Position numbers and translations under genes: made by a program. From Nitrospira sp. ND1 (GTDB lineage Bacteria; Nitrospirota; Nitrospiria; Nitrospirales; Nitrospiraceae), in the NCBI RefSeq assembly GCF_900170025.1, contig NZ_FWEX01000006.1:1511089-1575088 (forward strand): 64,000 nt of DNA, in the 5' to 3' direction. The notes beneath the pieces are model-generated. The model was not told where the DNA came from, searched no databases, and saw nothing but the letters and a program-made list of their open reading frames with translations. This document shows positions 1 through 64,000 of this stretch, piece by piece (the stretch's first letter is position 1; each line of letters starts with the position of its first letter).

Positions 1-195
1 GTCCGGATACCGATGCAGAGTCGGAGCGGTTTCACCCAAGACGGCGAGCGCTTTGGGCGACGGGCCGATCGGGTTTTCATTGGATGCCAATTTGATCGCG
101 CGCGGGAGCCCTAACTCTCGCTGCAGCTCTTCGATAGGCTTTCCAGGAACGTACGGGACAAGGGAGGCGATATCGGGATGCACCTTCAATGGCAT
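1..195 (-). CDS. hisC: Histidinol-phosphate aminotransferase, N-terminal part (cut by window edge)
   Basis: The 65 visible codons begin [20 protein letters not shown] and contain the [13 protein letters not shown] segment typical of the N terminus of PLP-dependent histidinol-phosphate aminotransferases. These enzymes transaminate imidazole-acetol phosphate in histidine biosynthesis, and close relatives can act on aromatic substrates. The gene runs off the left edge, so the PLP lysine is not visible. It lies 16 bases downstream of pheA on the same strand, so the two are probably co-transcribed. That placement also leaves open an aromatic aminotransferase role in phenylalanine/tyrosine synthesis. 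Confidence 0.85.
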
Positions 196-211
196 GGCGT
201 GACTCGGACCT

Positions 212-1288
212 CTAGGAATAGGCGGGATACGACCCGAGAATCTTCATAAAGAGACAGCGGCTCTTCACCTCTTCGGCCGCCTTCTTGACCCGTTCTTCAT
301 CGATATGCCCCTCGATGTCGACAAAGAAAATGTATTCCCACGCCTTCCGGCGGGAGGGGCGCGATTCGATCTTGGTCATGTTGAGGCCATGGGAGGCAAA
401 CGGACGCAACAAGTCGTATAGCGCACCCACCTTATCTTTGACCGACAACATCAGCGACGTTTTATCGCGCCCGGTTCGCTCCGGCGCCTTCTGCGACAAC
501 ACCAGAAAACGCGTGAAGTTGTTGATGTTGTCTTCGATCCGGGCCGTGATGACCTTCAGTCCGTACAACTGGGACGCCAGTTCGGACGCGATGGCTGCAG
601 CCGACGGATCGTCGACGGACAGTTCAGCCGCCCGTGCCGTACTGGCCACTTCGGACACCGGCACGTGAGGCAAATTCGTTTCCAACCAATTGCGACATTG
701 AGCAATGGCATGCGGGTGCGAATAGATCCGCTTGATCTCTCCTGCGACCCCGCTCTTGGACATCAGGTGATGCGCCACTTCCTGCAACACCTCTCCATAG
801 ATGAGCAGACTGGAATCGACGAACATATCCAGCGTGTGATTGACTACGCCTTCGGTGGTGTTTTCGATGGGCACGACGCCAAAATGGGCTCGACCACGCT
901 CGACTTCGCTGAACACATCTTTGATGCTGTTGACAGGAATGTATTGGGCAGACGACCCGAACTTCTGCATGCAGGCCATGTGCGTAAATGTCGCTCGCGG
1001 GCCGAGATAGGCGACCTTCTGAGGCCCCTCAAGGGACAACGAGGCCGACATGATCTCTCGATACACCGCCCGGATGGCATCGGTGGGAAAGGGACCGGTA
1101 TTTTGCTTGCTGAGGCGTTCAAAAATCGCCGCCTCTCGGGCCGGCGTGTGCAGATGCGCTTCCGCATCTCTCTGTTTCTTGAGTTTTCCAATTTCGATCA
1201 CGGACTTCGAGCGCTCGTTCAAGAGGCGCAAAATCTGATCGTCGATCCGATCGATTTCCTGGCGATGTCCTTGCAGGTCATCAGACAT
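212..1288 (-). CDS. pheA: Bifunctional chorismate mutase / prephenate dehydratase (P-protein)
   Basis: The 358-residue protein has the usual P-protein layout. An AroQ-type chorismate mutase helix bundle occupies about residues 1-90 ([16 protein letters not shown]). The prephenate dehydratase domain follows at about 95-270 ([39 protein letters not shown]). A C-terminal ACT domain with the Phe-binding segment [19 protein letters not shown] occupies about 280-355. It converts chorismate through prephenate to phenylpyruvate, with feedback control expected through ACT. I chose MSDDLQG over an ATG nine codons upstream because a GAGGAGGGAG Shine-Dalgarno tract precedes it. hisC follows closely. Confidence 0.95.
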
Positions 1289-1427
1289 GACGGGGGGACT
1301 CCCTCCTCGCGACACCTGCCTTTAGAGAGACGAGGCCGCGAAACGATTCCAAGCCAACGGGATGAACTTGGACAAGTGAGTATCCTACAGGAGCCGGCGA
1401 GGGCATTGCAAGGATAGGTGTGGGGAT

Positions 1428-2465
1428 TCAAGGAGTTGTGACGGATGTGTCGTCATCGGAGAGCGGCAGAAGGTCTTTCTGTTTTTTGAAATGGTCGAAG
1501 GCCAGCCTGGTCGCCTGCCGGCCGCGGCCGGTGCGTTCCAGAAACCCGGCTTGGATCAGATACGGCTCATAGACGTCCTCCAGCGTACCCCGGTCCTCCT
1601 GCACCGCCGCCGCTAAAGAATCCACCCCGACCGGTCCGCCGTTGAACTTCTCCATGACGGTCAGGAGAATGCGCCGGTCCATCTCATCCAATCCGGCGGC
1701 ATCGACTGCCAACCAGACCAACGCGTCCTGCGCCACCTGCTTGGTGATACGTCCACCGGCCTTGATCTCGGCATAGTCCCTGATACGTTTAATCAGCCGA
1801 TTCACGATACGCGGTGTGCCGCGAGCCCGGCGAGCAATTTCCGCAGCACCTGCCTCGTCGATCGGAATATTCAGCAGCCCTGCCGACCGTGTAACGATCG
1901 ATGTAAGTTCCTGTGACGAATAAAACTCCAGCCTGTGAACCAAACCGAACCGGTCCCGCAACGGCGACGTCAATGCTCCGGCCCTGGTCGTGGCTCCGAC
2001 CAGCGTAAACCGCGGCAATTCCAGCTTCACGGTTCTCGTGGAGGCCCCTTGACCGACCACCAGATCCAGTTGGTAGTCCTCCATGGCCGGGTACAGGGCC
2101 TCCTCGACAGAGGCCGGGAGGCGGTGGATTTCGTCGATGAACAACACATCCCGTTCCTGCAAATTCGTCAGAATCGCAGCCAGATCCCCGGCATGGCTCA
2201 GGACTAAGCCCGAGGTCGACCGAATCGCTGAGCCCATCTCCCGCGCAATGATATGCGCAATCGTGGTCTTTCCGAGCCCCGGCGGCCCGTAAAAAATGGC
2301 ATGGTCCAGCGCCTCACCACGGCGTTTGGCCGCCTCGATACAGATCTCCAGGGATTCCTTCATCCGTGACTGACCGACATACTCCTGCAAGCTGTGCGGG
2401 CGCAGCGCGGCTTCAAGGCCACGTTCGTCGTCGGTCAATTGATTGCTTACCGTGCGGTCAGACAT
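1428..2465 (-). CDS. ruvB: Holliday junction branch migration ATPase RuvB
   Basis: This 345-residue protein is a standard-length RuvB. It has the N-terminal [12 protein letters not shown] segment, Walker [10 protein letters not shown] (about residues 60-68), Walker B FIDEIHRL, the sensor segment [20 protein letters not shown] and the C-terminal winged helix ([14 protein letters not shown]). RuvB hexamers drive branch migration together with RuvA during recombinational repair. ruvA lies upstream on the same strand with one secreted-protein gene in between. No ruvC is present in this cluster. Confidence 0.97.
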
Positions 2466-2495
2466 GGGACGATCCTGTTCGACAATGCGTCGGCG

Positions 2496-3002
2496 TTATC
2501 TGGCCTCGGGTGAGGGCCTGAATTTCGGCGGCGGCGGCACGGCCCCTTGACCTGGCGCAGCCGTACTGCCGCAATCAGGCGGGCACCTGACTCCACCCTG
2601 ACCGGGATTGGGCATGGTTGATCCCATGTTCTGTAACTGGCATTGCGACACCAGCCCACCATCTACAGAGCCGCAACGCGAGGGGACGTTCGAGCGCCCC
2701 ACTTCTACATACCCTTCGGGACAGGTGCCGCAGACGGAGAGCATGTTGCCCCCGAGCGGCACGCACTGCACCAGGGACGGCTCGCCGTCCTTGCACAGCT
2801 CCGGCGCATGGGTCACACCGGTTGTGGCATAGCCCTCCGGGCACATTCCGCAAGTCTTGCGGATGCTCTTCGGTTCCTCCACACCATCGGCCGCGCCGAC
2901 TAACCCGGCGGATCCGGACGAGACCATCGCGGCCACAATGACCAGCCTCACCGTACCGACTAACCGGCGACTACCCCACCACCTGCGCAACGACTTCATC
3001 AT
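2496..3002 (-). CDS. Secreted cysteine-rich protein with CPEGY repeats
   Basis: I do not recognise the family. The 168-residue product starts with a basic region and a hydrophobic stretch ending near residue 38 (VSSGSAGLVGAADG), which looks like a signal peptide. The mature part has two similar units, CGMCPEGYATTG and CGTCPEGYVEVG, each followed by further paired cysteines, and a proline-rich tail. An even number of cysteines in an exported protein suggests disulfide-bonded modules. The start lies 3 bases after the ruvA stop, so translation is probably coupled to ruvA although a repair role is unlikely. Confidence 0.7.
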   Translation of the reverse strand: MMKSLRRWWGSRRLVGTVRLVIVAAMVSSGSAGLVGAADGVEEPKSIRKTCGMCPEGYATTGVTHAPELCKDGEPSLVQCVPLGGNMLSVCGTCPEGYVEVGRSNVPSRCGSVDGGLVSQCQLQNMGSTMPNPGQGGVRCPPDCGSTAAPGQGAVPPPPKFRPSPEAR

Positions 3003-3005
3003 GCG

Positions 3006-3614
3006 TCACCCCTTGGCCAGGTCTTTGAGTGCCTCACGAATCGCGCCTTCCAGTCCCTGCGCCATAGCGCCGGACTTTTCGATCCTCTTCAACGCTTCTT
3101 TCACATCCGGTTGTCGATAGCCCAAATTCACAAGGGCCGACAGGGCGTCCTCATAGAGCCGATTCGCAGATCGTCCGCTCCCCGGCTCGGCCGGTTCGCC
3201 CGCTGGATGCAACCGCGCGACCTTGTCCTTCAATTCCAGCGCGATCCTCGCCGCAGACTTTTTCCCGATCCCGGACACCGTACCCAGCTTCTCAATATCA
3301 CCGGCCTGGATGGCGGAAAAGAGATCGCGGACCGAGAGGGTGGACAGGACACTTAGTCCCAATTTGGGTCCTATGCCGGAGATCCCCGTCAGCAACAGAA
3401 AGGCTTCTTTCTCCGCGGCGGTCAGAAATCCATAGAGTTGAATCGCATCCTCACGCACATGGGTATGGATGCTGAGCGTGACAAGCTCATGCTGATGAGG
3501 AAGAGAATAGTAGGTACTGAGGGGAATCAATACTTCGTAGCCGACACCATGCACATCGAGCGTGACGTGCGAAGGCGCCTTGAAGGCCATGAGGCCCGTC
3601 AGTAAGGCGATCAT
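3006..3614 (-). CDS. ruvA: Holliday junction DNA-binding subunit RuvA
   Basis: The 202-residue protein has the N-terminal OB-fold of RuvA (MIALLTGLMAFKAPSHVTLDVHGVGYEV), the tandem helix-hairpin-helix region (LTGISGIGPKLGLSVLS; LGTVSGIGKKSAARIALELKD) and the C-terminal three-helix domain that contacts RuvB (ALVNLGYRQPDVKEAL). It binds the four-way junction and recruits RuvB. The cluster order is yebC, ruvA, secreted protein, ruvB. The ruvC gene often found between yebC and ruvA is missing. Confidence 0.96.
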   Translation of the reverse strand: MIALLTGLMAFKAPSHVTLDVHGVGYEVLIPLSTYYSLPHQHELVTLSIHTHVREDAIQLYGFLTAAEKEAFLLLTGISGIGPKLGLSVLSTLSVRDLFSAIQAGDIEKLGTVSGIGKKSAARIALELKDKVARLHPAGEPAEPGSGRSANRLYEDALSALVNLGYRQPDVKEALKRIEKSGAMAQGLEGAIREALKDLAKG

Positions 3615-3695
3615 GTGATCAACAGGGGGGTGTGATGCGAAGGGCCCGAGAGGCTGGCTGCGTGCGCGTCGATGCTCGGTGCCAATCCTTCAGAA

Positions 3696-4451
3696 TCAGG
3701 CGGTAGCGGCAGCCACCTTCTCCATGACCTCGTCGGAGATGTCAAAGTTCGCATAGACCTTCTGCACATCGTCGTGCTCATCCAGAATTTCCATGAGCTT
3801 CAACATTTGCTCAGCAGCCTTCTCCTCCAGCGCGATCGTATTCTGCGGGATGAAGTTCAATTCGGCAAGCGTGCACTCGATTTTCGCATCGCTGAGCGCC
3901 TTTTTGACCGCCTCAAAATCGTGGGTGTCGGTGAGGATTTCAAAGGCCTTGTCTGTCACTTTCACATCTTCGGCGCCGGCTTCCAAAGCTAAGCTTAGCA
4001 GCGCATCCTCTTCTACCTTCCCCTTCTCAAGGACCAAGACCCCTTTTTTATGGAACTGCCAGGCCACCGCGCCCGCCTCCGCCATATTGCCGCCGTTCTT
4101 GGTCAACAAATTGCGGATCTCGGCCACGGTACGATTTCGATTATCGGAGGTGATCTCCATCAGCACCGCCGTCCCTCCTGGACCGTACCCTTCGAGCGTG
4201 AACTCCTCATACGTCACACCGGGCAATTCACCCGTGCCGCGCTGGATGGCCTTCTTCATGTTATCGCCGGGCATGTTGGCTTCTTTGGCCTTCGCAATGG
4301 CCAGTCGCAAGCGTGGATTGCCATCGGGGTCCCCGCCTGATCGAGCCGCAATCGTCAACTCGCGGATAATACGGGTAAAGACTTTCCCCCGCTTGGCGTC
4401 GACCGCTGATTTATGCCGCTTGATTGTTGCCCAATGACTGTGGCCACCCAT
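3696..4451 (-). CDS. yebC: YebC/PmpR family protein (TACO1-like)
   Basis: The family signature MGGHSHWATIKRHKSAVDAKRGK begins at the ATG chosen here, preceded by GAGGAG at proper spacing; an upstream in-frame ATG would add 23 unlikely residues. The 251-residue product continues with the conserved ANMPGDNMKKAIQRGTG and EGYGPGGTAVLMEITSDNRNRT segments. Members act as transcriptional regulators or, as for TACO1 and bacterial YebC, help ribosomes through difficult sequences such as polyproline. Sequence alone does not separate these roles. It lies upstream of ruvA in the same direction. Confidence 0.95.
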   Translation of the reverse strand: MGGHSHWATIKRHKSAVDAKRGKVFTRIIRELTIAARSGGDPDGNPRLRLAIAKAKEANMPGDNMKKAIQRGTGELPGVTYEEFTLEGYGPGGTAVLMEITSDNRNRTVAEIRNLLTKNGGNMAEAGAVAWQFHKKGVLVLEKGKVEEDALLSLALEAGAEDVKVTDKAFEILTDTHDFEAVKKALSDAKIECTLAELNFIPQNTIALEEKAAEQMLKLMEILDEHDDVQKVYANFDISDEVMEKVAAATA

Positions 4452-4590
4452 GGCGACTCCTCTTGGCCTGGACCGACCGCCTGTCGATCGAGTCCAACGC
4501 TCATTGATATGCTGATTCAAAAGGTAGAGCTAACACAGTCCTCACAGAAGTGTCAACGCGAGGCCGGCCCCCTGTGGCCAGGGGAATGTC

Positions 4591-5334
4591 CTACTCTGAA
4601 TAGATGAGCAACTGAAGCCCAATGAAGACAACGAGGCTCGCCCAGAGCAACTCCCAATACGAACGTTCGGTGAGGACGGACCGCGTTCGCCAGCCGGAGA
4701 CCAACTTGGATGATCCCGCGGTGATCGCCATCATGCCCATGATCACGTGATGGAGCACAATTGTACTGGCGGCAGGATGGTCACCGTGCGAATGGCTGAA
4801 CAACATGAGCCCTCCGACGATCGCAAACAGCGGAAGGGGCACCATCCACACCGCATGCGCCAACCATCCGATTCGCCGCAGGAATTCAACGACACCGACG
4901 ACGAAAGCCAGCACCCCATAGGTCTTGTGCTGGAGCACCTCCTCATCGCTCCCGAAGAACGTCTGCGCGAAGGTCATCGACCCGATGGGCCACGAGTCAT
5001 GATCACTCCAAATGAGAAGAAAAATACCTCCCACCGTCAAGGCGCCGGGCAGTAAAAACCTCGTCCAAACCAAGGCCGGCCACCCCAAGGCCTGACGGAC
5101 TTCACTCAGCCCGATCAGCAACAGAAATACACCCGCCATGTGATGATTGAATTCCGAATAGGCAATGCCCTGTCGCGACCCCTCCCACAGTTCTCCCCTG
5201 ACAGCCGCATGCTGATGTCCCTGCTCCTGAACGGCCGCGTCATGCCCGTGATCGGCATTCCCAGCCATCACAAATGAACCGCTCCACGGCAGGGCGGCCA
5301 GACACAGCATCCCCACGAACGGAAACCATGGCAT
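4591..5334 (-). CDS. His-rich integral membrane protein of unknown function
   Basis: The 247-residue product begins with a signal-like segment (MPWFPFVGMLCLAALPWSGSF). A histidine-rich stretch follows (NADHGHDAAVQEQGHQHA), then about five or six hydrophobic helices, with more histidines between helices (FSHSHGDHPA, LHHVIMGM). The layout resembles copper-handling membrane proteins of the CopD/PcoD type, but I see no diagnostic motif. Metal binding is inference from the histidines. The start is uncertain: in-frame sequence extends further upstream, but a terminator hairpin for the upstream gene lies there. Confidence 0.65.
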   Translation of the reverse strand: MPWFPFVGMLCLAALPWSGSFVMAGNADHGHDAAVQEQGHQHAAVRGELWEGSRQGIAYSEFNHHMAGVFLLLIGLSEVRQALGWPALVWTRFLLPGALTVGGIFLLIWSDHDSWPIGSMTFAQTFFGSDEEVLQHKTYGVLAFVVGVVEFLRRIGWLAHAVWMVPLPLFAIVGGLMLFSHSHGDHPAASTIVLHHVIMGMMAITAGSSKLVSGWRTRSVLTERSYWELLWASLVVFIGLQLLIYSE

Positions 5335-5380
5335 CAGGAATCTCGGACAATGAATCGGTCGAGAGAAAAACACCGGCAGG

Positions 5381-5414
5381 AATTGAAAGGCCCATCCGGA
5401 CTGCCGGATGGGCC
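5381..5414 (-). terminator. Rho-independent terminator
   Basis: A perfect 11-bp stem (5389-5399 with 5404-5414) closes a 4-base loop. On the minus strand it is followed by TTTCAATT. It lies 30 bases after the stop codon of the PCP-reductase-like gene and would end that transcript before the His-rich membrane protein gene. Confidence 0.75.
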
Positions 5415-5444
5415 GCGCACTCGTCTCACGCATGCATTCGTCGG

Positions 5445-6200
5445 CTACATAAACTTCATGAACTTCTCTTTGGCTTCATCCATCACTTGCGCCGTGATCT
5501 CGACCAAGCCGCGCTCCTTGGCAATCCGCTCAATTTCCCGGCGGGCCATCGGACGAATGAAGTCAGGAATGTTATCCATGCGTTGTTCGGCATCCTTGGT
5601 CCAAGCAATACCGTTGGGCGAATCGTTCTTGGAATCGTCCATGACCTGCAGCGTAATGCTCTTATACCCATGCTTGCGCGCATAGGCTTCCACACTGCTC
5701 TGAACCATTGGCTTCACAAAAGACGGCAAGCGCTCCAACTTCTCCTTGGCGTCTGCAGTCCATGTGAATTCGCTCGTTCCGTTTCCATTCTGCGGCTTGC
5801 CGCCCGAAGTTAATCCCATTTCCGCGACCATCGCCGAGAAGGGGCACCCACCGGACGTCTTCTCTCCACCGGCATCCGGCGCGCTGGGCTTCGCAGAAGC
5901 CGCAACCGGTTGCCCGCCCTGAATCTTCTCGTTGAGATAGGCAGCCATCTGCCCTGCGCCGGCCTGTGCCTCCTCTTTCAGCGTCCCGCGAGTCATCTCG
6001 AACGGTTCTGCCGTCTCTGTGCGGCCTCCGAGCTTCACACCGAGCGAGGCAACCATTTGGGTCTCGCCAGGATTCGTCACCATGGAGAACTTCGCCTCGC
6101 AGGATGGACAGCCGAAGAAGACACCAAGTGAGCCCTCACCGGGTTTTTCGACCTTCTGAAACGTCATGTAGGTCTCGCAGTTCAGGCAAACGAACTTCAT
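5445..6200 (-). CDS. Zinc-ribbon protein with two PCP-reductase-like (PCP_red) modules
   Basis: The 251-residue protein opens with a zinc-ribbon-like region (CLNCETYM, then GCPSCEAKF). A linker with a CPF segment follows, then two homologous ~45-residue modules: FTWTADAKEKLERLPSFVKP and IAWTKDAEQRMDNIPDFIRP, each ending in I-T-x-Q-V-M-D-(D/E). These match the small domain at the C terminus of light-independent protochlorophyllide reductase subunit B. That domain also occurs alone in non-photosynthetic bacteria, where its role is unclear. The gene directly follows the Mrp-type ATPase, so an Fe-S or cofactor-related role is plausible. Confidence 0.75.
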   Translation of the reverse strand: MKFVCLNCETYMTFQKVEKPGEGSLGVFFGCPSCEAKFSMVTNPGETQMVASLGVKLGGRTETAEPFEMTRGTLKEEAQAGAGQMAAYLNEKIQGGQPVAASAKPSAPDAGGEKTSGGCPFSAMVAEMGLTSGGKPQNGNGTSEFTWTADAKEKLERLPSFVKPMVQSSVEAYARKHGYKSITLQVMDDSKNDSPNGIAWTKDAEQRMDNIPDFIRPMARREIERIAKERGLVEITAQVMDEAKEKFMKFM

Positions 6201-6226
6201 AGGATCCCCCCTCCGGGTCGGTGTGC

Positions 6227-7153
6227 TTACAGCTTTTCCGCCAGGACTTTTTTGTAATCCAGTAACGCTTGAATCCGCCCGACGATTTCTTGATATTTCT
6301 GGATCGTCGGATACTCAAGATCGAGGAGCGGCTGCCCCTTATCGAACGTTTTGGCAAACTTACGATCGAACGGGATACGGCCGAGCAAAGGCAGGTCCAG
6401 CACCTCGCACATTGCCTCCGTGTTCCCCTCGAACAACTCATTCTCGGCGCCGCAGGATGGACACCGGTATTCACTCATGTTTTCTACGACACCTAACACC
6501 CGGATACCCATGTCCCGCGCGTAGGTGACGGATTTCTGCACCACGTCGGAAGCGACTTCGGACGGTGTCGTGACGACGATCGCACCGGCCAGGTCGGGAA
6601 TGAATCCCGCGATGACCGGCGGTTTATCAGCAGCGGCACCCGGCGGGAGATCGGCGAGGAGATAATCCAACTCTCCCCAGACCACATCGGCCAGGAACTC
6701 GCGGATCACGTTCATTTCCATGAGGCCGAGCCAGACCGGGCTCAGATCCATCGGGCCCTTCCACCGCACCGGCGAGGCATCATCGAGGAAAAAATCCATC
6801 GACGCCACCTTGATGCCTAAGGGACCGACGGGAGGCTGCGCCCCTTCCGGAGTCATTCTTAGCGACTGACCGTGTAAACCCATCATCCGTGGAACGCAGG
6901 GGCCGTTCAAATCGACATCGAGCAGTCCGACCTTCGCCCCCTGTCGCGCAAGGGCCAACGCCAGGTTGACGGTCGTCATGCTCTTGCCGACTCCGCCCTT
7001 CCCGCTCATCACCACCAGCTTCTGCTTGATGCCGGCCATTCGAGCCTGCACCTGCTTCATCTGGGCAGTGATCTGCTGCACCACTTTCGCGTCGTCGGAA
7101 TACTGAAGCTTCGTGAGGATCGTCTTGAGATCCTTGCCGGCAGCCATGGTCAT
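6227..7153 (-). CDS. Mrp/NBP35-family P-loop ATPase (iron-sulfur carrier)
   Basis: The 308-residue protein has the deviant Walker A of the MinD/Mrp family (VVMSGKGGVGKSMTTVNLALAL, about residues 46-67), LLDVDLNGP, and a central VWGELDYLLADLPPG switch region. A CPSCG pair (YRCPSCGAENELF) follows, similar to the CxxC that holds a bridging Fe-S cluster in ApbC/Mrp/NBP35. It probably carries or transfers [4Fe-4S] clusters in the cytoplasm. The next downstream gene encodes a zinc-ribbon/PCP_red protein. Upstream lies the sulfate assimilation operon, whose reductases need Fe-S clusters. GAGGG precedes the ATG chosen. Confidence 0.9.
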   Translation of the reverse strand: MTMAAGKDLKTILTKLQYSDDAKVVQQITAQMKQVQARMAGIKQKLVVMSGKGGVGKSMTTVNLALALARQGAKVGLLDVDLNGPCVPRMMGLHGQSLRMTPEGAQPPVGPLGIKVASMDFFLDDASPVRWKGPMDLSPVWLGLMEMNVIREFLADVVWGELDYLLADLPPGAAADKPPVIAGFIPDLAGAIVVTTPSEVASDVVQKSVTYARDMGIRVLGVVENMSEYRCPSCGAENELFEGNTEAMCEVLDLPLLGRIPFDRKFAKTFDKGQPLLDLEYPTIQKYQEIVGRIQALLDYKKVLAEKL

Positions 7154-7230
7154 GAAAAACCCTCGGAATTGTTGATGAAGAACGCTACCACAGGGGTTTC
7201 AATAGAGTCAAACCGCCCCGCCCCCATCGA

Positions 7231-9078
7231 CTAGATGGAATATTGGATGGTGGACTTCGTTCCGGAGGGCTGGATGAGAACCCCCCGCCGCTTCAACTCC
7301 TCCAGGATCTGACGGGCAGCGGCGTCAAAATCCTGGGGGCCCGCGAAATGCAGATCGGTATTCGGTGGCGGTTCTTCCCCCGCCCTGCTCATGTGCACGG
7401 CAATCACCGGAGCCGGCTGAACCAACGTCCGTATCATCTCGGCCATTCGCTGATAATTGATACCGAAGGTTTTGCTGGTGGACACGACAATGAGCCCCGT
7501 ATCGATGAGCAACCTGGCAACCTCTCCATACCGGCGCACGCGCTCGGCGGCAAAGGACGGATCGGCCGCTGACAAATCCGCATCTAATCCCTGCAGCAGA
7601 TTTTCGCCTTCCAGCAGGTATGCGTGGCGGCTATCGGCGACCAATAACGCTTCGACCCGTCGGGCGAGAAACGTCTTTCCCGTCTGGGCTGAACCGGTGA
7701 ACAACACGATGGCGGCCCGATGCCCGTATTGCGTCGCGCGGTCCTCTGCCCGGACATCGCCTGTAAGCCACGCATATTCCCGCTGCCGTGCTTCCTCCCG
7801 CAGCCCTTCCTGCTCGTCATGCACCAACTCGGTAATGATCCCGCCCCCGGCAATGTCGTACTCATCGACCAGCACGAACCGGCCTGTGGCTTCGAATGAG
7901 GACGAGAGATCGAACGCGAGCGGCGCTTTCACACGCAGGGTCAGTTCGGCGACCTGATTCTTCGCCACCGCCTGGCTTTCCTGAAGCTGCGCGAGATCGG
8001 CGGTATCGATAATCCGATGAATCGCGGCCACCTCGCAGGCGACTTCACGCGTGGCGAGGCGCAAGACGTACTTCCGCCCCTTCTCCAGCGGCCGCCTGCC
8101 CATCCAAAACAAGTTCACACGAACCGCCGTGGAAACGAGCGGAATGGATTCCCGATGGGACGCGATTTCGCCACGCTCCACGAAAATCTGTTCGTCGAGC
8201 GTGATGCCGACCGATTGACCGGCCTGTGCCTCACCCCGCGGGGGATCGACATTGAATCCTTCAATCGATTGCACGATGGCTGTCTTGTTGGACGGCGAAA
8301 AGACCAGTTGATCACCGACTTTCAAGCGGCCCGCTGTAATGCGACCGGCCAGAATCCGCCGCGCATCGAACTTATAGACGTCCTGCAGTGGGAATCGGAG
8401 CGGCTGTTCCGAGCGAACCTGCTCCTTCTTGAAGAGGGCCAGCGTCTCCAGCACCGTGGGCCCCTGATACCAGTTCATATGGCTGCTGCGCGTCGCGATG
8501 TTGTCACCCATCTTCGCGCTGACCGGAATCATCTGCTGGGGGACCGCCCGGAACTGACCCAAAAATTCCCGATATTCCTTCTCGATCCCGTCGAACACAT
8601 CCTGCCGATACCCGACCAGATCCATTTTATTGACCACCACCGCAAACTGCGTCACGCCCAGCAGCGACAGGAGGTAGCCATGCTTCTTGGACTGCTCGCG
8701 CACGCCTTCCAACGCGTCGATGAGCAACAACGCGGCTTCCGCCCGGGCCGCGCCCGAGATCATGTTCTTCAAAAACTCTTTATGTCCCGGTGCGTCGATA
8801 ATGATGTACTGCCGCCCGTTCCAGATAAAGAACGTGCGCGCCGTATCGATCGTGATGCCCTGCTCCTGCTCTTCAAGAAACGCGTCGAACAGGAACGCAT
8901 ACTCAAATTCCTTGCCCTGTTGGCGGCAGATCGCCTGCACCTTTTCCACTTTGCCTTCCGGCAAGGAGCCCGTATCGGCATAGAGTCGTCCCACCAGCGT
9001 GGACTTCCCGTGATCCACATGGCCCACGATGACGATGTTGAGACTCTCCTGCGGCTTGGTCTGGTCGTGCTGTGTCAT
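7231..9078 (-). CDS. cysNC: Sulfate adenylyltransferase GTPase subunit fused to a degenerate APS kinase-like domain (CysNC)
   Basis: Residues 1-420 form the CysN GTPase with G1 [14 protein letters not shown] and NKMD, then EF-Tu-like beta-barrels. GTP hydrolysis there drives APS synthesis by CysD. Residues about 440-615 align with APS kinase, but the hallmarks are altered. The P-loop reads GSAQTGKT instead of GLSGSGKS, LDGDN is replaced by LEGEN, and the FISP segment is not evident. The kinase half may therefore be weak or inactive, which would fit a pathway that reduces APS directly (see the CysH entry). I start at MTQHDQ, eleven codons into the longest frame. cysD is upstream. Confidence 0.9.
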
Positions 9079-9161
9079 ATGATTCACTCGTTCAATGGAA
9101 CCCCGGTTCATGATCGTGATCGTTCGAATGCCCGCCGGCTATCCAACCGGCGTGGGCCGCC

Positions 9162-9959
9162 TCACATGTACCCCTTCTTCCGGAGCATCTCCATGCCCCG
9201 CCCCGCGTCCTGCGCGCGCCCGGCCCGCTCGGCCACATTGGTCCCGCGGAGTTCCGCGATAATCTCATCCACCGTCTTTGCCGTGGATTTGATCGGCATA
9301 GTACAGGGCGCGCAGCCCAAACTTCGATACCGTGTGCCATCCCCCCTGTCCAGGTATAGATCCATGAAAGGGATGTTTTCATGCTTGATGTATTCCCAGA
9401 TGTTGATCTCGGTCCAATCAAGGAGCGGATGAATCCGGATATGCGTGCCCGGCGGAAAGGTGGTCTTGAACTGATCCCACAGTTCCGGCGGCTGGTCGCG
9501 AAAATCCCAATCCCCGTGTTTGTCGCGCGGGGAAAAATATCGCTCCTTCGCCCTGGTACTGTCTTCATCCGCCCGAACACCGAGAATAATGCCGGTGTAG
9601 CCCTTTTCTTCGACCAGATTCTTCATGGCCGTCGTCTTTAAGGCGGTACAGCAGACATCACGCCCGAGCGTGTGGTTCATCCCGGCGGCCAAGGCCTCTT
9701 TGTTCTGACCCACCACCAGATTGAGGCGCCACTCGCGGGCAATCCGGTCGCGATATTCGATCATCGCAGGAATCTTGTAACTCGTATCCACGTGGAGCAA
9801 GGGAAACGGCACATGCCCGAAAAAGGCCTTGCGGGCCAGCCACAAGAGCACCGTCGAATCCTTCCCCATCGACCAGAGCATGGCGAGGTGATTGAAATGC
9901 TTGTAGGCCTCCCGAAGGATATAGACGCTTTGATCTTCGAGTTGACGTAAATGTTTCAT
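9162..9959 (-). CDS. cysD: Sulfate adenylyltransferase subunit 2 (ATP sulfurylase)
   Basis: The 265-residue protein matches CysD over its length. It has the PP-loop [19 protein letters not shown] near the N terminus, [17 protein letters not shown], and the [19 protein letters not shown] segment. With CysN it makes adenosine 5'-phosphosulfate from ATP and sulfate. It is shorter than enterobacterial CysD (~300 residues), as in many CysND of this type. It is followed by cysNC and preceded by the TrpD2-like gene with 17 bases between. Confidence 0.95.
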
Positions 9960-9976
9960 GGTTCACACTCTTCCGT

Positions 9977-11044
9977 TTACGCTGAAATGCCGACCTTCGG
10001 CGCGTTTCCCGCGCTTGATCCGGCGACCGCCACCAATTCAGCCAGTTTGGCCTTGGCCTGACCGGACTCCAACGCGCTTCTGGCGGCCCCAAGATTTCCA
10101 GTAATCGACGTCCCCTTGCCGGCTGCATAGAGCAACATGGCCGCATTGAGGAGGACCCAGTCCCGTTGCCCGCCCTGAATCTCGTTGGCGAGGAGCCGCT
10201 TGATCAGATCGGCCTCCCGCTCCCGCTGCTCGACCGGGAACCCGGCCATTTCCCGGAAGGTCGCCATCGACAAGCCCGCATCCTTCGGCTGGAATGTAAA
10301 TGGAGTGATGCGTTCGTCCTTGAGTTCCAAGAGCCGCGTGGAATTGCCGATCGAGAGTTCCGGATCCCCTTCGACTCCGCGAATCACCAACGCACGGGGA
10401 CAACTCAACATACGCAGCGCCTCGATCGTCTTTTCGAAGTAAGGCGGATGCGACAGCCCGATCACCTGCGAGGTCGCGCGGGCGGGGTTGAGCATACGGG
10501 CCACAGGATGAAAGAAATTGCGCACGCCCAACTCCTGCCGCATTTCCAGAAACCGGCTCACCGGGGGGTGATACAGCGCCAGGTCCAGGTACGCGAATCC
10601 CTTCTTTTCCAATTCGGCTCCGACCGACTTGGCGGTCATATCGACAGGAATGCCCAAAAGCTTCAGCACCGACGAGATACCGAGCCGGTCCGGAGGCCCA
10701 TCCACTCCGTGCAACAGCAAGACGGCTCCGGCGGCCGCCGCGACGATGGCCGCAGGAAGGATGGCGTGAAAGGTTTCCCGTTTCCCCGCATAGACGGGCA
10801 CATCGACGACTCCGAGCCCGGAACGGACCGGCACCGGCGGCACATATTGGCGCGCGGTCGCAGTGAAGGCCGCTAATTCCGTGACCGATTCCGACTTGAA
10901 TCGCATGGCCGTGAGGAACGCCCCTATTTGAGCAGGGGTGGCGGTTCCCTCGATCATGAGGCGCATGGCCTGCTTGGCTTCTTCCCACGTGAGATCCTTG
11001 GATGTTTTTTGACCTTTAGCGACTTTGGCGAGCAGATGTTGCAT
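9977..11044 (-). CDS. Anthranilate phosphoribosyltransferase-like protein (TrpD2/YbiB type)
   Basis: The 355-residue protein has the nucleoside phosphorylase/TrpD fold order. An N-terminal helical domain (LTWEEAKQAMRLMIEGTATPAQIGAFL) is followed by an alpha/beta domain with GVVDVPVYAGKRETFH and LLLHGVDGPPDRLG. The glycine-rich PRPP loop GTGGD of true TrpD is not seen; the matching region reads VPVYAGKR. This resembles the TrpD2/YbiB group, for which nucleic-acid binding rather than anthranilate transfer has been reported. It sits inside the sulfate assimilation operon between cysH and cysD. Its role there is unknown. Confidence 0.75.
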   Translation of the reverse strand: MQHLLAKVAKGQKTSKDLTWEEAKQAMRLMIEGTATPAQIGAFLTAMRFKSESVTELAAFTATARQYVPPVPVRSGLGVVDVPVYAGKRETFHAILPAAIVAAAAGAVLLLHGVDGPPDRLGISSVLKLLGIPVDMTAKSVGAELEKKGFAYLDLALYHPPVSRFLEMRQELGVRNFFHPVARMLNPARATSQVIGLSHPPYFEKTIEALRMLSCPRALVIRGVEGDPELSIGNSTRLLELKDERITPFTFQPKDAGLSMATFREMAGFPVEQREREADLIKRLLANEIQGGQRDWVLLNAAMLLYAAGKGTSITGNLGAARSALESGQAKAKLAELVAVAGSSAGNAPKVGISA

Positions 11045-11085
11045 GGATGGTAATGACCTTGTCTAATTTCAGGGTGACGATGATG

Positions 11086-11808
11086 TTACTTGTGCAGCCC
11101 GCACTCGGTCTTGCCGAAATTCTTCCACCGACCGGAACGCGGATCGTCTCCCGGAAGGACAGGCGCCGTACAATGGGTACAGCCGATGCTGGGGTAATTG
11201 CGGTCGTGTAACGTGTTATAGGGCACCTCATGGAGCTGCAGATACGTCCAGACGTTTTCACTGCTCCATCGGGCCAGGGGATTCACTTTGACCAGGTTGA
11301 ATTTCTTGTCCCACTCGATCAGCCCGGCGTTTGCCCTTGTGGGAGACTGGTCTCGCCGGATCCCGGTGATCCAGGCCGAGTACTCGCCGAGAATACGAGT
11401 GAGCGGTTCGATTTTCCTGAGCTCACAGCACTGATCCGGCTTGCTGGCCCACAACATGGCGCCGTGCTGGGCAGCCTGCTGTTCCGGCGTCAACAGAGAC
11501 TTCATTTGAATGACCTGCGCCTGCTTCAACCCGTACCGCGCGATAATGCGATCACGCACGTCGAAGGTTTCAGGAAACAGAAAGTCGGTATCCAGATAAA
11601 ACAGCGGTGCGTCCGGATCGATGCGATGCACCATGTCCACCAGGGCGACATCTTCCGCCCCGAAACTGCAGGCCAGCACAATGCGCTGCCGGTAGGTCTT
11701 CAACGCGTACTCCAGCAGGTCCCATGGCTGCTGAGATTCAAACGAATCACTCAGTGTCTTCAGCTCTGCGTCGGAGGGTCGTGCAGCCGGCTTCTGTGTG
11801 TCTTTCAC
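11086..11808 (-). CDS. cysH: APS reductase, [4Fe-4S] type (CysH)
   Basis: The 240-residue protein carries the PAPS/APS reductase fold (IVLACSFGAEDVALVDMV, LDTDFLFPETF). The Cys pairs CC (in PDQCCELRKIEPL) and CTHC bind a [4Fe-4S] cluster in bacterial APS reductases; true PAPS reductases of the E. coli type lack them. The C-terminal ECGLH holds the catalytic cysteine. The reaction is thioredoxin-dependent reduction of APS to sulfite and AMP. It starts 5 bases after the sulfite reductase gene stops, consistent with one operon. Confidence 0.93.
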   Translation of the reverse strand: MKDTQKPAARPSDAELKTLSDSFESQQPWDLLEYALKTYRQRIVLACSFGAEDVALVDMVHRIDPDAPLFYLDTDFLFPETFDVRDRIIARYGLKQAQVIQMKSLLTPEQQAAQHGAMLWASKPDQCCELRKIEPLTRILGEYSAWITGIRRDQSPTRANAGLIEWDKKFNLVKVNPLARWSSENVWTYLQLHEVPYNTLHDRNYPSIGCTHCTAPVLPGDDPRSGRWKNFGKTECGLHK

Positions 11809-11813
11809 CCTTC

Positions 11814-14312
11814 TTACCCCTCGACCTTTTCCACAAGAATTTTGAAATGCTTGGCCTCAGGCTCCAACGGCCCCTCGTCGAGGATCTTGTGTCCGTCGTT
11901 TCGCAAGCTCATCGGCACATTGCGAATGGGTTCTCCGGCGTCGAGCCAGACCTCCAGCTGCTCGCCGTTGTCCATCATTTCCAATTTCAATTTCGTCTTC
12001 ACATAATTCATCGGGCAGGCCACGCCGCGCAGATCGTACACAGGCGCCTGAGCCGCGGCAACGGGTACAGGCGAAGCAGGCACCGCAGCAGGAGCTGCAG
12101 TCGGCAGGGCTTCTTCCTTCACCTGGGCCAACTTCAGATCTTTGCCCATTTGTTCCGTGGCCGCCCGACAGACAGCGAGAAACCGCTTGGCGAAGGCCAT
12201 TTTCTCCGTCGCCGCCTCGGCAGTCGCGTCCTTAGAACCAAGGTCGCCGACTTGGGCGCCAAGATTCTTATAGGTGACCGGGACGATGCCCTTGCAGGCC
12301 AGTCGTTGATCGAACTCCTGGAAGGTTTCGGCATCGGTGGCCGGATCGAGGCCTTCGGTCACCAAAAGACCTTTCGCCGCCGCCAGTACCGCCCGATACG
12401 ACTTATTCACCGACAAGGCATACTGATGCTTCTCGACCAGCAATTTCGCCTGATAGAGCTCCTGATCGGCCTCTAACATACGGTCGTCGATCATCTCCAA
12501 GGCGCCACCCGCGCACTCGCCGGGGCCTAGATCCTCCAGCACGAATTCCGCCTCACCTTCCCAGTCGTAGTAATAGGTCGAATCCTGCTCGTACGGCGGC
12601 ACGATCGTGTAGGGAATGAGTTCGTCCTTGAGAATATTCTTCCCGACACGCGCAATGAACGATTGGAGGCTCTCACCCGCCTTCCGATCCCGACGATAGA
12701 CGTCTACCAGATGGCGCACCGCCGCCGGAACACTCTTCGCGGGCAATTTGACCGCCAATTGTCCGATCTTCGGCGTGCCGTCCACATGCCCGCCGAGATG
12801 CAGCTCGTAATGCGGAGCCGTATGTTCGCCAAGACGTTTGCCGACTCCGTGCAACCCGATGGTGGCAATATGGTGCTGGGCGCAGGAGTTGTGGCACCCG
12901 CTGATCTTAACGCTCACATCCCGAAGATCTTCCGGGACCTGGCCGGCGGGAAACACTTCCGCCAGCGCCCTGGCCATGCCCTTAGACGAGGTAATTCCCA
13001 ATCCGCAGGTGTCGGTGCCAGGACAGGCGATGATGTCTTCGACCAGCTCTGCGCCAGGATCGCCCAAGCTGTGCTGCATCAGTTCCTGATAGAACTCCTC
13101 CAGCCGCCCCTCGGGAATCCATCGGATGACCATGTTCTGATTGATGGTCGTCCGAATATTGCCGTTCGAATACCGTTCGGCCAAGTCTGCGACGACCCAC
13201 ATTTGGTCGCCCGTCAGATCGCCCATCGGCAACTTGATCGCCGCCGTCACAAAACCCGCTTGCCGCTGTGGCACGACATTCGTGCGCCTCCAGGCCTGGA
13301 ACGCGGAGACCTGGCCATTGAGTGACACGGCACCATCCCCGCTACCGTTGCCATGACCGTTGGACAGGACGCCTGCCTTGGTCGGCATCATGAGCGGCGG
13401 CGCATCGGCATAGTCCAGCAGCTTGATCGGCTCGTGCGTCGGCACGGCATAACCCATGGCCGCGTAGGCCGCTTCCCAGCGACGCTTGAATTCGTCGAAG
13501 CCGAGCTTCTCGATGACGAACTTCATGCGGGCCTTGTTGCGATTCTTGCGGTTCCCGAGCGTGTCGAACACCTTGATCACCGCCTCGATGGTCGGGAGTA
13601 ATTCGTCCATCGGCGTAAATTCTCGTAACACCTGGGCCATGCGCGGTGTCGAGCCCAATCCACCGCCCGCCACCATCCGGAAACCGATGGTTCCGTCGGC
13701 CCGCTTCGCCGCGAGCAACCCGATGTCGTGGATGGGTGTGAGCGCGCAATCCTGCCGACATCCGGACAGCGCAATCTTGAACTTGCGCGGGAGACTCTGA
13801 TTCAGCGGATTGCGCAGCAGATGATAGGCCACCGTCTTCGCGTAGGGCGTCACATCAAACACTTCCCCTTGGCATACGCCGGCCAAATGACAAGCCGTGA
13901 CGTTTCGTACGGTATTCGCGCAGGCCTCACGCGTGGTCAACCCCACGGAGGCCATCAGACGCATCATCTCGGGGACGTGTTTGAGTTCCACGAAGTGCAG
14001 CTGAATGTCCTGCCGTGTCGTGACATGACCCACGCCGGTGGCATACTGGTCGGCGAGATCGGCCACTTGCCGCAGCTGGTTCGCCGTCAGCCCACCGAAC
14101 GGGATCTTAATCCGCACCATCTGGACACCAGGTTGCCGCTGGCCGTAAATGCCATATTGCAGCCGGAAGGGCTTGAAGATGTCGGTGGAGAGGTCTCCGC
14201 CCAGGACACGTTGGGCTTCCGCTTCAAACGTTTCGATTTCTTCGACTATATGGGCCGGAATAGGCTCCGTTTTAATCGCTGGACGGAGAGCCACTGTATT
14301 GGGAGTCATCAT
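11814..14312 (-). CDS. Ferredoxin-type sulfite (nitrite) reductase fused to a helical domain and a C-terminal TusA-like sulfur-carrier domain
   Basis: Residues about 40-300 and 340-570 are the two halves of the siroheme sulfite/nitrite reductase fold. The second half has CPGTDTC (C-x5-C) and GCHNSC (C-x3-C), the ligands of the [4Fe-4S]-siroheme centre. The first half also has CHLAGVC and GCRQDC at matching places. A helical HEPN-like region follows (about 610-740), then an Ala/Pro linker. Residues about 765-832 resemble TusA (DLRGVACPMNYVKTKLKLE), with the sulfur-carrying Cys before Pro. It probably reduces sulfite from APS reductase to sulfide. The TusA domain suggests direct transfer of sulfur to a carrier. 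An Rrf2 regulator is upstream and cysH downstream. Confidence 0.88.
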   Translation of the reverse strand: MMTPNTVALRPAIKTEPIPAHIVEEIETFEAEAQRVLGGDLSTDIFKPFRLQYGIYGQRQPGVQMVRIKIPFGGLTANQLRQVADLADQYATGVGHVTTRQDIQLHFVELKHVPEMMRLMASVGLTTREACANTVRNVTACHLAGVCQGEVFDVTPYAKTVAYHLLRNPLNQSLPRKFKIALSGCRQDCALTPIHDIGLLAAKRADGTIGFRMVAGGGLGSTPRMAQVLREFTPMDELLPTIEAVIKVFDTLGNRKNRNKARMKFVIEKLGFDEFKRRWEAAYAAMGYAVPTHEPIKLLDYADAPPLMMPTKAGVLSNGHGNGSGDGAVSLNGQVSAFQAWRRTNVVPQRQAGFVTAAIKLPMGDLTGDQMWVVADLAERYSNGNIRTTINQNMVIRWIPEGRLEEFYQELMQHSLGDPGAELVEDIIACPGTDTCGLGITSSKGMARALAEVFPAGQVPEDLRDVSVKISGCHNSCAQHHIATIGLHGVGKRLGEHTAPHYELHLGGHVDGTPKIGQLAVKLPAKSVPAAVRHLVDVYRRDRKAGESLQSFIARVGKNILKDELIPYTIVPPYEQDSTYYYDWEGEAEFVLEDLGPGECAGGALEMIDDRMLEADQELYQAKLLVEKHQYALSVNKSYRAVLAAAKGLLVTEGLDPATDAETFQEFDQRLACKGIVPVTYKNLGAQVGDLGSKDATAEAATEKMAFAKRFLAVCRAATEQMGKDLKLAQVKEEALPTAAPAAVPASPVPVAAAQAPVYDLRGVACPMNYVKTKLKLEMMDNGEQLEVWLDAGEPIRNVPMSLRNDGHKILDEGPLEPEAKHFKILVEKVEG

Positions 14313-14363
14313 GACGACCTCGTCGGTTGGGAAGTATTGTGCGTATGCATGATTCAGGCTGCT

Positions 14364-14816
14364 TCAAATGTGGTACATCAACGTGTGCTGCGCGTCGAGG
14401 GCCCGCTGGCGCTTGGCCAACTCTTCGACCGTGACCTCCGAAAGAACGCTCAATTCCGCCCGTTTCACGCGATCCCAAATGTGGGCGAGCAGCGCCTCCT
14501 GCTTGGCCCCACGCGAAGACGAATGTTTAGGACCGGCCTCTCCATTTGTCGCGAGAAGCGGGCCCTCCAGTGCATCGAGAATGTCCGCCACGGAGAGCTC
14601 CGATGGCTTACGGCTCAATACGTACCCGCCTTGAGCCCCGCGCTGACTTGTCACCACCCCGGCTTTTTTCATCGCATGAAGCACCTGCTCGAGGAACCGG
14701 GCCGGAATCGCCTGTCGCTTGGCGATCGACTTCGCGCAGACCGGCTGGTCGGCATGGTGGAGCGCAAGATCCACGGCAGCAATAATTCCGTAGGTCGCTC
14801 GAAGGCTCACCTTCAT
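14364..14816 (-). CDS. Rrf2-family transcriptional regulator
   Basis: The 150-residue protein has the Rrf2 winged helix: MKVSLRATYGIIAAVDLAL, then IAKRQAIPARFLEQVLHAMKKAGVVTSQRGAQGGYVLSR, then LSVADILDALEG. It lacks the three clustered cysteines that hold an Fe-S cluster in IscR/NsrR and has only one cysteine (PVCAKS). It is therefore closer in type to CymR, which controls sulfur metabolism by protein-protein or ligand sensing. As first gene of the sulfate assimilation operon it is a likely autoregulated pathway regulator. A promoter with an internal palindrome lies 32 bases upstream. Confidence 0.9.
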   Translation of the reverse strand: MKVSLRATYGIIAAVDLALHHADQPVCAKSIAKRQAIPARFLEQVLHAMKKAGVVTSQRGAQGGYVLSRKPSELSVADILDALEGPLLATNGEAGPKHSSSRGAKQEALLAHIWDRVKRAELSVLSEVTVEELAKRQRALDAQHTLMYHI

Positions 14817-14847
14817 TTGCGAGTATTCCGATGGGGATTCATGGATC

Positions 14848-14877
14848 TCTATACCTTGCGCGCAACTTTCCTGTCAA
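14848..14877 (-). promoter_or_regulatory. Promoter with palindromic operator candidate for the sulfate assimilation operon
   Basis: On the minus strand TTGACA (14872-14877) and TATAGA (14848-14853) are 18 bases apart. The spacer contains the perfect palindrome TTGCGCGCAA (14856-14865), placed where a bound regulator would block polymerase. The Rrf2 gene starts 32 bases downstream, so autoregulation is the simplest reading. Confidence 0.6.
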
Positions 14878-15100
14878 GCAAGGGTAGATGCACATCAAAC
14901 CATCATGCCGTTGGGAACCAAGCGCTCATGACGTGCCTGAGACAGCCACCCGTGCGAGCGATCCATATTGAAGAACCGTGGCTCGCCAGTGCAGTGCCTT
15001 CAGCCGCGATGAACTGGTGACAGGAGCCAGTCACGACCGCACCCGCGCGCCATGAGTTCACCCCCGTTGTCTGCGCGTCATTACAATGCATTTTTCGTCA

Positions 15101-15129
15101 TTGACATCATCTAGGGGCTGAGCAATAAT
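15101..15129 (+). promoter_or_regulatory. Sigma-70-type promoter for the Fis-like regulator
   Basis: TTGACA (15101-15106) and AATAAT (15124-15129) are separated by 17 bases. The ATG of the Fis-like gene lies 28 bases beyond the -10 box, giving a short leader. Confidence 0.6.
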
Positions 15130-15156
15130 CCCGCCCTCTTCTTCCCCGGTACCTTC

Positions 15157-15747
15157 ATGACGCTGCGCTCATCAACATTTAATATTCTCTTGCTCAACAC
15201 AGACAGCGAGATCCAGGCACACTACAAGGACCTGTTCGGCGAGCAAGCGGTCACCATCGGACGTGACGGATTGTCGCTTCCGAAGGACCCGGCAAAGCGT
15301 GCGTACGATGCCGTCATCGTGGAATCGAAAGCACAGTCTGCTGCAGACCTTGGGAAATTGTTTGGGGTGATCGATCCTGCGCGCACGCTCCTGGTCGTAG
15401 GCTCTCGAACCGTGCTGAAGCGGACGGCAACGTCGCTCCACGCGGCCAAAGCCCCCGAGTCAGACCTGTCGCTATCCAATGGAAATGCACCGGGGCAATC
15501 GGTCTGTCTGGAATCTTTTCTGGAACATAAAGTCGGCGATTTCGTCAAAGGGATGCGCAACGGCTCAGGAAGAAACCTCCATCCGATGCTGATCGCCGCC
15601 GTCGAACGCCCGTTGATCTTGCTGACCCTGCGGGAGACCAAGGGGAACCAGATTCAAGCCGCAGAGCTGCTCGGACTGAATCGAAATACGCTGAGAAAAA
15701 AGATTCTCGATCTGGATATTCCGGTCAAACGCGCCAGGGCGAGCTAG
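15157..15747 (+). CDS. Fis-type helix-turn-helix DNA-binding protein with receiver-like N-terminal region
   Basis: The C terminus of this 196-residue protein (about 145-190) is a typical Fis/NtrC DNA-binding helix bundle: AVERPLILLTLRETKGNQIQ, then AAELLGLNRNTLRKKILDLD. The N-terminal ~115 residues look like a degenerate receiver domain (FNILLLNTDSEIQAHY, YDAVIVESKAQ, RTLLVVGSRTV) without a clear phosphoacceptor Asp-Asp pair. There is no AAA+ domain, so it is not a sigma-54 activator. It is expressed from its own promoter and followed by the HU gene. Target genes cannot be inferred. Confidence 0.8.
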   Translation: MTLRSSTFNILLLNTDSEIQAHYKDLFGEQAVTIGRDGLSLPKDPAKRAYDAVIVESKAQSAADLGKLFGVIDPARTLLVVGSRTVLKRTATSLHAAKAPESDLSLSNGNAPGQSVCLESFLEHKVGDFVKGMRNGSGRNLHPMLIAAVERPLILLTLRETKGNQIQAAELLGLNRNTLRKKILDLDIPVKRARAS

Positions 15748-15843
15748 ATTCGTGCGCATCTCAGCTCGTCAGTACCTCACCAGAGGCGTAAAATCGGTAC
15801 GCCCATATATCCACCGGTCGCCAACCACCAACGGAGGGAAGCA

Positions 15844-16116
15844 ATGACCAAGGAAGAATTGATCGCGAAAATGGCGAACAGCGCCGGTATCACCAAGGTC
15901 GCCGCGACAGTGGCCCTCGAAGCCTTTACCGGAGCCGTCACCACGTCGCTCAAAAAGGGGAAACGCGTGACATTGGTGAATTTCGGGACCTTCACGATTT
16001 CAAAACGTAAGGCCAGGATGGGACGCAATCCACGTACCGGCGAAGCCTTGAAGATTCCTGCCGCCCGCATTCCCAAGTTTTCGGCCGGCAAAGAACTCAA
16101 AGCAGCGGTCAAGTAG
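15844..16116 (+). CDS. HU-family DNA-binding protein
   Basis: This 90-residue protein has the HU/IHF fold signature: MTKEELIAKMANSAGITK, then GAVTTSLKKGKRVTLVNFGTF, then the arm RKARMGRNPRTGEALKIPA and the C-terminal SAGKELKAAVK. It bends and compacts DNA as a dimer. A GGAGG ribosome site lies 6 bases before the ATG. HU rather than IHF is suggested by the short length and the RNPRTGE arm. Confidence 0.95.
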   Translation: MTKEELIAKMANSAGITKVAATVALEAFTGAVTTSLKKGKRVTLVNFGTFTISKRKARMGRNPRTGEALKIPAARIPKFSAGKELKAAVK

Positions 16117-16208
16117 ACCCTTGCTGATACACCCGATGACGCCTGGCCGGTGATACGGTTTCTCCCTCTGGAAGGCAGAGAAAAAGCCTGTCTTGCCGCC
16201 GGGTTTCC

Positions 16209-16237
16209 TTGACACTCTTGGTGAGGCTGTATTAGCA
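16209..16237 (+). promoter_or_regulatory. Promoter of tRNA-Val
   Basis: TTGACA (16209-16214) and TTAGCA (16232-16237) are 17 bases apart. The tRNA begins 13 bases after the -10 box. The same architecture precedes tRNA-fMet at 26065-26094. Confidence 0.6.
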
Positions 16238-16249
16238 TCGCCGGGCGAT

Positions 16250-16324
16250 AGGCGCGTAGCTCAGGGGGAGAGCGCTACCTTGACACGGTAGAGGTCGACG
16301 GTTCAAGACCGTCCGCGCCTACCA
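16250..16324 (+). tRNA. tRNA-Val (anticodon GAC)
   Basis: A complete cloverleaf can be drawn. The acceptor stem is AGGCGCG/CGCGCCT, followed by discriminator A and an encoded CCA. The anticodon stem CTACC/GGTAG holds the loop TTGACAC with anticodon GAC. The T arm is GACGG-TTCAAGA-CCGTC. Confidence 0.95.
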
Positions 16325-16411
16325 TTTTTTATTCTCGCACACAGTTCGTGATCCGACTCCCGGCAGCATGGTGATCGGCACGGTGTTGTATTTTTTGTAG
16401 GATTGACCGGA

Positions 16412-18367
16412 GTGGCCTCACAGTTCATTCACATTACCCTTCCTGACGGAACTCGAAAACAAGTACCAGCAGGATGCACCGTCCGAGAGGCCCTCACTCC
16501 GGAAGGTGGACGCCTCGACGCCAAGGTACTGGCAGCCAAGATCAACGGCGAGCCAAGGGACTTGTCGTGTCCGTTAGAGCAGGACGCCACCATCGAGCCT
16601 CTGACCTTCGAATCTGCCGAAGGGCGCGAGGTCTATCGCCACAGCAGCACCCACATCATGGCGCAAGCCGTGAAGGAAGTGTTCCCGACGGCCCAGCTGA
16701 CGATCGGCCCGGCATTGGACGATGGGTTCTATTACGACTTCGCTTTCGACCGTCCGTTCACGCCTGAAGATCTGGAAAAGATCGAGGCGCGCGCTATCGA
16801 GATCATGAAACGTGGTCTGACGGTTACCCGCAGCGAGCTGTCCAAGCAGGACGCCATCAAATTTTTCCAGGAACGCGGGGAAGGCTACAAAGTGGAGCTG
16901 ATCAACAGCTTCGACGATGCCTCGCCTATTTCGCTCTACCGTCAGGGGGAATTCGTCGACCTCTGCCGCGGGCCGCACCTCCCCACGACCGGGTATGTGG
17001 GCGCCTTCAAGCTGCTCTCTACCGGAGGCGCCTATTGGCGTGGCGACGAGCGGAACCCTATGCTGCAGCGGGTCTACGGCACGTCCTTCCCGACCAAAAA
17101 AGAACTCGATGCCCATCTCGCGAAGCTAGAAGAGATCAAGCGCCGAGACCATCGGAAACTCGGCAAGGAGCTCGACCTGATTACGATTCAGGACGAGATC
17201 GGTCCCGGCTTGGTTCTGTGGCACCCCAAGGGCTCGCTGATCCGGCTGCTCATCGAAAACTTCTGGCGGGAGCAACATATCAAGGACGGCTACGACCTGG
17301 TGTATTCACCTCATGTCGCCCGGCTGGACCTGTGGAAGACCAGCGGCCACGTCGATTACTACCGCGAAAACATGTTCGTCTCGATGAAGCTGGAAGGCAG
17401 CGAGTATCAACTCAAGCCGATGAACTGCCCTTTCCATATCATGATCTACAAATCCCACATGCGGAGTTATCGGGATTTGCCGATCCGTTATGGCGAATTA
17501 GGTACCGTTTACCGCTATGAACGCACGGGTGTGCTGCACGGCCTGCTGCGTGTCCGCGGGTTTACCCAGGACGATGCGCATCTGTTTTGCCGGCCCGATC
17601 AGATCGAGGCCGAAGTCAGCCGCGTACTGGACTTTACATTTTTCGTCCTCGGCACCTTCGGCTTTACAGAGTTTGAAGTGTATCTTTCGACCCGCCCGGA
17701 GAAATCCGTCGGCTCCGAAGAAAACTGGACCATCGCCACTAATGCGTTGGAAGCTGCGCTCAAGAGCCGCGGTGTGGCCTACGAAGTGGATCCCGGCGAA
17801 GGGGTCTTCTATGGCCCAAAGATCGATATCAAAATTAAAGACGTCCTCGGCCGCTCCTGGCAATGCTCGACGGTCCAAGTGGACTTCAACAATCCGGAGC
17901 GGTTCAAACTGGCGTACACCGGCGAAGACGGCAAGGCGCATCAGCCGATCATGATTCATCGGGCGCTCATGGGCTCCATCGAACGCTTCTTCGGCATCCT
18001 GATCGAGCACTATGCGGGCGCCTTCCCGACCTGGCTGGCCCCCGTACAGGCGGTGGTCCTCACGATCACGGACAACCAGCAGGAATTTGCAGCGAAGATC
18101 GTCTCCACGCTCAAGAGCCATGGCTTTCGAGTTGAGGCGGACATCCGCAACGAGAAGATCGGCTTTAAGATCCGCGAGGCGGAAAAGAACAAGATTCCTT
18201 ATATGCTGGTCGTGGGAGACAAGGAAGTGCAGAGTGGCATGGTGTCGGTTCGCGGCCGGAGTGGCGCGAATCACGGGAGCCTGCCGATTGAAGCGTTCCT
18301 GGAACTTCTTCGCACAGATGCGAATCAAACATTGCGTCAAACGGCAACCCACTCACAAACGAGGTGA
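16412..18367 (+). CDS. thrS: Threonyl-tRNA synthetase
   Basis: The 651-residue enzyme has all ThrRS domains. These are the N-terminal TGS domain (ITLPDGTRKQVPAGCTVREAL), the editing domain with HSSTHIMAQAVKEVFP and a later CRGPH, the class II core (motif 2 region YRYERTGVLHGLLRVRGFTQDDAH, motif 3 region IMIHRALMGSIERFFGILIEHY) and the anticodon-binding domain (VRGRSGANHGSLPIEAFLE). I prefer the GTG at 16412 with AGGA upstream; a TTG three codons earlier is possible. The stop codon lies inside the ribosome-binding site of infC, so the two are translationally coupled. Confidence 0.95.
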   Translation: MASQFIHITLPDGTRKQVPAGCTVREALTPEGGRLDAKVLAAKINGEPRDLSCPLEQDATIEPLTFESAEGREVYRHSSTHIMAQAVKEVFPTAQLTIGPALDDGFYYDFAFDRPFTPEDLEKIEARAIEIMKRGLTVTRSELSKQDAIKFFQERGEGYKVELINSFDDASPISLYRQGEFVDLCRGPHLPTTGYVGAFKLLSTGGAYWRGDERNPMLQRVYGTSFPTKKELDAHLAKLEEIKRRDHRKLGKELDLITIQDEIGPGLVLWHPKGSLIRLLIENFWREQHIKDGYDLVYSPHVARLDLWKTSGHVDYYRENMFVSMKLEGSEYQLKPMNCPFHIMIYKSHMRSYRDLPIRYGELGTVYRYERTGVLHGLLRVRGFTQDDAHLFCRPDQIEAEVSRVLDFTFFVLGTFGFTEFEVYLSTRPEKSVGSEENWTIATNALEAALKSRGVAYEVDPGEGVFYGPKIDIKIKDVLGRSWQCSTVQVDFNNPERFKLAYTGEDGKAHQPIMIHRALMGSIERFFGILIEHYAGAFPTWLAPVQAVVLTITDNQQEFAAKIVSTLKSHGFRVEADIRNEKIGFKIREAEKNKIPYMLVVGDKEVQSGMVSVRGRSGANHGSLPIEAFLELLRTDANQTLRQTATHSQTR

Positions 18368-18370
18368 CCT

Positions 18371-18877
18371 ATCGTCCCTAAATTACGCGTAAACCGGGAA
18401 ATCAGGATTCGGGAAGTTCGAGTCATCGGTCCTGAAGGCGAGCAACTAGGAATATTGCCGACCGTAGAGGCCTTTAACAAGGCCCAAGAGGGGGGCTACG
18501 ACCTTGTTGAGGTGGCTCCGACCTCGCAGCCGCCGGTTTGCCGCATCATGGACTATGGGAAGTACAAATTCGAACTCAGCAAGAAAGATCACCAGAGCCG
18601 GCGTCACCAGAAGTCTACGCAGGTCAAAGAGATTAAGCTTCGTCCCCGCACCGACAAGCATGACCTCGAGATCAAGATCCGCCAGATCAAGGAATTCCTG
18701 GCCGACGGCAACAAGACCAAAGTGACGTTGACCTATCGCGGACGCGAAATGGCCAATCAGGAGATGGGCCGAACAATGATGGCCAGCGTCATTAAGGAAT
18801 GTACGGAAGCAGGGACCGTGGAGTTTGCGCCACGAATGGAAGGGCGGAGCCTGATCATGATTTTGGCTCCCAAATAG
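18371..18877 (+). CDS. infC: Translation initiation factor IF-3, with ATC start codon
   Basis: Similarity to IF-3 begins with VPKLRVNREIRIREVRVIGP, directly after an ATC codon at 18371. GAGGTGA lies six bases upstream and no ATG, GTG or TTG stands near the expected start. The first TTG (18455) would remove 28 conserved residues. The 168-residue product has the usual N domain, linker and C domain (EIKLRPRTDKHDLEIKIRQI). Rare AUU/AUC starts on infC are a known device for autoregulation, because IF-3 discriminates against them. The gene follows thrS by 3 bases and precedes rpmI and rplT in the classical order. Confidence 0.93.
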   Translation: MVPKLRVNREIRIREVRVIGPEGEQLGILPTVEAFNKAQEGGYDLVEVAPTSQPPVCRIMDYGKYKFELSKKDHQSRRHQKSTQVKEIKLRPRTDKHDLEIKIRQIKEFLADGNKTKVTLTYRGREMANQEMGRTMMASVIKECTEAGTVEFAPRMEGRSLIMILAPK

Positions 18878-18910
18878 TGTGCAGAGTGCACACAAGGAAG
18901 GAATGAGAGC

Positions 18911-19108
18911 ATGAAAATAAAAATGAAAACCCACAGTGGCGCGAAGAAGCGGTTTCGACGCACAGGAACGGGGAAGCTGGTTCGCCGGAAGGCCGGCGGT
19001 CGGCATTTGCTCACCGGGAAGCCGCGCGACCGCAAGCGGAACCTGAAGGGGGCCGTTGAGGTGTCCTCCGCCTCGACCCCAGCACTGAACCGCATCATTC
19101 CGCAGTAA
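18911..19108 (+). CDS. rpmI: 50S ribosomal protein L35
   Basis: The 65-residue basic protein matches L35: [20 protein letters not shown], then [23 protein letters not shown]. It is part of the large ribosomal subunit. The gene lies between infC and rplT. An earlier out-of-frame ATG overlaps the ribosome-binding region. Confidence 0.97.
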
Positions 19109-19153
19109 CGACGATTGTGCCGTGAACAGGATCTGAAAAAGGAGTAGCTCCCG

Positions 19154-19522
19154 ATGCCTCGTACAAAAGGTGGTCCGAAAACACGACAGCGGCGGAAGAA
19201 GCGCCTGAAACTGGCGAAAGGCCAGTATGGCGCCAAGAGCCGGCTGTTCCGAACAGCAACCGAATCGGTCGACAAGGGGCAGGCCTATGCCTACGTCGGA
19301 CGAAAGAATCGCAAGCGCGATTTCCGCCAGCTCTGGATCGCGCGCATCAGCGCTGCGACCCGCCTGCATGGCATCGCGTATAGCCGCTTCATGAACGCCC
19401 TGAAGAAAGCGAATATCCTGCTGGATCGGAAAGTGTTGTCCGATATGGCGATCCGGGATATGGCGGGATTTGAGAAACTCGTCGGGGTGGCCAAGCAGCA
19501 ACTCGCAACTGCCGCGAGCTAA
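19154..19522 (+). CDS. rplT: 50S ribosomal protein L20
   Basis: The 122-residue protein matches L20, with basic N terminus MPRTKGGPKTRQRRKKRLKL, AYVGRKNRKRDFRQLWIARI and YSRFMNALKKANI. L20 binds 23S rRNA early in assembly and often represses its own operon. AAGGAG precedes the ATG. In most bacteria pheS and pheT would follow in the same direction. Here an archaeal/eukaryotic-type pheT lies immediately downstream but on the opposite strand. Confidence 0.97.
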   Translation: MPRTKGGPKTRQRRKKRLKLAKGQYGAKSRLFRTATESVDKGQAYAYVGRKNRKRDFRQLWIARISAATRLHGIAYSRFMNALKKANILLDRKVLSDMAIRDMAGFEKLVGVAKQQLATAAS

Positions 19523-19551
19523 CGGTTACGTCCGCACGAACGTTCTGTGGC

Positions 19552-19580
19552 GGGAGAATCCTGATCGAACGGATTTTCCC
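19552..19580. terminator. Hairpin between convergent rplT and pheT
   Basis: A 10-bp stem with one G-T pair (19552-19561 with 19571-19580) closes a 9-base loop in the gap between the two convergent genes. It lacks a long T-run on either side, so a bidirectional terminator is likely but not certain. Confidence 0.5.
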
Positions 19581-19581
19581 G

Positions 19582-21300
19582 TCACACCTCTTCCAGTAGT
19601 CGATCGATCTCAACCTCCAGCGCCACCGCCGGGACCCCGATTTGCCAGTGCTCCAGCACCTCGGGATGCAACTCGCCCAACAACCCAATGACCCGACCGT
19701 TCGATACGATCTTCCCCGCTCGACCATCGAGAAATGAAGGATGATCCACCGGCTCCAGGGTGAAGGGGCGATCCAGGTAATACAGCAACAGATCCAGACA
19801 GGAATGAATTTCTGAGAAGTGCGCGCCGGCATGGGCAATCACGGCACCCAACATCGTCACGGTCCGGGATCCGACATCGGCACTCGCATCAGGAATAGCC
19901 ACTTCCCCGACCTCAAACATGCGGTGCGGATAGAACGCCCGACTAGAGTTCGTTTCCACCTGCAACAACGATGGCGTAATCCACTGGCGCAGGCAGGAGT
20001 AGCTGAGAGACATCACGTTATCCACTTCCACCACCTTCGCCCACTCGGTGCCATCCAGACGCATGCGTGTGCAAAAGTCCTGATGAGAGCCCATGATGTT
20101 GGAAATGATTTCCTGGAATTCCAGACCCACCATGAGATGCCGAACCCGGTCGGCCATCTGCTCCAAACGCGACAGCCCACCCACCGTAAACTGCGAGGGC
20201 ATGACGGGGGCAAACCTGGCGTATCCCTGACTGATGGCCACATCCTCCACCACATCGACCGTATGCAGCAGATCGTTGCGGTAGGGCGGTAGTTGCACAG
20301 CCACCTTTTGCCCGGCCGACTTTACGGTGTACCCATAGGACTTGAGCGCCGAGGCGACTTCCTTGCCACCCAGGGCCTCTCCCAACGCCGACTCGATGGC
20401 CTTGAGAGGAATTGTCCGGGATTCCCCGAAATCGATCGGCGTACTCCAGCGTCGCCCGAAGTTGGTTTTCACCGGCGAGTGAATTTCGACCGGCGTGATC
20501 ACCGCGCCGCGATCCGCGAGATTGGCGGCAAAAATATTCAGGGTCAGCGCGACCATCGAAAGATCGGTCCCGGTCACCTCGACGAACAATTCATGATCCC
20601 CGACCTGGACCTCGCCGATTTCCCGGCTGTTGATGATCGGGGGAAAGGACAACACCTGTCCCTTGGCGTCCCGCAGCACAGGGAGCCGGTCGTGGCCGCC
20701 GACAATGCCGCCATACTCCACGCCTTTGGGATGAACCATGAGGATCTCCCGTAGCGTCATCATGGTTTCCATGCCGAGCGGCGTGAATCGCACGTCGTCC
20801 GGCTTGACCAGATCGTAGGAGACGGGGAACACGATGGGAGCCAAACGGTATAAGCCGATCGAGACCGACCGCCGCTTACGCCCAAAAATATCGGCTAACT
20901 TTTCCTGCGTTTGGATGAGCTGCGTCAGGCCGGATGCCGTCACGCGATACCCGACCGCCGTGCAAGCGGCCACGTACGGACGAATCTGGTCCATTCCCTG
21001 CGCCACAACCAGCTTCCCCGCCACTCCCTTCGGCTTCTTGAAGAAGGGATAGGAAATCGCCGAGCCACGCTGCTTGATCCGGATCTGCCTGGCGATGCCT
21101 TCACAACACCACAAGTCCGGACGATTGCTGTCTTGCAACTCGATCCGCAGCTCGCCGGTCTCTGAATTGTGCCCCTTCAGCTCTCCCTTCACCAACATCA
21201 GCCATTGCTCAAGCTGATCGAGCGGAATCCGCGCCGGCTCTTCGTCCGGTCCGGCAATTAAGGCTTCGAGATCGTCTCGTTGAAGGGAAATCGTGGGCAT
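19582..21300 (-). CDS. pheT: Phenylalanyl-tRNA synthetase beta subunit, archaeal/eukaryotic type
   Basis: At 572 residues this protein is far shorter than the usual bacterial PheT (about 800) and lacks the N-terminal EMAP/tRNA-binding and C-terminal anticodon-binding (FDX-ACB) additions. It starts MPTISLQRDDLEALIAG and contains LRIELQDSNRPDLWCCEGIARQ, the B3/B4 editing region (VGDHELFVEVTGTD) and a B5 domain. A class II-like C-terminal catalytic fold (FEVGEVA, LLGELHPEVLEHWQ) completes it. This matches the archaeal/eukaryotic architecture also known from spirochaetes. It lies 12 bases after pheS, with which it forms the (alpha-beta)2 enzyme. Confidence 0.9.
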   Translation of the reverse strand: MPTISLQRDDLEALIAGPDEEPARIPLDQLEQWLMLVKGELKGHNSETGELRIELQDSNRPDLWCCEGIARQIRIKQRGSAISYPFFKKPKGVAGKLVVAQGMDQIRPYVAACTAVGYRVTASGLTQLIQTQEKLADIFGRKRRSVSIGLYRLAPIVFPVSYDLVKPDDVRFTPLGMETMMTLREILMVHPKGVEYGGIVGGHDRLPVLRDAKGQVLSFPPIINSREIGEVQVGDHELFVEVTGTDLSMVALTLNIFAANLADRGAVITPVEIHSPVKTNFGRRWSTPIDFGESRTIPLKAIESALGEALGGKEVASALKSYGYTVKSAGQKVAVQLPPYRNDLLHTVDVVEDVAISQGYARFAPVMPSQFTVGGLSRLEQMADRVRHLMVGLEFQEIISNIMGSHQDFCTRMRLDGTEWAKVVEVDNVMSLSYSCLRQWITPSLLQVETNSSRAFYPHRMFEVGEVAIPDASADVGSRTVTMLGAVIAHAGAHFSEIHSCLDLLLYYLDRPFTLEPVDHPSFLDGRAGKIVSNGRVIGLLGELHPEVLEHWQIGVPAVALEVEIDRLLEEV

Positions 21301-21312
21301 CGTGTCGTCGTC

Positions 21313-22857
21313 CTAAAAACTTCCCCGCATGGTGCGAATGAATTCGAGGTCGGCCGAGAACAAATCGCGAATGTCGTGAATGCCCAGCGCCACCATCGCC
21401 ATACGATCGAGGCCAAGACCCCAGGCAATGACCGGCACAGAGACACCGAGTGGGGTCGTCACTTCGGGCCGGAATAATCCGGCGCCGCCCAATTCCATCC
21501 ACCCCAGCTTCGGATGGCGCACATGCATTTCGACCGACGGCTCGGTGAACGGAAAATAGGCCGGTAGAAATTTGACTTCCTTGGCTTGCGCCACTTCCCG
21601 GGCGAACAGATTCAACAATCCGAGCAGGGTCCGGAAATTGATATCCGCCCCTAACACGATGCCTTCCACCTGAAAGAAGTCGGTGGCATGGGTCGCGTCC
21701 ACCTGGTCGTAACGAAAGCAGCGGGCAATCGAAAAATATTTCCCCGGCACGGAAGCGCCGGCTGCCAATGTCCTCGCCGACACCGCGGTGCCTTGACTCC
21801 GCAACACCAGCCGTTTCGCCCGTTCGGCATCGAAGGCATAGCCCCACCCCGTCGATCCGGCCCCCGTCCCTTTTTCATGCACCTGCGTCACCTGCGTCAG
21901 GTACGGCTCGGCGATTGTGCGGGCATGGGTCGGATTTTTCACGAAATAGACATCATGAATGTCACGGGCCGGATGAAACTGCGGCATGAACAGCGCGTCC
22001 ATATTCCAGAACTCGGTCTCAACGAGCGTCCCGCGCATTTCCTGGAAACCCATACTGACCAGCTTGAGTTTGACGAGATCCAGAAACTCGCGATAGGGAT
22101 GGCGTTTCCCGGCCGCGATTCTCGGGGCCCGCAAACTGATCGTATATTTCCGAAACCGCTTCGTCCGCCAGGCACCTTCCTTCAGCAACTCCGGCGTCAG
22201 CTGCGAGACTTCCTCCGCCACACCATCCCGCGACAGCTGCTCCGCCACCTCCTGCCCGGCAGGGGTCAGCACAAATGACCGGGTTACCCGCTCATCGATC
22301 CGGAACGGCTCACGCGCATTCCCACGCTTCACCGCATGTTGCTGGAGCACGCTCCGAAGTGGTTCGGGAAAAGACTGCAACTCCCGCTGGCCGCTCCGCA
22401 ATTCCTGCAACAACGAGCGCATGGCCTCGGCCGTGGCACTATTGCGGCCGGTACTTTCAATGCACCCGCCCTGGACAATCAGGATCGCGCCCTCTTTCTT
22501 GAGGGTGCCGACCGCCTTGCTCACATCGGACGGCTCGAGTGCTTCCTTAGCCTGAATATCCTGAATCGTGAGACGTTTCCCCGTCTGGCCGGCTTCCCGC
22601 GCCGCAGAGAGCACTCGTTCAATCGGGGCATATTTCTCAAAAAACAATTCGCCGATCGGGGTCAGAGATGCGATATGCGCGACGGTTTCAGCCTGCACGG
22701 CGATCAGCGATTTGGCGAGCAGCCATTCGACGGCCATGCTCAACTGCGACGGCTCCAGCCCGGTTGATGCCGCAAGTTGATCGAGCGTAGGAGGCGCGTC
22801 CGGCTGCCGGGTCAACGCCAGCAGCACTTTGCTTTCGAGGGGATGAAGGTTATCCAT
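21313..22857 (-). CDS. pheS: Phenylalanyl-tRNA synthetase alpha subunit, archaeal/eukaryotic type
   Basis: The 514-residue protein has an N-terminal region of repeated winged-helix domains (LESKVLLALTRQPDAPPTLDQLAAST) instead of the coiled coil of bacterial PheS. The class II catalytic core then begins with HPYREFLDLVKLKLVSMGFQEM. It includes FMPQFHPARDIHDVYFV and the motif 3 region PVIAWGLGLDRMAMVALGIHDIRDL. Bacterial PheS is about 330-340 residues. It is followed closely by pheT, both convergent with the thrS-rplT block. The ATG at 22857 is preferred over an upstream TTG. Confidence 0.92.
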   Translation of the reverse strand: MDNLHPLESKVLLALTRQPDAPPTLDQLAASTGLEPSQLSMAVEWLLAKSLIAVQAETVAHIASLTPIGELFFEKYAPIERVLSAAREAGQTGKRLTIQDIQAKEALEPSDVSKAVGTLKKEGAILIVQGGCIESTGRNSATAEAMRSLLQELRSGQRELQSFPEPLRSVLQQHAVKRGNAREPFRIDERVTRSFVLTPAGQEVAEQLSRDGVAEEVSQLTPELLKEGAWRTKRFRKYTISLRAPRIAAGKRHPYREFLDLVKLKLVSMGFQEMRGTLVETEFWNMDALFMPQFHPARDIHDVYFVKNPTHARTIAEPYLTQVTQVHEKGTGAGSTGWGYAFDAERAKRLVLRSQGTAVSARTLAAGASVPGKYFSIARCFRYDQVDATHATDFFQVEGIVLGADINFRTLLGLLNLFAREVAQAKEVKFLPAYFPFTEPSVEMHVRHPKLGWMELGGAGLFRPEVTTPLGVSVPVIAWGLGLDRMAMVALGIHDIRDLFSADLEFIRTMRGSF

Positions 22858-22884
22858 GAACAAGGGTGTGGTCCGACGCCTCTT

Positions 22885-23589
22885 CTATCGCTGAGCGGTT
22901 GCAACCCTCGCGGTGCGAGCGGCAGGCTCATGTCCGGCTCTGAGCGCCGTAATGGCAGCGGCATAGTCATCCGTGGAAAATACGGCCGACCCCGCAACCA
23001 GCACCTCGGCGCCGGCGGCGAGAATCTCTTGCACGTTGTCCGGCTTCACGCCTCCGTCTACTTCCAGAAGCGCCCGGCTCCCGGTGCGGTCGATCAGAGC
23101 CCTGACCTCGGCAATCTTGCGTAACGACGAGGCAATAAACTTCTGCCCGCCGAACCCGGGATTCACGGACATGATGAGGATGAGATCGGCATCACGGACG
23201 ATTTCCGAAAGGGTACCGGCCGGCGTGGCAGGATTCAACGTCACACCTGCCTTCACGCCCCGCTCTTTGATCGACTGCACCGTCCGATGCAGGTGCGGGC
23301 AGGTTTCCACATGTACGGTCAGATAGTCGGCGCCCGCTTCGGCAAACTCCCCGATGAACGCATCCGGATTCGTCATCATCAGATGCACATCCAACGGCAG
23401 GGTGGTGACTTTTCTCAAGGCTTCGACGATCGGCGGTCCGACCGTCAGGTTCGGCACGAAGTGCCCGTCCATGACATCGATGTGCAACCAGTCGGCTCCG
23501 GCGTCCTCCACCCGCGCCACTTCTTCGGCCAGGCGCGCGAAGTCCGCCGACAAAATGGAGGGGGCAATACGTACCGTCCGACCGGCCAT
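22885..23589 (-). CDS. rpe: Ribulose-phosphate 3-epimerase
   Basis: The 234-residue TIM-barrel protein has the family signatures APSILSADFARLAEEV, WLHIDVMDGHFVPNLTVGP, LDVHLMMTNPDAFI, LIMSVNPGFGGQKFI and LEVDGGVKPDN. These include the metal-binding His and Asp residues. It interconverts ribulose 5-phosphate and xylulose 5-phosphate in the pentose phosphate pathway. The ATG overlaps the stop of rsmB (TAATG), so the two are translationally coupled. Confidence 0.97.
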   Translation of the reverse strand: MAGRTVRIAPSILSADFARLAEEVARVEDAGADWLHIDVMDGHFVPNLTVGPPIVEALRKVTTLPLDVHLMMTNPDAFIGEFAEAGADYLTVHVETCPHLHRTVQSIKERGVKAGVTLNPATPAGTLSEIVRDADLILIMSVNPGFGGQKFIASSLRKIAEVRALIDRTGSRALLEVDGGVKPDNVQEILAAGAEVLVAGSAVFSTDDYAAAITALRAGHEPAARTARVATAQR

Positions 23590-25001
23590 TACTCGCTCCT
23601 CCGCACACGGGCGGCGAAAAACAGATCCATCCTGTTACTATTAGCCATCGTAGACAGATCCCCTCGAGGGGTCACGAACGGCAGTCCGGCCGGGGGCAAC
23701 CAGGGCGCGATCGACTCACGCTGAAATTGATGATGAGCCTGACAAAACTCGTCGATGATCGACTCGGTTTCTTCCGGTTCGATCGAGCAGGTACTATAGA
23801 CCAACACCCCTCCAGGCCGCAAGAGACGGCTCGTCACCGCAAGCAATTCCACCTGCATCTGCCGATGCTGCGCGATGGACTCCGGCGTCTTATACCACTT
23901 CCCTTCCGGATGACGCCGCAACACACCGAGGCCGCTGCACGGAGCATCCAGCAGAATGCGGTCGAACGGTCGTGACAACATCGGATGGGACACGATCCCT
24001 GCACCGACCAGCGCGCGCAAGTCGCCGGCCAGGGGCGTCAGGATCTTCACTCCGAGACGGCGGCAATTGGCCATCACAAGATCGAGTCGCGCCGAGGCCC
24101 GATCCACCGCCACAATCTCTCCCCGATTCTCCATGAGCGCCGCCAGGTGTGTGGCCTTTCCACCCGGCGCTGAGCAGGCGTCCAGCACCCGTTGCCCCGG
24201 CTGCACATCCAGCAACAACGGAATCAGCTGCCCGGCTTCATCCTCCACATAGAACCGTCCCTCCTCGTATCCCGGCAGATCGATAACGGAACAGGAGCGC
24301 GCCAGTTGAATGCCGACTTCGCTGATCGACGTCGGGCCTGCCTCCACCTGCGCCGCAGCCAAGTCGCCCAGCAATGCCGCGCGGGAGGTTCGAAGCGTAT
24401 TCACACGTAGCGTCAGCGGAGGCGCCTCCACCGACGCACCGCACAAGGCCTCAGCGCGTTCGACGCCCAAGCGATGACACCAACGTTCCACGAGCCAGGC
24501 CGGACAGGAATATCGCACGGCCAAGGCCTCAACGGGATGGCTGCCTGCATCGGGCCAGACCGGTTCGGGTGATCGAAGCAGAGCCCTCAGCACCGCATTC
24601 ACGAAGCCGCTCCAATCCCGACCCAGACGACGGCTCTGCTGCTTCGTCATCTGCACAGACTCGTTCACGGCAGCGGAATCCGGAACCCGGTCCAAGTACA
24701 GGAGTTGATAGGCGCCGAGACGCAGAATGGTCTGAACCAGGGTAGGAAGTTTCGTAATACGCCGATCCGACAACAGACCTAAGCGCCAGTCGAGAGTGGC
24801 CCGATACCGCAACACCCCGCGCACCAGCTCGACCATGAAGGCCCGATCGCGCAGATCCAACGCCTCGCGTGTGGACACCTGATCGAACAGATCGTCTCCC
24901 AACATGCCCGCTGTGTCGATCGCCAGCAACGCCTTCATGGCCGCGCGTCGCCCGGCAGATACAACCCCGCGTGATTTTGACGGGGGAAGATCAGATGCCA
25001 T
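23589..25001 (-). CDS. rsmB: 16S rRNA (cytosine-967-C5)-methyltransferase RsmB
   Basis: The 470-residue protein has an N-terminal NusB-like helical domain (LDLRDRAFMVELVRGVLRYR, LGAYQLLYLDRVPDSAAVNE). The RsmB/NOP2 methyltransferase domain follows, with SAM motif LDACSAPGGKATHLAALM, PCSGLGVLRRHPEGKW (Pro-Cys of motif IV) and YSTCSIEPEETE (motif VI Cys catalyst). It methylates the small-subunit rRNA. The order fmt, rsmB, rpe is a common bacterial arrangement. Confidence 0.95.
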   Translation of the reverse strand: MASDLPPSKSRGVVSAGRRAAMKALLAIDTAGMLGDDLFDQVSTREALDLRDRAFMVELVRGVLRYRATLDWRLGLLSDRRITKLPTLVQTILRLGAYQLLYLDRVPDSAAVNESVQMTKQQSRRLGRDWSGFVNAVLRALLRSPEPVWPDAGSHPVEALAVRYSCPAWLVERWCHRLGVERAEALCGASVEAPPLTLRVNTLRTSRAALLGDLAAAQVEAGPTSISEVGIQLARSCSVIDLPGYEEGRFYVEDEAGQLIPLLLDVQPGQRVLDACSAPGGKATHLAALMENRGEIVAVDRASARLDLVMANCRRLGVKILTPLAGDLRALVGAGIVSHPMLSRPFDRILLDAPCSGLGVLRRHPEGKWYKTPESIAQHRQMQVELLAVTSRLLRPGGVLVYSTCSIEPEETESIIDEFCQAHHQFQRESIAPWLPPAGLPFVTPRGDLSTMANSNRMDLFFAARVRRSE

Positions 25002-25061
25002 GTTCGGAAAGGATGATCATGGCGAGAAGATAGTCGATAGAATGCGATGATGGGCGCGCGA

Positions 25062-26012
25062 TTAGCTTTGCGATAGAGGGATAGCTTGCAGCTTGAGGCC
25101 CTCGGCCAGTCGATGGCCGGCCAGATATTGCGCCATCGTCATCCGCCTGCTATTGGATGGTTGAATCTCGATGAGCTGGATCGTCCCGTCGCCGGTCGCC
25201 ACCTCAACCCGATCCTTGCTCACCTTCGTCACGGTTCCGGGAACCGCGCCGGAGGTCTCCAGCCCCACCGCCACGCGCCAGAGCACCCACCGTTCCCCGT
25301 TCACATGGGTATACGCGCCGGGCCATGGAGACAGGCCGCGCACACGATTCGCAATCTCCATAGCCGACAAGGTCCAATCGACCACACCGTCTTCCTTCTT
25401 GAGCAATGGCGCCATGGTCGCCTGTGCGTCATCCTGCGGTTGCGGCGTCAGCGTGCCGGCTTCAAGGCGGCGCAGGGTTTCAACCAACAGTCGCCCGCCG
25501 ACCTCGGCCAACCGAGGGGCCAGCGTGCCGGCCGTATCGTCGGCACGGATCTCCACCGTTTCCTGTAACAACATGTCGCCGGTATCCATCCCTTCAGCCA
25601 TAAACATGGTCGTAATGCCGGTTTGCTGTTCCCCCCTGATGACGGCCCATTGAATAGGCCCTGCCCCACGGTACTTCGGGAGGAGCGACCCATGTACGTT
25701 GATGCAGCCGCGAGGCGGCAACGTCAGAATGGCCGGGGGAAGAATGCGTCCATAGGCCGTGACGGCAATGACATCCGGCGTCCACCGTCGCAAGGCGTCG
25801 AGAAAGGCGGGATCTTTCATCTTGAGGGGCTGGAGCACCGGAATCCCTTCCCGCTGGCAGACAACTTTCACGGGCGAGAAGACCACTTCCTGCCCGCGCC
25901 CCTTCGGCCGATCAGGCTGAGTGACCACACCGACCACCTGATGTTCCGACTTAAGCAAGGCCTCCAGAGAAGGCACGGCAAAGTCAGGAGTCCCCATAAA
26001 TACGATACGCAT
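25062..26012 (-). CDS. fmt: Methionyl-tRNA formyltransferase
   Basis: The 316-residue enzyme begins MRIVFMGTPDFAVPSLEALL. It has the formyl-transfer core INVHGSLLPKYRGAGPIQWA (Asn, His and the SLLP loop) and a C-terminal OB-like domain that contacts tRNA. It formylates Met on initiator tRNA. The gene for that tRNA starts 88 bases away in the opposite direction. An upstream GTG could add two residues; the ATG is preferred. Confidence 0.97.
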   Translation of the reverse strand: MRIVFMGTPDFAVPSLEALLKSEHQVVGVVTQPDRPKGRGQEVVFSPVKVVCQREGIPVLQPLKMKDPAFLDALRRWTPDVIAVTAYGRILPPAILTLPPRGCINVHGSLLPKYRGAGPIQWAVIRGEQQTGITTMFMAEGMDTGDMLLQETVEIRADDTAGTLAPRLAEVGGRLLVETLRRLEAGTLTPQPQDDAQATMAPLLKKEDGVVDWTLSAMEIANRVRGLSPWPGAYTHVNGERWVLWRVAVGLETSGAVPGTVTKVSKDRVEVATGDGTIQLIEIQPSNSRRMTMAQYLAGHRLAEGLKLQAIPLSQS

Positions 26013-26064
26013 GCTCACGCTTTATCATTCTGCCCTCGCGAATGCAATTCTCCCCGGACGTTCC

Positions 26065-26094
26065 TTGACTCTCGTTTCACACGCCTGTTAGTAT
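26065..26094 (+). promoter_or_regulatory. Promoter of tRNA-fMet
   Basis: TTGACT (26065-26070) is followed after 18 bases by TAGTAT (26089-26094), five bases before the tRNA. Confidence 0.55.
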
Positions 26095-26099
26095 CCGGT

Positions 26100-27845
<1,746 letters not shown>

Positions 27846-28130
27846 GATTACCCCTTTCCGTCACCAATTACCGTCACGGTGCAAACGCGTCGCTGGCCCA
27901 CTTGTCGAGTCTGCCGCTGAAACTTCTCTGGATGAGCAGCGACGTATAAGCGGAGACATTGTATCAGAGCCGGAATCCCTCTCGGAACAGCAGTTATTCG
28001 GGCAGATCCCACTGAATGGGGCGTTGTCATGTGGGTGTGGACTTTCTGTATTTCTCGACCTTTTCTCATTTCTTTCCTATGACTACGGCGATCTAGCCCA
28101 CTTCCATCTCATGAATGTGCAGGTGCTGGC

Positions 28131-28592
28131 TCAGATGGCCCGTATGCGCTCCCGTTCCCCTGTGGGCAACTCTTGTCTTTTCACGGAGCGAAGAAAGAGC
28201 TCTTCGATGGTTCGCTCAACGAGTGATGCCAGTCGGGAGGGAGGCAGGGCGTGGTACGCCACGGTGTGGATCTGGCCATATTCTCCAGCACTCTGAACCG
28301 CCCACTGAATAGAATCAGGATCGGATGATGGCCAAAAGTAGATTCCCATCGCGTAGCCATCCAGGCTGATTGCGACATGTGGAAGATCCACATCCAACTC
28401 AATAATTGGCGAGGCTGACACACCTTCCAACAAGAGAACATTGGCCGCATGGCGGATCATCGGCCCGAGCACCGTCTCGGCCACTGCACGAAAGCGCGGT
28501 TTCGCGAGGGCCGGCGCCGTCACCACGTGGCCTTGGGCACGAACCTCACGAATACAGGCACGAAGCGCGTCGAACGGGGGATAGGTTGTCAT
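28131..28592 (-). CDS. Hypothetical protein
   Basis: I do not recognise this 153-residue soluble protein (MTTYPPFDALRACIREVRAQ). It has no signal peptide or membrane segment. The central region alternates hydrophobic beta-like stretches (IIELDVDLPHVAISLDGYAMGIYFWP) and ends in a basic tail. GGAGG lies six bases before the ATG, which supports translation. It belongs to a three-gene minus-strand group with an SSB-like protein and a probable lipoprotein. Confidence 0.6.
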   Translation of the reverse strand: MTTYPPFDALRACIREVRAQGHVVTAPALAKPRFRAVAETVLGPMIRHAANVLLLEGVSASPIIELDVDLPHVAISLDGYAMGIYFWPSSDPDSIQWAVQSAGEYGQIHTVAYHALPPSRLASLVERTIEELFLRSVKRQELPTGERERIRAI

Positions 28593-28695
28593 CGAACACC
28601 TCCAGATATAGGGTTCAAGAAGTCTTCAGTGGTGGCCCGGGCCTTCCTTGGCCCGAGCCGTAAGGGCACGGATGAAACGGAACGGACTGTCGAGG

Positions 28696-29067
28696 TCAGG
28701 CATGCAGCGCGAGTTCCTCGATGCGAATCGAGAGGACCACCCGTTCGGTAACCGTCGGGGCGTCGGCGCGGTATAAATAGTCCAGAGACCCGAGGATCCG
28801 CAGGCGGGTGCCGGCCCGCATCGTGGCCAGCCAGTCTGCGACAGGGCTCATGGCAAACGCGTGGACGAAGTAGGTTTGCCGGATCATCGTGCCGGAAGCG
28901 CTCGCTTGCAGTTTGCCTTCAATCGCGAGCACCACCACGGCTACTAATTCGCCCGTGGCTCCCACCAGTAAGTCAGGTTCCTGGACAAGCGTACCGGTCA
29001 CTGAGAGCGCATTGAGATCGGTGAGGGGCCAGGTGTTGGTGGAGTCAAAGCTCAGCTGTGTATCCAT
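28696..29067 (-). CDS. SSB-like OB-fold protein
   Basis: The 123-residue protein has the beta-strand pattern of single-stranded DNA-binding proteins: LSVTGTLVQEPDLLVGATGE, VVLAIEG, YFVHAFAMSPVADWLATMRA, GTRLRILGSLDY, then a final strand VVLSIRIEEL. The acidic C-terminal tail of housekeeping SSB is absent. It is probably a mobile-element SSB or related OB-fold protein acting on ssDNA. I start at MDTQLSF because GGAGG lies six bases upstream; the frame extends 13 codons further up. Confidence 0.65.
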   Translation of the reverse strand: MDTQLSFDSTNTWPLTDLNALSVTGTLVQEPDLLVGATGELVAVVVLAIEGKLQASASGTMIRQTYFVHAFAMSPVADWLATMRAGTRLRILGSLDYLYRADAPTVTERVVLSIRIEELALHA

Positions 29068-29141
29068 AAGAACCTCCTGTGGAAAAGGGTTAACGATGGT
29101 CAGCAAGCCGCAGTTGGCCCGCGTTGGGGGTGAGGAGCGGG

Positions 29142-30341
29142 TTATCGTCCTGAGGGAATTGCATGATCCGGTATGTGTCGAAGCACATTCTGGAAACGTA
29201 TGGCGAGGACATCCAAGGCGCCGGAGAATCCCTCCGGTCCGGCAGTCACATCAAGGCGCGCGAGCAGTTCGCGCGTCTGCACGTTGATGCAGGAAACGCT
29301 CACGCCAGATTGGTTCGCGTCGGAGGAACCAGTGATGAGGACCAGCACCGTGGCCGCGCGCCAATGGCCCGGTCCGATGGCCAGGTCGTCTTCGACGAGG
29401 CCAGTGAGGTTCTGTATAAGTTCTCGCAGAACGAGGGGTTGTTGGGCCTCCGAGGCCACGACGGTCAAACCCTGCTGCACGAGCAAATCTTGCACGGTGC
29501 TGACGGGATCGGGCCGCGCCGCAGGCAGAGATTCCGTCGCGATCTTGAACACCAGTGAGCGGGGCCACCGGCTGCGAGGCGCCATGACGGGCGTCTCCAT
29601 CTGTACCGCCGCTTCAAGCTGCTCGGCGGTGACCTCAACAGGCCATCGACGGAGCACCTGATCGCGGTGCCACGCGACCAGTTCAATCCGGCCATGCGGG
29701 ACCGCCGTGAACGAAACCTCGTGCTGCTGTAACGCCGTGGCCAGATGACTCACCCGAACGATGGCTCGTCCGTCTGCCGTGATGGGATATGGCACGATAA
29801 CGTCACGTGTCCCCTGCCAGGAGAGGGTGACGCGCCCTTCTGTGAAAGGACGCGAATCCGGTTCCTGCTTGTGCTCGACGACCGTTTCGACATCCGTTAC
29901 TTTTGGATCGGTGCGGACGATTGCCAACGCCATCAGGCAACTCGCGAAGGTGAAGTCCGTCAACGCCTTCCGTTGTTCAAATTGGCGTGTAGGATCTGGA
30001 ATGCTGGCAACTGCGCTCCAGAACCAGCCCCACACGGAAGATGGGCAGGCGAACATCCCCGCTGGAATTGCGAAAGGATTCAGGTAGTACGAATGCTCCT
30101 CTTTCCGTTCGGTTCGCACGATCTCGACATGACGGAGCAAGGACTCAGTCAGACTGACGGTCCATCCCTGATGGTCCGGATGAATCACGAGGTGACCACC
30201 AGGCACCCCCTGTGACGTGACGGCGGATTCCTGCCTGAGGGTCGGACCAGGGATCACCCGATTGGTGACCGTGAGGCAGGATGTCTGATTAAAGAGGAGC
30301 CAGATCAGGAAGAGATAGTACGGAGCGCGCGTGTGATGCAT
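29142..30341 (-). CDS. Probable lipoprotein of unknown function
   Basis: The 399-residue protein begins MHHTRAPYYLFLIWLLFNQTSC, a short hydrophobic signal followed by Cys22 in a weak lipobox. The rest appears periplasmic, with no further clear membrane helix apart from a Trp-rich stretch (SVWGWFWSAVASI). The C-terminal third (LVVLRELIQNL-like helices, ATVLVLITGSSDANQ, VSVSCINVQTRELLARLDVT) could bind nucleotide or peptide, but no motif is diagnostic. GGGAG lies ten bases before the ATG. It may belong to the element's surface or conjugation functions; this is inference only. Confidence 0.55.
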   Translation of the reverse strand: MHHTRAPYYLFLIWLLFNQTSCLTVTNRVIPGPTLRQESAVTSQGVPGGHLVIHPDHQGWTVSLTESLLRHVEIVRTERKEEHSYYLNPFAIPAGMFACPSSVWGWFWSAVASIPDPTRQFEQRKALTDFTFASCLMALAIVRTDPKVTDVETVVEHKQEPDSRPFTEGRVTLSWQGTRDVIVPYPITADGRAIVRVSHLATALQQHEVSFTAVPHGRIELVAWHRDQVLRRWPVEVTAEQLEAAVQMETPVMAPRSRWPRSLVFKIATESLPAARPDPVSTVQDLLVQQGLTVVASEAQQPLVLRELIQNLTGLVEDDLAIGPGHWRAATVLVLITGSSDANQSGVSVSCINVQTRELLARLDVTAGPEGFSGALDVLAIRFQNVLRHIPDHAIPSGR

Positions 30342-31005
30342 GAGAGGTTTCTCCCTGTGAGAATGATCGGATTATCGGAATCCATTGCAGAGATGCGGTT
30401 GGATCAACCTTCACTGTTGGCCGCGATGGCTCGCGGTGTTTGTAGTGCAGCTATCGACATGCTGTCGGGATGGTTGGTGAGGCCGTTCTCAGGGCTCGAC
30501 CCGGTATCCGAATCAGGAGTAGGCGAGAAGCAGCACCGCTAGGAGGGTCGTTACTGCCCCTCCCACAGAATCCATTGCTGCTGGCTCGAGGCAAGAGGTG
30601 GCACGGAGGCTCCTCGGGTGACCTATCACTTCGTGAGGAGACGGGTTTGAGAGAACGACAGTGGTGATCAGGAGGCGTGAACCAAGATCACAAGGTTATA
30701 TATGTTTATGAACTAGCGAAGGGACATCCGCGGAATGTGACGTTTTAGAGAAAAACTGACCGCCATGTCGGCGGCAGAACCCAGAAGAAGGCGGAGACCA
30801 TGAGTTGGCTCCACCCTATAACAGTCCTACTCAGGTAAGAACTGCATAGCTTTATCGATATTAGAATGCGAAGGAGCCATCGACTGGGGAAGAAAGTCAT
30901 GTATTGTTGCAGTAATTCCTATACTAGAGAAGTCGCATTTGCCTTGCCTGGCTCTAACTCAAAGTTCAGGCAATCAAAATAAGCCAGGCAATGATTTGGG
31001 GGCGG
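30342..31005. other. Intergenic region, no gene recognised
   Basis: About 660 bases without a supported gene. The only structure noticed is an inverted repeat near the right end (30944-30953 with 30982-30991). A short plus-strand open frame at 30333 overlaps the lipoprotein start and has no family features. Confidence 0.5.
30944..30991. repeat. Inverted repeat downstream of the CapP-like gene
   Basis: TTGCCTGGCT (30944-30953) and AGCCAGGCAA (30982-30991) are perfect complements separated by 28 bases. The interval also contains TCAGGCAA, so alternative pairing is possible. There is no T-run, so a terminator is doubtful. Confidence 0.4.
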
Positions 31006-32013
31006 TTAACGGAGGGTGATGATCGCACTCACCTGATCACTATGTTTCCGTGCTTCGATGCGAACAGGCAAGTCTGAAAGACTTGAGCCATTTGAAGCCG
31101 TCCATATCCCCAGTCGCTCATCAGCATTTTGATCCATGCTTCCCAGTACTGAGTGAAAGGTGTGATGGATGACCGACGACGAGGGGATACGATAATTCCA
31201 TGGAATAAAAAGTCCAGCGTATTTTGCGGCCCGATTCCATCTAGGATTGGCTCGCAATGCCCAGCTGGTGGATCCTGGACCTGAAACCTGGCCGGCTTTT
31301 GAGGCATATCGTGCGGTGAGATATATGGCTGGAGATTCGTTCTGCTCCACCATTGCGATCGCGGTTGCTGTCCAGCTTGCCTCTGTGCATACGTGCATCC
31401 GAAGATCATCGATCAGGTGAAAGCACGGTCGACCATACCCGCATTGGAGCCGTACGAGCCACGGGCTGAAGATCGGCGAGTAGAATGCCAATTCACCACT
31501 GATTCGATCAATCAGTTGTTCTTCCGCCACATTCTTTGATGCATGGGTACGTCTGAATACGAAGCTCAGCTGCCTGGGAGAGAGACAAAGTAGATGGGAG
31601 CCTTCGTGACGCTTGCCGAAGTAGATACGTGTTGCCCGGCTACCGCGACCGTCGATCACCGCAAGGTGTCGTTTCATGCCTACACCGGCATGTTTCAGCT
31701 TTATGGTGATCGCTTCGGTCCCTCTTGCGAATTCCTCCTTTAGGGTCGCGAAAATTGTTTCGCCGTGTCCGGTTTGTTCAGCTATGAGATTATCGAGTTC
31801 TGCGTCGTTTTGGACAACGATGTGTTGGACATCCAATTTATTGTCAATCAATTGATGCAACCGCGGTAGATCTAGTTTTCCCTTGAAACTTTCGACCCAC
31901 GACGCTACCCGTTCGCGACAGTGCGCTAGAATCGCTTCTGCTGGATCCTCACTCGTAAGTCCAAGATCCTTGGCTAGCTTGATAACATCTGGGGCTTCTC
32001 TGAGCCGTCCCAT
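31006..32013 (-). CDS. capP: CapP-like (ImmA/IrrE-type) zinc metallopeptidase of a CBASS locus
   Basis: The 335-residue protein has a zincin motif HEGSH (residues 136-140) in the context YFGKRHEGSHLLCL. A downstream acidic helix (AEEQLIDRISGELAFYSP) corresponds to the third-ligand helix of ImmA/IrrE proteases. The C-terminal half (about 190-335) is a separate domain, possibly GAF-like. Directly upstream, same strand, is an XRE repressor. Paired HTH and metallopeptidase regulators (CapH-CapP) are known in front of CBASS operons, where CapP cleaves CapH after DNA damage signals. Position and motifs fit that role. Confidence 0.75.
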   Translation of the reverse strand: MGRLREAPDVIKLAKDLGLTSEDPAEAILAHCRERVASWVESFKGKLDLPRLHQLIDNKLDVQHIVVQNDAELDNLIAEQTGHGETIFATLKEEFARGTEAITIKLKHAGVGMKRHLAVIDGRGSRATRIYFGKRHEGSHLLCLSPRQLSFVFRRTHASKNVAEEQLIDRISGELAFYSPIFSPWLVRLQCGYGRPCFHLIDDLRMHVCTEASWTATAIAMVEQNESPAIYLTARYASKAGQVSGPGSTSWALRANPRWNRAAKYAGLFIPWNYRIPSSSVIHHTFHSVLGSMDQNADERLGIWTASNGSSLSDLPVRIEARKHSDQVSAIITLR

Positions 32014-32026
32014 AGCATGTGTTCCA

Positions 32027-32473
32027 TTAGTCGAGATGTGCTCGTACCTTGTTATAGAAATCGATCCAGCTCTTTCGTGTCATCTGCGGCTTCCCCTCTG
32101 GATTTCGTCTGGCTATGAGCGAGTTCCATGCATCGAGAACAGCCACTACGTTGCGATAGGGCCAATGCATTTCTTCAGCTGCCTCGGCCAGTTCTCTGGG
32201 AATCGTGACGGGTGTCGGAGGGCCGTCAGAATTCTGTCCCTCGCCCTTCATGATGAAATCAAGAGAAGCTCCGAGGACATCGGCAATCTCGAGCAGCTTT
32301 TCTGAACTCGGGTTACGTCGATCGTTCTCCACCTCGCTAATGAAACTCTTGCTGACACCTGCTTCCTGAGCCAAGCGATCTTGCGTCCAATCCCGCTTCT
32401 CCCGGAGATACTTAATTCTCGAACCGATTGTCCCCATCGCCGCACCTTCGTGATATGTGGTTGTCATACTCAC
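32027..32473 (-). CDS. capH: CapH-like XRE-family repressor
   Basis: The HTH_3 domain occupies about residues 14-68 (GSRIKYLREKRDWTQDRLAQ, AGVSKSFISEVENDRRNPSS, LLEIADVLGASLDFI). A ~70-residue C-terminal segment follows, likely for oligomerisation or cleavage by the peptidase. I chose the GTG at 32473, which has AGGAGG seven bases upstream; the ATG at 32467 or one at 32437 are alternatives. The gene is divergent from the CD-NTase operon, and a perfect inverted repeat between them is a candidate operator. The next gene, 13 bases downstream, is the CapP-like peptidase. Confidence 0.8.
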   Translation of the reverse strand: MSMTTTYHEGAAMGTIGSRIKYLREKRDWTQDRLAQEAGVSKSFISEVENDRRNPSSEKLLEIADVLGASLDFIMKGEGQNSDGPPTPVTIPRELAEAAEEMHWPYRNVVAVLDAWNSLIARRNPEGKPQMTRKSWIDFYNKVRAHLD

Positions 32474-32566
32474 AGCTACGCCTCCTTTCAGGAGAATTTC
32501 ATCCAAGAACTGCTAGTATGATCTAAGTAATTGAAATAATAGATAAACAAAATAATATATGGGTAC

Positions 32567-32611
32567 TTGAAAGTTCACTTATTCATATTATATACTGATC
32601 GAGTGAACTTT
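32567..32611 (+). promoter_or_regulatory. CBASS operon promoter framed by a perfect inverted repeat (operator candidate)
   Basis: TTGAAA (32567-32572) and TATACT (32591-32596) form a promoter with an 18-base spacer. AAAGTTCACT (32570-32579) and AGTGAACTTT (32602-32611) are perfect 10-base complements separated by 22 bases. They overlap the -35 box and the expected transcription start. A repressor dimer bound there, most simply the adjacent CapH-like protein, would shut off transcription. Confidence 0.65.
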
Positions 32612-32705
32612 TACATGACGGTAGCTCTTCACTTTTTAACCCTGTCAGACAAAAGAGTCAAGCGGTCTCGGCTGAATGACCGTGAGGGAAGGAAGGTTCC
32701 ATGCC

Positions 32706-33671
32706 ATGGCAAGAGAGCACGTTAATCATAGCGATCTCGTACGATTCGCACAGGAGAAGGTAAATCTTCCCAAAGACAGGGCCGATGCATATCGCACTCA
32801 GGCACGCGGCTTACGAGACAAGCTCGAAAACTACCTGAACGAGCATCCCGACTTCACACTCAAAAAGATGATGCTGTCCGGAAGCCTTGCCAAGGGCACG
32901 GCGTTGCGTACCCTAAACGACATTGATGTTGCCTGCTACATCAGCGGCGCAGATGCGCCTAACGATGTCGCAGCCTTGCTTCAGTATCTCGCCGAACGTC
33001 TACGTAAGGCGTATCCGAATTTTTCTCCGGACCAAGTGAAAGCCCAAACATACAGCGTCACGGTATCCTTTCGGGGAACAGGGCTAGACGTTGATGTCGT
33101 GCCGATTCTCTATACTGGAGACCCCCAATGGCGTGGCAATCTTGTCAGCCAGGATGATGGCTCTTTCCTTGAGACCAGCATCCCGCTCCACCTTGATTTC
33201 ACCCGCAAGCGCAAAGACGCACAGGAAACTCACTTTGCACAGACTGTGCGGCTGATTAAATTTTGGGCACAGAAGATGAAACGTGAGAACCAAGACTTCA
33301 GGCTTAAGTCCTTTATGATCGAAATGATTCTGGCCCATCTTTCCGACAAAGGTCTCAAGTTTTCCGATTACCCGGAAGCGCTGCAACACTTCTTCACTTA
33401 TGTCGCGAAGACCAATCTCCATGAGCGCATCGTGTTTGAGGACTACTACAAATCCTCGCAGGTGGGTTCATTCAAGGAGCCTGTACAGATAATCGATCCG
33501 GTCAATGCCAAGAACAATGTCAGCCGGCTCTACACCACTACACAGGTCACTGCAATCGTAGATGCGGCCCTGGATGCGGGCGATGCTGTTGAGGCAGCTC
33601 TGAGGGCCCCCACCAAACAAGAAACCGTCTACTACTGGCAGAAAGTCTTTGGCTCAACATTTCAGATATAA
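32706..33671 (+). CDS. CD-NTase (SMODS-type nucleotidyltransferase), first cyclase of the CBASS operon
   Basis: The 321-residue protein carries the nucleotidyltransferase signature SGSLAKGTALRTLNDIDV (Gly-Ser at 59-60, Asp72 and Asp74) and a third acidic strand LDVDVVP (Asp128/Asp130). All catalytic positions are present. These enzymes make cyclic oligonucleotides on phage sensing. The following HORMA and TRIP13 genes control CD-NTases in type III CBASS. The ATG at 32706 follows a GGAAGG site; an upstream out-of-frame ATG at 32701 is ignored. The stop is eight bases from the HORMA gene start. Confidence 0.9.
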   Translation: MAREHVNHSDLVRFAQEKVNLPKDRADAYRTQARGLRDKLENYLNEHPDFTLKKMMLSGSLAKGTALRTLNDIDVACYISGADAPNDVAALLQYLAERLRKAYPNFSPDQVKAQTYSVTVSFRGTGLDVDVVPILYTGDPQWRGNLVSQDDGSFLETSIPLHLDFTRKRKDAQETHFAQTVRLIKFWAQKMKRENQDFRLKSFMIEMILAHLSDKGLKFSDYPEALQHFFTYVAKTNLHERIVFEDYYKSSQVGSFKEPVQIIDPVNAKNNVSRLYTTTQVTAIVDAALDAGDAVEAALRAPTKQETVYYWQKVFGSTFQI

Positions 33672-33679
33672 GGAGAACT

Positions 33680-34195
33680 ATGAGTACCAGCTTTACCCTT
33701 TCCGAGACGACCAGCTTCACAGTCGCACATGCCAAACATATGGCAGCCAAAGTCGCAACTGACCTCAAGCGGTTGCAAGGGTTCTATGGCGATCCGCCTG
33801 ATCTCCTTATTGATCAGTTCGAAAAAGAAGTCATCGAACTTCTCAAGGGAGGATACCTGGGAAAGGTCACGTACGGTTTTAAGCGCAACGGAAACTGGAT
33901 CGAACCGACTCTTCAATACACTGCCCGCGATCTCTCAGAAGTCTTCACAAATGACGACGATCCGGGGCGTATCCGACCAGGCAAGGATATCTCCAACGCG
34001 ACCTTTTACAGCTACCTTATTTATAGTAACGCCTGGAATAACCTGTCGCAGGCCGAAAGAGAGGTCTTCGAAAACCACCTTCCTTTCAAGAGGGGAGGTG
34101 CATCCGAACCAGGAGTCACCGGGTATCTGAACAGCGATCGAACATATTCCTCGGGTGGCCGGGCACTTGATCGCGCCAGCGTCAGGAGCTTCTGA
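33680..34195 (+). CDS. cap7: Bacterial HORMA-domain protein (Cap7-like)
   Basis: The 171-residue protein fits the bacterial HORMA family of type III CBASS: SFTVAHAKHMAAKVATDLKR, VTYGFKRNGNWIEPTLQYTA, NDDDPGRIRPGKDI, and a C-terminal safety-belt-like segment (TYSSGGRALDRASVRSF). In studied systems the closed HORMA protein binds a phage peptide and activates the CD-NTase. Family assignment is by recalled sequence pattern plus neighbours. The stop overlaps the ATG of the TRIP13-like gene (TGATG), so both are made together. Confidence 0.8.
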   Translation: MSTSFTLSETTSFTVAHAKHMAAKVATDLKRLQGFYGDPPDLLIDQFEKEVIELLKGGYLGKVTYGFKRNGNWIEPTLQYTARDLSEVFTNDDDPGRIRPGKDISNATFYSYLIYSNAWNNLSQAEREVFENHLPFKRGGASEPGVTGYLNSDRTYSSGGRALDRASVRSF

Positions 34196-35136
34196 TGACC
34201 ACACGTCCTCCGCTCGATGAACTCTTTGAACGGCGCCTCACATACCCCGATGTTGACGCGATGGATCGTCTTGCCCGCCTTGTCGGCCTTGACGACCAAA
34301 AATCCCGTCTCACGAAAATTCTCGGCCTTCTCGTCAATCCCCGTGGACTGGAAACATGGGCCAAGAAGCACCACCACGGAGCGACGGACCTCCTGAATAC
34401 AGTTTTACGACGGCCGCCCCTCGTTGTTCTTGCAGGTGATGTAGGATCCGGAAAATCAGAACTGGCCGAAACCATCGGCGATGCTGTGGCACGACAGGAA
34501 AAAATCGAGATTACTCTTTTCCCGCTTAGCCTCTCTACCCGCGGACAAGGGCGGGTCGGGGAAATGACACAGCTCTTATCAGCCGCGTTCGATTACACAG
34601 TCGAAGAAGCCACCAAACTGAAAGGTACCTCTAACCGATCGCGAGGCGCTATTCTACTTCTCGTCGATGAGGCAGACGCCATCGCGCAATCAAGGGAAGC
34701 CGCCCAGATGCATCACGAAGACCGCGCTGGCGTGAATGCATTCATTCGCGGCATCGACCGTATCGGCAACGGTCGCCTTCCCGCCGCCGTCATCATGTGT
34801 ACTAACAGGCTCGGATCGCTCGACCCTGCCGTGAAACGGCGAGCGGCAGACATTCTCGCCTTTGACCGCCCCAATGAGTTGCAACGTCATGCAGTCCTGG
34901 ACCGGCCACTCAAGCAGCTTGGCTTTTCACAAACGAGCATAACCGCAATCGTAACTGCCACGGGTGTTGTTAAGGGGCGTGATCACGGCTTCACCTTTTC
35001 AGATCTGACTCAGCGCCTTCTCCCTGCCATTGTATTGGATGCATACCCTGATCAAGCTGTCGTCCCTCAGCGCGCGCTAGCAATTGCAGAATCGATAATG
35101 CCAACACCTCCATTCCAAGAAAAGGTCATAGAATGA
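34195..35136 (+). CDS. cap6: TRIP13/Pch2-like AAA+ ATPase (Cap6-like)
   Basis: The 313-residue protein is a single AAA+ module: Walker A LAGDVGSGKSELAE, Walker B ILLLVDEADAIAQ, sensor 1 AAVIMCTNRLGSLDPAVKRRA, and sensor 2 region GFTFSDLTQRLLP. TRIP13 homologues remodel HORMA proteins from closed to open state, which switches CBASS off. Position directly after the HORMA gene with overlapping codons supports this. The N-terminal ~50 residues may contact the HORMA protein. Confidence 0.88.
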   Translation: MTTRPPLDELFERRLTYPDVDAMDRLARLVGLDDQKSRLTKILGLLVNPRGLETWAKKHHHGATDLLNTVLRRPPLVVLAGDVGSGKSELAETIGDAVARQEKIEITLFPLSLSTRGQGRVGEMTQLLSAAFDYTVEEATKLKGTSNRSRGAILLLVDEADAIAQSREAAQMHHEDRAGVNAFIRGIDRIGNGRLPAAVIMCTNRLGSLDPAVKRRAADILAFDRPNELQRHAVLDRPLKQLGFSQTSITAIVTATGVVKGRDHGFTFSDLTQRLLPAIVLDAYPDQAVVPQRALAIAESIMPTPPFQEKVIE

Positions 35137-35276
35137 CGTGGCCATTTCACCACTCATGCCGCTGAGAGCAATGAGACGATATCGAGTGAGCATCTCAACG
35201 TCCGGACTGTATAGCGCCGGTATTTGCCATCGAGTTTCAAACATGCCTGATCAATTGCAGATTCGTTTTTAGGAAA

Positions 35277-37040
35277 ATGAGCCTTATGGAGCACCCTACC
35301 CAAATCTTATTCATTCTAAACGTTGATGGAGATGTTTCCGAATCGGAGCTACTCCCACTCCTCACTCCCAATCGATACGAGCTTCTTCCGTTTCGTCTCA
35401 GCGACTTTGGCGCCGCAGCTGTCCTGCGTGAAGGTGGAAAACGATTGCCGGTAGATTGGAATGGTCATGCCGATGCCATCGAGCGAATGATTTCGGTTGC
35501 GCGAGACAAGAATCGCGAACTCGGGCGACCTACCGAATTCTATGCTACCGGGCTAGCACCCCTTCCTCTTTTCGCACATCTCGGGTGTGAGTTGTCTGCG
35601 TGGGCAGCCCCCCTGGTGCTCCTCAATCGTCGAAAAGCGGAGCAGTGGGATGTGTTGCCGCTCGTTGGGTCGGAAGTAGAAAAGAGCGGCCAGTTTTTTG
35701 ATGTCATGGAAGGTCTTTCGACAGGTGGGCCTGCAGTAGGGACTGGACACGTCGCATTGTTTGTCTCGACGATCGGTCAGCCAGCACCACAGGACGCAAT
35801 CAGAACTGCGTTACGTGAGGACGGAAAGGGTCTCGCTGGGGTGGTCGAGATAAGAACCAGTAGCCTCCGATATCTTGATAGTACAAATTCTGCGAATGCC
35901 TCAGAGCAACTGACGATGTTTCTGTCACAAATCGCAGGAGCCTACCCGCATGCTGCAGGAGTCGCTGTGTTTATTGCTGGTCCTGCTCCGCTCGCTCATA
36001 TCGTCGGACGAGCAATAAACCCCAATCAATTTGCCGAGATCTTATTCGCTTATTATGAGGCGCCTCGCTATGAGATTGTTCTGCGACGGCCACGGCCAGG
36101 GAGACGTATTCGACCGATCAGTATGGAACAGAGCGATAAACTTGTGCGAACGAGTGTCCTGGAAGAAATGAAGAAGGGAATTGAGGATATCCGTGCGACG
36201 GTCCAAGCAGAAGATCTTCCTGAGTTCATGGGGAGCGAAGGCAAGTCCCAGTTCCTGAATAATCTACGGAGAGTTGCCTTGCCGAGTTGTCCAGAGGGTG
36301 AGTCTTTTGAACTCCACGTGCTTCAGGGACGAATGATTCTGGGGCATGGTCTTCTCGAAGCCCTCCGAGACTGCAGTCTGGAAAGTGTCCGTCGTATTGC
36401 TGCGCTGTTCTTCCTCCACGAGGTCTATCATTTTGATCAAAACCTGCAGTCGACCAACTATCTCAATATTGGTCGAGCCGGTGTCGTATTGGAAGAACTC
36501 GACTTTTGGGCTGACGCCGTCGCGGTTTACGTCCTGACTAGGCGAGACATTCGCCTTAGCCAACCGGATGATCGTGATGCAGCCAGTCGCTGCCTTTCTG
36601 CAAATGTGGAGGGGGTGCTGAATGGCATCGAGGCGTTCGATCGATTCGAGCATGGGAATCGTATTGATCGGTTGGCAGAACGACGTCTTCGCCGGTACTT
36701 GATATGGCATCTTGAGCTAGCACGTGCACGAACACGACCAGAGACTGGCGGAGAGATCGAGCGCATGCTCACTGAGCGTTTGATTGTCGAACTTGCTCCC
36801 CTCGCTGGTCCGGTTGATGTTCGTTCAGAAAAAATTGTCAGCCGACCGTTTCCCACAACTGAACTCTATGTCGTGTTAGGGAAAAGGCTCTTCCGTTTTC
36901 CGCCCAATGCCTACGTCGATCCTGGAGTCGTCATCGAATCCGTTCGTAGTTTTGCTCGTGAAACTCTTGCGTCCACTATGGATCATGTTGTGGGCCAGCA
37001 TGGTCAGGACTTTGCCCCCTGGGTTCTGAAAACGCGGTAG
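35277..37040 (+). CDS. SAVED-domain protein with C-terminal HExxH metallopeptidase-like domain, predicted CBASS effector
   Basis: Residues about 80-275 show the SAVED pattern that binds cyclic oligonucleotides: TEFYATGLAPLPLFAHLGCE, then HVALFVSTIGQPAP and AAGVAVFIAGPAPLAHIVGR followed by YYEAPRYEIVLRRPRPG. The second half (about 300-587) contains FLHEVYHFDQ with HEVYH at residues 381-385, and LEELDFWADAVAVYVL about 25 residues later, which could supply the third zinc ligand. Characterised SAVED effectors carry nuclease, TIR or Lon-type domains. A zincin fusion would be a ligand-activated protease. It lies between TRIP13 and a second CD-NTase on the same strand. Domain calls are by eye. Confidence 0.75.
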   Translation: MSLMEHPTQILFILNVDGDVSESELLPLLTPNRYELLPFRLSDFGAAAVLREGGKRLPVDWNGHADAIERMISVARDKNRELGRPTEFYATGLAPLPLFAHLGCELSAWAAPLVLLNRRKAEQWDVLPLVGSEVEKSGQFFDVMEGLSTGGPAVGTGHVALFVSTIGQPAPQDAIRTALREDGKGLAGVVEIRTSSLRYLDSTNSANASEQLTMFLSQIAGAYPHAAGVAVFIAGPAPLAHIVGRAINPNQFAEILFAYYEAPRYEIVLRRPRPGRRIRPISMEQSDKLVRTSVLEEMKKGIEDIRATVQAEDLPEFMGSEGKSQFLNNLRRVALPSCPEGESFELHVLQGRMILGHGLLEALRDCSLESVRRIAALFFLHEVYHFDQNLQSTNYLNIGRAGVVLEELDFWADAVAVYVLTRRDIRLSQPDDRDAASRCLSANVEGVLNGIEAFDRFEHGNRIDRLAERRLRRYLIWHLELARARTRPETGGEIERMLTERLIVELAPLAGPVDVRSEKIVSRPFPTTELYVVLGKRLFRFPPNAYVDPGVVIESVRSFARETLASTMDHVVGQHGQDFAPWVLKTR

Positions 37041-37092
37041 AAACATCGGATCCTCCGCGAGCTTAGGAAATTATTTCAACTGAGGTTAGTAC

Positions 37093-38004
37093 ATGGCAGC
37101 AGAAGAATTCTTGTCGAATCTTGCCAGAAAGTGGGAGCCTACAGAGTTGCAAAAGCAAGAGGTGGCTGCTAGCCAGCGTCACCTTCGAGAACTCCTCCAC
37201 GAGTCGAGACTCCCCGTACTGGATTCGTATCTCTCTGGATCATATTCCCGAGACACCGCACTGCGCCCTATCGACGATGTTGATATTGTGTTTATCGTAG
37301 AGCCCTCTCACTGGAGTCAGTGGCCGTCATTGTGGCGTCCTGAACCATATGAAGTACTCGACAGCTTTGCGAGGGCCATTCGTCATCGGTATACACTGTC
37401 GTCAGTGTATGGGCAGCGGCGGTCTGTAAACCTTCGTCTTTCAGATCTTGACATAGATGTGGTTCCTGCGTTGAGTGCAAACGAACACTCATCAGCGATC
37501 TATGTCCCGGACCGTCAAGCAAGGACATGGATTTTAAGCAATCCCAAAGAGCATGCGCGACAAGCGACACAAGTAAATCGATCTCGAGATGGACAGCTAA
37601 AACCTTTAGTCAAACTGCTTAAGCTTTGGAATCGTCAATTGCCGTCGACGGCGCAGGTAAAGTCGTTTCTATTGGAAACTATGGCCCTTCGTATTTTTAG
37701 GCGGTATGGAATTCCGTCGCTTGAAGAGGGCCTTGTGAGGTTTTGGGACCATATGGCCTATGCCGCAGGCGAGGATACGGTACTCCAGTGGGAGTCGGTA
37801 GGAATCGGCCTATCTGGGTGGTCAACATCTGTGCCTGATGTAGCGGAAACGGGAGGTGATGTTGCTGGAGGCCTTGATTCGGAGTGTCGTCAAAAGTTTG
37901 TACAACGAGCGATCAGCTCACGAGACAAAGCACTAGCGAGCCTACGGGCTAGAAACAACTCGTATGCTGTAGATCACTGGAAGCGTGCGTTTCATCTTCT
38001 TTGA
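37093..38004 (+). CDS. Second CD-NTase-like nucleotidyltransferase in the CBASS operon
   Basis: The 303-residue protein has SGSYSRDTALRPIDDVDIV (Gly49-Ser50, Asp62, Asp64) and LDIDVVP (Asp120/Asp122), so the catalytic triad is intact. It is clearly diverged from the first cyclase of the same operon: the signature reads GSYSRDTAL against GSLAKGTAL, and the flanks differ. GAGG precedes the ATG. It lies 52 bases after the SAVED gene and ends the operon. It could make a different signal, broaden sensing or be a remnant of another CBASS unit. Confidence 0.85.
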   Translation: MAAEEFLSNLARKWEPTELQKQEVAASQRHLRELLHESRLPVLDSYLSGSYSRDTALRPIDDVDIVFIVEPSHWSQWPSLWRPEPYEVLDSFARAIRHRYTLSSVYGQRRSVNLRLSDLDIDVVPALSANEHSSAIYVPDRQARTWILSNPKEHARQATQVNRSRDGQLKPLVKLLKLWNRQLPSTAQVKSFLLETMALRIFRRYGIPSLEEGLVRFWDHMAYAAGEDTVLQWESVGIGLSGWSTSVPDVAETGGDVAGGLDSECRQKFVQRAISSRDKALASLRARNNSYAVDHWKRAFHLL

Positions 38005-38152
38005 TCAGTCGTCCCAACAAAGGAAGGACACGCCTGATCTATCTCGCTGCACATGAACTACTGAAGGAGGGCTATTGGTTAAACAGGTACGTGAATCATC
38101 TTGGCAATCAAGAAACCTGTCACCATTTCTGCCTCGCGAGCCCTACTTCAAC

Positions 38153-39337
38153 TTAGTCCCAGGACTCTCCGCGTAGACCTTCAATGACCTTCACCATTTG
38201 TCTCAATTCACCGGTGATAAACTCTCCAAACCTGGCGCTAATGCGCTGCTTAAGATCCTCGATGTCATTTTCATCGTACTCTTTCTTCGTCACCCAATTT
38301 TCACTATGGAATGACCACCAGCGTGGGTAATACTTTGTTCCAGCACGATTGAATACAGTTGGTTGCTTGGAAATAAAGGCATAAATGCGCTTACGGGTTT
38401 CCTGTCGACCAGGCCCGAGTAATAGTTTGAGTTTGATCCCGCCTCCTGACTGGTCAATCTCAATAAGAATCATACGTTTGGACAGAGTCCACCCCTCTCC
38501 GTGTAGGGGAAGAAAGTCCAGAGACTTGGGCATGAAACGGATATAGGATTTGGAACTGTAGTCTGCCTGCAAATGCGCTACGTTTCCGATCAAGCCGATA
38601 AGATAGTCCTTAAGCTCAGACGCTCGGTCCGGTTGATATTCGAACAAGATCTCGAGAGCACGCCTGTGCGTCTTGTAGATCTTTTCACACAGCGTTTGAA
38701 TTTCTGAAGCTTCCACGATATGCCTCCTCAGCATCTCAACATACGACTCCATGAATGCGCTTACAGAAGGATGCATCTGATCCTGTCGTCTTTTGATCGT
38801 ATCGCTCACTAGCCGTATGAGATCTGGGTATCCAAGGGCAATGAAAGCCCCATCGGAGGCTATTTCGCTATCGACAGTCAGATACACCAAGAATTTGTGA
38901 TGCTGTGGAAACTGCTTCTCTATAAGACTTCGGTATCGATTGAGCTGATCGCTGTGCTCACTGCTGTCTACTTTGTTTTCAATGAGCACTATAAGCTTGT
39001 GGGTATCGTCACGGATGAGGAGATCGATGTTGTTCCACTCAGTCAATACCTGGGTGGTCATGTAGGACCAGCTGTCCAAATCTACAACAGACAAGCTGGC
39101 CGGCTGATTGGATATCGAGGCAATATATTTCACGAACTGGCGTAGAAAGTAGGGGCCCAGGCCATGTGTTTCTGAAGGATCTAAAAGCCATCGCAGAAAA
39201 CAAGAGTGACGGGTTTCCTGTCGGGTCCACCTCATTGCGACGAAGGGGTTAAATTCGTCGAGAATTGCCTCAAGCCGCTCAAGGTCTGGGTTATCAAGAA
39301 CGAACCGTTCCAGCAGAGCGACTTCTTCTGCTTTCAT
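38153..39337 (-). CDS. PD-(D/E)XK nuclease-family protein
   Basis: The 394-residue protein matches the PD-(D/E)XK group common in defence islands. The N terminus has SCFLRWLLDPSETHGLG. The nuclease core is WNNIDLLIRDDTHKLIVLIE, with Asp105, Glu120 and Lys122 (IENK), followed by the helix HSDQLNRYRSLIEKQFPQH. The second half (about 200-394) is mixed helix and strand of unknown role. It is the last gene of the long minus-strand restriction-type operon and converges with the CBASS operon. It is probably a DNA nuclease or nuclease-derived accessory protein. Confidence 0.8.
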   Translation of the reverse strand: MKAEEVALLERFVLDNPDLERLEAILDEFNPFVAMRWTRQETRHSCFLRWLLDPSETHGLGPYFLRQFVKYIASISNQPASLSVVDLDSWSYMTTQVLTEWNNIDLLIRDDTHKLIVLIENKVDSSEHSDQLNRYRSLIEKQFPQHHKFLVYLTVDSEIASDGAFIALGYPDLIRLVSDTIKRRQDQMHPSVSAFMESYVEMLRRHIVEASEIQTLCEKIYKTHRRALEILFEYQPDRASELKDYLIGLIGNVAHLQADYSSKSYIRFMPKSLDFLPLHGEGWTLSKRMILIEIDQSGGGIKLKLLLGPGRQETRKRIYAFISKQPTVFNRAGTKYYPRWWSFHSENWVTKKEYDENDIEDLKQRISARFGEFITGELRQMVKVIEGLRGESWD

Positions 39338-39389
39338 AGCGCTCCGCCTACGGTATCCGATAGATCAGCGTGGTCGCCGTCTGAGCCAA

Positions 39390-39593
39390 TCATGTCTCTT
39401 CACCTTCATCCCAATACTGCGTGTGGCAGTGCTGATGCCACACGCGGCGAAAGAGGAAAGAGCTTCCGTCGAGGGTATCCCACTTTGATTCAACCTCGAC
39501 GTTCTCCTGCCCATCGGAGATTGCTACTCCGCAAAATGCACACGCTTGGGTCCAGCCCTTTGCAGGGACAGCCATGACGAAATTGAGATTCAT
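39390..39593 (-). CDS. Small zinc-binding protein
   Basis: The 67-residue product has ACAFCGVAISDG followed by RRVWHQHCHTQYW, giving four possible zinc ligands (Cys-x2-Cys and His-x2-His/Cys). The ATG lies seven bases after the Res stop codon, with GAGGG between, so it is likely translated with the operon. No family is recognised. Small zinc proteins at such places may be antirestriction-like or regulatory. Confidence 0.6.
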   Translation of the reverse strand: MNLNFVMAVPAKGWTQACAFCGVAISDGQENVEVESKWDTLDGSSFLFRRVWHQHCHTQYWDEGEET

Positions 39594-39599
39594 TCGCCC

Positions 39600-42278
39600 T
39601 CAGCTCACAGCAAACTGCGTTGCCAATCCTGACAGTGTAATATTCTGGTCGACCATGTCGTGCGGAAGGAGTACATACTTCCACGGCTTGCCGCCGTTGC
39701 TGAGGGCGTGCGTCGTGGCGCGGGTGCACCAGGTGACAGCAGCCTCTTTCTTGGCAAGCACATCCGGCGAGGTCATCTCGTTCTTAGCTTTGGGCTCGAG
39801 CATGTAAATGCAGTCCGATGTCTCGGCTACAAAGTCCGGCTGGTAGTCGTGCTGCGAGATCCCTTGCTTATAGGAAATCTGGAATTGTCCTGAGGCCGGT
39901 CGGAACCACTTCTGGGAATCTCGGTCTAGGATAATGGCCAGCCGTCGTTCGGTGTCGGAGTCAAACTTCTGGACGGAATAGAGGCCGCGCTGGAATCCGC
40001 CAAAGAGCATCTGCGAAATCCGGCTCCGATCCTCGACGGTCTGACGAAAGTCCTGGACGGGTTCACCATTTCTCGCTGTATAGGCACTAGGCTTCAAGTC
40101 CGTGAACCCTTTACTCACCACCACATCGTAACCCGTAGCCTTCTCCCAATGATGTTCCTGCATTTGAGCATGGACGAAAGCGGCGAGCTGTTTCTGATGG
40201 TAAATGAGGACATTCCTGGCATCCTCTTCGGAAAGATATGAGCGGAGGTGTGAGGCCAATTGCCCGGCTAGGTTATACAGCAAATCAGAGTGCTCGTCGT
40301 AGCTGATGTCATCAAAATCAACGAGGCCTCGGACCAGATAATCTTCAAGCCGCTGCTCCGGTTGCATCCGTCCACCAAAGCTCAAGGTTTCCTGCTCATG
40401 GGTCCGAAGGTGCTGGATCAGCAGATCCCGTTCGACAGGCTGGTAGTGGATAATTGAACAGTCCAGGGTAAAGGCATGAAAGCCGGTGGTCGTCTCACCC
40501 CGCGGCACGACAAGAATCCGTGGAATATCGATCGATTGCCGCACGACTAGTTGCGCCGTTTTAGCGACAACCTCCGCAATGCTCGGGACTGTAGCCATGC
40601 CCGGCAGGGCCTGCTGACTTGGCGTCACGGATTGTTTCACCTCTTCTACAATCTGTGCCTGAATCTCTGGCTTCAAGAGGTCATTCGAAGACGGCAGGTT
40701 CTCGTATTTCTGTATGACCTTGTATGCCGCCTGCGCGATTCCTCGCTCGATCTCTCCTGAAAAGATAGGAGTGGCTTGCGGTGGCCCACCAGCAGGGCCA
40801 GTGAGGGAGGCCCCGTGCAACTGTTCTTCAATCTTTGATTGCGCGACCACGGTTCGTGTCTTTTGTAGATCAGTTGCCGGGTCGAGAATCACCTGCGTCA
40901 GGTGGATCATGGAGTCGGGCTTGTTGGCTTCATCAACGATTTCTTGGAACCGGTCATGGGCCACGATGTTCAGGCGGTCCACGGTACTGACCCCAGTCCG
41001 CTTGCCGTAGGGAAGCCTGAGACCGCGTCCAATAGACTGCTCGATAAGGGTTCTCGCGTTAGCAGCTCGCAGCGGGACAATCGTGTAGAGGTTTGTGACG
41101 TCCCAGCCTTCCTTCAACATGTTCACGTGAATCACGATCTCGGTCGGCTCATCCGGGCTTTCGACGGCAAGGAGGCGCTGAACCATCTCGTCCTCTTCTG
41201 CGCCGGTCTTGCTGGAGTCCACCTGGATAACTTTGTCTTTGTATCGGCCTTCAAAAAACTGGGGGGACTGAATCAGCTGCATCAGTTGGCCCGCATGCGT
41301 CGTCTCGCGGGCAATAATGAGCATAAAGGGCTTCACTACACGCTGCCCCGTCTGCCTTGCGTAGGTTTCCAGCTCCACCTTGGTGTTCTCGTGAAGCCGT
41401 ACGCCATCTTCCAACTTGATCTGCTCCAATTGAGCGGCATTGAACTGACTCGGGTTGAAATTCTTCTGGGTGACCACCGCCGGCTCTTTGACAAACCCAT
41501 CGGCCATCGCTTTGGCCAATGAGTAGTCATAGATCACGTTCTTAAATGGCACCGGGCCTTTGGGGGACTCCACAAACGGAGTAGCCGTGAGCTCTAACCC
41601 AAGGACTGGTTTGAGTTCGTTAATGGCCCGCACACCCGCCGACGCCCGATAGCGGTGGGATTCGTCCATGAGCAACACAAGATCGTCGAGACCCGCTAAA
41701 TACTCGAAATAGCTCTGGCCGATGTATTCAGACAAGCGCTTGATCCGTGGCGCTTTCCCGCCTCGGACTTCCGAATTAATCTTCGAGATATTGAAAATGT
41801 TGATGTGAACCTCTTGCCCAAAACCTGGCAAGGGTGTGTGACGAGCCGCCACACCGGACTCGTAGTTGTCTCCCGTAATGATCGTTGGCGGCTCGGTCGC
41901 GAACTCGGCAATCCCGCCAAAGACATACTTCGATGTATTCGGAGTAAAGTCGGTAATCAGCTTGTTGTAGATGGTCAGGTTCGGCGCTAAGACAAAAAAG
42001 TGATTGATGCCATGGGCAAGATGCAGATAGCTGATGAAGGCTCCCATGAGCCTTGTCTTGCCAACGCCAGTAGCCAACGCAAAACAGAGAGAGGGAAAAT
42101 CCCGTTCGAAGTCAGTGACATTCGGGAATTCGCTCTTGATTGCTGCCAGCGAGGCCGCGACGTCTGCTCCCTTCTTAGGAGGGGCGATCTCCGTGATGCG
42201 ATCGAGAATCTCCAGCGAGTGCCGTTGCGGATGGCGCAGACTTAATCGTCCAGCGATCGCGTTGACATGTCGATTCAT
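39600..42278 (-). CDS. res: Type III restriction enzyme Res subunit (SF2 helicase-nuclease)
   Basis: The 892-residue protein has SF2 helicase motifs: motif I ALATGVGKTRLMGAF (about 68-80), motif II LLMDESHRY (Asp-Glu-Ser-His, 205-208), motif III LTATPF, and motif VI region IEQSIGRGLRLPYGK. Near the C terminus HDYQPDFVAETSDCIYMLEP with following KAK forms the PD-(D/E)XK endonuclease centre. With Mod it would translocate from unmethylated sites and cleave. The ATG overlaps the Mod stop (ATGA). All key motifs are intact, so it looks functional. Confidence 0.9.
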   Translation of the reverse strand: MNRHVNAIAGRLSLRHPQRHSLEILDRITEIAPPKKGADVAASLAAIKSEFPNVTDFERDFPSLCFALATGVGKTRLMGAFISYLHLAHGINHFFVLAPNLTIYNKLITDFTPNTSKYVFGGIAEFATEPPTIITGDNYESGVAARHTPLPGFGQEVHINIFNISKINSEVRGGKAPRIKRLSEYIGQSYFEYLAGLDDLVLLMDESHRYRASAGVRAINELKPVLGLELTATPFVESPKGPVPFKNVIYDYSLAKAMADGFVKEPAVVTQKNFNPSQFNAAQLEQIKLEDGVRLHENTKVELETYARQTGQRVVKPFMLIIARETTHAGQLMQLIQSPQFFEGRYKDKVIQVDSSKTGAEEDEMVQRLLAVESPDEPTEIVIHVNMLKEGWDVTNLYTIVPLRAANARTLIEQSIGRGLRLPYGKRTGVSTVDRLNIVAHDRFQEIVDEANKPDSMIHLTQVILDPATDLQKTRTVVAQSKIEEQLHGASLTGPAGGPPQATPIFSGEIERGIAQAAYKVIQKYENLPSSNDLLKPEIQAQIVEEVKQSVTPSQQALPGMATVPSIAEVVAKTAQLVVRQSIDIPRILVVPRGETTTGFHAFTLDCSIIHYQPVERDLLIQHLRTHEQETLSFGGRMQPEQRLEDYLVRGLVDFDDISYDEHSDLLYNLAGQLASHLRSYLSEEDARNVLIYHQKQLAAFVHAQMQEHHWEKATGYDVVVSKGFTDLKPSAYTARNGEPVQDFRQTVEDRSRISQMLFGGFQRGLYSVQKFDSDTERRLAIILDRDSQKWFRPASGQFQISYKQGISQHDYQPDFVAETSDCIYMLEPKAKNEMTSPDVLAKKEAAVTWCTRATTHALSNGGKPWKYVLLPHDMVDQNITLSGLATQFAVS

Positions 42279-43999
42279 GATTTCGCCTCTTCGCCAAGCA
42301 GTTCCATTTGGCCAGACGGAATCGGGGCTTTGGGCAAGTTCTCGATCTTCAGACTGTAATCGTCATGGCCCCATTCGCAGCGAGAGAGCACGGTCTTGGG
42401 AATCTTTTTGACCGTGAGATTGGGATACTTATCGGGCTTACCTCGAAAAGCAGGGCACAGCACTAGGAGCGACCGCTCTTCGCCAACCTCATCGCTCAAT
42501 GCCTGCAACTGATCGTGACTCAGGTTCTGAGTCGTGACATAGATGAAGTCTCGTTCAGTCGAATGGCCCTGCTGCCAATAGACGGAATCGCTCGGCTCAT
42601 AGGTAAAGCCTTCCAACTTGCAGACGGCCTGAGCCAGCATCGCCGGATTATAGGCTTTATTGACAACCCAGTTACCCCACTTATCTTTCTCCAGGAGGGA
42701 CGGCGCAAGGTGGTAGTAGCGGAATCCACCTCCACCTTTCCAACCCACGGCTTTTGTAATACCGCTAGTATCTGTGCCGTCAATAACACTTCGCATCCGA
42801 GGTAGTATATGTGTGTCGCAGTGTTCACGCAGTTCTATCATGATCCAGCGCCTACCTAACTTATGGGCGACAGCTCCAGTTGTTCCCGATCCTCCAAAGG
42901 AATCTAGAACCCAGTCACCAGGACGCGTCGTTAAATCAAGTATTCGCTTGAGGAGCGACTCAGGCTTCTTACCCTTTGGGAAAGCTACTCCACCCTCATT
43001 GTGGAGATTATTAGAAAGCAGGTCATCCCAAAGTGTCGTCAACGGTTCTCCAGCTACGAGTTTGCCATCGATGCTTTTGAGCTTGTCGCGGTAAAACAGG
43101 ATTCGTTCACCTCCGACAAAATACATATCAGAGTGCTCCTCACGGGGAAGTTTAAATATATTCTCAGGATTCGCTGAAGATTCGTCGATCAGCTCTCTTG
43201 CGGCACTACTAACAGCATCATAGTCTGGCTGGGCAAAACGGATAACATTGTTTGCAAACTCGACGACAAACTCCTCCAGAAGATCCGGTCGCGCCTTGAG
43301 ACTGGACCGAGCCTCTTTCTCTGTAATGCCACGCGATTGAGCGAATCCGCGTGTGAGCGTGACAAATTTCCATCTCTCGAACGCTTCGTCTGGATTAAGA
43401 AGAAACTGATTGTAGCGCTTGTCACGTTCTCGTCCGACGAACACACGGTTGGGTCGCCACAAGGCCTTTTGCTTAGAGTAAACTATTAGAAAATTAGTGG
43501 TGCTGACGCAGCCTGGATTTATCGCTTTGTGGCCGGTCGGAGCTCCCTGTTTGAATGTGATGACTGAAATCCGGTTAGAGCGTTGAAACACCTCATCCAT
43601 AAGGACTAGCAGGTAACCCAGTTCGTTGTCGTCGATGTGAACAACTATCGTTCCGTCATCTGTCAGCAAGCGATATAGCAACTCAATTCGATCTCGGATT
43701 AGAGAAAGCCAGATAGAATGCTCGAGCCCGTCATCGTAGTGCTCCATCGCCTGTCCGGTGTTAAACGGAGGATCGATATAGATGCACTTTATCTTCCCAG
43801 TAAATTCCTGTTCGAGCGCTTTGAGTGCCAATAGGTTGTCGCCAAAGATGAGCCGGCTGTCGAATAAATCATGCTCGGTGACACGGTGTGATGCGTGGTA
43901 GGACTTCTCGCGGTCCTCCAGCAGAATCCGCGGCTCCAGCTTCGGCCGGTTCTCCTTCCCAATCCAGGTGAGTTCTAGTTTATGTTTTCGGATAGTCAT
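42275..43999 (-). CDS. mod: Type III modification methyltransferase Mod (adenine-N6, beta class)
   Basis: The 574-residue protein has the beta-class motif order: catalytic IDPPFNTGQ (DPPF at 76-79) first, then the SAM motif DSFGGSGTTGAVAHKLGRRW near residue 370. The target-recognition region lies between. It probably methylates adenine and provides recognition for Res. The N-terminal segment (KLELTWIGKENRPKLEPRIL) recurs in a truncated copy at 45675-45836. It starts two bases after the OLD gene stop and overlaps res. Confidence 0.92.
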   Translation of the reverse strand: MTIRKHKLELTWIGKENRPKLEPRILLEDREKSYHASHRVTEHDLFDSRLIFGDNLLALKALEQEFTGKIKCIYIDPPFNTGQAMEHYDDGLEHSIWLSLIRDRIELLYRLLTDDGTIVVHIDDNELGYLLVLMDEVFQRSNRISVITFKQGAPTGHKAINPGCVSTTNFLIVYSKQKALWRPNRVFVGRERDKRYNQFLLNPDEAFERWKFVTLTRGFAQSRGITEKEARSSLKARPDLLEEFVVEFANNVIRFAQPDYDAVSSAARELIDESSANPENIFKLPREEHSDMYFVGGERILFYRDKLKSIDGKLVAGEPLTTLWDDLLSNNLHNEGGVAFPKGKKPESLLKRILDLTTRPGDWVLDSFGGSGTTGAVAHKLGRRWIMIELREHCDTHILPRMRSVIDGTDTSGITKAVGWKGGGGFRYYHLAPSLLEKDKWGNWVVNKAYNPAMLAQAVCKLEGFTYEPSDSVYWQQGHSTERDFIYVTTQNLSHDQLQALSDEVGEERSLLVLCPAFRGKPDKYPNLTVKKIPKTVLSRCEWGHDDYSLKIENLPKAPIPSGQMELLGEEAKS

Positions 44000-44001
44000 G
44001 A

Positions 44002-45678
44002 CTATTTTGTATTAGACCATTTCTCAATCGCAGTAATGACTGCCTGAATTACTTTTGGAATAGAATCTTTGGTCTGCATTTCGTCAATCTTCTTTATAGC
44101 CTTACCCGCCTTGTGCTTAACATCCCCGCCCACACCCAGCAAGTCTTCGAAGGACGATTCGAAATATTGAACGGGAAACTCTCCGCATGCCGCAACGATC
44201 TTCTGGTTCCCAGCCTCCGCCTCGCTCTTGCTATCCAGGTCAAAAAGCACAAAAGCTGGTATCGCGAATGCATGGCAGATCGTTGCGTAATGGGGAATCT
44301 TCTCTTTTCCATCACAACTTATGATTGAGAGTTGATCGAACTGTTTTCCTATTACTGCGGCCAACTTGGGCAACCCGTATTTCTCAACCGGTCCCTCCAC
44401 AAGAAGCACCTTCCGGGCAAAGAAAATATCGCTATCATTCGAGGCGAACGCTGTTTGATGATACCCATACTTGGGTATATCGTTGAGGTGTTCAGCAATA
44501 GTCTTCGATCCAAGCGTTACCGCGAGCTTCTCCTTCTTGGGATACTGATCCTTCCAGGTCATCCGCGAGATACTTTTCCAGTTCCCCAGGTCAATGAACA
44601 AGGGAGAATGAGTGGTCATGATCGTTTGTGCAGATGACTGGCATAGGTGGTTGGCAAGTTTCAATTGTAGCTGGGGGTGAAGGTGAAGCTCCGGTTCATC
44701 GATCAACAGAATTAAATCATCTCCAGCGCGTTCACTGACTTGTTCAAGGAGCATGAGGGCGACAAGCATGGAAATGCCAGATCCTGCCCCCTCCAAATCT
44801 ACCTGGTTCGACCCTTCCCGAAATGACAAAAACCCTTTAGTGAAAGGCTGTTCAATATTGAGCAGAGATATTTCCAATGACTCAAATCCCTCCCCAAGGA
44901 ACTCGCTTAACTGTTTTCTCAAAGGGCTAAGAATTTTGCTCTTCTTTGGGTCTTCAACGACATTGATTACACTTTCGTAGTAAGCATCCCATTTCTCTTT
45001 TGCTTGCTCTTGAAACCAATCCTTGCGGTAGCGCCAATTGAGATCCTTGGCGATCTTACTGAAAAGAGAATTGAAGCCCACTTTTGTCTCTCGTTCTCGG
45101 TGTCGATCAAAATAGAAGACATTGGGGAACCCCACTAGATCGTTGGCGAGTGAAACGCTATCTCGTCGCAGGTTCATCGGAGTTCCAGACTTTCTCCCAA
45201 CTGAAAACCCTTGGTCTGTCTCAACAACATATAAAGGCAAATCATCCAATGACATACTCTCTGGGAGGGTAAGTTCGTTGATCTCCTGCTTCTTCTGATA
45301 GGTAATCGGAGAACAGAGATGGGAAACAACAAAAGGATCAGAAAAGGCCTTGCTGGGCGCTGCCTTCTCACGGCGTTTGACATTTAACTCTACCGATTGA
45401 GCAAGAAGGGTCTGGTGAGTATAGCCATCTGGAACTTTGACGGCGAAGGGCTTGTCAAACTCGACCCTGATTTTTATGGCGTCTGCATCGGCATTATTGA
45501 AATCCTGCTCATCTAATCGAGATGAAAGATAGTAAGTAGATGTGGCGTAATTTATGGCTTCAAGAATGGCCGTCTTGCCCGATCCGTTTTCGCCAACTAA
45601 AACGTGATGGTCGGCGAACTCCAATTCAGTGCTCTTATGAGCTCGAAAGTTTTGTATTTGCACACGAGATATCTTCAC
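44002..45678 (-). CDS. OLD-family ATPase-Toprim endonuclease
   Basis: The 558-residue protein combines an ABC-type ATPase with a Toprim domain. Walker A is VGENGSGKT (28-36), the signature region GAGSGISMLVALMLLEQ, and Walker B LILLIDEPELHLHPQ followed by MTTHSP. The Toprim part (about 405-500) has LLVEGPVEKYGLPKL (catalytic Glu) and FVLFDLDSKSE (Asp-x-Asp). This is the layout of OLD nucleases and of Gabija GajA, but no GajB-type helicase follows. The GTG start overlaps the stop of the truncated mod copy (GTGA), so its translation may depend on that fragment. Confidence 0.85.
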   Translation of the reverse strand: MKISRVQIQNFRAHKSTELEFADHHVLVGENGSGKTAILEAINYATSTYYLSSRLDEQDFNNADADAIKIRVEFDKPFAVKVPDGYTHQTLLAQSVELNVKRREKAAPSKAFSDPFVVSHLCSPITYQKKQEINELTLPESMSLDDLPLYVVETDQGFSVGRKSGTPMNLRRDSVSLANDLVGFPNVFYFDRHRERETKVGFNSLFSKIAKDLNWRYRKDWFQEQAKEKWDAYYESVINVVEDPKKSKILSPLRKQLSEFLGEGFESLEISLLNIEQPFTKGFLSFREGSNQVDLEGAGSGISMLVALMLLEQVSERAGDDLILLIDEPELHLHPQLQLKLANHLCQSSAQTIMTTHSPLFIDLGNWKSISRMTWKDQYPKKEKLAVTLGSKTIAEHLNDIPKYGYHQTAFASNDSDIFFARKVLLVEGPVEKYGLPKLAAVIGKQFDQLSIISCDGKEKIPHYATICHAFAIPAFVLFDLDSKSEAEAGNQKIVAACGEFPVQYFESSFEDLLGVGGDVKHKAGKAIKKIDEMQTKDSIPKVIQAVITAIEKWSNTK

Positions 45679-45836
45679 TTCAGAGTAAGCCGGTTAACCA
45701 GTAGATCATGGTTGGTGACACCGTGCGATGCGTGGGAGGACTTCTCGCGGTCCTCCAGCAGAATCCGTGGCTCCAGCTTCGGCCGATTCTCTTTTCCAAT
45801 CCAAGTGAGTTCGAGTTTTGTACGGTTGCTGGCCAT
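45675..45836 (-). pseudogene. Truncated duplicate of the mod 5' end, coupled to the OLD gene
   Basis: A 53-codon frame begins MASNRT and continues KLELTWIGKENRPKLEPRIL, then LEDREKSSHASHGVTNHDL, closely matching residues 8-45 of the intact Mod about 1.8 kb downstream. The sequence is diverged at the ends and at silent sites. Like the intact mod it starts two bases after the upstream gene stop (TAG-N2-ATG). Its TGA overlaps the GTG of the OLD gene. It is best read as the remains of an earlier mod gene displaced when the OLD gene came in. It may now act only as a leader peptide. Confidence 0.85.
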
Positions 45837-45838
45837 GT

Positions 45839-48469
45839 CTAGGATGATGCTCCGGCGTTGGTCACAGGTGCTTTCTTACCCCTGTCTTTGACTGCTTTCG
45901 CAAGTGCTCTCACGTCTCTAATATCTTGTCCCAGCTGCTTGGCTGTAGGGACAGATTCATTCTTTATAGAAGAAGCGTCGTGAGAATCTATTGCCTCGCA
46001 ACACGCTTTATAAAGCCTTTCAATTTCTTTAAGCTCAGCTTCTGTAAAGCCCACTACTTGCTTAAGTCGATCAATGCTGATTCTGTCCCGGTAGCGGTGC
46101 AAGACTCCATTAAACACAACGTCCTGAATAATGCGCTCAATGGTGGCACGTAAGCGACTGTATTGTCTTCGCATTCTTGAGCGTTCTTCCTCGTTGGGGT
46201 AGGCTGGCCAACTTTGTTCTAATTGCTTGTGCTCCTCTTCCAACTTATTTAGCCGGTCCTTATAGTCCATATGCTCCCAAGGGAGACCTTCAATGACATG
46301 GCCCGGGTGGTCGTTTGCCCATTCAAGATGGTGCATTTGGTAGTCAATGTTCTGTTGCTCGATTGCATCAAGCAATTCACACAAAAATACAGTCTCGTGT
46401 GTCAGCACGATAACCTGACGCTGCTTAGCTGCATCGACAAGGCGACGCGCCACTCGCAGCCGTCGGTGATGATCAAGTGAGGAAACTGGGTCATCAAACA
46501 CAATCCCACCACCGTGACCAGCCAAGTGCAATTCGGCTAAGAAAGAGCCAATTGCAATCGCCCTCTGTTCTCCTTCGCTCAGGATTTCATCCAATTTGGT
46601 GGTAAGGGGAAGTGCTAACACTAACTTGTGTTTCATCTTCCCTTTCTCAACACGCTCGATGAGCTTGGTCTTTATATGCCCGACTCCCAAAACTTCAAAT
46701 TCCTTATCGAGTGCTGTCTTCAGTGCGGCTGTGACTGCTTGACTCGCAAATTCCTTTGCCTTATCTGAAATCGCTTTCGTTTTCAGATCATCTTTACACT
46801 TAAGCAACGTTGCCTTGACCTTCATTCTACGGATGAGATCTTGCACGGCTTCAGATCGGGGGGACAGACTCACTCGAGCACGAAGTTCAGCACGTTCAGC
46901 CTCGAAGGACTTCCTGAGATTTTGATCAATCGCATTCTCTAGATCCCCAGACTGATCACGCAATGTCTTGGAAATCTCTCTCAGCCTTGGCCGTGGATCC
47001 AAATCCAATGGGTAAGGGCTATCCCAATTATGTGTATTAAGAGAGCCCCGAAGCCATGTTCTTCGTGCCTCAACCTGCTTCTCAAAAGCCTCGACACTCT
47101 GAAGCACGGCCAGATCCAATTGCTTGAGTTCTTCGATAAGCGGTTCATCCAATCCGAAAGCAAGAGAGGCTTTGGTAAGTCTCTGGTCAGCTAACATGCG
47201 CTGCTGGCGCTTGTCCGTAGCCACCTTGGCAGTCTCTTGCTTCAGGAAGCCGTCAAAACGTTGCATGCGATTCGCCGCATCTTCGTTCAGCGGCTGCTGG
47301 CACAACAGACACTTCGCCCCTGAGCACACATGTGGAAAGGCTTCACTCGGGTAGGCGGAGTCCAGGGAGAAACTACGCGCAGCCTCGAAGAGAGTCTTCC
47401 ACGCCAGATCACCTGTCCCTGGCAGTAAGGGTTCCCCGGCTCGAAGATTCTCCGCAGCTAGAACTTCAGCCTTAATCGCAGCTTCTGTCTCGCTATCGCA
47501 TGCTTTGAGCTTCTCGGCTGCCGCTTCATCGACGTAGGGAAGGCTTGAGTCAATGCGAGAAGCGAGACCATCGATGCGCTGGGCTGAGAGCAGCAATCCT
47601 TTTGCCTTGGTCTTCGGATCATTTTCCGCCAAGGTCTTTTCTAGCTCGTTTAGTCGGTTCGTTTCTGATTTTGTGAGAGTTGCCAGTTTCTTAACCAGCT
47701 CGCTATTTGTAGTGTCGCTCAGAGATGCGATTACTTTCCCAACCGATGTGTCTCCTATTAGATCAGCAAAAGGAGCAACGTCCGTGTTTGTCGATTCGAT
47801 TTCGCTGTTCAATCGGCGCAATAGTTCGGGCAGAACCTTTTGACCGAGATTTTCTAATATGTCGAGACCATAGGGAAGGTAGGCAACATCCTGCTCGTCC
47901 AGGTATTCACGAGCACATCGTCCATCAAACACAGCTATCGTTGAAAGCTCCTCAGGAGCTGGACTATCGCGTTTCCAGTTAAGCGATTTCTGGACTGTGC
48001 CCACCGTAACGTCGAAAATTGCTTCCGGGACTTTCCCACTGGACTGCGGATCACTCGCATCGGCATGGATGGTTTCCGAGACGTCACGCGCACGACAAGC
48101 TCGCTTTAGCACACGAGAGTACCCAGACTTTCCTGAACCGTTGCCGCCGTAGATTATTGTGATCCCTTTAGGTCCGAAGGTGAGTTTCTCGCCATCTGCA
48201 ATTCTATTGACGTGCTTTAACTCTCGAAGGGCATTAAGAACCACAACGCCGGGACCGGCAGACTGTACAGGAAGATGTTCTGCTGCGAGTGGACTTGGCT
48301 GGCGATTTTGGGGGTCAGGCAATCCTCGGGCAGACTTGAGCGTTGCATACAAGTCATCAATGTCTTGCGAGCTGCATTCTTGATATTGAAATAAGCGTCG
48401 AAGGGCATCGCGCTGCCAAGGCAAGAGGTTTGCGCTAGACCAAACAAGAATATCAGTCAGTAGTGACAT
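45839..48469 (-). CDS. SMC/Rad50-like AAA ATPase with zinc-hook-like motif
   Basis: The 876-residue protein has Walker A IIYGGNGSGKSGYSRVLKRA (about 106-125) and a long helical region interrupted by CSGAKCLLCQQPL (a CxxC hook-like motif near residue 395). The signature is LSEGEQRAIAIGSFLAEL, Walker B IVFDDPVSSLDHHRRL and the switch LTHETVF. About 180 residues follow the ATPase, with RATIERIIQDVVFNGVLHRY. The design recalls RloC, a Zn-hook ATPase with an anticodon nuclease, but I cannot confirm a nuclease triad. It lies between the DUF2130 gene and the mod fragment, probably a defence sensor or effector. Confidence 0.75.
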   Translation of the reverse strand: MSLLTDILVWSSANLLPWQRDALRRLFQYQECSSQDIDDLYATLKSARGLPDPQNRQPSPLAAEHLPVQSAGPGVVVLNALRELKHVNRIADGEKLTFGPKGITIIYGGNGSGKSGYSRVLKRACRARDVSETIHADASDPQSSGKVPEAIFDVTVGTVQKSLNWKRDSPAPEELSTIAVFDGRCAREYLDEQDVAYLPYGLDILENLGQKVLPELLRRLNSEIESTNTDVAPFADLIGDTSVGKVIASLSDTTNSELVKKLATLTKSETNRLNELEKTLAENDPKTKAKGLLLSAQRIDGLASRIDSSLPYVDEAAAEKLKACDSETEAAIKAEVLAAENLRAGEPLLPGTGDLAWKTLFEAARSFSLDSAYPSEAFPHVCSGAKCLLCQQPLNEDAANRMQRFDGFLKQETAKVATDKRQQRMLADQRLTKASLAFGLDEPLIEELKQLDLAVLQSVEAFEKQVEARRTWLRGSLNTHNWDSPYPLDLDPRPRLREISKTLRDQSGDLENAIDQNLRKSFEAERAELRARVSLSPRSEAVQDLIRRMKVKATLLKCKDDLKTKAISDKAKEFASQAVTAALKTALDKEFEVLGVGHIKTKLIERVEKGKMKHKLVLALPLTTKLDEILSEGEQRAIAIGSFLAELHLAGHGGGIVFDDPVSSLDHHRRLRVARRLVDAAKQRQVIVLTHETVFLCELLDAIEQQNIDYQMHHLEWANDHPGHVIEGLPWEHMDYKDRLNKLEEEHKQLEQSWPAYPNEEERSRMRRQYSRLRATIERIIQDVVFNGVLHRYRDRISIDRLKQVVGFTEAELKEIERLYKACCEAIDSHDASSIKNESVPTAKQLGQDIRDVRALAKAVKDRGKKAPVTNAGASS

Positions 48470-48478
48470 AATTGCGCG

Positions 48479-49783
48479 CTATCCCTCATTACCAATTCGA
48501 TCATCTGCGTCGGTCGGATGAGAGGCAGGTGGATTCAGAGCACGTAATTCTAGCCCCTCGATTTCCTGTATCGTCTTTCCTGCAATTCCCTGCAGGTCTC
48601 CATACATCCCTGCCGTTGCCTGCATCACCCGATCAATTTGTTCTTCACGCTTGGCCCACTGTTTGATGATGGCCTTCTTCTCTTTATCGAGATCCTCCTG
48701 CATAGAGGAGAACGCCTCGACAATTGCCTCGACTCTATGACGGAATCGAGGCCCAGTGAGATATTGATAGACCATTTCCGTTTTCGTCTGCTGCCCCTCG
48801 GACGCTTGGCGGGCTGAAGCGACTTCGATAAGCGTGTGGCGGAGCGTGAGAGCAACTGGAAGTACTGTTTTAGTATGTGTCACCCAGACGTTCTCGACCA
48901 ACCCAAATGTTTCTATTTCTTTGGGGAGCGATTGGCTCACAATCACGGCAATCTCAGCTTTGGCAGCCCGCTGATCTTCACGAAGCTTAGCCAGCCAGCC
49001 GTCACTCCAGTTCTTGGTTCGCTTCGATTCCCAGATGATCGTCCCACATGGTTGCCCGTTCGGTCCGACGACATGCTGCAGCACATCACCGCCATGCTCT
49101 CCTTTGGGGACAGGCTCAATCGTATCCCGTGGGAATTTCGCACGCAGCAGGGCTTCCAGCTCTAGTTCTTGAACTTCCCCTTGAAGCTGCTGCGAACCCT
49201 GCTCAGCCTTTCGCTTCAACTCCTCGATCTGCTTCTGCATGGAAGAGATCGTTTGCTCCGCCTCCATGACCTTGAGCCTCAGCCCTTCCTCGGCCTCTTT
49301 CTTCGCTTGTTCTCGGGTGGTCGCGAGTCCCTCTTGAACCCGCTTTTCAACCGTCAGCTCCAATTCACGCTTGGCGTCGTCCAGCTCGCGTTGTTTCCGA
49401 AGGAGATCGGCCTGCGCTTTCTGCGCCTCAGTCAGTTTGACGTTTTGCTGATTGACGACTTCTTGGAGATCGGCAAGGGCTTGCGTCTTCTGGTCAATAT
49501 CCGTTTGGAGAATCAGCTTCGCTTTCTTCGCTTCTTCAACCGCAATCTTGCCCCGCTCTAGTTTGAGTTTTTCTGCAACCTGGTCATCGATTGTCTGCTG
49601 CGCCTTGGTAAGCGCTACTTCTCGCTCGCGCAATGCAGCATCGCGTTTCGCCACGTCGGCATCTTTCTGAGCCAGTTGCTTCTGGTATTCGCGGCGTGTG
49701 GATTCGATCAACGGAGCGGCGAGAGACTCCGTGAGTTTGATCTCGGTCTTACAATTGGGACAGATGATGGTTGGTTCACTCAT
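48479..49783 (-). CDS. DUF2130 protein with coiled coil and nuclease-like core
   Basis: The 434-residue protein starts with a zinc-ribbon-like CPNCKTEI. A long coiled coil follows (about 30-205, many Lys/Glu/Gln). The DUF2130 core (about 210-330) has KGEHGGDVLQHVVGPNGQPC, then TIIWESKRTKNWSDGWLAKL, where GD and E-x-K spacing suggests a PD-(D/E)XK-like fold. This family is frequent beside restriction systems, but its biochemical role is not established to my knowledge. It lies ten bases upstream of the AAA ATPase gene. Confidence 0.85.
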   Translation of the reverse strand: MSEPTIICPNCKTEIKLTESLAAPLIESTRREYQKQLAQKDADVAKRDAALREREVALTKAQQTIDDQVAEKLKLERGKIAVEEAKKAKLILQTDIDQKTQALADLQEVVNQQNVKLTEAQKAQADLLRKQRELDDAKRELELTVEKRVQEGLATTREQAKKEAEEGLRLKVMEAEQTISSMQKQIEELKRKAEQGSQQLQGEVQELELEALLRAKFPRDTIEPVPKGEHGGDVLQHVVGPNGQPCGTIIWESKRTKNWSDGWLAKLREDQRAAKAEIAVIVSQSLPKEIETFGLVENVWVTHTKTVLPVALTLRHTLIEVASARQASEGQQTKTEMVYQYLTGPRFRHRVEAIVEAFSSMQEDLDKEKKAIIKQWAKREEQIDRVMQATAGMYGDLQGIAGKTIQEIEGLELRALNPPASHPTDADDRIGNEG

Positions 49784-49797
49784 AGCCGTCCTCGTTA

Positions 49798-52665
49798 TTA
49801 CCGCACCTGCCAGTGAACAGAAAATAACTGCTGGGAGTTTACCTTTTGTTGCAACTTGCCCTCAATTTCAGAGATGAGCTGTCCGCGCCGATGATCGATC
49901 TCATCTTGTGCATCGAACAGGGCCCTACGACGCTTACCTCGCTCGGATTCGATCGCCTTGATCTGCTTTTGTCCAGCGAGCTTCTCTTCCAGAGTGAGGG
50001 CTGCCACGGCCGCCTTCCTGGCTTCCTTGATCTGCCGGTCGAATTCTTTAATCTCTCGCTCTAAGCCCACTTTCAAGTCATCGGCCCAGGCATCCAGCTT
50101 GTCGGCTTCGATCTCGAAGAATTCCGCATTGCGCTGTGAGATGTGGCGACGAATGGCGTCCTGACGTTCTTCTGTTCGCTTACTGAGTGTTGGATGTTCA
50201 ATCATGGAGCTTACTGGCTGAGTGACTGTAGCAGGGAGGGAGAACAGGCGCCGGACGGCTTCCTCATCCAACACCTCGCCATTGTCGGTCACACCAGTAG
50301 AAATCAGATAGTCTTCGGCTTGATCCAACGCCTCTACAGTGAACAGCGAGAGAGTCAGGACTCCGGACTTGCCGATAAGCGGTTCAAGCACGCTAACTTT
50401 GCCGTCATGTTTCCCATACTCAAAGGTCAGTTCTGCCGGGTCGAGCTGGCGGGTCTTTGCCTGCTCCAGCACATGTTCTGCCAACGGATGCGCCAATCGA
50501 TAGAGATGTGCTTCCCCGGTTCGACGGGGCAGTTCGTAAAGACCCAACGGGATCTCTCCTTTGAAAGGACAGGAGTTGAGTCGAAACGAAGTGTCAGAAA
50601 GAAAATCAGCATGGTTGCGCAGCTCAAAGCACGTGAGTTGCATCAGGATGCGTTCGTACCGATTCAGATACAACCGTGAGCTTTCGTCGCTCACGCGCAG
50701 CTTTTCCCGCACCTCATCATCAAAATGTTCAAATAGCAGCTGGCGGGCACGGGTCATGGCTTCGTCGATCTGGGTGCCAAGCTCTCCCTGGAGCTGTTCA
50801 AACGAGTTCTTGATCTCTTGTGGAGTGCGGCAGCGCTGATAGATGTCGGCAATCCTCTTTTCGAAATCCACGCCGGACTCAATCGCCCCCAGCACTTCGT
50901 CACTGGCCCCAAAGACTCCTTCAAACAACAGGAATTTCTCAGAGAGCAAGCGAAAGACATGCTGATCGGCTTCGTTGTTCTGATTGAGGAAATTCACCAC
51001 GACGACGTCGTGCTTTTGCCCGTACCGGTGGCAGCGGCCGATGCGTTGCTCGATCCGCTGGGGATTCCAGGGGAGATCATAGTTCACGACAAGCGAGCAG
51101 AATTGAAGATTGATGCCCTCGGACCCCGCTTCCGTGGCGATCATGATTTGGCCCTGTTCTTTGAAGTAATCCACGATCGCCGAGCGCAGGTCGGCTGATC
51201 GTGACCCGGTGATTCGATCTGTCCCTTGATGGCGCTGGAGCCATTCTTGGTAGATCTCCTTTGATCGAGGGTCGTTGTTCGATCCGTTAAAGAGAACGAT
51301 GTGGTCTTTCCAGGGACTATCGGCCAGGACTCGGAGGAGATATTCCTGGGTACGACGTGATTCAGTGAAGATAATGGCCTTTTGTGCCGCGCCTAATTCT
51401 TCTGCTTTGCCAAAGGCGGTGCGCAGGGAGGTAAGGAGCGCCTGCCCTTTCGCATTGTGAGTGATCGAGACGGCCAGCTTGCGGAAACCTTCGAGATCGT
51501 CGATTTCCCGTTGAATGGCTTTGCGGTCCGCCTCGGTGAGCACTTTCGAGGCAGCTTCTTCCTCGTCCCACTCCTCCGCCATCTCATCGAGTGTCTCAAA
51601 GTCTTCCTCCAGGGCTTCCTCAAGTGGGTTTGGCCCATCGGCGAGTCGAAGACGTTCACGGAGACGCGAACTCATTGAATCCAGAGCTCCGGCGATCGCG
51701 AAGGAAGACGAGGCCAAGAGCTTACGGAGGACGAGGGTCATAAGTGACCGTTGGCTCGACGGGAGGGCCTGCAGATTGTCCCGACGGAGATAGTCGGACA
51801 CTAAATGATAGAGCCGATCTTCATTTTCAGCCGGCGTAAAGGGCTGCATCATCGGTAAGCGCTTGGTGTAGCGCACATACGGCAATACTTGTCGGCGAAG
51901 CGTGCGCTTGCAGAGCGGCTGCAGACGAGCCTTCAGAGTATCGAACGTGGCTTGATTGTGAAGATTCGCAAACTGCTCTTTGAAACTCTTCAGGTCGCCG
52001 AAGATGCGGTCGTCCACCACACTGACGAGTCCATACAGTTCGAGCAACGAATTCTGCAGTGGCGTGGCCGTAAGAAGCAGCTTCGGTGCGTCCTTGAGGG
52101 CGTGCTTAATGGTGTTAGCAATGACGTTCGTCGGCTTATACACGTTCCGTAAGCGATGGGCTTCGTCGATCACCACGAGGTCCCAGCGCATGAGGCTGAT
52201 CTCCGCAGCCTTGGTACGCGCAAACTGGTAGGAGCAGATGATAATGTCGTCGCACTCAAACGGCCGGACATGACCTTGGCGGACCGTATCGTTGTAGGAC
52301 TTCGTCTCAAGAATGGAACAGGGCAGAAAGAACTTCTCCAGAAGTTCCTGGTGCCACTGCTTGCGGAGATTTGAGGGGGTAATGACGAGAATGCGCCGCT
52401 TGCGCTCCGCCCACTTCTGGGATAGCACGAGGCCAGCTTCAATAGTCTTACCAAGACCAACTTCGTCTGCGAGAAGGGCGCCTTTCGAGAGGGGCGATCG
52501 GAAGGCAAATAACGCAGCTTCGATCTGATGGGGATTGAGATCGACTTGTGCATCTACGAGCGCACTTGCGAGCTTCTCGATGCTGTCGGACGGACAGCGC
52601 TTGGTGAGTTCGTGGGCAAAGAATTTGGAGTGGTAGGGAGTAAGGTCCGTCAATTCAGAACCCAT
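49798..52665 (-). CDS. SNF2-family helicase (RapA/DrmD-like)
   Basis: The 955-residue protein has SNF2 motifs: I LLADEVGLGKTIEAGLVL (about 64-81), II VVIDEAHRLRN (DEAH 167-170), III LLTATPLQNS, and IV-VI including ATEAGSEGINLQFCSLVVNYDLPWNPQRIEQRIGRCHRYGQ (given here only as a region near 510-550). A basic coiled-coil C terminus follows. It resembles stand-alone SNF2 translocases of defence islands, such as DISARM DrmD. No drmA or drmB genes are present here. It is the first gene of the eight-gene minus-strand operon and may remodel or move on phage DNA. Confidence 0.88.
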   Translation of the reverse strand: MGSELTDLTPYHSKFFAHELTKRCPSDSIEKLASALVDAQVDLNPHQIEAALFAFRSPLSKGALLADEVGLGKTIEAGLVLSQKWAERKRRILVITPSNLRKQWHQELLEKFFLPCSILETKSYNDTVRQGHVRPFECDDIIICSYQFARTKAAEISLMRWDLVVIDEAHRLRNVYKPTNVIANTIKHALKDAPKLLLTATPLQNSLLELYGLVSVVDDRIFGDLKSFKEQFANLHNQATFDTLKARLQPLCKRTLRRQVLPYVRYTKRLPMMQPFTPAENEDRLYHLVSDYLRRDNLQALPSSQRSLMTLVLRKLLASSSFAIAGALDSMSSRLRERLRLADGPNPLEEALEEDFETLDEMAEEWDEEEAASKVLTEADRKAIQREIDDLEGFRKLAVSITHNAKGQALLTSLRTAFGKAEELGAAQKAIIFTESRRTQEYLLRVLADSPWKDHIVLFNGSNNDPRSKEIYQEWLQRHQGTDRITGSRSADLRSAIVDYFKEQGQIMIATEAGSEGINLQFCSLVVNYDLPWNPQRIEQRIGRCHRYGQKHDVVVVNFLNQNNEADQHVFRLLSEKFLLFEGVFGASDEVLGAIESGVDFEKRIADIYQRCRTPQEIKNSFEQLQGELGTQIDEAMTRARQLLFEHFDDEVREKLRVSDESSRLYLNRYERILMQLTCFELRNHADFLSDTSFRLNSCPFKGEIPLGLYELPRRTGEAHLYRLAHPLAEHVLEQAKTRQLDPAELTFEYGKHDGKVSVLEPLIGKSGVLTLSLFTVEALDQAEDYLISTGVTDNGEVLDEEAVRRLFSLPATVTQPVSSMIEHPTLSKRTEERQDAIRRHISQRNAEFFEIEADKLDAWADDLKVGLEREIKEFDRQIKEARKAAVAALTLEEKLAGQKQIKAIESERGKRRRALFDAQDEIDHRRGQLISEIEGKLQQKVNSQQLFSVHWQVR

Positions 52666-52954
52666 TGTTCAGGAATGCCTATTAGCCGCCGCAGAATACC
52701 CCTTTCCCCACCAGAAATCACCACGGCTTAGGAGGTAAGGAATTCAAAGTTGCCGCAATTAGAGAATTATTCGGCGTCAGTGGATCAAGCCGATCTGCAT
52801 GCTGATGGGCCCATATAAGCCATCGATCTGCCTGGTTTCCTTGCTGAACCGCCCCATCAGTTCAAATGCGTCAGTTCTGATAGTTCGATGAATCGATACG
52901 CACGGCTTGGCTGCATGTTCTGGATATCGGTCAGGCGTCCCTCGCTTAGAAACT

Positions 52955-53665
52955 TCACTTCCAAGACATGATCTCTCTCCATGGTTCTACTTTTCCAGCA
53001 AGCTCCTCCTTTTTAATTAACTGAATGGTTCCTCGTAATCGCTCAAGCGGTACTTCTAAATACGGTTCAACTCGATACTCACGCGGCTGTCGTCGCATCA
53101 GGTTATTGAAGATATCAAGCATTCGGCCAGCGGCTTTGCATACAATACGATCTTCTGAATCTTCAGAGAGCTTCTTGAGAACTTGGTAAGTGACCAACTG
53201 AGCGAGGTGTTCGTGAAGGAAGGGGTCAATCTGGTTGTATATTGTGGTCAGGCGTTTCAGCCGCGATGCAGCAAATCTTCCGTTTTTAAGACCTTCCCAT
53301 CTGTCCGCTTCAGTCACACCGAGATGAATAAGCGCATGTGCGTGTTCGTGGAAACGGACTACATACTCAAGATCTTCTTCTTCGCAGTCCAGTAGTCGGG
53401 CAGCCCTTTGGATGTTCTCTGAAAATAGCTTGATCGACCGGTTGGCTGAATTATATGTGCCTAAGAAGATGTCTATTGTTAATAATTCGTTGTCTTCTGA
53501 GAGTAGCGGCGGTGGAGGAGGATCATCAGCCGGGGGACTCATTAAGTCTTTGAGATAACATGGGTAACCCATTACCTCTCTAACGATAACGTCTGGAGTC
53601 AGCTTTTTGTGGAGATGCATTAAGATATCGAGCCCTTCGATAAATTCAGTCACGTCAAGTTTCAT
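52955..53665 (-). CDS. Hypothetical protein with HExxH metallopeptidase-like motif
   Basis: The 236-residue protein is not assigned to a family. Its centre reads EEEDLEYVVRFHEHAHALIH, containing HEHAH, the zincin HExxH pattern. A later helix FLHEHLAQLVTYQVLKKL could supply a third ligand (Glu). A proline-rich linker (SPPADDPPPPPL) divides the N-terminal ~60 residues from the rest. There is no signal peptide, so action would be cytoplasmic. It is upstream of the SNF2 operon with a gap of 289 bases. It may be a third zinc-peptidase-like protein in this island, after the CapP-like and SAVED proteins. Confidence 0.6.
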   Translation of the reverse strand: MKLDVTEFIEGLDILMHLHKKLTPDVIVREVMGYPCYLKDLMSPPADDPPPPPLLSEDNELLTIDIFLGTYNSANRSIKLFSENIQRAARLLDCEEEDLEYVVRFHEHAHALIHLGVTEADRWEGLKNGRFAASRLKRLTTIYNQIDPFLHEHLAQLVTYQVLKKLSEDSEDRIVCKAAGRMLDIFNNLMRRQPREYRVEPYLEVPLERLRGTIQLIKKEELAGKVEPWREIMSWK

Positions 53666-53822
53666 TTACATTTCCTTCAGACGTTTTCACGAGGCGTTTG
53701 TACGGATCTTCAACAGTTTCTTGACAGAACACTTCCCAATCGAATCTGCACATCAGCTCGCTCCATTAAATCGTTATCAGACGTAAAATGCAAATAACAA
53801 TGAAAATACATATACAACACAG

Positions 53823-53851
53823 TTGACATAATACTTGCTTGTCGTTTATAG
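53823..53851 (+). promoter_or_regulatory. Consensus promoter ahead of the hairpin region and recombinase operon
   Basis: TTGACA (53823-53828) is followed after 17 bases by TTATAG (53846-53851), within TTTATAGT. Transcription would start near 53857, at the palindrome CACCGGTG (53859-53866). The next likely coding start is 54329, giving a leader of about 470 bases. Confidence 0.65.
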
Positions 53852-53858
53852 TGCCTTT

Positions 53859-54009
53859 CACCGGTGGGTCTTTAACAAGAGGCGCCCAGCCTCGAGCTTC
53901 ACCGCTTCCTGAAGCCCAACATATACCTCGGGGCTTCACCCTCTTCATCTTCAGCCACACCGTGTTCGGGTGGCTGAACGTGAAGGCGGCGCATAAAACG
54001 CCATTCACG
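53859..54009 (+). ncRNA. Candidate structured RNA or folded recombination site: four consecutive hairpins
   Basis: Four stem-loops follow one another: GAGGC/GCCTC (53879-53893), GAAGCCC/GGGCTTC (53911-53937), TTCAGCCAC/GTGGCTGAA (53950-53978), and CGTGAAGGCG with CGCC-A-TTCACG (53979-54009, one bulged base). A palindrome, GCTTCCTGAAGC (53905-53916), competes with the second stem, allowing a switch. The run begins at the expected transcription start of the promoter at 53823. I do not recognise a known RNA family. Alternatives are a regulatory leader of the recombinase operon or a single-strand-folded attachment site. Confidence 0.5.
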
Positions 54010-54328
54010 CTGAGCATGAATTCTCGTGCTCGGAAACGTGGTGGTGTGTCATGAATCCCTTTAAAAGATCCTTCGACCTGTCCGTTCAGGTTCTTCCCCA
54101 CTTTCTACTCGTCCCGGCCATTTCATTTTCCTTGGCTCTGATTCGTGATGTCCGTCAAAGCTATGGGATTCGCCATGACCAGGAGCACACATCACTAAGC
54201 GAACATTCGCTTTGGACAGTCTTGTGCGCCAACCTCTGCTTTTTATCGACGACTTCGGCCGAGAAGGTCGCATCACTCGTTCTATTTCCCCAAAGCCCAC
54301 CGTCAACCACAAAGGAGACGAAGTACTT

Positions 54329-55183
54329 ATGAAGCAACAAATGAAAATGGTTCCTCTTACCTCGCTCAAGATTCACCCCATTAACCTGCTGAGGGCTCCA
54401 GACACGGACCTGATTGAACGATTGGTGGAAAGCATGCGGCGGGAGGGATTTCGTCCGAACCATCCTCTTTTGGTGACACGTAATTACTTCATTCTGGACG
54501 GGAAAAACCGATTTTTCGCTGCGGCAATGGCTGGGATCAAAACAATTCCTATTGTCTTTGATGAAGCGACCACAGATGTCGAGGCAATGACTGCCACCAC
54601 CGTAGACAACACCTTTATCAACAATCTGAACCAAAAGCTTCCGAGAGGAGTTCGCGTGATTAATACGGTCCGGATCTGTCTCTTAGAAGAGAAAGGAGTG
54701 AAAGATCCCTGGAGCTTGGCCGGGGTCAATAAATCTGATTGGTTTGCTGCCAAACGCGTCATCGATGCAGAGATACAGAAGGCGAGCCAGACCCGAAAGG
54801 GCCTCCCGATCGAACTTCTTGACGAGATGATCCGCGTCCGGAAGATCTCCGAGCAGGTTTTCGATTTGTACCACGATGAGAAGGCATGGAACAGGATCGT
54901 CAAAGGAACGGCTGCATCGACTACACCGAAACGCAACTCTAAACCAACAGAAATCAGCGATGCAATTAATGCCTTATCCCATTATGTGAAGGTGACATCA
55001 GAGCAGGACGATAGTTTGCCGGAATCATTGCGAAATAACGTTCAATCATGCCTGGCCAAGATCAAGAAGCTCAGTCGGCCGGATACCGCCGGGAAGGCAT
55101 TGGTTCTCGCGTGCGAGGTGACGTTGTCCTTACTGGCCAACAACAAAGATTCCAGTGACAGCTCTTCTAAACTCTTTGATTGA
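54329..55183 (+). CDS. ParB/Srx-like nuclease-fold protein
   Basis: The 284-residue protein has the ParB N-terminal fold: MVPLTSLKIHPINLLRAPD, then LIERLVESMRREGFRPNHPL, then YFILDGKNRFFAAAMAGIKT (Arg-rich helix after the DG turn) and IPIVFDEATTDVEAM. The rest is helical without a clear DNA-binding HTH. Such proteins bind or cut DNA or use CTP. I chose the ATG at 54329 with AAAGGAG upstream; the frame could extend 39 codons further. It heads a four-gene plus-strand unit with two tyrosine-recombinase-like proteins. Confidence 0.75.
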   Translation: MKQQMKMVPLTSLKIHPINLLRAPDTDLIERLVESMRREGFRPNHPLLVTRNYFILDGKNRFFAAAMAGIKTIPIVFDEATTDVEAMTATTVDNTFINNLNQKLPRGVRVINTVRICLLEEKGVKDPWSLAGVNKSDWFAAKRVIDAEIQKASQTRKGLPIELLDEMIRVRKISEQVFDLYHDEKAWNRIVKGTAASTTPKRNSKPTEISDAINALSHYVKVTSEQDDSLPESLRNNVQSCLAKIKKLSRPDTAGKALVLACEVTLSLLANNKDSSDSSSKLFD

Positions 55184-55193
55184 TGGACGAGAT

Positions 55194-55970
55194 ATGAAGT
55201 TTATCCCTATGAAGCCTGGATCAATCGGTCTTCGTGTTGATGAAGTGGGCTTCACTGCGTCCACCGATGACTTAAATAAACTGAGAAAGCAAATAGACGA
55301 TTTGCGAATGCTTTCTCTCCGCCTCCCCTTGATCGCCAGGGAAAATTCTGCGGAGGGGGTCCCATCTCTCATTGGGAGCCATGTTGCTTATTCTTTGATG
55401 CATGACCACCCGGAGGCTGAGGTCCCACTTATCGTCATACCGTCCCAAGACCTCACAGAAGAGAACCTCAAGTTCCTTACTAAACTCGATCGGGTGATCT
55501 CCACCGCAGTGGTTAACGCTTTTTCGAAGGCTAAGGGTCCATCGCGTCCAATCCGGGCCAGAGAAAAGCGAGTCGACCAAAACCAGAGATGCGTCATCTG
55601 TCACCATCCGGGAAAGGACTACGTGCTCCGCATACCTAAAAACTGGAAGACTCTTCTCTCACAGAACCAAGGTGGTCACATTTCCTGCAAAAAGTGTGGC
55701 ATACGGATTTTCCTGAATGCCGAAGAATTGCGGGAATTTAATTCCGGCACCCTAACAACATGGCACTTTATTCGTCTCAAATATGGAACAAATGGACGGG
55801 TTGAGGAATGCCCTCTGTGTGCAGCGGCCAAGAAGCAGTTCGGAATTATCTTACAGAGATTCCGCAGCGGTCATCTAATTGGGGAGGTGTGTCGGAATAG
55901 GCTAAAGGATCCCTTGGAGTGTGGATTCGAGCGAATCTATGATGGTGTGATATGGCTGTCTGCGATCTAA
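55194..55970 (+). CDS. Zinc-ribbon protein of the recombinase operon
   Basis: The 258-residue protein is unassigned. The N-terminal ~110 residues (LRMLSLRLPLIARENSAEGV, GSHVAYSLMHDHPEAEVPLI) are faintly ParB-like in layout. The C-terminal half has paired cysteines CVICHHPG, CKKCG and ECPLCAA plus a late CRNRL, indicating zinc-binding modules. It could recognise DNA sites for the recombinases; this is inference. I start at MKFIPMKPG, where GGA lies seven bases upstream. It overlaps the next gene by 19 bases. Confidence 0.65.
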   Translation: MKFIPMKPGSIGLRVDEVGFTASTDDLNKLRKQIDDLRMLSLRLPLIARENSAEGVPSLIGSHVAYSLMHDHPEAEVPLIVIPSQDLTEENLKFLTKLDRVISTAVVNAFSKAKGPSRPIRAREKRVDQNQRCVICHHPGKDYVLRIPKNWKTLLSQNQGGHISCKKCGIRIFLNAEELREFNSGTLTTWHFIRLKYGTNGRVEECPLCAAAKKQFGIILQRFRSGHLIGEVCRNRLKDPLECGFERIYDGVIWLSAI

Positions 55971-58543
55971 GTCCCCAGGTAATAGAGTTCCTCCAGAGGA
56001 CTAACACTCATCCAAGTACAATCCTCAGGTATGAGGAAACTCTACCTCTCAGCATCATTCTCCCGCCGTTGGCCGACAAAGTCAGCGGGTGTTCATTGAA
56101 GGACGCTGTTCAATGGACCAATGCCTTCTTCTCAGCTTTTGATATTCCTTTAAACCTACGAGGTATTTTGCATGCCGAAAGCGTGTTTCGCTATTGGGTT
56201 CCACTCCTTCTTCAAGAGAACCCGCCTATTGAAACGACTGTTGCAATCGCCATCCTGGGTCGACTATTCGCGGATCTAAATATCTATAATAAAAACGAAC
56301 TGGACAAAGGACTCTTTAGCCTGCGGCCACGCGTGGAATACGAGCCTTTGTTTGCCTTCCACGTCGACGCAATTCGCTGGATCGCCAAGGACGAATCACC
56401 CTGTCCGTTGTATCAGTTGTGGGGAAGAACATTTCACAAAGGCCTTCGCGAGATTCAGTCCACTACTTCAGAATTGGAAACTCTGCGGGGTTATGCAACA
56501 TCTGCACGACTGTTCTTCGTCAAGTTCCCACATGATTCCGAATGTATTGATCCTTCTGGCCCCATCACATTTCAAGCGTTTGAAACACACGTTGATTGCT
56601 TCCATAAGGGTTATACCGCTAATCCTCCAAAAACGCGGCGAACGCGTGCAGTAAAGAAAATGGCAGACGAGCATTGTGATCGGTTAATTCGACTTTTCCA
56701 CACGCATAAAGTGCGTGAGTCTAAACATAGTGGAGGCGGCCCCGCGCAGGACGAGCGATCACAATCATTGGATCAGTCTGTCGCCGTTGAACGTATTGAC
56801 GACTACCCAACTCCCCGGCACGGCGACTTTCGAGAAGATGTGTCCCCGCTCACGGCTATAGTTGTAGTAGATCAGCTGGGAAACGAAGAACCAGCAAGCG
56901 CCATAGGGCAAAACGAACCAGAAGAGACCGTAAGCGATTGGGTTTCCTCGGCCGATCAAGCGCCGCTGCTTCGGCATCCTCCCTCCATTCCATATTCTTA
57001 CAAGTCCCGCTACTACCTGTATCAATACGACTTCTTTTGGGACTCTAAAGTTCCAGCCCCTCACACCCTTGTAGAGCTTTATAAGACGGTTGAACACTTG
57101 AGCCCATTGGACCCGGCAAAGTACGGGGCCCTTTGTCTCATGCTGCTTGTGCCTTTATTCACAGGACGTGATGTGCGAGAACTCGAAGAAGCGGTGATTG
57201 CACCGTATCCGACGAAAGCAGAAAGCCGACTTCTGGATTTCCACGCTACCCTCTTCTTTGATGTGCGTGCGGAGTGGTTCTTTTTTCATCAGGATACGCT
57301 CCGCTCTTCGTTTCAGCCGCCGGAAGCAAGCGGATGGCTTGCATCGACGACATGGGTTCCATTTCCTCTTCCGCAGCCATTGCTCAATACATGGAGGACT
57401 TACTGTGCGTGGCTCCAAGATGTCGGTCAAACCACTCCCGGTTCTCCGATACTCCAGTATGTCGATGAAAAAGGACAGATCAAGACACTCAAGGCGAAGG
57501 ATGTTCATGGATTGTTAATAAGAGCAGGGGTTGATGCACGTCTAATCCCAAGAGTATCAGATCTTTGCCGAGGCTTTCGCGGATGGCTCGTTCACGGGTT
57601 CGGAATGAATGATGTGATGGCTTACTTCATTAGTGGACAGCTAACCAGGGTGGGAGTCAAGCCCCGCTATACCCATTTGATGATTGACAACTTCCATGAC
57701 GAATATCAAAGGTGTTGTAATGACCTACACAAGTATGTGTCTTCCCATCTTCCATTGTCCGGTTGGTGGAATAATCGCCCCGCCGTCGCTGGTCATATCC
57801 GAGATCAGGTGAGCGTCTATGGCATCGGCTCTCCGCTCGTATTAGGAGAAACCGTGCTACGAGAAGAAATTGAAAGGGTAGGCAACGCGGTCCACCGAAC
57901 GTCATACCCCCGCAAACCCAATGAGGTAATTTCACATCATAACGCATCTGTAACCTATGCGGCTCTCGCCGCTCTAACGCTGGGAATTCGACCGAGAAAT
58001 GATTTTGGCTTTTTGCAGAATGATTATCTCGCCGATTTCGTTTGCATTCCCATCATCGACAAATTGAGTTCGCTCTATATTGAAGACCGCTTAATGGGTT
58101 TTCCTCCCACCGTTAGGCATCTCTTTCGCGAACTTGCCACAGGAAGAGAGCGGCTCATCCATATGTTGAAGATGTATTTTGGATATCCTGCTGAGCAGGA
58201 GTTGGAGAGTGACAGGCTCTTTGTGTTCTTGATGGACAACGGAAGTATCAGGTCATTCAGTTTGCGTACGTTGAGGGAGCTCTTGACAGCCTTTGGTTCG
58301 CACCGCCTAGCCCAAGGGCCTCTAAACATGGGGCGGCATTACAATAGAAGCTGCAAAGTGCCCTTGTATGCCGACGATACGATTGATTTCCATATTGGCC
58401 ATCAACGAGCTGGACGAGAGCCCTTCTGCGCTTTTAGTAGCGCGTTCATAGGGCAGGCGCTGAAACTGTTGCAAGATCATCACGAGGATCTTGTCACGCA
58501 TCTTGGATTCAGAAAACTTCCGTATTTCCCACAGACAAAATGA
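55952..58543 (+). CDS. Very large tyrosine-recombinase-fold protein, catalytic tyrosine apparently missing
   Basis: The 863-residue protein has an integrase-type C-terminal core. YAALAALTLGIRPRNDFGFL resembles box I with its Arg. GRHYNRSCK (Arg795-His796) resembles box II, and HIGHQRAGREPF (814-825) resembles the GH of the last motif. Where active enzymes have Tyr 8-11 residues after GH, Phe825 and Phe828 are found and no Tyr. The N-terminal ~550 residues lack a recognised domain. It overlaps the next gene, which encodes a complete tyrosine recombinase, by four bases (ATGA). It may be a structural partner in a heteromeric recombinase. Confidence 0.65.
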   Translation: MAVCDLSPQVIEFLQRTNTHPSTILRYEETLPLSIILPPLADKVSGCSLKDAVQWTNAFFSAFDIPLNLRGILHAESVFRYWVPLLLQENPPIETTVAIAILGRLFADLNIYNKNELDKGLFSLRPRVEYEPLFAFHVDAIRWIAKDESPCPLYQLWGRTFHKGLREIQSTTSELETLRGYATSARLFFVKFPHDSECIDPSGPITFQAFETHVDCFHKGYTANPPKTRRTRAVKKMADEHCDRLIRLFHTHKVRESKHSGGGPAQDERSQSLDQSVAVERIDDYPTPRHGDFREDVSPLTAIVVVDQLGNEEPASAIGQNEPEETVSDWVSSADQAPLLRHPPSIPYSYKSRYYLYQYDFFWDSKVPAPHTLVELYKTVEHLSPLDPAKYGALCLMLLVPLFTGRDVRELEEAVIAPYPTKAESRLLDFHATLFFDVRAEWFFFHQDTLRSSFQPPEASGWLASTTWVPFPLPQPLLNTWRTYCAWLQDVGQTTPGSPILQYVDEKGQIKTLKAKDVHGLLIRAGVDARLIPRVSDLCRGFRGWLVHGFGMNDVMAYFISGQLTRVGVKPRYTHLMIDNFHDEYQRCCNDLHKYVSSHLPLSGWWNNRPAVAGHIRDQVSVYGIGSPLVLGETVLREEIERVGNAVHRTSYPRKPNEVISHHNASVTYAALAALTLGIRPRNDFGFLQNDYLADFVCIPIIDKLSSLYIEDRLMGFPPTVRHLFRELATGRERLIHMLKMYFGYPAEQELESDRLFVFLMDNGSIRSFSLRTLRELLTAFGSHRLAQGPLNMGRHYNRSCKVPLYADDTIDFHIGHQRAGREPFCAFSSAFIGQALKLLQDHHEDLVTHLGFRKLPYFPQTK

Positions 58544-60804
58544 CTCCTAAGACCCTAGAAGAACTGGACAGCGTGATCAGGGCATTTGCCCAACAACTGG
58601 ATCGTCTGGGGAAACGGGCCCCACAAACCGTTCTCACGGTGTGGTCATATCTACGGAATGTATTGGATAGATGCCAGATTAAAGATGATGGTCGGTATGA
58701 CATCCCAGATCATTTACTAAACGACCTCATTAAGACTCTCGACAAACAATATTCCTCACGCGCTCATCAGTGGCAGGCCAAGCACACACTTAATCTCATT
58801 CTATTTAAGCTGACGAAGGAGTCCGTGCTGCACTCCAAATTTGTCAATGTACCGCACCAAGTACCTCGCACATTGGTCACCACTCTCGATGGGATTACTC
58901 CATCGATGCTGGCTGCTGCCTACCATTTGCGGCGCATCATGCAAAAGACAACTGCACCCGAGCCTTCTCAAGACTGGCGTTGGGGGATAGAGCTATGGAG
59001 TTACATGTGTTTTTACACATCAGTCGTGCTCGACAGCTTTGTCCTGCTGCCGAATGTCCGTAGTCGCCTATTACACCTTCGCAGAGAAGATTTGAAAGAA
59101 CGCGGCTGGCTGAAGCTTCCGCAGCATGGACGACGCGAAGAGGTAGACCAAGGACTACGCTCGCTACTCAGGTTTCCGCTGACTCACTCGGGCACCCTTC
59201 ATCTCGAGAACCTTCTACAGATACTCGACCTGCCGGCATCAGGAAGAATCTATAAGGATCCAGTCTTCACAGATGAGTGGCGGACTTCACGATGGCATAA
59301 GCGTATGCGCCTCTCGTGGATCGATTTCATGGCCGAACTCATGACCAACACTGCCTTTTCACCTTCCTTGTTCTCAATGGAGACATTAGTCCATGTAGCT
59401 ACCGTAGTCGCTATGCTGGAGAACATGCCCCCGTTCGCCGTCGCTGTACACACTGGCCAAGTATCGATTTCCCCCATGACTGACGGTAGCTTCAATCGGC
59501 TGTTTCTGCTGAAGAGCTTGCGAGGTACCGAAACACTAGTACGCTGCCAGACACCAGTAAAGCCCCGACAGCGGGCATCTACCCATGGACCAGATGGCGA
59601 ACTTTTTCAGCAAATTGAGCAAGCGCGTCATCGGCTTCACCGCGAGCAGGCTGATGCGAAGAAGGTCCGAGGATTGATTGCGGATAGAATCCTCCAGTTG
59701 GTTGAAGTGACCGAAACTGAACTGGTCGATCGGGCCGAGCAATTCACTGCACTTGGGTACAACGTTCGGTGTTATGGACTTTGGCTGATACGTCTGTTGA
59801 GAGGGAAAGACGACAACGGTACTGTTGCCACGCGCGCTTCCGCGATAGCAGCTGCCTTCTTCCCATATTTTGTCGGTTCGCCCTTTTGCCGGTGGAGCGA
59901 GTTGGATTGGATATCGAATCTCGCCTCGGCTATGGACGATCATGAGACGTCTCAAGCCACGGCTAGCTACCGGCGGTTTGTCGATTTTCTCGCAGAAGCT
60001 CGATTGACTCCGAAGCCCACTATCCCCTGGCAAGCCCAAGCGTTCAGAAAATCAGCCGTTCACTACCCAGTCCCATTGGTAAGCCCTCAAGAATTTGAGG
60101 CAGCTCTTGCAGCGAGTTCCTTACATTTCATACCTGCGGGAATTCGCTCCCTGCTCCGAGTAAAAATGATCCTGGGTTTCGATCTGGGACTACGCAGCAT
60201 GGAAGCAACCAACTTGAAACTGCGGCATTTCATCAGGGAGCCGGAACCTGTGATCGAAATCAGGATCACTAAGACGGCTTCTGGTATCCGCAACCTCCAC
60301 CTCTCAAAGCTCATGGTGGTTCACCACTTGGTTGAGATTTGGCAGTTCGTAGATCAACGTTACAGAGAAACGGGAGGTAACTTGGACGCCCCACTGCTTG
60401 CGACGGTGGAGCATCCAGAGCCATATGACAGCAGTTACTTGGCGTCGCTTGCTGGACTAATACTTCGGGAGGTTATCGCCGAAAATCTATGTTTTCACCA
60501 CTTGCGGCATTCCTTCGCCAGCTGGTTTCTCCTGCGTTGGCTTAAGGCTGTAAGACCAGACTTATTTAATGGAGTGAATATCCCCATATTCGAGCAACAG
60601 ATATTTGAAGAGCCACTCCTCAGCGCCCTCCGTCAACTTTTGTTCGGCTTACGGGAACCAAAGATCGGGGAAGTTGCCTTCTCTCATGGGTTGGTCGCTC
60701 TATGCCGGCTGCTGGGGCATAGCAGCCCAGCAACTACACTTTCCTCATACTGCCATACAGTCGATGTCCTCTCTAATCTGATTTTAGCGGGAAGGCGGAA
60801 CTAG
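58540..60804 (+). CDS. Very large tyrosine recombinase (integrase family)
   Basis: The 754-residue protein has a full catalytic set at its C terminus: box I LGFDLGLRSMEATNLKLRHF, a Lys-bearing beta turn (ITKTASGIRNLHLSK), box II FHHLRHSFASWFLLRW (His-x2-Arg near 653), then CRLLGHSSPATTLSSYCHTV with Tyr737 as nucleophile. About 500 residues precede the core, far more than in phage integrases (usually 350-450 in total). It probably catalyses integration or excision together with the preceding Tyr-less paralogue. Confidence 0.88.
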   Translation: MTPKTLEELDSVIRAFAQQLDRLGKRAPQTVLTVWSYLRNVLDRCQIKDDGRYDIPDHLLNDLIKTLDKQYSSRAHQWQAKHTLNLILFKLTKESVLHSKFVNVPHQVPRTLVTTLDGITPSMLAAAYHLRRIMQKTTAPEPSQDWRWGIELWSYMCFYTSVVLDSFVLLPNVRSRLLHLRREDLKERGWLKLPQHGRREEVDQGLRSLLRFPLTHSGTLHLENLLQILDLPASGRIYKDPVFTDEWRTSRWHKRMRLSWIDFMAELMTNTAFSPSLFSMETLVHVATVVAMLENMPPFAVAVHTGQVSISPMTDGSFNRLFLLKSLRGTETLVRCQTPVKPRQRASTHGPDGELFQQIEQARHRLHREQADAKKVRGLIADRILQLVEVTETELVDRAEQFTALGYNVRCYGLWLIRLLRGKDDNGTVATRASAIAAAFFPYFVGSPFCRWSELDWISNLASAMDDHETSQATASYRRFVDFLAEARLTPKPTIPWQAQAFRKSAVHYPVPLVSPQEFEAALAASSLHFIPAGIRSLLRVKMILGFDLGLRSMEATNLKLRHFIREPEPVIEIRITKTASGIRNLHLSKLMVVHHLVEIWQFVDQRYRETGGNLDAPLLATVEHPEPYDSSYLASLAGLILREVIAENLCFHHLRHSFASWFLLRWLKAVRPDLFNGVNIPIFEQQIFEEPLLSALRQLLFGLREPKIGEVAFSHGLVALCRLLGHSSPATTLSSYCHTVDVLSNLILAGRRN

Positions 60805-61740
60805 TCACATTACATGACATGCAAATTCTGGTTTGCAAGCGCGCACACAGTTTCGCTTGTATTTACGTGTAAAGCATTGCTTCAGAATTTTCTCGGTCAC
60901 GTAGTGACACGGCGAGGTAACCGATCTTCCTGTCAGCACCTTCCCCCTACACAGCCAGGAAACTATTGGGTGAAGCCTCCAGACGGCACGCGAGAAGTGA
61001 TGGTCACTGTAGAGCTGAGGGGCAATGAGCTGATGGTGTGATGGCCCAACTGCGTATTTTGCTCCAAATGAGCCACTCTGCGTTTGTGGCCAGAAACGTT
61101 TAAAGCGAGTCTGTTATGACGACACCGCCACGGGTATTTACAGATCGGATGATTGAGAGACATAGCGACCCACTCTATGTATCCATCGTCTCCCGTGTAC
61201 CTGAGACCGGTCCTTCAGGGCGGCTCGGGCGGACAAAGCCTGGGCATCTCATTAGATCAAACGTCAATTCTCCGCATGCGCTCCACTTTCGCGAAGCATC
61301 GTGAGATGCGAGCTCTTTTTAGGCTTAAGGGACAATACGCGTCGTGTTCTGCCAGAAGACAACTGCGCTTGCCTACGATAGTGACCAGCTTTTGGCAGGA
61401 ATCTCGACTCGCATCGTGAAACTCGACTGATCCTCAGGCCCGCAGGGGCCCACCGTCTTGCAGAAGCAGAACGGCCTTGGCCGCTGATCGTTCGACAACG
61501 GGCGACACGTGAGGAATGTCATTCCGGCCGGATAGGGCCCACGCACTGCAAGACACCACAATGGGCACCACCCGCCATCGACGGCTCAGTCCACCTATCG
61601 CCCACGGCGAACGCTGCGGCAAATGGCGAAACGGATCGTTGAAGCTGACGCGTTTCTTGAAGGCCGGTAGTCGGTCGTTGGCCGCATATGAGGGACACCG
61701 TGGTTATCCACGCTGTGGCCCTTGAGATGAGGCGGAAGCT
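60805..61740. other. Intergenic region, mostly unexplained
   Basis: About 935 bases downstream of the recombinases with no supported gene. A 13-base interrupted palindrome GTCAC-GTA-GTGAC lies at 60896-60908. A weak open frame at 60814-61041 (+) ends in PGNYWVKPPDGTREVMVTVE, which looks protein-like, but has no convincing start and may be a remnant. Confidence 0.4.
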
Positions 61741-61920
61741 CTAAGTTTCAGTCGTATCGCGTGGAGCAAGGAGGAAGGATATAGGCTCACCTGACGCCGT
61801 GACGTGGTGAACACAACGGAAATGCGAGGGAGGCTGTTTATTCCGATGCCACCTTCGAAACAGCAGGATGAAGCCCAGCACTAAGACTACGAGCGCACCC
61901 AGATAAAGGATACCTACCAT
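61741..61920 (-). CDS. Small single-pass membrane protein, paralogue of the 62157-62327 gene
   Basis: The 59-residue product starts MVGILYLGALVVLVLGFILL, one membrane helix followed by Arg/Lys-rich residues (FRRWHRNKQ). The segment PPSHFRCVHHVTASGEPIS is identical to that of the paralogue 400 bases away. The helix and tail differ more, so selection seems to keep the middle motif. The ATG lies inside the end of the preceding small gene (ATGGTAG), suggesting coupled translation. Function is unknown. Confidence 0.6.
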   Translation of the reverse strand: MVGILYLGALVVLVLGFILLFRRWHRNKQPPSHFRCVHHVTASGEPISFLLAPRDTTET

Positions 61921-62114
61921 TCCGCAGACCGCCTTTGTTTGTCCTGCTTAGATCTCAAGATCGATGAAGGACGCCGTGGTCCTGGCAGATACTCTAATCC
62001 GAGAAATGTTTCCTGCGGCAGAGGATACGGCTTGGCCAGCGCTGTAGAGATCACCGAACGCGGCTTTCCCCATATTGAAGATAGCGGGCTGGTGCTCACC
62101 TTTACGTAGTACAT
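61914..62114 (-). CDS. Small hypothetical protein between the two membrane paralogues
   Basis: The 66-residue frame begins MYYVKVSTSPLSSIWGKPRS. AAGGAGGG lies about six bases before the ATG, a strong ribosome site. It ends in a basic tail, and its stop overlaps the start of the 59-residue membrane protein. No domain or membrane segment is seen. Support comes from the ribosome site and the overlap only. Confidence 0.45.
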   Translation of the reverse strand: MYYVKVSTSPLSSIWGKPRSVISTALAKPYPLPQETFLGLEYLPGPRRPSSILRSKQDKQRRSAEW

Positions 62115-62156
62115 AAGGTCCCTCCTTAGCTATCCCGTTGCTAAAGCTACACGAGG

Positions 62157-62327
62157 TTAGGCCTCAATAGAAAGTAGTACGGATATAGGCTCACCTGACG
62201 CAGTTACGTGGTGAACACAACGAAAATGCGAGGGAGGCCGCGTGCTCCGTTCCCGCCCGCCATACAGGACGAAGCCTAGAACCAGGGCTGCCAATCCACC
62301 GAGATAAAGATAAATAATGTCTGCCAT
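62157..62327 (-). CDS. Small single-pass membrane protein with conserved PPSHFRCVHH motif
   Basis: The 56-residue product starts MADIIYLYLGGLAALVLGFV, one membrane helix, then YGGRERSTR and the motif PPSHFRCVHHVTASGEPIS shared with the gene at 61741-61920. GGAGG lies five bases before the ATG. The Cys and adjacent His-His in the motif could bind metal or heme, but this is inference. Two related copies about 240 bases apart indicate a local duplication. Confidence 0.65.
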   Translation of the reverse strand: MADIIYLYLGGLAALVLGFVLYGGRERSTRPPSHFRCVHHVTASGEPISVLLSIEA

Positions 62328-62400
62328 CACGGCCTCCTGTCTCTTGTGGAGAGTAGCTTAGAGGCGGTGGTGAATGCACTTACCGAATAGAACACCCAGC

Positions 62401-62838
62401 TCATCGGCCGCCTTCTATTCGCCAGCCGCGCCCATACGAATTCTTTGGACTTCCGGGATCGAGCGGGTTGCCAGCGCCGAGCGGATTCTTGAGTGAATCT
62501 GGTGAAAGGGAGCTCCCATAGCGTCCAAGCGGATTACTGACCGAGTCGGGGTCCAGTGGATTCGTGCTGAGTTTACCGCGGTAGTTCCCTTCCTGGTCAT
62601 AGAGGCGAGGAGCATCAATGGCAAGCGGATTCGTAGCGGAGAACGGACTGACGGGACTGCCGTACAGGCCAATCGAGTTCCTGGGACTTGTGGGACTCAG
62701 GGCACCATAGGCCCCGATGTCATTAAAGATGGAATCAGGGTTCAGCTCATTCTCGCTGAGGTCGCCAAGATATTCGGCCTGGACAGTGAGTGGGAACAAC
62801 AGGAGAAGAGCGAGAAGGGCGAGAAGGACGACTTGCAT
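62401..62838 (-). CDS. Secreted protein with NPLG-type short repeats
   Basis: The 145-residue product has a clear signal peptide (MQVVLLALLALLLLFPLTVQ, cleavage near AEY). The mature part repeats a short pattern: DPDSVSNPLGRYGSSLSPDS, then LKNPLGAGNPLDPGSPKNSY, and earlier SPTSPRNSIGLYGSPVSPFS. Asn-Pro, Ser-Pro and Gly-Tyr recur without cysteines, suggesting an extended cell-envelope or exported protein. The family is unknown to me. GGAGG lies seven bases before the chosen ATG; an in-frame ATG 14 codons upstream is less likely. Confidence 0.75.
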   Translation of the reverse strand: MQVVLLALLALLLLFPLTVQAEYLGDLSENELNPDSIFNDIGAYGALSPTSPRNSIGLYGSPVSPFSATNPLAIDAPRLYDQEGNYRGKLSTNPLDPDSVSNPLGRYGSSLSPDSLKNPLGAGNPLDPGSPKNSYGRGWRIEGGR

Positions 62839-62955
62839 GAGAGTACCTCCGTGGCTCTGAGGCATTATCCTCCGGTCCAATCCAGATGGGAATCAAACAC
62901 TGATGGACTTTGGAGTGATCGAACCTACGACCTACTACAATACAAGGTTGAGCTA

Positions 62956-63396
62956 CTACTCAAGCTCCCTCTCAAGGTATTTCTCAATACGCTTATTGGT
63001 CCAATTCGTCGCAGCCAAAAGTACGAAGCCATCCAATATGTATTTGGCGATGTCTTCACAGACGATCGGAACATCCTGACCATCCTGGTCCTCGTTTTCG
63101 ACGCTCCAATCGGTGCCATCGTCGGTCTGCAGCCAAATAGCCTGCTTTGTTGCCGAATCAAGTCCTACCAGTTCACCCAGGATGAGGGATTCGATGGTGT
63201 CCAAATAGGCATCCCACATCACCGACTCCTGACCCTGAACTTGAACACATATTTCGTCCCAGATGTTCTTGAGGGGCGTGTCATCACCCGACTGCATTCC
63301 GTCAGTCATCTTTGTCAGAGAGCGAATCACCTTTCGAGAAAGAGTCTCGCATTCACTCCTTGCTAGATCGGCGATGATATTGTCCCGATAGTTCAT
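62956..63396 (-). CDS. Hypothetical acidic protein
   Basis: I do not recognise this 146-residue protein. It is acidic, mostly helical and soluble (MNYRDNIIADLARSECETLS). The middle and end carry Trp and Asp/Glu-rich segments (LQTDDGTDWSVENEDQDGQD). There is no strong ribosome site before the ATG. It lies between the NPLG-repeat gene and another hypothetical on the same strand. Confidence 0.55.
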   Translation of the reverse strand: MNYRDNIIADLARSECETLSRKVIRSLTKMTDGMQSGDDTPLKNIWDEICVQVQGQESVMWDAYLDTIESLILGELVGLDSATKQAIWLQTDDGTDWSVENEDQDGQDVPIVCEDIAKYILDGFVLLAATNWTNKRIEKYLERELE

Positions 63397-63484
63397 ACTC
63401 TTGGTACTTAGTGTGCCTCTCTACACGGGGAGATGGGGAATCGGACAGGCATGTGGACCTCGTAGGGAGAGCGATTCACGCATC

Positions 63485-63940
63485 TTACCCCAGGTGCTCC
63501 AAGACCAATTGAGCGGCATCCTCCAGAGCGAGTGAGAGCAAGGATTCGGGTGTCACCTCAGCCTCTTCCAGCACCCAAATAGCTTTCTGCATGGTCCCAG
63601 GGCTGCGAGCCCAATCGCTCAGAGCCATCATACCATCATCCCAACTCGACACATCTTCATCTAGTGCAAATCGCGCAAGAGAGATCACGGAAATCTCGTT
63701 ACCCAGTGGGTGCTCACGGGCACTCTCCAGCAGAACACGCGCAGCTGCGTTTAGCGGGTGCTTGTCTAGGTCACGGATCTTGTCCATCCATTTTTGGCGA
63801 CTCTGTTCATGTAGTTGAGACAATTCGGCTTTAGACAGTTCAACGAGGAGCAAGGCTCCATCGGGCAATTTTCGATACGCCCACTTCCCAGGTTGATCTG
63901 GAAAGTAGTCAATTACCAACTCTCCGGGAAGCTCGACCAT
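63485..63940 (-). CDS. Hypothetical protein
   Basis: The 151-residue protein (MVELPGELVIDYFPDQPGKW) has two beta-rich N-terminal segments followed by helices (ARFALDEDVSSWDDGMMALS, ILEEAEV-like end LEDAAQLVLEHL). No family is recognised. GGAGG five bases before this ATG supports the start; the frame extends ten codons upstream. It is acidic and soluble, with no signal peptide. Confidence 0.6.
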   Translation of the reverse strand: MVELPGELVIDYFPDQPGKWAYRKLPDGALLLVELSKAELSQLHEQSRQKWMDKIRDLDKHPLNAAARVLLESAREHPLGNEISVISLARFALDEDVSSWDDGMMALSDWARSPGTMQKAIWVLEEAEVTPESLLSLALEDAAQLVLEHLG

Positions 63941-64000
63941 GAATGCCTCCGTCATAACTGCAAGTGCCATGAATCGCGTGAATGCCTTGGGTGGTTGTCC

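Follow-up and report, generated by a model that had tools for sequence, protein, structure and literature searches.

Two large, coupled tyrosine-recombinase-fold proteins in Nitrospirota defence islands, one with a possible active site composed of two folds

The described systems closest to the locus studied here are clusters of recombinase genes. Strand-biased circularizing integrative elements (SEs) carry the genes intA-tfp-intB-srap and have been reported from Gammaproteobacteria only (PMC9345347, PMC10214605). GInt elements carry ginABCD, that is three tyrosine recombinase (TR) genes plus ginD (PMC5385486), and the Gamma-Mobile-Trio (GMT; GmtX/Y/Z) is summarised as a small recombinase operon on defence-rich elements (PMC12715929). 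At the level of the enzyme, Flp and the SSV1 integrase are known to hand their catalytic Tyr over to another subunit, the latter cleaving in trans, and the Tyr of XerA is extruded from its pocket (PMC3646895). We analyzed a stretch of 64,000 nucleotides from Nitrospira sp. ND1 (hereafter the window, whose numbering is used throughout) encoding two large proteins, here called A and B. Our preferred reading, to which we assign a probability of about 0.45, is that A and B form one heteromeric TR module in which A would hold a composite active site, both proteins would have different roles in cleavage and DNA would be moved in defence islands.

Gene A (863 aa; 55952-58543, + strand) and gene B (754 aa; 58540-60804, + strand) overlap in an ATGA, as had been stated in an earlier sequence-only reading, and are probably translated together. 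That reading had also placed a ParB-like and a zinc-ribbon protein upstream of the pair, and both were found in the window. The ParB-like protein (284 aa; 54329-55183, + strand) scored above the cut-off of PF02195 (ParB_N, 27.6 bits) and matched a ParB-like family in PHROGs (E 4e-11). The zinc-ribbon gene (55194-55970, + strand) encodes 258 aa from its ATG, or a longer frame from an upstream GTG start (55155-55970, + strand), and its 3' end lies within the start of A. The front part of its product is ParB-like by eye and its zinc-ribbon matches were all below cut-off; the homologue in another genome (G457, locus L078) scored above the cut-off of PF13408 (Zn_ribbon_recom, recombinase zinc beta ribbon). 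The ParB-like protein is encoded by a separate gene in the window and in G097, a genome from another genus of the same family. At most homologous loci a single protein of 208-432 aa, in many cases bearing paired CxxC motifs, is encoded upstream of A. The expectation of a conserved four-gene order was thus borne out in part: the succession of a zinc-ribbon and/or ParB-like gene, A and B is kept, but both upstream genes are separate only in the window and G097. This helper, which usually accompanies A and B, probably binds DNA.

We searched for homologues in samples of Nitrospirota genomes. Relatives were found within the genus (G007, G016, G021), within the family (G097, G118) and throughout the phylum. 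B-type proteins were detected in 16/396 genomes of the phylum sample and A-type proteins in nine of the 230 genomes of another class; overall, A-B was present in approximately 4% of the sampled Nitrospirota genomes. Within the genus the module is patchy (4/29 genomes), and B of the window is 66% identical to a relative in another genus versus 24-25% within the genus; it is single-copy in its own genome. A profile scan of genome contigs with A recovered four loci, all already present in the genome search results; the carriers named by scanning with A are Nitrospirae bacterium JdFR-86, Nitrospirae BP4.bin67, Thermodesulfovibrio sp. SW.3.86 and Nitrospirae DeMMO3_8. The contig scan with B alone found nothing. 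At nearly all loci read, A (~790-880 aa) is directly followed by B (~670-1100 aa), and no conserved gene follows B. Plasmid, phage and viral collections yielded no relatives of A. The viral-contig matches to the B profile resemble ordinary integrases and were used as a reference set.

Selection was assessed by comparing the window with G097, a comparison in which synonymous sites are near saturation and dN/dS values call for caution. For A, B and the zinc-ribbon gene dN/dS was 0.13-0.25, with 0.24 for the N-terminal, 0.19 for the middle and 0.13 for the C-terminal part of A and 0.18 for B. Judged from these values, every part of A appears to be under purifying selection. Together with the occurrence of homologues across several families of the phylum, they indicate that the A-B pair is more than a chance arrangement.

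B had been credited with a complete R-K-HxxR-GH-Y set, and this proved correct: R552, K578, H653xxR656, G726H727 and Y737 were invariant in 14/14 B homologues. These residues lie in a C-terminal catalytic TR domain (59722-60801, + strand) with ~70 residues between HxxR and GH, which was recognised by hhalign with a probability of 99.8. The reference profile for hhalign consisted of 19 ordinary integrases from viral contigs, and the E-values given are those of single comparisons. B gave weak matches to Phage_integrase and XerC/XerD models in Pfam and NCBIfam, it matched an integrase family in PHROGs (E 1e-13), and a profile of six B-type proteins retrieved Xer recombinases (XerA-type) from the PDB. 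By its catalytic set within a TR catalytic domain, B qualifies as a tyrosine recombinase, which would cut and rejoin DNA with a normal set of residues. The N-terminal half of B (residues 1-394; 58540-59721, + strand) appears TR-like as well (hhalign probability 93.9, E 1.6e-7), with no catalytic set recognised.

A consists of an N-terminal region (residues 1-345) followed by a middle domain (approximately residues 362-600; 57035-57751, + strand) and a C-terminal domain (approximately residues 630-863; 57839-58540, + strand). Searches of Pfam, NCBIfam, PHROGs and PADLOC gave nothing for window A, nor did a sequence search of the PDB, and the C-terminal domain of a homologue (L064) reached 24.3 bits with PF00589, which is below cut-off. 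By profile comparison with the reference integrases, the C-terminal domain was recognised with an hhalign probability of 97.2. The middle domain gave a weak hit (probability 5.5, E 0.007) with an alignment that spans the whole domain and pairs Tyr573 of A with the catalytic Tyr and 'ISG' with 'LGH'.

AF2 modelling of full-length window A together with four homologues gave a pLDDT of 34 and was used for secondary structure alone. Residues 346-875 of the L064 homologue, which are 24% identical to the corresponding fragment of window A, were modelled with four other sequences (model m6cc84bff302a) at a pLDDT of 72.4 and a pTM of 0.68. Structural comparison was performed using VIA-align 2, and the matches listed covered TR and topoisomerase IB families. 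Model residues 17-241 resembled archaeal XerA (4a8e; Z 15.2, rmsd 3.7, 173 aligned). Model residues 291-476 resembled a staphylococcal integrase (3nkh_A; Z 13.2, rmsd 3.0, 167 aligned) and residues 291-505 resembled Flp (1p4e_C; Z 9.1, rmsd 4.2, 169 aligned). Since the model matches TR catalytic domains twice, A is predicted with high confidence to hold two TR folds in tandem, and the proposal that the 863-residue protein is integrase-fold is upheld by the model of its homologue and by the profile comparison. Taken with the two TR-like units of B, this suggests that the pair comprises four TR-like units on two polypeptides. Compared with complexes of Cre, XerH and lambda Int, the first fold of A aligns up to approximately model residues 209-215, ending immediately before Tyr217 (equivalent to Y573); in the comparisons with XerA, with SSV1 integrase and with some further structures, the alignment continues past this point. 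This pattern is suggestive only, as each match lists its first and last residues and not the alignment.

Some copies of A are damaged. At two loci in two genomes (L078, 4933-6960; L079, 8644-10671) a remnant of A ends after the middle TR domain and B is lacking. The remnants in G457 and G442, which are cut at approximately position 617 of the profile, were considered as natural split forms; this was rejected and they are read as decay. In G007 the A gene is broken by an insertion that is IS3-like by eye (L013, 14709-15886), and the copy in G016 is intact.

The catalytic residues of A are distributed over both folds. The middle domain has lost R/H/R/H and kept Tyr573 (codon 57668-57670, + strand), which was invariant in 16/16 A homologues. 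The C-terminal domain holds R680, K704, R795-H796-xx-R799, G816-H817 and E823 and has no conserved Tyr. Here R680, R795, H817 and E823 were conserved in 15/15 homologues, K704, H796 and G816 in 14/15 and R799 in 13/15. In G021, A is encoded by two ORFs that separate the halves, and each of them carries its part of the residues; these ORFs were joined end to end for the residue alignment of A only. An independent alignment of 12 divergent A proteins gave the same residue picture (L064 numbering), the invariant columns being Y562 in the first fold and G635, S636, N667, R684, R717, R797, H820 and E826 in the second, with K708, H798, R801 and G819 conserved at >=90%. Both domains have a TR fold, the middle one in the L064 model, and neither contains the complete catalytic set by itself, Tyr alone being conserved in the middle domain. 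Going by these counts over the A homologues, the first fold has kept the Tyr alone and the second all but the Tyr; added together, the two folds of A present a full R-K-H-R-H-Y set.

This picture modifies how A had been described by the sequence-only reading, namely as a protein keeping Arg and GH-like positions with Phe in place of Tyr. R680, K704, RH796xxR799 and GH817 are there, as are Phe825 and Phe828 after the GH, but an additional TR fold upstream holds the invariant Y573. Constancy of the two Phe residues, which was to be checked in homologues, was not observed: position 825 is F/M/L/Y/W and position 828 (GH+12) is F/I/H/Y/T/S/A, and the invariant residue in this segment is E823. Because Tyr occupies position 828 in 5/15 homologues, one may ask whether the C-terminal domain acts in cis with another nucleophile, either Tyr828 where present or a nearby residue. 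We regard this as very unlikely, given that the remaining ten, the window included, have F, I, H, T, S or A at position 828, and that the C-terminal domain proper (from residue 630) has no Tyr column conserved with two exceptions or fewer.

The case for a composite site is built mainly on the residue pattern, from which we tentatively infer that A forms one active site from its two domains. Tyr573 of the first TR fold would be donated to the R-K-H-R-H pocket of the second, either within one A chain or between A chains, as occurs between monomers of Flp and SSV1 integrase. With a normal site in B and a composite Y573 site in A, the two proteins would supply different cleavage activities at the recombination site. 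In a further form of this reading, which we hold to be somewhat less likely than not, the single active site of A is shared out over its two TR folds, Tyr lying in the first and R-K-H-R-H in the second, and the partner adds two more TR-like units; the two polypeptides would then contribute four TR folds, as many as a normal synaptic tetramer has.

The main rival to the composite-site reading sees A as a catalytically dead TR-fold protein with a part in DNA binding and in the shaping of the synapse, leaves the chemistry to B alone and takes Y573 to be structural. Proteins of this type have precedents: Tfp of SEs and GinC of GInts, encoded in comparable operons, are TR-fold proteins in which the catalytic set is wholly or partly missing, and another TR-fold protein, MrpR, is known as a prophage repressor (PMC10516654). 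A middle fold without the other catalytic residues and a C-terminal domain without a conserved Tyr would suit a dead protein, too. However, such a protein would not have to retain R, K, H, R and H within a single domain, nor a Tyr exactly where the other domain has its nucleophile position, and both residue sets are among the most conserved of the A family. We therefore consider a dead A somewhat improbable. The related idea of a heteromeric recombinase with an inactive subunit, put forward before, agrees with the coupled A-B genes, the canonical set in B and the TR-like N-terminal regions; the inactivity itself is not established because the full R-K-H-R-H-Y set is spread over the two folds of A.

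The module lies inside a genomic island of ~70 kb (26170 to ~95840) in a tRNA-Met gene. The tRNA-Met (26100-26176, + strand) forms the left end, and the right end, in the window genome and in G097, is CCCCGCAACCA, identical to the 3' end of tRNA-Met and located at ~95.84 kb in window numbering, 31.8 kb past the window. The repeated tRNA 3' end measures 11-12 bp; a direct repeat of tRNA-Met was absent near B and was found at this far right end. A large serine recombinase at the left end (26133-27845, - strand; PF00239, PF07508, PF13408) is the probable island integrase. The 3' end of its gene overlaps the tRNA-Met gene, and the window and G097 hosts have different T-arms in this tRNA, with compensating changes. 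In G016/G007 the module resides in an island at tRNA-Thr with a sequence at its end that is tyrosine-integrase-like by eye. As other recombinases are thus located at the tRNA ends of the islands, A and B need not be the proteins that insert them.

Comparison of the window with G097 suggests that the cassette has a history of its own. Left of tRNA-Met, the two chromosomes share ~74% identity; inside the island they are 95.3% identical over 17.4 kb from tRNA-Met and 96.6% over 27.4 kb beyond B. The stretch comprising the zinc-ribbon gene, A and B (55.2-60.9 kb) reached a dS of 1.4-2.1 compared to 0.37 for the adjoining ParB-like gene, and the flanks are also less diverged. Judging from a dS so far above that of ParB and the flanks, this cassette was probably exchanged or acquired separately, and the history of the ParB-like gene appears to differ from it. 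A conserved non-coding stretch behind B (60805-60908, + strand; 82.7% over 98 bp versus G097) ends abruptly and is a candidate module end. At the B-side end we found no convincing inverted or direct repeats, and neither element termini nor a circular form were found for the module.

Additional differences and repeats were seen within the island. A stretch of 5.96 kb (60909 to ~66870) in the window genome is absent from G097, where the hairpin whose loop corresponds to its right breakpoint is intact; it carries ORFs that are UmuC-like and SRAP/HMCES-like by eye. The segment 61301-61690 (~390 bp) has an 87% repeat near the right island end (~93.9-94.3 kb in window numbering). A direct repeat of 121 bp (89%; 43865-43985 and 45702-45821) flanks the OLD/GajA-like gene between defence genes.

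The island carries defence cargo in the window (32676-53665, unstranded), namely CBASS-type genes (HORMA, AAA, SAVED effector, cyclase), PDC-S26, type III RM, OLD/GajA-like, PDC-S06, DUF2130, a DrmD-type helicase and an unknown 236-aa protein. The CBASS-type cluster (32676-38004) consists of SMODS/HORMA/AAA genes, a SAVED-peptidase effector and a second cyclase gene. Near the module, G097 shares with the window CBASS-type, type III RM, OLD-like, PDC-S06, PDC-S26 and DrmD-type helicase genes. Defence genes also occur near it in G016/G007, in G118 (type I RM), in G298 (OLD/GajA-like, PifA) and in G367 (AbiEi, PDC-S01), several of these loci being unrelated, and they vary between loci. This proximity, in addition to the separate recombinases of the islands, raises the idea that the module serves in anti-phage defence, as a component of such a system or as a regulator in defence islands, and is not a mobility device. 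We consider this quite improbable: the adjoining defence genes differ from locus to locus, neither A, B, the zinc-ribbon nor the ParB-like protein had a PADLOC match (E 0.01), and B combines a complete recombinase active site with matches to phage integrase families. According to the preferred reading, the module would move or reshuffle DNA in these defence-rich islands, and it bears on how defence genes get shuffled.

If the split site is real, A would show Flp-type Tyr donation in a natural, covalently linked form, and the recombinase would be an asymmetric one. Since the roles of the subunits would then be fixed by sequence, the control of which strand TRs cut would become testable by simple point mutants. 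Like A, Flp and SSV1 integrase complete an active site with a Tyr from another TR fold (PMC3646895), but they are identical monomers with a full set each, whereas A would have its set shared out between two dissimilar folds of the same chain. A limited literature search yielded no tyrosine recombinase whose active site is spread across two folds of a single polypeptide.

Among the gene clusters, SEs resemble A-B in having an overlapping operon of TR-fold proteins, one of them (Tfp) without the catalytic set, in having an IntB with an extraordinarily long N-terminus and in carrying cargo. In contrast to SEs, the A-B locus has no separate IntA and no Srap gene, and the order intA-tfp-intB-srap is not found, A and B being accompanied by the upstream zinc-ribbon/ParB-like gene alone. 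Tfp is reported without the RHRY motif, whereas A keeps R-K-H-R-H plus a displaced Tyr. SEs have imperfect 19-bp inverted repeats at both ends; for the module, a coarse local alignment with the B-side end, the one end used, gave no match to it, and the SE operon was not recognised in three stretches read of plasmid pAQU1. GInts share with A-B a TR cluster with one degenerate member on cargo-bearing genomic islands; they differ by three TR genes plus ginD, as opposed to two TR-type genes for giant proteins with two TR-like units each. GMT differs in its helper gene and in its recombinase: the GmtY model NF040693 does not match B, which was not among the matches of this model in its own genome at E 1e-3, and no GMT models were among the NCBIfam matches to A, B, the zinc-ribbon or the ParB-like protein (E 1) or to two homologous pairs (E 0.01). 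Tn554-type and RIT clusters, as far as literature summaries describe them, resemble A-B in that several TRs act together. We know of no tandem TR folds in one chain in these clusters. Because A-B departs from SEs, GInts and GMT in gene order or model matches and possesses tandem TR folds, it is best read as a recombinase module analogous to these clusters and as a distinct family, which would add a module of Nitrospirota defence islands to systems reported mainly from Proteobacteria.
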